A stretch of DNA of 40,000 nt from Bugula neritina (lineage: Eukaryota; Bryozoa; Gymnolaemata; Cheilostomatida; Bugulidae): NCBI GenBank assembly GCA_964035545.1, contig OZ037770.1, positions 10,724,963-10,764,962 of the forward strand, written 5' to 3'. Made by a program: the position numbers and the translations under genes. This document shows, piece after piece, positions 1 through 40,000 of this stretch (within the stretch, counting starts at the first letter, position 1; the number at the start of each line of letters is the position of its first letter). A model generated the notes under the pieces. That model was not told where the DNA came from and made no database searches. It was given only the letters and a program-made list of their open reading frames with translations.

Positions 1-358
1 CAGTAGTGTTTTCTTACTCGCATGTTTACTCGGGAGATTTTAACGGACGAGACTAGGCGAAACAGTTAGTTTAATGCACACCTCCTTTTTCTTTGTAGCT
101 TAACATATTTTATTAATTCCAGCAGAAATTTGGATCAGTTTATGTAATTTAAGTCTACAAGCCATGCACGAATAACGTAGTGTTGCTTTCATCTTTTAAA
201 AATGCTCAAAGAGAGACCAGAGATGTTAATAGAAGATTTGTATTACAAGCAATAATGGTTTTGGTAAAGCTTCCTTTTCATGGAATAAAGACTAATTTTT
301 TTTGATGCTGAAAGATATTACAGTAACCCAAAGTCAAACTATTATAATATGATTTTAG

Positions 359-785
359 AAACAACAACTGTACCAGAACAAGACATCACAGTTCAATGGT
401 TGGCTCCAACAATTGCAGGATTGGTTTCAGCAATTATACTGATAGCAGTAGTAATTGCATTGATATTGGTAGTTGTATAAGTATTGTAAAAGATCTCGTT
501 TCTACTCATAATGGTCCACAATTTTATATAAAATATAGAGGTTTAGTTCTTCACTAAACCTTTTATCCTCTATCCTCTGTATAGGTCCGGTATTCCAAGA
601 AATCTGATACAGTCCGCCCTGACAAGAATGCCCTGTTCCAGCCTCCTGTGTTGAGATTCACAGCAAGAGAATTTCCTATTGGTCAAAACAGCTTTTCTGG
701 CAACTTTTTTGGCTCAGACTCTTCCAATTCAAATGATGGCTGGTCAACTGGCAAAAGAACTGGCAATGTCAAAAGAAAAATGTAA
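359..785 (+). CDS. 3' end of a single-pass membrane protein gene (partial)
   Basis: Two exons, 359-474 and 585-785 (stop TAA 783-785), joined in phase 0. The first follows a TTTTAG acceptor, enters in phase 1 and ends at a GTATAAG donor; the second follows a TATAG acceptor. The first exon encodes a short Thr-rich stretch, then a strongly hydrophobic segment of about 23 residues (A-G-L-V-S-A-I-I-L-I-A-V-V-I-A-L), read as a transmembrane helix. The second gives a basic stop-transfer sequence (VRYSKKSD) and a polar tail of about 60 residues rich in Ser, Asn and Gly, with no recognised domain. The likely topology is type I, with an extracellular part encoded to the left of the window. The exon pair is seen in sequence; the protein family is unknown. 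No upstream exon was found with confidence in bases 1-358. Confidence 0.6.
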
Positions 786-3103
786 GAGCTATATAATTTT
801 TGTATGACCTTAACATAGCAAAGTAAGCATGTGCCAGTCATGCTAGAACATATTTATTTTTGCTGCGGGGATTGAACCTTAGGATATAATGCAGGGGTGG
901 CTTTATAAAGTTGTTTTCATTAATATGTGAGATAATGTTAATTTTGCTACTGGATCAAGGAGTGATTTAAATTTGCTTTCATCGTTATGAAGTCTGGTGA
1001 ATCTAGAAAAAAAAGTATCAACACAAATAATATACTAATATACTATATATACTATATACTATATTATACTATTTGTCGCAGGCATATGAATAGAATATGC
1101 TGCATCTACTTTTAGAAAATTTTCAGTAAGTGCAGCACTAATTAACTATTCATGAAAGGTGTCTACCATGGAGTTTGTGTAGTTGCAGTTTTAAAAGTGA
1201 TTCCACAACATAAAACAAACCAGATAAAGTAAACTGCTTGCTTAGATTTTAGACCACTTTAAATACAACTGTTGATATGTAGCTATTTACAAGATGATGC
1301 GGATTGAAATGAGTTTGAGAGGCAATTTTCAACACTATGTTACCCTATCAGCCTTTAAAAATTAATATAGATCATGGATTGCTTGCTGACTTACAAAACA
1401 TCATTTATCCAACACTTCTAAATAGTGATGCCACAGTTTATAAATACCACTGGACTAATTTTACTTTTTTTGAAAAAAAAACCACCATATTCTCACTCAG
1501 TATAGCTTATTAACACAGAAGATAATTCTAAGTGTGTGATTTTATATTTGTATTTATTTTGTATAAGAAGTAACAATAGATTATTCCAGAAGTTTAGTGA
1601 CAAGACTAATATATTTGAAGGTTTTCTAAAGCGTTTCGAGATAATAAAAAACTATAGCATGATTACACTATATGCTTAAAAGCTAGTTAGTAACTGCTCA
1701 GTAATCTCGTGTTTGGGCTGGTAATGGAAGAAATGGCATGGTCGCTATATTCAACAAGCTAAAGTAGCACACTTGAAGTATCTGCATTTTTGAAAAAAAT
1801 ATTAGGTTCCTGAATTCAGTTCTTTTTCAAATATGCAAATACTTGAAGTGTTTATGTGTACTTTTAGGAATTACCAAAATCCAAGAAGATGGTATCAGAA
1901 ATCATTTGCCTAGAAACTTAACATGCAACCTAGCAGTGTCTATCTGATTCTAGGTTCTATTAGCTGATGACAATTAATTTTATTTCTATAATATATTTTC
2001 TACTAATTAAAAATGATTAGTTTAGTTAATGTAAGACTACCTACATCATTGTATTTCCGTGATATAATAAATTTGTGATAATTTATTCAATACATAGTGT
2101 TTCTACAGTTCAAAGTAACAGGTTGTATATCTTAATATTTTTTTATCCTTTCTATGCTAAACACTAGCAGCAAAGTTATTAACGACTGCCATATATCATA
2201 CTCTGCAGAACTCTTATAACCTATTAATATATAGTAGCTTTTTAACCAAATTAGTGTTAGCCTTATTTATCAAACATGTTATATCTTGAATAAATATGTT
2301 TTAAACCTATAAAAAATTTTCAACGTTCAGTGAGTTGTTTTAAATTATCAGGCATAATGTTAATATTTAAACAGTGTAGTTTTATGGTAAAAGAAAACCT
2401 AATATTTCAATCATAAAGTTCAATATAAAAATATTCTCACAAAGCAATAAAATATAATTAAGTTGGTGTAAAATTTAGAGCAAAATTCTTTAAAAAAACA
2501 TACAATCTTTTACATGGAATTGAGGATCATTATTAAAATTAAAAGAATAGTTTGTTAAACTGCTTAGCGTTAATATTCTACAAAAATATATATGGATGAG
2601 ATAAATTATGAAAAATAAACTTAAATTTTTATGTTAATAGAATAATGTTATGTCTAGGCAGCTTTTTCCCAGTTCTGTATAGCTTGAGCTTGGTGAGTTT
2701 CACTTTCTGTCAGCATTGACTTACCTAACTACAAAAGCATCATTTTAAATTTAAATTATATATTTTTAACATGGCACACATGACTGGTTTGATGACATTT
2801 ATTAGTGATAATTAGTACATACATTATTAGATAACCATAACATGTGTAATCAGTTAAAGAGTTCCCAATACAGTTTATAAGCTTCTAAATCCTCAGATTG
2901 CTTAAGAGTTAGCATACACATTCTGGCTATAGTACAACCTACTTATAGCTTTCTTATTAGTGCACTCTACATATGGAAATATTTGCAAACTTAATAAACT
3001 ATTAGGCCTAAATAATCAAAATATATCATGAGCTAAGGATTGGCTATATATACAGATCATAAGTAAATCAACTAAGAATCTTTTTATCTAAACAAAAGGT
3101 AAA

Positions 3104-3214
<111 letters not shown>

Positions 3215-3419
3215 ACACTCTGACAACCATTAACAATGTCATACTAATTTGAAAAGCAAATACTATAAAAAGTAATTTTTATGGCTTTCGGAGATTGACA
3301 ATTAAAAGAAAAGTTACCAGATTTGGTCCAAGCAACAGCAACACTGCGTTAATTTTCTATATCATTTGCACTGGAGGAATTGCTGCAGATTCTCCCTTTT
3401 CATAGTCAGATAGTTCTAT

Positions 3420-3432
3420 GGGGGGGGGGGGG
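3420..3432. repeat. Homopolymer G tract (13 G)
   Basis: Thirteen consecutive G in otherwise AT-rich DNA, followed by TTTGGGG. The minus strand is a C-run. Confidence 0.95.
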
Positions 3433-3558
3433 TTTGGGGTACACAAGTCGATTTTTTTTGTTTTAATACAAAAACAGATCATATTATGCAATGCTGTCAC
3501 ATTTAGTACACTCCTTCATGACAAAGTCATACATAATTTATGCCTTGCTAGAGCTTAC

Positions 3559-4870
3559 TTGGATTTTGAAATCAAGCAGACAATGACAGTGATAGCAACA
3601 CCAATAACCAGCTAGAACATTAATTGTTACTCTAACTCCAATGTATAGTGGCAATATTTATTTGAAACTTTGTTGGCTGGTTCTACGGTAGACAACTGAG
3701 GTCTCAGTCCAACTGTGGTAGTTGATTCAAACAGAGTAGTCAATGATGGGTTGAGTATGCTTATCACCTTGAATCCTGCAATACACAAAGTAAAGACACC
3801 AAATTAGCTTAAAATTAATAAATCTAACTCTATACACTTTGTTGAACTGAAAGATATGAAAAAATCCATTCAAATCTAAAAAATCCATGTCTAATCATCA
3901 AAATCTAAACTTGTGGATTTATCAAAAATAGCTGTCTGGTAAAAATTGCACAAGTAAAAATATCACAGTAAAAGTGGCACAGTTAATAATTGAAAAGTAG
4001 GTAAAACTGGCTCGGTTTCAATATTGGGTTTGGAGCTTAAGTTTAGGGGTAGAGGTTTGAGTTAGGGGTTTGGAAAAATTTAACATTCGTGTGCCATTTC
4101 ATCTTACGTTTTCATCAGTGCCATTTTTACCTAAAAACATCAGTATGAATGCCGAGAGGTTTTCAACATAAGATAAAATATTACATAGATATGAGCTTGA
4201 AGCTATTTTATGTTTAATGTTAAGACTTTGTCTGGTTAAGGACTTAGTGTATCGTGTATCGTGACACATTCATATCCACCTGGAGTGTTAGAGCAATCGT
4301 GTGAGTCATCACAGTCATATGTCTCTTCAATGCATTCATTAATGTCTAACTAGAATAAGGGTTTTCGTTATAATAAAATATTTCATTTTATAAAATTTCT
4401 TTGTGGGTGTGTTTTTAACTTCATTAACTCCATATACCAGAAGCAATAGTGTTAATAATTAGACTGTTGTGTAATATTGTCCACTAATTTATTAATGATT
4501 CTTTGTATTTAAAGCCTTGTTAGCAACAATACTTCAAATAGCCTAAAACAAATATTATCAGCAAAGTTGTGTGATACTTGCAATTATAAATAAATATTAT
4601 GATTACTTATATAAATAGCTACATAAGTTAGCATAATGTTGTACATTAATTATTGCTTATTCCAGCTAATAATACGTTAAATAAATGTAAGTCAATTTCA
4701 AAAAGCAAACTATGGCAGGTATTTCAGTCAAATTCTTATCAGTACAGGTGTTATCATCTGTATCAAGAACATATAACCAGATACACAGCTACAATTGTAT
4801 CCACCATCTGTATTTGTACAGATCTGAGAATACGCATCTGTTCCTAGAGCACATTCATCAGCATAAAAAA
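3559..4870 (-). pseudogene. EGF-domain membrane protein gene, partly decayed
   Basis: Minus-strand exons of what looks like a type I membrane protein. (1) About 4738-4870 translates to an EGF-like module (ADEC..., CTNTDGGYNCSC, then TDDNTCTD). A one-base frame break separates its two halves; no AG precedes the module start, and the expected donor reads ATAAGA. (2) 4345 down to about 4256, after a TTAG acceptor, encodes the start of a calcium-binding EGF module (INEC...CDD...CSNTPGGYEC) but reaches TAA before the last Cys pair. (3) 3775 down to about 3630, after a TTGCAG acceptor, is Ser/Thr-rich. (4) 3611-3559, after TTCTAG and before GTAAGC, encodes a hydrophobic segment (LVIGVAITVIVCLI), a likely membrane helix. 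The chain EGF, stalk, membrane span is coherent, but the lesions suggest a decaying gene or copy. Exon joins not stated are undetermined. Confidence 0.5.
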
Positions 4871-6095
4871 GAAATTAATCCAGAAGTCAAGTCAGGCAGC
4901 AATTACAATTGACTATTTAAAGCGTAATATAATATTTATTTACAAAACAGTACTTGAAATTTTAAAAAATAAGAAGCAATAAAACAGGTCAAGCTTTGTG
5001 AAGCAGCAAAGAACTACGTACAAGTTTTTGAAGTTTTTCTAATTTAATTCTTTCAAATAATACATATTATGTAACTTTTACATACTAAAATAATGTTAAT
5101 CCCAATGCTATAGAGCAATATGAACCAAGCATGGGAGTGTTAATGCATTATGCTGCAGCCAATCATTTGAGAGGTATGAAATTTGTTATGAATGGACAAA
5201 AGCATTGACCTTAACCTATATAACTAAATTCTTATGTTTACATAAACTGCTTCGACACATCTGTGAACCAGTTCAACAAATGAACTGAGGAACAATCGGG
5301 AGGTAACATTTTTTTCAGAAAATACTGCGGGCTCTGGGAATAAAATAATAAAAAAAAACCCTCATATTAAAACTTGAGAGAACGCCAACCAGCTGAAAAG
5401 GTGAATACCATTTTTGTATAAGTTAAATTTGTTGTATTTGAAAAAATTTGATGGGGGGATGGGAGTGAAAATTTGAAAATTAATTGTTTACACAGAAAGA
5501 TCTGTGAACATGAAGGAACATGAAGTGAACTGACTAATTAATCAAAATCGAACAGCTATTTACAGTCAAGCATTCTTTTGAAAAGACGCAAACACTTTTT
5601 TTTGGTCACAGAAGAAATATATTTATGAGAAAACATGGGTGTGTCTAAAACATCCAGGGCTAGGTGAGCAGTTGGAAACAAAAAATAACAGAAAATATAC
5701 TATTTACATTTAAAGAGTGTCAAAATCAGAAAAGATACAACTAAAATAGATTGAAAGTAATGCTATAAAGTTATAGATTTCAGTCTAGTGTAATAGATAT
5801 AACACAACCGCACTTATTGTGAAAAATATTTCTGTTGCTGAGAAACTAGTTGAAGGATACAAGAAATTTAGTGAAACAAATAAAGTGACAAAATGTGTAG
5901 AGATATAGTGAAAAGCTGCATTATAGAACTATGTTTCAATAACATTAATAAAAGCAGAGAGTGTATATGAAGTATAAAGAAAAACCAAAGGGGAAGTGTA
6001 TATAAAAACAATTGGTGAGCTACTAAAGGGAGCAGGAAAAGTGAAGGACGTAAGAGCAAAAATTTGATGCAGATAACGAAATCTATGTTTTATAG
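4871..6095. other. Non-coding stretch, no gene seen
   Basis: AT-rich DNA. The hydrophobic open frames on the minus strand near 5.9-6.1 kb look like by-products of A-rich plus-strand sequence and have no family resemblance. Confidence 0.5.
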
Positions 6096-6175
6096 GATGA
6101 AGAACTCCAGAGTGATGACCAACATACTGCAGCACCTGGTTCTGGCATAATTACTACAGCAGACAATAAACACAG
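6096..6175 (+). CDS. Possible small internal exon
   Basis: An 80-base open stretch between a TTTTATAG acceptor and a CACAG/GTTAAC donor, translating to an acidic, polar peptide (DEELQSDDQHTAAPG...). It lies just upstream of the Thr/Pro-coding tract, but its exit phase (2) does not match the phase needed to enter the Thr-rich frame at 6197. Either the junction differs from the obvious one or the locus is broken. No domain recognised. Confidence 0.25.
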
Positions 6176-6204
6176 GTTAACCGGGTATTTTTGTAGAAAG
6201 CATT

Positions 6205-6455
6205 GTACCAGCAACATCCACAACATCCACCACTACTACGACACCGACAACAACTACAACTCTCACCACTACTATGACGTCGACAACAGTTGTTCTAGTA
6301 GTTGGTGTTGTAGTGGTTGTTGGTGTTGCGGTGGTTGTTGGTGTTGTAGTGGTAGTTGGTGTTGTAGTGGTAGTTGGTGTTGTAGTGGTTGTTGGTGTTG
6401 TAGTGGTTTTTGGCACTACAACACCAACTACCAATACAACTACAGCGGTTTCAAC
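6205..6455. repeat. Thr/Pro-coding 18-bp minisatellite with inverted core
   Basis: From 6205 to about 6287 the plus strand reads as Thr-rich, Pro-punctuated codons (ACA/ACT/ACC). From about 6288 to 6416 it switches to the reverse complement, with an 18-base period around GTAGTGGTTGTTGGTGTT, so here the minus strand reads as repeated PTTTTT. From 6416 to about 6455 the plus strand is again Thr/Pro-coding and then becomes Arg-rich (PRPNRRR). The simplest reading is a mucin-like coding tract whose central block was inverted. Similar Thr-rich linkers occur in the gene at 22.4-25.5 kb. Whether either strand is still expressed is unknown. Confidence 0.7.
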
Positions 6456-6644
6456 TCCTAGACCAAATAGAAGACGTTTTCGATTTAGACTTTTCATACT
6501 TATACTCCGTTTTGTGAGATTCTTCAGCCAAAAATTTTGATTGCTCTGATCCAGAGCTTGCAGACAGAAGTTCTCTAACTTACCTGCGGTTTGAAGTAAG
6601 TTGCCTTTGCAATTGTAATAAATTACCATAACTATCCACAAAGC

Positions 6645-8370
6645 TTCTTACTAGAATTCGCCTGAAGATAGTTGGTCAGATCTAGCTTCAACTAAATTGC
6701 TGAGAACAAATAAAAGTACATCACTACTAATTTAAAGCTGCACCAAAGTGGCTAAAGCAGTGATGTTGAGTGTTTTCCTGTGACATGTTGCACTCTGTAC
6801 ACCAAGTATACTAACTTCACGATTGATTCAAAAAGCTTACTGGCTGGTACACTATCCATGAGCTCCTTCGACATATTAGTATAGGTTGGTAACAAATTGT
6901 CTTCTAAGGATACATGCAGATGCAAAAGTTTCAAACTAAATCCTTACTTGATTATATGTGGACATATCAAGCCTAACCTAGTGAACTTCTTATACATTTG
7001 TATATGATTGCTGTAGACTATGAACTTCTTTTAGTTATTGCATATTTGCATTGTTTTTGAACCAAACTTTTCGATATTAGCTAAAGGATCTACTTACTTT
7101 AGAGTAATGATGCATGCATAACGTGGGAAATTAACCAATATTCACATAAAGGAGTGTGAGTTATATAAAGATCGTGATAACTATGACATCACTCATCAGT
7201 ATATTCTAGCGTATATAGTCCCAGTGTGTACAGCTAGACTGACAATATGTGTATAACTCTTGTCACGCAATGATAATAAATAAAGGTAAACACTTTCAAA
7301 CTAATTATAGTCTTTTCCAGTTCCAGTATCAACGTAAGTGTTGAGACATAACTGAGGCAAAAGATTCAACCTAATGTTAATTATTGAACAAAGCCTGCAT
7401 GCTTCAAGTAGTAACATTACATGCATGTTTTGATGAGGCTTTTCAACATGTCAAAAAGACACAGCATTTACCTGAAACTTATTTTATGCACTGAAACTTC
7501 GCCATATTACATGTTTTCATAACTTTCTTGTTATAAAATTTTAACAAATGTAATACATAGAGCAAAAGGTAAAATTTTTACAAAAATATTTAGCTTTAAA
7601 TTATGCATTTTACATGGCTAGAATCATTTGATTTTAGCGAAAATAAATGACAATTTTGCTAAAATCTGCAAAGGAAATTGTCTGCCTTTACTTAAACAAT
7701 TTTGGCACATATGATGGAAAAACGATAAAAAGTTTACATAAGGAATATATTTCTCAAATTTCTGAATTAAACTATATCTATAACAAAAATAAACTCTAAA
7801 TTATTGATATTTACAGGAACTAAAAATTATTCCATCTTCCCTACGTTTCTCGGTTTCTCGGAACTTTTAGAGAGTTTCTTATATTTGCCATCTTTTTTCT
7901 GTAAATTTTTACCTTGCATGCAGCTAATTGTAGCACTGAAAAGAAAAAATAAGCAAAAATTTTCTATGGCCAACAGTTTTTTGGAAGGTTGTATTAAAGA
8001 ATTGCAATTTGACATGCTGCACAATAAATCAATTATATATAGACAGTCATATTTGAGTAATAGTAAAAGGCTGTAATATCCTATTGAAAAATTGTTATAT
8101 AGAAACTAAATTAATTTAAATTTACAGCAGAAATAGTATATACCACAGAATACTATAACATGTATGTTTTCACCTATCCTATTCTCACCTATCTCCACTT
8201 TGTCCTGTTTGGGTAGCAAGCATGCTATAACATGTATGTATATAGTGTAGACAAAAAGTTTTGAAAATTGTTTTTCAAAAAAATAGGCAATGTGTTTATT
8301 TACATGCTATTGTGAATATTGGCAGCTATAGATGAGAAAAACTCAATTATTCAAGTAGTTATAATATTAC
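6645..8370. other. Non-coding stretch; missing 3' exons of the MS4A-like copy would lie here
   Basis: No convincing coding exon was found on either strand. In particular I see no counterpart of the third membrane-span exon expected on the minus strand downstream of 8371. Confidence 0.45.
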
Positions 8371-10193
8371 CCAATATGTTAGTTTTTTCCTTATTGCCAA
8401 CATTTCAATGCTGCCAAAAATAACCATCTGAAAAAGAAATGTATAATATGTTATATTACTTCCCTATAATAACTTTTGATAACAATTTAATCTAAATATA
8501 AATACATCATGTTTATATTGTTTAAATACCGTTGTTATAGTTGTTATAGCATTATTAGGTTGAAAAGATCATGTTTTTACTACAGTCTTGTTTGAACACA
8601 GGTTTATAGTTGCCATCCCTGTGAGAAACCCATGATTGGAAAGGGTTTGTGTTAAAATTAGGCTAAAAACTTATTTAGATGGGCGCAATTATGACTGGAT
8701 GCTCTTCCTAACATCACCAATAGCCCTAGTCCAGTTCAAACCAATGGCTTCCTTTTTACTGCTCTATACCCCCCTAGACCACTGCTGTTCCCTTGTTAGA
8801 AATTATAGAGCTTAACAACAGATGACGATATAAACTTAGCTGTTGAGCACTTAGAACTTGACAAACACCTATAATAACATATTTGTGAATACATAATACT
8901 AATACATATAATATAATAAAGCACTTACTACTAGACTACAGGCTAAACTAACTCTGTATCTGCTTTCAACTGATGTATTCTCATTTGACATTGTCCAGTA
9001 AAGGGGTGAAATATTCATAATGATCAGCAGAACTCCACATACAATCTGAGCCACTGCTGGGAAATTATTCCTGAAACAAGACATTAAATTAACAAGGTTA
9101 TGCAATGAAATAAAATGTATAAACTAACATTTCATTATATTTATTAATTTAATGCAATCTGCCAATGAGAATCAATATTAGTTGTTTCTATAAATAAGAC
9201 ACTATAGTGGTTTATTAAAAGCTAAATAATCTATTTTATATATAATCTATGAAAGAACTAAACCATCAGAAAACAGACGGACAACACAAAGCGGTATTTT
9301 CAAAAAGCTATAGTTGGTTGCAGTGCTTATTTAGTTATTTCTCTATCACAATAGCATTGCAACATTCCTATTGCTTAACTGATGAACTATAATATTGATA
9401 AAATGTCTACAGAAACCTTAATACAAACTAAATTGACATGGGTGCACAACTCTAAAGTTGGATTTGTATCATAGGTATAATATCTTCAGGTTTTAACACT
9501 AAATATAACAAAGATTTAATTAGGCAGTTATGGTTTAAGAATTGAAGTTTTACCACAAAAGCAATGGCAGCAAGAAATGGCCTGCTCCAACAGAAAATTA
9601 TGCAAACAATATATTTCACAGGTAGTCCAACTATTAACTTTTTATAAGCCAATGCTTTTAATAGTATTTGTTTTTAGACTGTAATGCTATAGAGTCAAAG
9701 TATCCATAGCCTAAATTTCTCCAATATTACTGCTGATAGTAATGGAGAAAGCCAGCCAAAGCTCAAAGTTGAAGTAACATTAATTCAGTAAACAAGTTGG
9801 CAAAAACATATATACGATACTCATCATGCTTAGCTGAGCACAACTGCAGTTGGCTCATATTCTAATTTTGTTGCCATGTGAGATTTATACACCCCTCACA
9901 TGTTATATCTTTGGTATTACATGAAATCATTCAAGCAACATTAATCTACAATAACTAACTGCAGAAGAGAATTTTAAATTACATGGATTTCCAGTTGATT
10001 GACTTTGACAAAAGTTCCTCATTCTTGTGTCTGTTTTTGCCAGTTTCTATGATAGATATACTTGGAGACTCTGTAACTGCAGTATAGTTTTATTTGGTTT
10101 CATTGAAATATTAGCACTAGTAGTAAAGACAGCTGCATGTTCATTTTCTCCATTCCTGGCATCTTTTGCTTCTTGACTGGCAGCGATCTTCAT
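8371..10193 (-). pseudogene. MS4A/CD20-like four-span protein, frameshifted copy
   Basis: Three minus-strand exons match, in order and phase, the plus-strand MS4A-like gene at 34 kb. Exon 1, 10193-9983, starts at ATG 10193 and encodes a polar N-terminus; the frame must slip by one base near KPNKT to reach AVTESPS..., and only then is its exit phase (2) correct. Exon 2, 9070-8929, after TTTCAG and before GTAAGT, enters in phase 2 and encodes the first membrane span (AVAQIVCGVLLIIMNISPLYW). Exon 3, 8427-8371, after TTTTTCAG and before GTAATA, encodes the second span (MVIFGSIEMLAIRKKL) and is 57 bases, the same length as in the 34-kb gene. No later exon was found. The family consists of small four-helix plasma-membrane proteins. 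The frame break and missing 3' part favour a pseudogene, but an assembly error is possible. Confidence 0.55.
8590..8790. repeat. Possible old interspersed repeat fragment
   Basis: A less AT-rich patch containing GACTGGATGCTCTTCCTAAC at 8694-8713. It resembles a motif I recall from dispersed repeats in aquatic animal genomes. Recognition is from memory only and the boundaries are guesses. Confidence 0.25.
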
Positions 10194-11938
10194 AACTAAA
10201 ATAGTAATAATTTTCTTTAGTAAAGGGCAAACACTCTTTTAGCTATAAAACACTGAAACAGAAACCAAGGGTGCATTTATTTACCATTTACATGTAGGAG
10301 TAGTATAGTGGAAACATTAAGATAGTTCTTTATCTTTTTTATAAATTTTGGTTTGTGTCACATATAACTTATTTTGCTATACATTTCTAATCTCTAACAC
10401 TGCATTTTCTTGATTTTTCCAGAACTGCACCTATTGAAGTTATTTTTTCAGTACTGCACAGGGCAGGACCATTCAGGCATTACAGTTAACCAATTGGATA
10501 TCTTTTTGCTGAGATGCTATACAAATTGAGAAAATCCTGCAATAAAGAAGAGTTTTGTTTTGATCAGCTAATGTGTGATCATATCAACAAGGAGCTTACA
10601 CAAAGCGTAATATTGCTTTAATTAGCTTTGCATGAATTACTATTATAAACACAGATGACCCACTTTAATTTGAGAGACACTCTATAATACACCCTTTGTG
10701 TATTTTGTACACTACAAAAAAGAATTCTGCATCTATATACTTGAATAATTCTTTGGTTAGTATTTTTACCAACTTAACTAAATCAACAATTTTTTTAAAA
10801 TCATTTTCAGTGTAGCCTACTTGTTGGGACTTTACATAAGCAGGAAAGCTTTGCCCTAATTAATGGATGATAGCTTTTTACATATAATCTCGGCTATGCC
10901 AGCTATATTATGATTTCTCCACATTTATTTGGGTTACTACACAAAAGCTAACCTTTTTGACTAATATAAAACGCCAGGATTTTTTACTTATCCGCACTTG
11001 TTTCTCACACTTGTAACTTTCAACGTATGATATAACCTTTTTCACATTGCTATTTTCTTTCAATAAAAAATTCTATACACTTAAAACACAACAGTATATA
11101 TATATATATATATATATATTTATTGTACTTTATTAAGTATAGAAAGACAACTCTAAATCACACAAATAATGTTATTTGACAAAATGGAAAATTTCTATAT
11201 ATAGCTCAAAATTATCTTTTAATACTTCCATTGTATCTAAGGCAATGAATATATTATTTGCTTCGTGCATATATATTATTGTATACATAATATAATACTT
11301 CCTCCGGCTATACTTGTTTAAATACACATGAAAAAGCAGCTAATTGCTCTCATTTGACGTAATGGACACAGACAACTCCAGGCAGCTTACTTTTTGACTC
11401 CATACTCTTTTCAAGTTCTTGGGTAATAAGATTAAAAATATAATTGATAATTAACATACTCATACCAAGTATATAATGTCTTGAGTAAATTTACTTAGTT
11501 GTCATGGTTTCAATCTGGGAAGATCTATACTTTGACATACGAGTTTCTGATTCATTATAGTTGTTTTGTACAGGAGATTAGCCAATGATATATTATATTC
11601 AACACATTATAAATGCCTGCATTGGTAAAATCTATAACACTGTGTTTAAGTTAACAAGGAACTATATTCTACTTAGGGTTAATTTTCTGTAACACTGATA
11701 TTAATACTGTTTTTTTAAGTTTTATTCTAAATTGCCTGTCAAACTGTTTGAATAAAAAGGAAACACTATGAAAAACAGCAATGCTGAACGTAAGTTAACT
11801 AAAAGCATTGTTTTGTTTAAGCAGTATATATAACCCAAAGTATAAGCACTGTTTTGAAAAATTATCTGCAGTGAAAATAAAATACCATGCAAACACATTG
11901 ACTAATTCATAAATCATATTTTAAAAATTACCTACATA
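10194..11938. other. Non-coding stretch with a short (TA)n
   Basis: AT-rich DNA without a supported exon. A short TA run lies at about 11095-11119. Confidence 0.5.
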
Positions 11939-11939
11939 T

Positions 11940-12660
11940 GCAGTGCAAACATACTTAGCTTCAAAGTTTTTACCATACAAAGCTTTGATTTTATTATATA
12001 ACAGTCTGATAAACAGCAAACTTACATATTGCTTAGAAGCCTGGGGAAGTGCCCCTAAAACCCATCTGAACAAGTTGCTTTTAATTCAAAAACGCATTAT
12101 TCGCATTATTTTCCACATATCACCTACTGAACACACGTCACCTCTATTTATCAAAGCAGAAATTCTTCCTATTGATCTCTTGTATATCTACCGCCTATGT
12201 CTTCTTGGTCATTCAGCTTATTATACTCCATCTCACACCAAACAACCACCAACTTACCTCACCAGACATTCTGAACTTTCCTTACCCTTACCTCTCTCTA
12301 CCACCGCAGCAGGTCATCGTCAAGTGTCCTACCAGATGTCTAGAAATTGGAATAAGCTACCTCTGACTTTAAGACATCATCAAAGCTTTGCCACATTTAA
12401 AATATTGTTGAAAAAGCACCTACTAAAATATTTAACTTAATCTGAATAAATAGTTCCCACTATTTTTTCAACTGCCACTTGGGCCCCGCTCCTTGAATAG
12501 CTATGCTACTGAGCACATGGGCCCCCATCTTGACTTCGATTGATATTATATATAAATTGAATTTAGCTCTTTTTGTGATACTGTTGTATATTTGTATTTT
12601 TTTGTCCTTTTGTTTTTTTTTGATGGAAATAAAGAAAACAAACAAACAAACAAACAAACA
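11940..12660 (+). mobile_element. 5'-truncated non-LTR retrotransposon, C-terminal ORF2 plus tail
   Basis: The open frame 11943-12440 (about 165 residues) matches the region C-terminal to the fingers and palm of a Jockey/CR1-type reverse transcriptase: LLYNSLINSKLTYCLEAWG, then LLLIQKRIIRII, HTSPLF, ILPIDLLYIY, and near the end STTAAGHRQVSYQ...WNKLP. The frame opens with GTG and no ATG, as expected of a 5' truncation. A non-coding 3' end follows with AATAAA at 12629 and a (CAAA)n tail to about 12660. It lies on the opposite strand from the gene that ends at 12724 and sits just past its 3' end. The catalytic RT and endonuclease parts are absent, so it cannot move by itself. Confidence 0.85.
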
Positions 12661-12723
12661 TCTAAATAATTAAGAGAAATGAAGAAAACATAAATCGATA
12701 AATCTATAGACACTGATAATATT

Positions 12724-14967
12724 TTAGAAAAGTTTATTGAATGAACAATTGTAATGCTTTGATCTGGAATCAACATTAGCTCTGAAAGATCTTTCAATAA
12801 ACTTATACTCATTTTTTCCAAACACATCAACCATGTACTCAGGAACACAAGCTATTTCCATAAGACTTGTCTTCTCTTCATCTCCTCTGTTGACATGGCA
12901 ACAGGCCCACAAGTAAGATGTTTTAGGCAAAGGTTTTATATATCCACGGAGGCCATCTATGCAACTTCTTTTAATTCCGAAGGAAACTTCAAGGTTGGAG
13001 TATTTCTCGAAATGAAAAGCAACTGGATCAACCTGAGGTTGTAAAGTGAAAAGAGCTTTACCATTTGGCTCTAATGCTTCCAACTGTTGTCTGTGTAACA
13101 CCGTTATGCACACTTGTTGTTCCGCTGTTTGGGGGTTTGAAAGTTTCACTGCTGCCTTCATCCAAGCTGCTGCTGACTCAACTGGAAAGTACATACTCTT
13201 TTGCAACTCTATATTCTTTTCAATGATATAATCATCTCTCAAAGAGTTAGCAAATGCCAGTAGTCTGTGGGTCTCTGTTTCCATTAACTCATTGCTACAT
13301 TCTGTTTGACACAAGCTGATTGGGTCTTTGGTCAACAGATAACTGTCCATTATTATTGCAGACAGCTGAAAATAGTTGCAGCTTTTCTGCTTTTTTTTAG
13401 GTTTCTCCTTTTTTCCAACCAGACTGGTTCTTTGTAGAGAAACATGAGATATGTTTTCTAATCTAGCTTTCCAGTGTATGTTGAAAAATCTCAAACAGAA
13501 TTCTGCACAACTCTTCAAAAGATTTGTCACTTCCTTTATGAAACTCATCGACTCTTCACAAGTAGCAAAGTCTTTGAGTGACAGGATTTCTTGTATGAGC
13601 AACAAATAAAAGTGAGTAGCAATATTAAAAAGAACCATGCCCTTTTCTGGAAAATTCTTGTTTTCTATTATTTCTATCAATTCATGTCTTCTTGACAGCT
13701 CTTCTCTCTTTAACATATTTATAAAGTATTCAACAGAATGATGGCGCATTAGTCTTTGTTCTAAATAAGTCTCCTTCACAAAATTCACAAAACATTTAAG
13801 ATTCTCCAACAGACCAACAACCACCGGTTTTGGTTTCTCTGGAATATAATTTCCTATTAAAAATTCTGTTAAATGAAAAAGATAATCAGATTTGTGCCGT
13901 ATTTTGAAGATGTCATGAAAAGAGAAAAGACCAGCGGGTAGACTCTCATTTGCTGCTGCAATGAGACTTTTTACTAAGCCATGTGCTGTGTGGCTAGGAC
14001 CATAGGTTTCATTTGAGTAAACATGAAAGAAAAGCCTCTTGTCTTTATAAGCGGTTGGAGGGTTTACATCCATTAGCTCTGAACTTTCTGGAGATATTAG
14101 GCTACTAACTGTACTAATAGACTTGAAAGATTCTTCAGAGGAAGTTTTATTACAGCAGCCAGAAAGACTTGCAGCTACTGCTGCAGAAATTGAGCTAGTT
14201 TCCATGTCAGCTATACTTTGAAAGTCCATCCCTGGTTGATTAATTATAACCGGCTCATCTTCAATAAAGACGCCTGGTATGGTAGAAGCAAGACCCAAAC
14301 GTTTGACTGCCACCTTTGCAATCTAAAAACAAAACCAAAAACGTACAGCTGAAAAATAATTAAACAAACAAAAATTAATAAAAGAGTGTACTTTAAAGGC
14401 ACAAACACTGCCTATTTTTTTCCCCGTTAAAGTTGAAGCATACATTCTGTGTTTTTATATATATAGAGCATTATCATGCAAACAAACAATATTTTATAGG
14501 AGCAACACTTTTGTGAAAAAAATATAATATAAAGTGAATAGATGCATGCATGAAATATTTTAATGAGTCCTGACAAAACATCTATTATATGTACACATAA
14601 ATTTGTTGGTCCTCAGCAATTGAATTTTTTAAGAAACAATTATAATAACATGTGGAATGGCTTATTGGAACAAATTTATTCAAAATTTTGTTTAAAATTC
14701 AGCAACAATCTTTGCCTTAGATTAAATTGCAAAGCAAAAAATAATTCCTAAGTATTCAACTTTATAATATATATAACTTACAGTCTTTCTTTTAAGCCTA
14801 TCTTTCCTTTTTAGTGCTTTTTTCTCAGCCTTTAGTACGAGGTTGGGTATCATGGGCACGTCACTAGCAGAAGTAGATGGCAGTTGTAAAGATGGTTCAC
14901 TTGTTTTGGGTCTAGTTCCAGTTGCACCTGGTGATTTTGAACTCTTCTTCGACTTTTTGGGTGCCAT
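12724..14967 (-). CDS. Uncharacterised two-exon protein, tandem paralogue A
   Basis: Exon 1, 14967-14782, from ATG to an ACT/GTAAGT donor, gives 62 residues rich in Lys, Ser and Pro (SPGATG motif, basic end). Exon 2, 14322-12724, after a TTTTTAG acceptor, continues in phase 0 with IAKVAVKR and runs to the stop, for about 594 residues in total. The ATG was chosen because a TATA box lies 57 bases upstream and the same layout recurs in paralogue B. There is no signal peptide or membrane span. After an acidic, Ser-rich segment the protein looks helical; conserved blocks shared with B include KDKR.FFHV near residue 140, SLCQTECSNELM near 396 and ESAAAWMKAAVKLSN near 446. I do not recognise a domain and assign no function. 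An AATAAA overlaps the last codons. It is about 50-60% identical to B by eye, higher in the second half. Confidence 0.75.
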
Positions 14968-15023
14968 CTTGTGTTTCTTTGCATAAATCAGAGCAAACTT
15001 TCACCTTGAAACAAATGAGGTTT

Positions 15024-15035
15024 CCTTTTATATAG
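15024..15035 (-). promoter_or_regulatory. TATA box of paralogue A
   Basis: The minus strand reads CTATATAAAAGG, 57 bases before the ATG at 14967. Paralogue B has a TATA-like element at nearly the same distance, and sequence around both is alignable. Confidence 0.6.
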
Positions 15036-17040
15036 TCTGTTAGCTAGTAGAAAGAGTTTTTCCACAAAACCTTTGTTTGATAAACAATTTTTTTAGCTAT
15101 ATAGAGCTGGTTAACTCTAGCTATGTATTGTAGTTTTGTTTATAATTGCTTTTAAAAAGCATTAGGCCTTATAATATATTATATTATATATAGTAGCTTT
15201 CTCATAAAACTAACAACAATTTTCAGTTGTTATTTTTATGACATAAATAGTTATAGCTAATTTTCCCTATAATATATAGTTATATATATATAGCTGAATT
15301 TAACTTAAAAGCTCTAAAATTTTGTTTTCTAACAATAAAACAAGCCAGTATATATATCAAAACACTACAGATGATCATAAACAAATTGGTTTGCGGAGGT
15401 ATATATGGCTATTTGATGATTCCATTCACTAAAAGTTAAGAAAATGTTTTTGCTATGATTTATTCAGCTATATAATGCAAAATAGATTGTAATTAGCTAG
15501 TAGATGTTTTAAATTTTTAGATGCTTCTATTAAAACTACAATGTTCACCATAGAAGCAAAAAAATTTCTTAAAATATTATATACACGAAAGATTCTCTAT
15601 TATTGCTTACATTTGTTGTTATATAAATATAGACTAGTTTAAAAGGTCAATAGATGAATATACAGATATTATATAACTGCAGTAGTGTATTGCTAAACTT
15701 TGACCTATTGAACTAGATTCTACTTTAAAAATTGTAGATATTATAATCCAGGCATGGGAACAAAGAGGTTATTGCCATATGCTATATACTTACTATAACT
15801 TGGCATACTGTAGCATATAACATATACAGTACTGTTCAATTGTTATTTCAGTCCAATAAACTTTTTTGGATACTTGTTTTAGTTTAGCAATTAAAATCTA
15901 TATTTTGTCACGTAACAGAAATAAGTTAAGAATGTTTTAATATTGACTACAATCAAATAGAATTTAGCAAGTTGTTAAAACCTTACTTTGTTTAAATTAA
16001 ATGAAGGATACATATACTTTAATTTGCTATAAACTTATTCTTTATAATATATTTCTGTGTGCTGAATAACTGTTTGTTTGGAAACAGTTGATTATTGAGA
16101 AAATTTAAATTTTATAGCTAAATTGAGCTATAGCCTAGAAAGCTCACAAGCTAATCTTTAGCTGAATCACAGTACATATATATGGAGTCATTATAAATTG
16201 TTCCTAAAGCAATTACATAATTTTAATTGAAAAGCCTCTGTAAGCTGTTGTATAGTGAGTGTTTCCTATATATAAAAGGTGTGTTATTTACAAATCGAAT
16301 TTGGCATTTAGAATTTCTATTTATGTTTTGAAAACTTAAGCAATTATCTAAAGTATTTTATGTGAAATTTAAAGTGAAAATATATATTTGCTTTACATTT
16401 ATTATAATTATATTACATTAATTAGATTTATTAAAAAATATATAGGCCTATATATATAAATATATATATGTATATATATAATATATATATATATATATAT
16501 TAGTATATGATAATGATAGACAGATAGTAGAGGTAATTATTGCTGAAGCATTATAGAATTTACTCTATTTACAAGTTTGAAAAATTCTGCCTTGTAAGGT
16601 TTCTCCTTATGATGTTTAAAGTCAAAAATGTTGCATTATTTAGGATTTATTAGTTTTTTTGGGCATGATATTTTTTGTGCATCTCATAAAAGTATTAGTT
16701 TTAGCTTCAACTAGTGTATTTCAATATAAATAAACAGAACAACAGTTGACATAAAGAAGAAAGAAATTGAAAAAAAAAATTGTCTAAATAAATCAGCAAA
16801 AAATGTTTTTATGCAAAAAATGTTTTTATGCAAAAAATGTTTTTATGCAACTGCAAAAAATCAATGCTTTGAAAACTGATCTACAGGCTACAGCTACACC
16901 GAAACTTCAAGCAAAGGCAATGATAAATCAATAATTGTATTTAGGAAACAACTAAACTGCAAGCAAATAATAAAAAAACAGACAAACAAAGTATTGACAG
17001 CTGCATGTTCATGGAAACTGAAAATATTTGAGAAAAAATT
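15036..17040. other. Intergenic region between the tandem paralogues
   Basis: Very AT-rich, with no supported exon. It contains an irregular TA tract (16440-16500) and a small 18-base tandem repeat (16795-16850, listed separately). The part next to 15036 is alignable with the region upstream of paralogue B. Confidence 0.6.
16795..16850. repeat. Three tandem copies of an ~18-bp unit
   Basis: Unit GCAAAAAATGTTTTTAT is repeated three times head to tail, with a fourth partial copy after a CTG interruption. Confidence 0.85.
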
Positions 17041-17081
17041 ATTAATGAACATCTGAAACTTTTCTAGATAGAATTTGAATT

Positions 17082-19392
17082 TTACCTGAGTGACTTTTCA
17101 ATAAACCTAGGCTTGTCCTGACGCAAATAATGCATTATAATCTCAGGAATACAGGCTACTTCGATAAGACTAGCCTTTTTACCATCTTCTCTGTTAGCCA
17201 GGCAAGATGCACACAAGTAGGATTCTTTAGGCGCAGGTTTTATATATACCTGAATACCATCCAATGGTCTGTCTACTTTAAATGAAACATCAGGGTCAGA
17301 GTACTTCTCAAAGTGGAAAGCAACTGGATCAGTTTGAGGCTGTAAAGTAAAAACCCCTTCACCATCTTTCTCTAAGGCTTTTAAATGGTTTCTGTGCAAA
17401 ACCGTTAAGCACACCTTTTGTTCTGTTGTTGAGAGATTTGAAAGTTTCACTGCTGCCTTCATCCAAGCTGCTGCTGACTCAACTGGAAAGTACATATTCT
17501 TGTGTAAGTCTACATATTTCTTAATGATATAATCATCTCTCAAGGAGTTAGCAAATGCCAGTAGTCTGTGAATTTCGGCTTCCATTAACTCATTGCTACA
17601 TTCTGTTTGGCACAAGCTGATTGGGTCTTTGGTCAACCGATAGCTGTCCACCATTATTGCTGCCAGCTCATATTGTTGGGGTGTTTCCTGCTTACTTTTA
17701 GATTTTTTCTTTACCTCAACCGCATTTGCTTTTCTTACAGAAACGTAGGAGATTGCTTCCAGTCTAGCTTTCCAGTGTGTGTTGAATGATTTCAAAACAA
17801 ATTCAGCACAGCACCTTAAAAGATTAGCCACTTTATTTAATAAACTCTTTGATTCCTTGCAATCAGGCAAATCTTTGAGTAAAAGCAATTCTTGTACAAG
17901 TAGCAAGTAAAAGTGAGTAGCAGTGATAAGAAGTAGCATGCCATTTTTAGGTAGAGAATTGTTTTGTATTATTTCCATCAATTCAACTCTTCTTGTTGCT
18001 TCTTCTTTTTTCAGCAAATCTATAAACTCATCAACTGAGCATTCACCTGTCAGCTTTCGTTTCAAATAGGTATCTTTAACATATTTTACAAAATGCTTAA
18101 GACTTGTTAGCAGATCAACAACTACTGCTTCAGGCTTCTCCTGAATGTAGTCTAAAACTAAAAGCTCTGTAACATAACTTAAATAGTCCGATTCAGGTTC
18201 ACTTTTAAAGATATCATCAAAGGTTGACAGACCAGCAGGTTGATTTTGATTTACTGCAGCAATGAGGCTATGTATTAAGTCCTGAGCAGTGTAGCTAGGA
18301 CCGTAAGTCTTTCTAGAACAAACATGAAAGAAAAATCTCTTGTCTTTATAGACATCTGGAGGATTTACATTGTCACTTACATCCATAAGCTCTGAACTTT
18401 TCGAACTCATCAAACTACCAGCAGTACCTATAGTTGAAAAGGTTCCCTTGGAGGTTGTTGCACCACTGCTGCCTGAATCACTTCCAGTAGCTGACTTAGG
18501 ATTAGTCATAGCAGCAGAGACTAATTCGGTTGTTTTGTCAGCCCTGCTTTTACGCTCCATCTCAACTTCATCAAATGCTGGCTCATCTTCAGAGATACCT
18601 GGTATAGTAGGAGCAAGACTAACACTTTTTTTCTTCATTTCCACAATCTAAAAATACAAAAACCTAAAAGTCAACTGGTGGTATTTACACAAATATAGGA
18701 AACAAATTGGTGAAATTTGCAATTTATATAACAAGTACATTGTTTATATATTTGGCCTGTTCTATTTAAATCGTTATTTACATTTACTCTTTACATAATT
18801 GCATGAATCAGAATTCTATGCAGAGTAAAATATGTTCTATAGCTCCCTACGTAAAAGAAAAATAATATAAGCTAGAGTTTTCTGCGCTCTGTATAGCAAG
18901 TTGCTGATCCCATATGAGAAACCTTTCAACCAATAAATTGCATCATTTAAAGCAATTTTTTGTTAATAATCGTAAAGCTCTTATCTATTTTAATGCTCAA
19001 AAAATGTTAAGTAAGGATTATAATAGCAGGCATATATTATAAAAATTATTGAATACTATTCTTATAGACTATAGCTTTAGATTTTAATATCGCTACAAGG
19101 CTTTTAATTGATAAACTTTTATATATGGACTTACAGATGCTAAAGCCGCTTTACTTTTATCTTCCTCTTCTTTCAAGATGGCTTCTCTTTTATCTTTCTC
19201 TTCTTTCATGATGGCTTCTCTTGTATCTTTCTCTTCTTTCATGAAGGCTTTTTTCTTAACTTCTGGTGTAGCCTCTGCAGACAAGTCACTAGTAGAAGTA
19301 GATGAAGATTGAGAAGGGAGTTCCCTTTTCATCAGTCTAGATCCGGTAGCACCTGGTGACTTTGGAGGATCTGTTGATTCTTTGGCTTCCAT
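17082..19392 (-). CDS. Uncharacterised two-exon protein, tandem paralogue B
   Basis: Exon 1, 19392-19135, ATG to a TCT/GTAAGT donor, gives 86 residues. It shares SPGATG and STSTSD with paralogue A, then has three copies of an 11-residue charged repeat (KEEKDTREAIM, KEEKDKREAIL, KEEEDKSKAAL), likely a helix or short coiled coil. Exon 2, 18647-17082, after a TCTAG-type acceptor, continues in phase 0 (IVEMKKK...), for about 607 residues in total. The open frame extends upstream of 19392 without ATG, so the first ATG is taken as start; a TATA-like element lies 59 bases upstream. It ends at SLR, about 18 residues earlier than A. The last codons read CTCAGG followed by TAA, which also resembles a CAG/GTAAAA donor, so a further exon is possible. 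No known domain; function unknown. Confidence 0.75.
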
Positions 19393-19450
19393 TTCGTGTT
19401 GCTTTGCAGAAATCTGAACCAACTTTCTGCTGTATTACAGACTTACATTC

Positions 19451-19460
19451 ATTTTTATAG
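19451..19460 (-). promoter_or_regulatory. TATA-like box of paralogue B
   Basis: The minus strand reads CTATAAAAAT, 59 bases before the ATG at 19392 and parallel to the box of paralogue A. Confidence 0.5.
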
Positions 19461-20101
19461 TTTGCTGGCTAACAAATTTTAGCTTTCTTACAAAAAAATA
19501 TCTTGCAAGCAAAATTTTCTTAGCTATTAACTTGGTTAGCTCTGAAAATCTATTGAAATTTTATTCATAGCTTTTAAAAAAGCAGTTAATTGGGCTAGCT
19601 AGCTTCCAGCTTTAATTATAGCTAATTTACCTGAAACATAAATAAGTTAAATGTCAATATATATATACTATATAGCATATATACCTAATACCTTTTGAAA
19701 ATGCAACACATCATATATTATATATATAGCTAAACCAAATGAAACTGGGTTGGTGATAAACTTGTTGGGCAATTGCTTTGGCATATTGATGATTTCTTCT
19801 ACCAGAGAGTGATGAGAGAAAACTCTCATACATTCTATTCTATAGCCAGTCTTAGAGTAGATTGTAACTGACTGGCATGATTTAATTTTTTTTGCTGGCT
19901 TGAATCCCTATACTTGGATTTGCAATTTTCACTTGCAACAGATTTTTTTTATTCTATAAGTAACTCAGCTAGATATAATATTGATTTCATTTCAGCAAGA
20001 AACATGTGTATTCGTATTATGGATATGATTCACAAGAGTTTATCTTTAGATATAAAGCTTATTTATTGCACTGCAAGCTGCATTCTTTCTCAGAGTAGGC
20101 T

Positions 20102-20172
<71 letters not shown>

Positions 20173-20908
20173 ACTCAAGAATAACTGTGCAGAAGTGTAG
20201 ATATCATTGCAACCTGTCATACTTTCATCTATAAATACTCACTTATAGTAAACGTAGCTTACAAGAGGGCAATAATTTTGCTACAACAGTTGCTCATTAA
20301 CACAAACATATTAACTTCCACCAAATAAAGAATTTTCATGGTTGCCGACCCTTCATGGAGACTATTATATACGTATACTAGCACTATAGGCCTAATATAT
20401 GTAAAACACAAATGACACTTATTATAGACACTAATAAATGGATATTTTTCTTTGTTTTTAGATAGTTAGAATACAGACTAAAAGCTCCAAGAATTGAATG
20501 CATAACCATGATATCTTAGCTGCTCTAGAATTTGTATATCTATAACTATAACAAATATTTTGCGCTATAAAGCTTTTATTCATAATATTATTATCTCAGT
20601 ACTCATGCATTTAGTGTTAGAAATATTGTGTGCTATTTAGATTTAGTTATACACTTTTAGATAACTTAGCAGCTATAGCTAGTTTAAACCTAAAAGTGTT
20701 AGAAGATTATTTTTCCAAAATGGAAATATCCAATCTATAGAAAAAAGCTGTATTAAATTGGCTGTTTTTCTGGTTTTCTACTAAAAATTCAATCTGGCAA
20801 GTTATAGGTTTGCTGATGATTTTTAGTATTATCAGGGAGTTTTAAATGTAAAGGTTTTTTTCAAACTGCTTGCACTCAGAACCAAATTTAGGTCTGTAGT
20901 ATCAGCTA
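19461..20908. other. Non-coding stretch with a (TA)n array
   Basis: No supported exon. The proximal 150 bases align with the upstream region of paralogue A. A pure (TA)n array lies at about 20104-20170. Confidence 0.6.
20104..20170. repeat. (TA)n microsatellite
   Basis: About 33 uninterrupted TA units. Confidence 0.98.
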
Positions 20909-21790
20909 GTTTGTTTGTTTTACTTTGTCGTAGTTGGAGAAAAAATTTTAATTGAGAAAAAATAAACAAAATGACAGGGCCTATGGCGCAATAGCACTGT
21001 AGCTATAGTCGAGGCACCGAGCCATGAATGGTTGACAGTTGTATAAGATTTTTGTTTACGTTTTTGGAAGTTTTAGCAACTCAAAGAGTTTTATTTTTTT
21101 ATCTGGAAATTTGCCATTAGGTGGTCTCTCAGGGCAAGTTTGAAACCAGCCTCCCTTTCCACAGCACGAATAGAACTAGGCAATTTATTCCATAGCGACG
21201 AACATTGGAATTCCACTCTTCGTTGACCTGCAGCAGTTGATGATGGAGGAGTTTGTAGGCTGAACTCTGAAAATCTTGTGGGATAGTTATGTGTGAGATG
21301 TGTTAGTTGAGAATAGTAAAGTTTATGTGAGAGCAGTATTAGTTTGAATTTGTGTAGAGTGTGAATATGGGCATGATTGAAGAACTAAGAAACAGTGGTT
21401 TAGATGGGGAAAGGTGATGCTTTTTATAGATAATTCTCAGTATTTTCTTTTGTAGTAAATGTAATGGTTCAAGATAAATGTTTGCTGCATTACCCCACGA
21501 TTCTAGGCAATATGTTAATTTAGAATTTACAAAAGAGTTATATATTTGTATTAGAATTTTTCTAGGTAGGTGATGGGAACATTTACTTATCAAGCCTACT
21601 AAGGGCCTTAGGTTTTGGCAAAGTTTGCTGCAATGTTGTTGCCAAGATAGATGTGAATCTATTATAATACCTAAGAAGGTAGTTGATTTTACCTCCACTA
21701 ATTTTTTGTTGAACATTTCTAAGGCAAAGCCATTTAAATCTTGTTTATTTTGCGCTGTTTTGATTATCATATAGTGCTTGTAAAATGTTT
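20909..21790 (-). mobile_element. Second 5'-truncated non-LTR retrotransposon fragment
   Basis: Minus-strand frame 21770-21339 encodes KSTTFLGIIIDSHLSWQQHC, IQIYNSFVNSKLTYCLESWG and LLQKKILRIIYKK, the same RT C-terminal family as the copy at 12 kb. Coding similarity continues in another frame down to about 21115 (SSTAAGQRRVEFQ...WNKLPSSIRA), so a frameshift lies near 21340. The 3' end on the minus strand closes with AAAACAAACAAAC at about 20909-20922, comparable to the CAAA tail of the 12-kb copy. It is truncated at its 5' end near 21790 and inactive. Confidence 0.8.
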
Positions 21791-22386
21791 ATAAATAGTC
21801 AAATAGTCGAGTTGCAGATTTCCACACATATAGTATCATATTATATTCTAGTTTTTAAAGTATTTTAGCAGGTTATATTATACATGTAGAGTCTAACAAC
21901 CTTCTTGTTTAACTTTCTTAAAACTTTAAAAGTGTTCTCCATATGTCAAGTATGACTAATCAATATTTTTTATAACTAATCAATATTTTTTATATATAAT
22001 CAATATTTTTTCCAATAAACACACAAGTTTTATTTAAAAATTTACCAAACTGTTATAAGTAATGCTATTTGATATTTCTAAGTATAGTATTCAAACAATA
22101 CTCAAGTTTTTAATTGACACATAAAAATGTTTGACAGATATTACATTTCAAATTACTAGGAAACAAATTACAAGCCACATAAACATAATTGTCTTAATAA
22201 TGAAATATGAATATGCATAGGATAATTTATAGCGTTATTAATATTAACAAGTAGTATATTTTATATTGACTGTTTTAATGGCATAAAAATTAGACCTGCA
22301 TATTTGTGCAAACTTGCTAGCTATATAGTTAGGATTTTGAAATTGTGGTATTTTAGAATCATACTTTAATAATGCAAGTTATAGAA

Positions 22387-25480
<3,094 letters not shown>

Positions 25481-25789
25481 TTTGTAGTATAAGTTTCTAT
25501 CTTTTGATGTTATAAAATTTTGGAAATAAGTTTCCAACACTTTTGGAAGAAGATCAATAAGCTCCCACTTTTCATTTTGCATACTAGTAGCAGAGTTTTT
25601 TATTTGTATTTACAGTATATGTGCAGTGTTTGTGTTTTTAAAAAAATATAATAGAACTTTATAAATTAAATCTATATTCTAAATTTATTTTGCTATACTG
25701 AGCCTTTTCTTTTGTACCAGATGTACTGTTTGATATGTTTAGTCTTCAGACTGCAATAACCTGTTACTTTTACATTAAGTGCCTTAAAA

Positions 25790-26461
<672 letters not shown>

Positions 26462-27105
26462 TTAAAAAGTATTGCATATGTGTATGAGCATATCATATAA
26501 TTTATTAAAGGTTCAGGCGTCAATGTTATGAGTAATAAATTATGTACTGTAAAGAAAACTGAGCATATATTTTTATATGTATAAATCAAACAAGATCCAG
26601 AAGCATTGATATGCTTTTCACTTGCCCTTGTTTCAAATTTCTATCACCCCTCATTATTGAACAATTAATGTCTTAATTTAAATCCAAATTAAGCAGCCGC
26701 AGTGCATACATATATAAAGTAGATATTTCTATGCTTGTATACACATGCATGTGTGAAAGTATGGAAAATATTTGCTCACGACATTTTAGGAATCTGATTT
26801 TACCCATAAATTTTCCTTTATATTTTGTATATTTTCTGAGATATTTTTACTTATTAGATTTGTTCATCCAGTGTTGTAAAGATGCAATGTGTTAGTAAAG
26901 TTCAACAAACAGTACTACATTAAACTAATTGGGTTTCTTCATATAGATTTATTGAGTAAAATAAACTCCAAGGGGTAAATGTATTGTTGAACTTCAGTTA
27001 TATATAAAGTGGTTTTGTTAGAGCATACATTTAATTACTTTTTCAAGTCCTCCTAATGTTACGCGTTTGATACCAATCATGAAAGAAAAGTCTTTGCAAA
27101 TCTTT
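26462..27105. other. Non-coding stretch, nothing identified
   Basis: AT-rich intergenic DNA between the convergent PAN-F5/8C genes. No exon or repeat recognised. Confidence 0.5.
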
Positions 27106-27424
27106 TCAGAAATTTCTAACTATACTTATGAGCTCAAAGAGGTTATAAGCCCTGCATTTTTGTTTAACTTGAAAATTATTTTCAATGATAGTTGCATTTA
27201 GAGAGAGGTTTTCCAAGTAAGCATTTAGAGTGTTGATTTGGCTGTAAAGTACCCGGTTTGCTATAACATTATTTGAGTCTTGCTTGAAGTTTGAATGGAA
27301 TGGCGAATATAAACTCCTTTTAATAATGCTGAAAAAATTATCACCTAATAAAACTGCTTTGCTTAATTTGAAAGCTAATCTAACTGTTTGTAAACTATGT
27401 TGAGTGCAATTCAATAACTATTGA
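27106..27424 (-). CDS. Possible unrecognised terminal exon
   Basis: A minus-strand open stretch of about 105 codons ending at 27106, without ATG, entered just after a TTCAATAG sequence that could be an acceptor. The composition looks protein-like (LNCTQHSLQTVRLAFKLSKAVLLGD... ending LFELISIVRNF) and less like AT-driven noise than its neighbours, but I recognise no family. A short candidate exon upstream on the same strand (27654 down, after TTTATTTCAG, reading GTQDLNCTEQKTKCYD) might belong with it. Speculative. Confidence 0.25.
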
Positions 27425-28038
27425 AGCTCAAAATAAAGCAATCATTTACCACACATTTAAATAGCAAAGTAACCTCCATTCTATCTTTAGAGCTATCTTT
27501 CCTCAAATTGATATTTGCAACGGGATAATGCTGTCAAGTGATTAAAAGTAGAAAATTAGTGATGATTATAAGCAATAGTCAGTGCTACTATATATAAGGT
27601 GTATCATAGCATTTAGTTTTCTGCTCTGTGCAATTGAGATCCTGCGTGCCATCTGAAATAAACATTTTATATAAATTTTATAGATGCATGCTATACAAGG
27701 GTAAATAGGAAGCTGATACCTAGCTGATTTGTGGTATATGCTATATATCACATTTATATTTGAAACAAAACGTTGTAATAAAAATTTAACATCCAACAAA
27801 TATATTGAAAAAAAATTAAATATGACAGCCATGAAGCTAAAGTTACATATACAACATTAAGACTCAAATTAGTCACACATGCAGATGAACTTTTTAATAT
27901 ACCAAATAAATAAACTGAATCTTAATATATTTATCAACAGCATGAGTAGCACATTAACTAGACATTATACATGCAATATATAGCATTGGAAACCAATAAT
28001 GTATGACTTTTAAATGTTTCAACTACATTTAAGAGTTA

Positions 28039-30162
28039 CTAGTAGCCATGAACCTCAATCTCATGCAGATTAAGGATTGTTTCTGCATTGAACAAAATCT
28101 GAACAAAGCGGCCACTGATTGGTTGATCACATGTAATCAGAGTGTAGTATTGGTTGAGATAACCATCAACATATTTACACAGAACTTCTCTGTTAGATCC
28201 AGTAAACTCTATATCTTCCTCTACCATAGCAACTGTTACTTCGGTGTTGATTGATCTTTCACTATATTCTTTATCTATAACCAAAGAGAAATTGTTACTA
28301 TATGAAATAGTTTTTTAAGTCATATAAGTGCATGCAGAATTTCTACAGGAGGCAAAATTTTTTTAAGTAACTTAAACTCAGTTAGTGTAATGGGCACCTG
28401 ATTATACATGCAGTCAAGCAGCTATATATAAGGAAAGCTAAATAGCAAAATTAGATTCAGCCTAAACATAAATGACGGTCGAATACAAAATGATGCGTTT
28501 CTGTTGTTTTGATATTTGTTAATTTTTCAAATTTCTGCTTAACAAAAGCTGAAAAGAAAACTTTGAGCTGGTAATATATTAAATTTTGATGTGTATGATT
28601 TATTCCTTCTCAGTGGCCTAATTCCTTAACTTTGTATAGCTCTGTCTCTCACAAAAATGAGTAGACAATATGTAATCAAGTATACAAAGACACTAAAATT
28701 GAATATTGACAATAGATTGAAGAAAAGCAAATACACAGGCAAAAAAATCAAAAAAAAGTTCTTACTTTTATATCTGTTCAGAATTTTCACGGCCCAGACA
28801 CAGCGTACACCGCCCAAGTCTACTCTCCACCATGGTCTAATCTCTTGTTTACTGTGTATCATTGAAGCATGGATGTTTGCTAGTTGGTAGATTCCGTCAA
28901 CTGCGGCAGACACTTCCTCATATGAGTACAGTCCTTTAGGATCAACAAATATGGACGACATCTTTGCTGATTTATCTAACAAAATATATTTTTAAAATCA
29001 TCTAGCAATTTTTTAGCAAAAATTAGCAATAATTCTGTTTTTAAATATCGTATTATCTTTTGAGGTAAATATTTCTCAGAGATATTTTTTTACATTTTTT
29101 AAACTTTTTCTATGTATATTGTACATATATAGTGTTTTACTTTCATACTAAGAAAATATGACTTAGGATCTATGCTTTCCTATTATTTTTTACTATGTGA
29201 TGTAGCAATATATTATTGATGTCAAAATAATTAAGTTATATATAGTATAACTTTTTAAAACTGTTTTCACACACTGTTTAATAAGGTAGACAAATAGCTT
29301 CAAAAATTACATGGCACAATGAAGTACCGTCACAGAAAACAAGCTGATAGTTAACCTATTGAAATACTTTGCATACAGCTACAGATTATATATACCAAAT
29401 CACCAATTAGTAATAGAGTTAACCATTATTGACATTGACTGATTTACACGTTTACCCTCATTCACCCTTACCGAACAATATGCAGTTACAGCAAATGTCA
29501 GCCATTTTTACAAATGTCTGAGCTCGCTGTACGCGTTGCTATGTACATTATAGGATCAAGCACTGCTTGATTCAAAAATGTGGCGACAGACTTCCATTAG
29601 GCAGAAAAACCTTTGCATTTTTAACTCATTGGATATAACTGTCCAATGAAGTGTCATAAATTGTACCTTATTGATGACATTAAAGATTTCAGTTCTGAAA
29701 ATTTAAAAATGGCTGATAGTTTACGTTACGGCCTACAGTACGAAAAGTGTGAAAGGGGGGGTACAAAAAAGAAGTTTAAATCTGAATATAATATACTAAA
29801 CAAAACAAGTTGAAAAGAAAGTTTAGCTAAGTATGATACATTATGCTTACTCCTGGCTAATAATTAACTGGAACGCTCTTCAACATCAGTTCTGATGTAG
29901 AAATCATGATCATCTTTCTTTCCTTCAGAAAGCAGATTAGGATTAACACATGTTTGAACAGAGCACTGCTTGGTTAGCCAATCAAATTCAAATCCATTGC
30001 ATTCTTCTCTTCTCATACAATCAAAGCCACAGTAGCTGGTGGAGCTGGCTGTCCCATAGTCATGCTGTGAAATGTTGGATGGAGATTCTGGCATGACATA
30101 ACTTTTGTAGAGGACACTCTGGTAACCAAACACAGCCAGAGCTGTGAGCTGTACCAACAGCA
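28039..30162 (-). CDS. Secreted PAN/apple plus F5/8C protein, with an in-frame stop
   Basis: Exons 30162-29851, 28975-28766 and 28274-28039, all joining in phase 1. The first follows TTTTTTGCAG and starts with a hydrophobic leader (LLVQLTALAVFG); the ATG is probably completed by an unseen upstream exon ending in A. It encodes a PAN-like module (YCGFDCMRREECNGFEFD, QCSVQTC, DFYIRTD). Exons 2 and 3 form a clear F5/8C lectin-like domain: AVDGIYQLANIHAS, RPWWRVDLGGV..VWAVKILNR, then REVLCKYVDG, CDQPISGRFVQI and LNLHEIEVHGY. Oddity: TAA at 29864-29866 lies in frame, 13 bases before the best donor (GGA/GTAAGC, 29850), and the exon 1 phase fits exon 2 only with that donor. Either the gene is broken, a weaker donor is used, or a short PAN-only product is made. 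Confidence 0.65.
28983..29845. other. Intron of the minus-strand PAN-F5/8C gene
   Basis: Intronic DNA of that gene, less AT-rich around 29.45-29.75 kb. No further exon or repeat identified. Confidence 0.5.
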
Positions 30163-30474
30163 CTGCAAAAAACCATGTAGGGAAAGCAATAAAATGTTTT
30201 CATCCTTAGTTTAATGACTTGCTGATACTTCTAGATAGCAGAAAAGCAAATTATAAGTTTTATAGGAAAACCAGAATATTTTCATGTGAGCTGTTGTAAC
30301 ATATTATTGTATATTTTGATTGTTCTGGTTAAACTTTTATAAAAATCTTTATGAGATTTTCAAAATATTTATCAACATATAAAATAGTTTACTAATAATT
30401 AAATAACTACAAATATGATTTTACTACTACATAATTATAGAAATATAAGTTTCTACTATTGCGAAGGTGCGGGC

Positions 30475-30547
30475 CATGGTACTCTGTTCTGTGCTGATGA
30501 GGGGACAAACCCCGAAACAGCTGCTGTCCACAGATTGAGGTATTATG
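30475..30547 (+). ncRNA. Type I hammerhead ribozyme, copy 1 (all core residues present)
   Basis: Core CUGAUGA at 30494-30500; stem II GGGG (30501-30504), loop ACAAA, CCCC (30510-30513); GAAA at 30514-30517. Short stem III is ACAG/CUGU with a CUG loop, and the GUC cleavage triplet ends at 30528, with cleavage predicted between 30528 and 30529. Stem I is CUGUG (30489-30493) with CACAG (30529-30533), then an internal loop UGUU/AUU, then CUC/GAG and an outer helix from 30475-30481 with 30541-30547, including G-U pairs and one bulged G. All invariant nucleotides (C3, U4, G5, A6, G8, A9, G12, A13, A14, A15.1, U16.1, C17) are present. The internal loop in stem I and the stem II loop are where natural hammerheads make tertiary contacts. 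Predicted active. Confidence 0.88.
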
Positions 30548-30746
30548 CTCTCACTTAATGCTCAGCAATGACATTCAGTGATTGAGCACTCTCACCATGG
30601 TCACAAACTCAAGCTGCTAGCATTTTGCAAGGCTCGTGACTCCTAGGTGACCCCTAGAGTCACTTGAGCTCTCTGGCTTGAGTTTACACACCTTTTAAAT
30701 ATGCTTTAGTAGAAACATAAGTTTCTACTATTGCGAAGGTGCGGGC

Positions 30747-30819
30747 CATGGTACTCTGTTCTGTGCTGATGAAGGGACAAACCCCGAAACAGCTGCTGTC
30801 CACAGATTGAGGTATTATG
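30747..30819 (+). ncRNA. Hammerhead ribozyme, copy 2 (stem II first pair disrupted)
   Basis: Offset exactly 272 from copy 1. The core CUGAUGA (30766-30772), GAAA and GUC (predicted cleavage 30800/30801) are kept, but position 10.1 (30773) is A instead of G. The closing pair of stem II therefore becomes an A-C mismatch, and activity is probably reduced. Confidence 0.82.
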
Positions 30820-31018
30820 CTCTCACTTAATGCTCAGCAATGACATTCAGTGATTGAGCTCTCTCACCATGGTCACAAACTCAAGCTGCTAGCATTTTGC
30901 AAGGCTCGTGACTCCTAGGTGACCCCTAGAGTCACTTGAGCTCTCTGGCTTGAGTTTACACACCTTTTGAATATGCTTTAGTAGAAACATAAGTTTCTAC
31001 TATTGCGAAGGTGTGGGC

Positions 31019-31081
31019 CATGGTACTCTGTTCTGTACTGATGAGGGGACAAACCCCGAAACAGCTGCTGTCCACAGATTG

Positions 31082-31085
<4 letters not shown>
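31019..31085 (+). ncRNA. Hammerhead ribozyme, copy 3 (stem I first pair disrupted)
   Basis: Offset 544 from copy 1, core at 31038-31044, predicted cleavage 31072/31073. Position 2.1 (31037) is A instead of G, so the pair next to the cleavage site becomes A-C. The 3' side of outer stem I runs into (TA)n from 31085. Activity is probably reduced. Confidence 0.8.

Positions 31086-31138
<53 letters not shown>
31085..31138. repeat. (TA)n microsatellite abutting the ribozyme array
   Basis: Begins immediately after CACAGATTGAGG of monomer 3. Confidence 0.97.
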
Positions 31139-31139
<1 letters not shown>

Positions 31140-31149
31140 TTATATAAAT

Positions 31150-31870
31150 ATATATGCATATATATATGATAAAATTGTAATTACACATAAGATGTATATG
31201 GAAAACAATTAAACTCACAGCTCCTGCTCGCCAAAAATCTGCTAGACATTTCTTTAATTCATTCAGTGGCCAAACGTCGTTGTAGGATTGTATCTAAAAA
31301 CCTTCTGATAGCTTCACCACAATTTCTTTATCTGAGCAAGAGTCCAGTGTTGATTAAGTTCTCAAGTCAGTTACAAAAAAATCAATTATTCAAGTTAAAC
31401 AAACTAAGAAAGCTCATTTGAAGCTAATGAGTTTCATAAAACTTTGTCCAACAGTAGTCACACTCTTGTTCTTTGATGAATTGAACTAAACATGTAATGA
31501 TAAAGGAAATTTGAAATAATAATTAATCCTGTTCTTTTAAATAAATCTATACGTGCAGAAAAATACATTACCTTACTATTGAAGTTTTTCAAACGGTTTC
31601 GTTTCATGAACTCTATGTAAAAACACATGTTTCATGTCAAAACCATCACGTTAAGCAGGAAATTAAGTAGAAATTAGGTACTTAAATCTAATAATATGCT
31701 ATGTATCATACAGCTTTCTGATGCATACATAGAACCTTCACAACATCTGTAGATAACATTTACAATATAAAATCCTATTTTACATTTTACATTATTGGTC
31801 AATAACTATATAAATATTATATGTTATATGTGAATTTGGCCTCTATCGGTTGCATCTGACCATAGAATGC
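31150..31870. other. Non-coding stretch, nothing identified
   Basis: Moderately AT-rich sequence between the ribozyme array and the retrotransposon fragment. No exon or repeat recognised. Confidence 0.5.
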
Positions 31871-31876
31871 ACCCTA

Positions 31877-32219
31877 TTATTGGGCTGAGCAGAAGCGCCT
31901 GTGGCTGTGCAGACCAACCTGTGAGTGATAGTATTTGTTACAAAAGTCACACTTGTACATAGACTCAGGTCTGTTAGTGGTGGCTTGAGCCCTTCCGCGT
32001 GCCCCTTTTTTCAGCAGCTGCACTGAGAAGTTTTTTGTTCCCTGATCTGACATGGTGCTTTAGGTGATAGGTGATAGAATGCAAAATTTTCCTATAGGAT
32101 GCTGTATCTATGCTTACAGATTTATATTTCTTTTGCAGATCAAAATCTTTGTTGTGGCAGCTGAGATCGTTTGCGATAGAAAATGTCCTTGGAAATGAGC
32201 CCTTTGTCCATGCGCCGCG
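31877..32219 (-). mobile_element. Decayed C-terminal tail of a non-LTR retrotransposon with zinc finger
   Basis: Three minus-strand frames together resemble the end of animal endonuclease-reverse transcriptases. RRMDKGLISKDIFY starts near 32219; a middle part with DTASYRKILHSI...HVRSGNKKLLSAAAEKRGTRK is in another frame; then RPESMYKCDFCNKYYHSQVGLHSHRRFC precedes TAA at 31877-31879. Known tails follow the order MDD.RIPKDLLYGEL, D...W...A..R, KR.ARK, C..C.....S..GL.SH.R.C. At least two frame breaks show it is dead. It is less AT-rich than its surroundings. It lies between the direct ribozyme array and the inverted ribozyme monomer, beside a (CA)n run. Confidence 0.7.
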
Positions 32220-32256
32220 CACACACATGCACACACACACACACACACACACACAC
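32218..32256. repeat. (CA)n microsatellite
   Basis: About 18 CA units with one TG interruption near the left end. Confidence 0.95.
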
Positions 32257-32290
32257 GTACTCATGCACGCATGTATACATATATATATAT

Positions 32291-32363
32291 ATATATGTCT
32301 CAATCTGTGGACAGCAGCTGTTTTGGGATTTGTCCCCTCATCAGCACAGAACAGAGTACCATG
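32291..32363 (-). ncRNA. Hammerhead ribozyme in the inverted monomer (G12 lost)
   Basis: On the minus strand CUGAUGA occupies 32344-32338, and stem II GGGG pairs with UCCC (one G-U pair). The next position, G12 (32324), is A, giving AAAA instead of GAAA. G12 is the general base in hammerhead catalysis, so this copy should be inactive. Stem I CUGUG/CACAG and the GUC triplet (predicted site 32310/32309) are intact. Confidence 0.82.
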
Positions 32364-32571
32364 GCCCACACCTTCGCAATAGTAAAACTGATAGTTTTAC
32401 TAAAGCATATTTAAAAGGTGTGTAAACTTAAGCCAGAGTGCTCAAGTGACTCTAGGGGTCACCTAGGAGTCACGAGCATTGCAAAATGCTAGCAGCTTGA
32501 GTTTGTGACCATGGTGAGAGTGCTCAATCATTTAATGTCATTGCTGAGCATTAAATGAGAGCGTAATATCT

Positions 32572-32575
<4 letters not shown>
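32297..32575 (-). repeat. Inverted single monomer of the ribozyme repeat
   Basis: A 279-base copy of the 272-base monomer in opposite orientation to the array 1.2 kb away and noticeably more diverged. On the minus strand it begins ATTGAGATATTACGC and ends CACAGATTGAGAC, so the ATTGAGA sequence is present at both ends: one full unit plus about 7 bases of terminal redundancy. Both ends are set directly in (TA)n. The palindrome is kept with altered arms (32390-32412: TAGTAAAACT/AGTTTTACTA). Confidence 0.88.
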
Positions 32576-32664
<89 letters not shown>

Positions 32665-32672
32665 TATATATT

Positions 32673-32716
<44 letters not shown>

Positions 32717-32769
32717 TATATATTTGTATATATATATATATATTAATATATTATATATTACATATTATA

Positions 32770-32815
<46 letters not shown>
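32576..32815. repeat. Compound (TA)n arrays
   Basis: Several long TA runs separated by TTAATATATATTTG and similar interruptions. The block after the inverted monomer contains at least one internal duplication (32660-32735). Confidence 0.95.
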
Positions 32816-32816
<1 letters not shown>

Positions 32817-32819
32817 CTA

Positions 32820-34041
32820 TATAACCTACTACATTGTAGGAGCTACTGGGGAATCTTCACCCTACATGACCTGTCAAATAACTTTACAGAGCAATAGCTT
32901 TGACAAGTTGTAACTTCTTTATAAATTACTATGGATATCAACACTATTTTTATCTTTTACATATCTATTAATAAGTACAAAGTTTGCCATATACACTGAT
33001 ATAATGCTGTCTTATCTCAGGTTTCATCATACTATTTCAATATTGCCATAATATACGCTTAGACTGTGTAGCTTGAATGAGCTATATAAAGTCATGAATC
33101 AGTATTTTATCTCAATTCATATAAAACTAGAAGCTTTATAAACTTGTTAAAGGTAAGCCACTAAACATTATATCATTGATAATTATAGACCGTTGAATGT
33201 TATTGTGTTATCACTGTTGAAATTCAGCTGCAACAATCATAATTATTTAAAATTTAATCACAATACTCAGTTAGCTGGTTAGCCAATTATTGGTGCTTAG
33301 TAAGCAAAAGGTATATGTAGATTATTAATTTTAATGTACTGTAGAATTAAAATATAAGAGAATAGACCACTAGCTTGGTACATGGGTTTAATTCTCGGCA
33401 GGGCTATTGATAGCGTCAAAAAGCGTCAGACCATAAATTTTATGTGACACAGCAGACGGCTCCTCAACTCACTTAGAAAACCTTTTACAATATGGGCCTG
33501 TTTTGTACTGCAGATAGAATTGTTAAGTATTGCAAGTACTGCAGGAAGCTACGTATATCAATTTAGCTTTTATGTAAGCATTAATATTATAATTACACAT
33601 CTTTTAGCATAGAAATATCATTTTTAATTTCAACATTTTATTACACTTATAAATAAAACTCTGCAAAGTTTTATTTATAAGTGCATTAAAATGTTGAAAT
33701 CAGAATTGATGTTTGAAGAAGTATGGAATTTGAAGCTAACCTAATTGAGAGATTGGGTGATGCCTACTTTGAACTATTCGCGCGTTGGATGACGCCATAC
33801 TTTTGGCATACAATTCGGTAGATACTCAGCCTAGTTTAAAAACATTAGCATAATATCAGTATGACTGCATAGTAGACCCCTACACTATTGGCATCAGGGT
33901 ATGCAAAATACCAAATTTTTGAAGTACTAGGTTCTAATATTTTTTCAATTTTGAAAAAGCTATAAATACATTTTTTTTTGGTAGTCTTAGTGTACAATTT
34001 TATATGTACATTATGAGAATATGTATAAAAATTCGATTTAG
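32820..34041. other. Upstream region of the MS4A-like gene
   Basis: No exon identified. It contains the hairpin at 33627-33700. Near 33380-33415 there is a patch (GGGTTTAATTCTCGG) that resembles an RNA polymerase III B box and might be a tRNA-derived SINE remnant; that is weak. Confidence 0.4.
33627..33700. repeat. Near-perfect 34-bp inverted repeat (hairpin)
   Basis: Left arm 33627-33660 and right arm 33667-33700 are reverse complements with two mismatches in 34, separated by the 6-base loop CTGCAA. A transcript from either strand would fold into a long hairpin of pre-miRNA-like size; a small foldback transposon is an alternative. Confidence 0.85.
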
Positions 34042-36229
34042 ATGAAACTCACTGGTGAAATCATGCAGAAGACACCAGCCAACAACGATGAATCATCCAC
34101 ACCTACTCAACAGCTCACTTGCTGTGTAATAAATGTGTACACAACTCCGACATCACCCAGTGAAGATGCTGTAGTAGGACAACTCAAAACAGGAAAGTAT
34201 CTGGCAGAATCGGTTAGCCTAGCGACTAGGTGAATATAGTACAAAAACTATTCCACTTCATTACCATGTAAAATTGACAAAAAAAAATCACTTGCCCACA
34301 CTCACTCATTTCCTGACACACTCACTCTTTTACTCACTCTTTCACTCACTCACTCACTCACTCACTCACTCACTCACTCACTCACTCACTCACTCACTCA
34401 CTCACTCACCCGCCCGCCCGCTTGCTTGCTCACTCACTCACTCACTCACTCACTCACTCACTCACCTACTTAAAACTCACTGTTGCTCAAAACTTTTGCA
34501 GTTTAAAAATTGTCTGTTATATACAACAAATATTTACAATTACTCAACTGCATAGATATTTTGTTTGCTTGTACTAACATTATTTCTATGTATGTGGCTT
34601 GCAGTTTGTCAGCTGTTCAGGTAGTCTGTGGTGTGCTGATGGTGGGTTTAGAAGTAGTTCCAGAATATTGGAGAGCTGTGGTGGCTAACAATGAAGATTT
34701 AGATTTATCTCTAGCCTATTCTACTAACAAACATGGATGTGGTTTCTGGACTGGCTTTCCAGTGGGTTAATATTCATTATAAAGTACTTTGAAAGTTTTT
34801 TGTTCAATAGATGCAGCAGTATTAGTTATAGATTTAGTTATTTGTTCCCTAAGCTCATTGTTGAGCAGTTTTACATATTTCAGGTTATCCTGACTGGCAT
34901 TATTGGCATATTAGCATGCAGGAAGAATATAAAAGGCCTGGTAAGATTAAACTAAGGCACAAATAATGTGAAACATTAAATAACTATATAGAATTGTTCA
35001 AAAATAAAATGGTTATAAAAGATATATATCTTTATAACTTCCCAGTTTGGCATTTGTGTTGTTTAATTTATTAGTTTTGAATAATTTATTTCAATAATTA
35101 TTTAAGCTGTTGGGTAAATATTTATAAGTTATTTTTATTATAATCAATGTATTTTTAAATGTTTGTCTAAAAGGCAAGGCATTTTACATTTATATCCCGT
35201 TTTGTTGTTAAAATTTTGTTTTTGTAAATTATTTAAATGTTTTAAATTTAAGCAATTGCCTAAACAGCTAAGTTATAGAAATCTATTAATAAATTATCAA
35301 GTAGGCCTAATAAAATGATTTAAGTTTAACTGTGGCAAGTTTTACATACTAAAAATCCAGCAAATGAAAAAATAGACAGAAGTAAATATTTACTTCAGCG
35401 TATTTGTAGCTTGCTAATTGCATATTTTCTTATTATTTTATGCAGATTGTCTCCCACCTGCTGTTAAACATCATGGCGGTTGGTCTAATCATAACAATGA
35501 TTACATTTGCTTCAATCAGTTTATCGGAACTGACAAACTGCAAAGTGTTTGGGAAACATGTGTATTTGATTAGGTAGGTACTGTTCACCCAGTTGTCTGC
35601 TGAGACTAGTTAATCAATTTTTGTTGGAGAAATCAATATGAACTGTTAAAAAGTGCCAAATTATTATTGTATATAAATCCAAGGTCTTTACCACAATCAG
35701 ATATTCACATCGTCCAACTATCGGACACTCACTGACTTTATCCTTTAGCAAAACAAACAACGAATCACGTGACTTAAGATAGCAGTGGTTTGGCACCAAG
35801 AGTGTGCAAGATTAAATTATATTATTATTCAACCTATTAAAGCATGTCTATTTTCTTACATTGTAAATATATTATTTTTAAACTTTGCAAAGGCAAAAGC
35901 CCTGTCAAAACATGCTGAAATGTCAAAAGAGTATATACTTTTGTCATTTAATGGAAATTAAAAAAATATCATCAATTTTGTTTCTAACTGAAAATGTTGT
36001 CATATTTACTTTATATTTGTTATAGAATACACTGTTGAGAAAATTTTGCATGGAAGTAAAAGTCATATGGTTTACATGTAATTAATGTAATTTATTTTAT
36101 TTTATAATTTGCAGTAGATATCAGCATGACAGAGACCAAAATACTTTTAATATGAGTCTATTTGGGGAGAACCTTATTTTCCAGACCCACGGCAACCACA
36201 GATCATTAAACATGTTCTATTGCCAAAGT
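34042..36229 (+). CDS. MS4A/CD20-like four-span membrane protein (3' end outside window)
   Basis: Five exons with matching phases: 34042-34229 (exit 2), 34605-34761 (0), 34884-34940 (0), 35446-35573 (2), 36115-36229 (0), all with GT..AG introns. ATG 34042 starts a polar, Thr/Pro-rich cytosolic N-terminus of about 62 residues. Span 1 is AVQVVCGVLMVGLEVV, then a short loop; GFWTGFP leads into span 2 (VILTGIIGILAC), followed by RKNIKGL. Span 3 is HLLLNIMAVGLIITMITFASI. Exon 5 encodes a polar loop (GENLIFQTHGNH). The order of motifs matches MS4A/CD20 proteins, small plasma-membrane tetraspans. Span 4 and the C-terminus are not found before the LTR retrotransposon at 36597, so they probably lie beyond the window. 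Intron 1 carries a long (CACT)n. Exon 5 has a tandem CAGTAG acceptor. Confidence 0.7.
34318..34464. repeat. (CACT)n microsatellite
   Basis: Long CACT tandem run in intron 1 of the MS4A-like gene, interrupted by a CCGCCCGCCCGCTTGCTTG patch. Its translation is a repetitive SLTH artefact. Confidence 0.97.
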
Positions 36230-36235
36230 GTGAGT

Positions 36236-36596
36236 TATAAAAATATAGATTATATGAGACTATTATGTACTATAATACTATGCAATATAATATTACTAAA
36301 ATGGTTTCATACTGTAATACTATTATATTGTACTATAATATTACTACACATATATTGTACTATTTTCTATCATATAATATTACATACAATGATATTTTAT
36401 TTTCTATTATATATATCACTATAATATTGTAATATTGTGTATTATATTACTAAATAGGAGTTTGATATTTTATAATATTATAATATTGTAATATTTTGCA
36501 TTATAATACTGCAATATAATATAATGCTAAAAGATTTTAATACTTTGTATCACTATGATAATATTATTCTATATTACCATATTGCTATAATATAAT
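36236..36596. repeat. Low-complexity TA/TAATATTG-rich intron tract
   Basis: Irregular TAATATT/ATACTATT repeats that directly border the LTR insertion. The five bases before the LTR are ATAAT, the candidate target-site duplication whose partner is outside the window. Confidence 0.7.
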
Positions 36597-36708
36597 TGTC
36601 ACAAAACTGTTGGTAGCAGTGTGACGAGTTCGAAAAGTCTGGTAGTCAGAAGTATAGAGACAAGTAGCATACAGCTTGCTAATCCAGTTGAGAGTAAATA
36701 GAGTAGAC

Positions 36709-36714
36709 TTTATT
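36709..36714 (-). terminator. LTR polyadenylation signal AATAAA
   Basis: Minus-strand AATAAA about 110 bases downstream of the LTR TATA box. Confidence 0.55.
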
Positions 36715-36820
36715 TCTCTAGTAAGATATGCACAGATGAATTTATAAAAATGAACTCCAAGAATGAACTTATAAAAAGGAACTGCGAGAATGAACTGATT
36801 CGTAAACACAACTGCCTCAG

Positions 36821-36829
36821 TATTTATAG
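36821..36829 (-). promoter_or_regulatory. LTR TATA box
   Basis: Minus strand CTATAAATA, about 315 bases into the LTR, implying a U3 of roughly 340 bases. Confidence 0.55.
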
Positions 36830-37143
36830 TAAACAAAACACTCTAGAACATTCTCAAGCATTCCAGTATAGAAGATTCTAGTAGAAAACATTCCCCACAT
36901 ACCAATACTATTTATAGAAAATCAAAACAAAACATTGGAATTTCCATGGTTATTTCGCAATTATTGCGCAATACCTTGTTTACATTGCTGGACAGTAGTT
37001 AACATGACTAACCAAAACAGTAACAATGAACAATGACCCATCTCTTTGATTAGTCTAGAATATTTATGAACATTCCTGTATAATCATTAGGAAAAACCCG
37101 GTAAGTCTATTTATAGGTATATGTACACTCAGAATTTGTGACA

Positions 37144-37156
37144 ACCCCCCATTCTA
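37144..37156 (-). other. Polypurine tract
   Basis: The minus strand reads AGAATGGGGGGT directly before the LTR start. This is the plus-strand DNA primer position in LTR elements. Confidence 0.75.
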
Positions 37157-37192
37157 AGAGAAATTATCTTGATCATTTCTCCTAACTACTTA

Positions 37193-37315
37193 AAATTCTG
37201 AGTCAATTCGGCTTAGATAATCGGCTCCAACATTGTCCTTTCCTTTGATTGACTCCACCTTGATTCTGAAGTTCTGTAAATACATAGCCCATCTCATCAT
37301 TCTGCTGTTTCTTAC
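37193..37315 (-). pseudogene. RNase H C-terminal remnant
   Basis: Minus-strand frame different from the upstream Gag-PR-IN frame, with stop at 37190-37192. VRNSRMMRWAMYLQNFRIKV followed by IKGKDNVGADYLSRI matches the conserved end of gypsy RNase H (R..RW...LQ.F...V...KG..N..AD.LSR). The RT palm/fingers and the RNase H active-site acidic residues are absent upstream. It lies between integrase and LTR, where RNase H ends in Gmr1-like elements. The deletion junction should fall close to 37315-37330. Confidence 0.8.
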
Positions 37316-40000
37316 TGTACAGGTCCAACAAATCATCTTGGCTTTCTTCTCTTTCCTTATCGTGATCAATAATTCCAGCACCAGCAGCATCTAGAGTCCT
37401 CACAGCTCCAGCAGTCATAGAGTCGGTAGGCGTCTCCCGTTCAAAGTATTTCTTCAGCATGTTGGCATGGTATGTTCTCCTCTTGCCTCTAATGTTGATA
37501 ATGTAGTCATTCAGTCTGACTTTCTCCTCAATATTGAATGGTCCTTGCCAATGCATCAGCAATTTATTTCCATCCGTAGGTAGAAGAATGAGCACTTTGT
37601 CACCAGGTTTGAAGTCTCTCTGCTTAGCTTTCTTGTCAAAATAGTGTTTGTATCTTTTTTGACTGTCTTTTAGCGAAGCTAGTGCCATTTCCATCATGTC
37701 ATCTAAACGCTCTCTCAATTCAAAAACATGTTGATAGCAGGTCTTGACTTCATCGGCAGTGTCTTCCTTTGTCCAAAGTTGTCGCAGGATGTACATTGGT
37801 CCACGTACAGTTCTTCCATAGAGTAACTCGAATGGGGCGAAGCCTGTTGATTCCTGTGGGACTTCTCTATATGCAAATAGAGCCGCATTGATGAATCGAT
37901 GCCACTGTCTTGGCTCTTTAGCACACAACTTTTTTAACATACTCTTGAGGGTTCCGTTGAACTTTTCCACAAGTCCATTGGCCATTGCATGGTATGGTGA
38001 AGTAGGAAGTTGTCGCATGTCAAGTAATCTGGTAAACTCTTTCATGTAGTCCGAGATGAATTGAGTTCCTTGATCGCTTATCACCTCCTCTGGTATCCCA
38101 ACACGACTGTATATGTCAAGCAGCGCTTCAGCTACAGTAGCTGAGTCAATGTTCTTCAATGGTGTAGCTTCAGGATATCTTGTAGCATAGTCAACTAAAG
38201 TTAGGATGTAGCGGTGTCCTTTCTCACTTGGAGGGTTAATTGGTCCGACTAGGTCTATTGCACATCTCTTGAATGGGGTGTCAATTAGTGGAGTTTCCTG
38301 TACTGGAACTTTCATGACTGAGCCTTTTTTCACCGTCTTCTGGCAAATGTCACATGATTGACAGAAACGTACGACATCTCCGTTTAGTCCTGGCCAGAAG
38401 AAGTTGGAAAGCACTCTATCAGTGGTTTTCTTTACTCCTAGGTGTCCGCTCATTATGCAGTCATGAGCTTTCTGTAGAACTTCCTTCCTCAGTGAACTGG
38501 GTACCATGAGTTGTTTAACAGGTTTTACACTGACAGACTTCGAGTCGGTGTACTCACGGTACAGAATCTTATTCCTCACCACAAACCTGGTGGTGCATCC
38601 CTTTTTCTCCTTCACTTCTTTTGCATCGAAGAAACGCTCCAATGTGGGGTCATCTCTCTGCAGTCTGGCTATTTCATCTTTCCCTATACTTAATGGGTTA
38701 GCATTTGAATCAATCATCAGGGGTTTGTCTCCTGACTTCTCCTTGACAGCTTGAGCTCTTGTGGTTACGGCGCAGTCCTTCCAGTTTTCCAGCGGTTGGT
38801 CAGCTGATCTCGCTCCATCCACATTCCCAATAAGCAGGTCACAAATCGTCTTGTCCATTACTGCAGCTTTGACGACACCATTGTAAAATGGTGAGCGTAC
38901 TGAGATAAGTGCCCATTGAGCCTCCCTAACACTTGCATCAGCCATATTCAGATAAACTGATTCTCCAGTTAAATGTTGAGGTTGCACATACTTTGCATTG
39001 ACTACAATGCAACCACAGCCGGTGTCGCGCATTACAGTAGCTCGTTGGCCATTGACTTCCGCATCAAATATCGCTGTGCCCCCATCTTTGAATTTAGGTC
39101 CATTCTTGCAGACAGCAGCGTTGACAAACTTTTTACCATTAACTGTGATTTCCGTAGGTTCTTCCACTTTAGATGAGATTCCTGGATCTGTGACCACAGT
39201 CTTATTCGGAGTAGTCGCTATTGCAGCAGCAGCATGCACTGACCTTCCACCATACTTTCTGCAGTCTGAAGTATTGTGATTGTTCATCTTGCAATGTGAA
39301 CAGTACTTCTTCCCTCGCCGTGGGCAGTTACGAGCAATGTGTGATTTATCTTTGCAGATGAAGCATGCACCATCGCTTTTACTTCCTTGTTCAGCATTCA
39401 TGCTATCGGCAGGTGTGTTTTCCATCCTTTTTATATTAGTTTTCTTAGTCTTTGCTAGTTTCCTTCCACGGGCGTGCAAAAATAGTGACGCTGCATCACA
39501 CATGTCCTCACTGCTGTTGTAGGAATTTTGCTTTAAGTGCACAGCTAAGTCGTCTGGGCATGACGATATAAATTGTTCAGTCGCCACCAGTTTGGCTATG
39601 TCCATGCCCCCTGAAAGCTCTACCCACTTGTGCACATAACTTTCTATCCTAGTGAACAGTTGTGCAGGAGTTTCATCCTCGTAAGCTTCTGCCTCTCTGA
39701 GCTTTTTTCTGTAGCCCTCTTGAGTCAAGTTAAAGCGCTCCAATAGGGCTTCTTTGACTTTTTTATAATCTCTACGATCGGTAGGTGACAACCGGATGTA
39801 AGCTTCTGTTGCTGTACCCCTTAGGTACTGACTGAGATGGTAGGGCCAATCTCCCTTGTCCCAGTTACATCCTTCGGCAACCCACTCGAACCGCTCTAAA
39901 TAGCTATCCATTTCGTCCACCTTCTCATCAAAGAATGGTATTTTTGGTTTTGGTTTGTTAGCTATTTCTAACCTGGTGCTCTCATGTCTTGAGTGCTCCA
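37203..40000 (-). CDS. Gag-protease-integrase polyprotein, no RT (5' partial)
   Basis: The frame is open to the window edge; the codon at 39918-39920 is GTG and upstream codons continue sensibly (NKPKPKIPFFDEKVDEMDSYLERFEW), so the start is outside. Counting from 39920: Gag capsid 1-150 with a SCAN-like block at about 63-150 (FNLTQEGY...LVATEQFI..CPDDLAVHLK); two CX2CX4HX4C zinc knuckles at 186-199 and 207-220; aspartic protease DTG at 299-301; integrase zinc module H486, H493, C523, C526; catalytic D556, D616 and E652 with exact DDx35E spacing; GPF C-terminal motif at 793-795. Only about 185 residues separate protease from integrase, and no RT is present there. The last ~35 residues are out-of-frame reading of the RNase H remnant. 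This copy cannot supply RT, but integrase looks intact. Confidence 0.88.
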   Translation of the reverse strand, partial: EHSRHESTRLEIANKPKPKIPFFDEKVDEMDSYLERFEWVAEGCNWDKGDWPYHLSQYLRGTATEAYIRLSPTDRRDYKKVKEALLERFNLTQEGYRKKLREAEAYEDETPAQLFTRIESYVHKWVELSGGMDIAKLVATEQFISSCPDDLAVHLKQNSYNSSEDMCDAASLFLHARGRKLAKTKKTNIKRMENTPADSMNAEQGSKSDGACFICKDKSHIARNCPRRGKKYCSHCKMNNHNTSDCRKYGGRSVHAAAAIATTPNKTVVTDPGISSKVEEPTEITVNGKKFVNAAVCKNGPKFKDGGTAIFDAEVNGQRATVMRDTGCGCIVVNAKYVQPQHLTGESVYLNMADASVREAQWALISVRSPFYNGVVKAAVMDKTICDLLIGNVDGARSADQPLENWKDCAVTTRAQAVKEKSGDKPLMIDSNANPLSIGKDEIARLQRDDPTLERFFDAKEVKEKKGCTTRFVVRNKILYREYTDSKSVSVKPVKQLMVPSSLRKEVLQKAHDCIMSGHLGVKKTTDRVLSNFFWPGLNGDVVRFCQSCDICQKTVKKGSVMKVPVQETPLIDTPFKRCAIDLVGPINPPSEKGHRYILTLVDYATRYPEATPLKNIDSATVAEALLDIYSRVGIPEEVISDQGTQFISDYMKEFTRLLDMRQLPTSPYHAMANGLVEKFNGTLKSMLKKLCAKEPRQWHRFINAALFAYREVPQESTGFAPFELLYGRTVRGPMYILRQLWTKEDTADEVKTCYQHVFELRERLDDMMEMALASLKDSQKRYKHYFDKKAKQRDFKPGDKVLILLPTDGNKLLMHWQGPFNIEEKVRLNDYIINIRGKRRTYHANMLKKYFERETPTDSMTAGAVRTLDAAGAGIIDHDKEREESQDDLLDLYSKKQQNDEMGYVFTELQNQGGVNQRKGQCWSRLSKPN

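Follow-up and report, generated by a model that had tools for sequence, protein, structure and literature searches.

A Hammerhead-Bearing 272 bp Repeat Family in TA Microsatellites of the Bryozoan Bugula neritina: Probable Retrozyme Copies of Circular RNA

Introduction

What kind of element is a 272 bp tandem repeat of a bryozoan genome with a hammerhead ribozyme motif in every unit, and how did it reach its place? The locus lies on chromosome 6 of Bugula neritina, in a window of 40,000 nucleotides near 10.725-10.765 Mb, which is the whole stretch of DNA analysed here. The original prediction, made from the letters, took it for a retrozyme-like, non-autonomous RNA element. Animal retrozymes have been described in coral, mussel, and axolotl (Cervera & de la Pena 2020, PMC7229834), and in the model published there, as far as the accessible part of the paper goes, RNA circles are mobilised and Penelope-like elements (PLEs) are strong candidates for the task. 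According to the accessible part of a review, the animal repeats show no conserved motif hinting at the partner (PMC7761336). Which RNA form and which enzyme move animal retrozymes is the question that this family bears on, and its ends, fixed by target and start site, make both testable from genome sequence.

Materials and Methods

The assembly searched comprised 215.8 Mb in 295 contigs; the genome note, in its accessible part, gives 216.00 Mb and 320 scaffolds (PMC11480708). Eighty loci with 94 element pieces in total were fetched. The first set contained every place listed by a BLAST-type search (40 loci, L009-L048), with a bias to long and well-kept copies; its 46 pieces were not chosen for their ends or flanks. 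The second set (40 loci, L049-L088; 48 pieces) was taken from exact core matches in list order, outside the first set. TA tracts were counted by one one-sided rule, the same for pieces and background. For the genome-wide counts at the return point we used patterns of 23, 23, 23, and 20 letters with 1 mismatch allowed in each, and unit position 20 was chosen as the control because it offers the same TAT followed by T as unit position 104.

Results and Discussion

The Array and Its Motifs

The tandem 272 bp repeat of the original prediction is real. Tandem Repeats Finder (TRF) gave a direct repeat of 2.4 copies at 30438-31087, which the repeat search resolved into two full units and a third of 106 nt (Table 1). 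The three core motifs announced at a spacing of 272 bases are all present, with CUGAUGA, GAAA, a four-pair stem III, and GUC. The stems had been claimed for all three sets, and here the claim stands for copy 1 (GGGG and CUGUG) and falls for the other two: copy 2 reads AGGG and copy 3 CUGUA, each giving an A.C pair, so that copy 1 alone has all 13 stem pairs. As read from the letters, the motif of copy 1 is intact and those of copies 2 and 3 are damaged. The anatomy of the locus fits a retrozyme source, but with one of three ribozyme motifs intact it is a weaker source than had been assumed. The 3' outer strand of stem I of copy 3 runs into the TA tract, and the element-specific sequence of the array ends at 31084 (unit position 103), positions 31085-31087 being common to element and tract. 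The hammerhead of the second family copy of the window (32305-32349) has A at G12 and, judging by this substitution, should be inactive.

Table 1: Coordinates of the features of the array and of its relative in the window.
Feature	Position	Strand	Remarks	Evidence
Putative retrozyme unit 1 (unit positions 1-272)	30438..30709	+	5'-truncated start of element; subfamily A	TRF, repeats, unit map
Putative retrozyme unit 2	30710..30981	+	4 differences from unit 1	Repeat search
Partial unit 3 (unit positions 1-106)	30982..31087	+		Repeat search, unit map
Type I hammerhead motif, copy 1	30475..30547	+	Inner motif 30489-30533; core and all 13 stem pairs; predicted outer stem I 30475-30483 / 30539-30547; predicted cleavage site 30528/30529
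Hammerhead motif, copy 2	30747..30819	+	Inner motif 30761-30805; first stem II pair A.C; predicted cleavage site 30800/30801
Hammerhead motif, copy 3	31019..31087	+	Inner motif 31033-31077; stem I pair beside cleavage site A.C; predicted cleavage site 31072/31073
Unit 103/104, candidate reverse-transcription start and return point	30540..30541	+		3' ends, genome-wide stops
(TA)n tract after element 3' end	31085..31167	.		TRF, family statistics
Second family copy	32299..32575	-	1.02 units (unit 97 round to 102); subfamily B; TA repeats flanking

The covariance-model hit, whose absence the original prediction had counted against itself, was indeed absent: no Rfam model matched at gathering score in the whole window, and no hammerhead appeared among the 16 weak matches obtained at E up to 10 in 30300-31200, which were rejected as composition, mostly AT-driven. 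The genome-wide search with RF00163, which scored 73 out of 15744 candidates, gave 0 matches, but it was equally silent in the 14 control genomes and so says little. Considering the silence of Rfam, the motif call depends on the letters themselves and on the evidence from the family. Folding of the 76-nt motifs did not return the hammerhead as the minimum free energy (MFE) structure, and their stability against shuffled sequences was ordinary (z -0.08, 0.60, and 0.54); in copy 1 the hammerhead fold lies 2.4 kcal/mol above its MFE. The whole unit as a circle is predicted to be strongly self-paired (z -6.4), 0 of 200 shuffles being as stable. Among the complete hammerheads of the first set, which holds the best BLAST matches and is biased to well-kept copies, 87/105 keep the core and all 13 pairs. 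Divergence over all fetched loci was 0.023 in the hammerhead against 0.037 in the rest of the unit. When the exact-core picks were left out and the first set was taken alone, the figures were 0.030 and 0.034, and the hammerhead ranked 132 of 272 circular windows. It is thus hardly better kept than its surroundings and gives no independent sign of selection, as expected if retrozyme copies decay neutrally.

No long open reading frame was found on the circle, the longest ATG frames having 20 aa (+) and 21 aa (-). Hammerhead SINEs of the schistosome type carry an internal Pol III promoter with box A and box B; in the window unit a box A-like site with 1 mismatch occurs at unit position 22, and box B is absent within 2 mismatches.

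A Dispersed Family with Two Main Groups

When at most 3 mismatches were allowed, the 35-base hammerhead core was matched 499 times genome-wide (247 + 252) and its reversed pattern 0 times, so the core is not a product of chance. The count of genomic copies by a BLAST-type search with the unit gave at least 135 matches, 40 of 667 candidates being scored. The exact 25-letter form of the core had 0 matches in virus contigs, a collection from which records near the window's genome were possibly left out. The 94 pieces measure between 0.1 and 5.06 units. At 13 diagnostic sites the units fall into two large groups, A and B, beside which we read at least one smaller subfamily, C, from the sequences; the window array belongs to A and the second window copy to B. 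This anatomy (dispersed, multicopy, non-coding, and tandem, with ends of the retrotransposition type) bears out the retrozyme-like, non-autonomous reading. At one locus (L015) two short copies point in opposite ways, and at another (L085) two copies in opposite orientation share the 5' start at unit position 151 and the same flanking sequence.

A Fixed 3' End in TA Microsatellites

The 3' ends of the copies are nearly uniform. In the first set 45/46 pieces end at unit positions 97-109, and 40/46 exactly at 106; in the second set 42/48 end in this zone and 35/48 exactly at 106. The zone sits just 3' of the predicted cleavage site (unit position 91). Because unit positions 104-106 read TAT and merge into the TA tract, the real boundary is 103/104, which lies 12 nt beyond the cleavage site, in what is predicted to be the 3' strand of outer stem I.

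TA tracts of 10 bp or more follow the 3' side in 45/46 pieces of the first set, precede the 5' side in 40/46, and are present on both sides in 39/46; for the second set the numbers are 41/48, 41/48, and 35/48. Background positions are followed by such a tract in 3-4% of cases (187/5762 in the outer flanks and 219/5406 in the window). Under a stricter rule both flanks are TA in 60/94 pieces, and 366 places of the genome (185 + 181) show the 3' side of the ribozyme passing straight into TA repeats within 2 mismatches. The family inserts by preference among TA tracts, mostly within (TA)n microsatellites. The window unit contains another TA-like stretch, ATATA at unit positions 6-10, at which the 3' end falls in 0/94 pieces; since this longer stretch goes unused, the start is not set by pairing length alone.

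Any target-site duplication would be hidden by the TA repeats on either side of most copies. A proof by empty sites, from insertions in opposite orientation beside one host repeat, was dropped, for that repeat occurs in inverted pairs and enters TA tracts. The repeat itself (L012:500-985) has at least 123 matches, 40 of 222 candidates being scored, and ends that are about 416 bp long; several of these ends stand in inverted pairs a few kb apart that enter TA tracts, and it looks like a DNA transposon also sitting in TA microsatellites.

Scattered 5' Ends and a Return Point

Unlike the fixed 3' ends, the 5' ends of the 94 pieces scatter over the unit. At the 5' junction, element and TA tract overlap by a mean of 1.75 nt against 0.35 expected, and 0 of 20000 simulations were as high; the test covered the 71 of 94 pieces with a TA tract on the left.

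These ends bear on a satellite explanation, by which tandem DNA spread through recombination or as DNA circles that reintegrated at TA tracts, with the hammerhead as a relic. The tandem units, the recombination-prone microsatellites at the flanks, and the probable local duplicates in the family (L011, L070) are what it would lead one to expect. DNA circles, however, would open anywhere, and the copies have fixed 3' ends, scattered 5' ends, and one polarity; moreover, the arrays are short (at most 5.06 units) and the core matches are spread over all of contigs C1-C9. We regard this explanation as most improbable.

The scatter of the 5' ends is not even. Starts at unit positions 96-108 number 16/71 against 7.0 expected from an overlap preference fitted on the other positions (P 0.0013). 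Counting all pieces, 21/94 begin there (10/54 of the A-like and 11/40 of the B/C-like), and the length of 20 of these 21 lies within 0.05 of whole units: 11 have about one unit, 6 about two, 2 about three, and 1 four, the exception being L045 with 1.85 units. Genome-wide, 54 copies have their start in TA at unit position 104, and in 129 the sequence continues from the preceding unit; the corresponding numbers at the matched control position 20 are 9 and 412 (odds ratio 19, P 4e-22). Some of the 54 are near neighbours and could be local duplicates.

This excess is unequal between subfamilies. Counted by eye on exact rows, with the read-throughs among 100 of the 129 matches listed, copies with C at unit position 109 (B/C type) gave 29 stops against 47 read-throughs (P 7e-19 over the control), and copies with T there (A type) gave 5 against 52 (P 0.017 over the control); the two differ with P 0.0001. 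Among the fetched loci, A-like copies have their near-whole-turn starts at various positions within 97-107, and a pattern that requires 104 therefore overlooks some of these starts.

Could a linear RNA have produced such ends? The copies would then descend from a SINE-like element whose uncut transcript starts at unit position 104 beside the upstream TA tract and ends in a (UA)n tail pairing with genomic TA repeats; the RNA would be copied to its 5' end, arrays would be inherited from multi-unit source loci, and the hammerhead would be idle in transposition. Such an element explains, free of circles, both why the 3' end is fixed and bounded by TA and why so many copies start at 104, and the larger excess in B/C-type copies looks as if some lineages were favoured. 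In the Anolis Penelope element, as the accessible part of the report has it, hammerhead cleavage was dispensable for insertion in vitro (PMC11167929). The same explanation meets pieces of 0.1 to 5.06 units with near-whole-turn classes from 1 to 4, which speak against it, as does the comparison of units given below.

Cleavage by the hammerhead would leave unit position 92 as the 5' end. A pattern of ten A/T letters directly followed by this position had one exact match genome-wide (no mismatch allowed), so the copies do not usually arise by run-off on cleaved linear monomers. L009 jumps internally from about unit position 115 to 92, with CAC shared by the two sides; this may be a template switch at the ribozyme-made 5' end. 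Short duplications or jumps of the 5' end around unit positions 92-115 were noted in L009, L010, and L040, as if reverse transcription had stuttered on return to its start.

One Template per Array

Taking into account that the linear element would inherit its arrays, unit i of one copy should resemble unit i of another. Adjacent units of one element have the derived state in common at 75/326 derived sites (23%), and random units of different elements at 58/3081 (1.9%). When the comparison is confined to the last two units and to unit positions 1-106, a pair of units from one element has on average 0.543 derived variants in common (35 pairs); for different elements the value is 0.027 when both units are terminal (301 pairs), 0.030 when both are penultimate (301), and 0.025 when one is of each kind (602). 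Sharing within an element is therefore about 20 times that between different arrays, against what the linear element predicts, and same-index pairs are no closer than different-index ones (0.027 against 0.025 per pair), so that sharing goes with the element and not with the place in the array. A linear transcript from 104 thus explains the start and the return stops and not the arrays of one repeated unit, and we consider it quite unlikely. Mean divergence was 0.0177 within elements (43 elements) and 0.0232 between elements of one group (1164 pairs). One locus, L022, is chimeric, with a 5' part of subfamily B, a 3' part of subfamily A, and the switch near the candidate start site; a template switch between two RNAs is a possible origin.

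Copying of a Closed Circle

Taken together, the sharing of a single template and the stops at whole turns point to circles. A circle accounts for three facts, namely, the start beyond the cleavage site, the stops on return, and the arrays of one repeated unit. An uncut multimer also spans the cleavage site, but the units of one array should then differ as the units of its source do. The array is probably a 5'-truncated copy of a non-autonomous, non-LTR retrozyme family, made by reverse transcription round an RNA circle at a TA tract.

The steps may have been the following. A host polymerase would read through tandem copies, and the hammerheads would cut the transcript into 272-nt monomers to be ligated into circles, as the motif and the published animal retrozymes suggest; we infer that ligation takes place at the cleavage site. 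A reverse transcriptase supplied in trans would open a (TA)n microsatellite, with priming there. Synthesis of cDNA on the circle would begin at a place given by the copies themselves, unit position 103, which lies 12 nt beyond the closed cleavage site, and would run 3' to 5' round the circle. A stop part-way would leave a 5' truncation; synthesis that ended close to whole turns, or went on for as many as about five, would yield a tandem array directly. The 5' end would finally be joined to the TA tract through short overlaps such as those observed. What we infer, then, is that copies arise by target-primed reverse transcription (TPRT) of a closed RNA circle at TA microsatellites. The fuller statement, in which the copies record rolling-circle TPRT on a ligated hammerhead circRNA with a start at 103, near-whole-turn stops, arrays made in one event, and a (TA)n-seeking reverse transcriptase other than a canonical Penelope element, is offered tentatively. 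Against the account as a whole stand the silence of Rfam, the partner searches described below, which yielded no enzyme, the uneven excess at the return point, which lowered our confidence slightly, the mixture in L022, and the left side of the window's own array (30438-31087), which has no TA tract.

The Partner Enzyme

The TA target and the defined start site are a handle for finding the enzyme. Mobilisation by a canonical PLE with a GIY-YIG endonuclease would be compatible with the copying of circles. Internal starting on the RNA and AT-rich cutting, as the accessible part of the PLE study reports them (PMC11167929), resemble the fixed internal start and the TA target found here, and PLEs co-occur with retrozymes in the animals analysed, according to the accessible part of that survey (PMC7229834). 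Against it, a whole-genome search for the GIY-YIG profile (PF01541) gave 4 candidates and 1 match; a divergent endonuclease would be missed by such a search. The sole match reads as a host nuclease, presumably SLX1. A canonical PLE is, in our estimate, a possible but rather doubtful partner.

A search with the RVT_1 profile, in which the best 150 of 2124 candidates were scored and four families looked at, gave no partner ending in TA. The four abundant families (open reading frames of 961, 928, 936, and 1105 aa; two copies each, 8 loci) are LINEs by our reading. Their 3' parts carry AAAC repeats in one family and GTAA-type repeats in another, and the other two are without a clear simple tail; as none ends in TA like the retrozyme, all four were rejected.

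In the window there are also two open frames of 532 and 521 aa (12724-14322 and 17082-18647, both on the - strand) without a Pfam match; they look paralogous by eye, and upstream of each, in the same orientation, lies a shorter frame rich in lysine. Two fragments, 11925-12440 (+) and 21091-21788 (-), read like the C-terminal part of LINE proteins, and the two frames tested there had no Pfam match.

Comparison with Known Systems

By its sequence the element is an animal non-LTR retrozyme, a known kind, now in Bryozoa. It has tandem units within the range of about 150-450 bp in many copies (272 bp, up to 5.06 units, 499 cores), a canonical type I hammerhead as predicted for copy 1 and for 87 of the 105 units, and no protein-coding region. 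The accessible part of the survey describes animal retrozymes likewise as type I hammerheads in non-coding tandem units of about 170-400 bp, from dimers to multimers, dispersed and without LTR, with a strongly self-paired circle (PMC7229834). Their GC is given there as <50% in the text and <45% in a figure legend (PMC7229834); the four pieces of the window have 0.456, 0.460, 0.462, and 0.426, that is, all below 50% and one of four below 45%. Target-site duplications in animal retrozymes, when present, exceed 4 bp, according to the same accessible part (PMC7229834). The Bugula family differs from those described there in belonging to an unrelated phylum and in lying mostly in (TA)n microsatellites (PMC7229834), and also in that its 3' terminus is fixed at 12 nt beyond the cleavage site and that no PLE endonuclease was recognised in the genome. 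A literature search covering few subscription journals found no report of a bryozoan hammerhead or retrozyme and, among the matches listed, none of TA-targeted retrozymes; priority is not proven. With this family the phylum Bryozoa is added, and for its host species a chromosome-level genome and a transcriptome have been published.

The carnation agent CarSV reportedly has a circular form with hammerheads. Its multimeric DNA copies in microsatellite-like genome sequence of some cultivars, described in the accessible part of the report (PMC9695139), are the nearest precedent that we found for the TA or microsatellite target (PMC9695139). CarSV, however, belongs to plants, and its DNA is linked to the episome of a pararetrovirus, whereas the Bugula element is a dispersed animal family of hundreds of copies with a fixed 3' end and TA tracts on either side. 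The schistosome Sm-alpha is said to be a hammerhead SINE with a short repeated unit. This SINE and the newt satellite resemble the Bugula element in carrying a hammerhead in a short repeated unit; it differs in that no box B was found in the window unit and in its short dispersed arrays, which form no long satellite.

MuTAnT of Medicago likewise inserts into TA microsatellites, and by the accessible part of its description is a Mutator-like DNA transposon (PMC4486113), whereas the Bugula element, with one fixed and one variable end, looks like a retroelement. PLE hammerheads are described as minimal variants in the accessible parts of two papers (PMC7229834, PMC7761336), and a PLE would have an open reading frame with reverse transcriptase and GIY-YIG between its hammerhead repeats, while the Bugula units abut directly. 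By comparison with Poseidon of Anolis, in the accessible part of its description (PMC11167929), the Bugula family has in common the hammerhead, the tandem or partial-tandem copies, the internal initiation of reverse transcription, and the AT-rich targets. It differs in the unit, which has no open reading frame and a stem III of four pairs against the minimal PLE variants, and in the place where reverse transcription would start, 12 nt past the cleavage site in Bugula and 111-118 into an ORF in Poseidon, with the cleavage site at position 26 of that ORF (PMC11167929).
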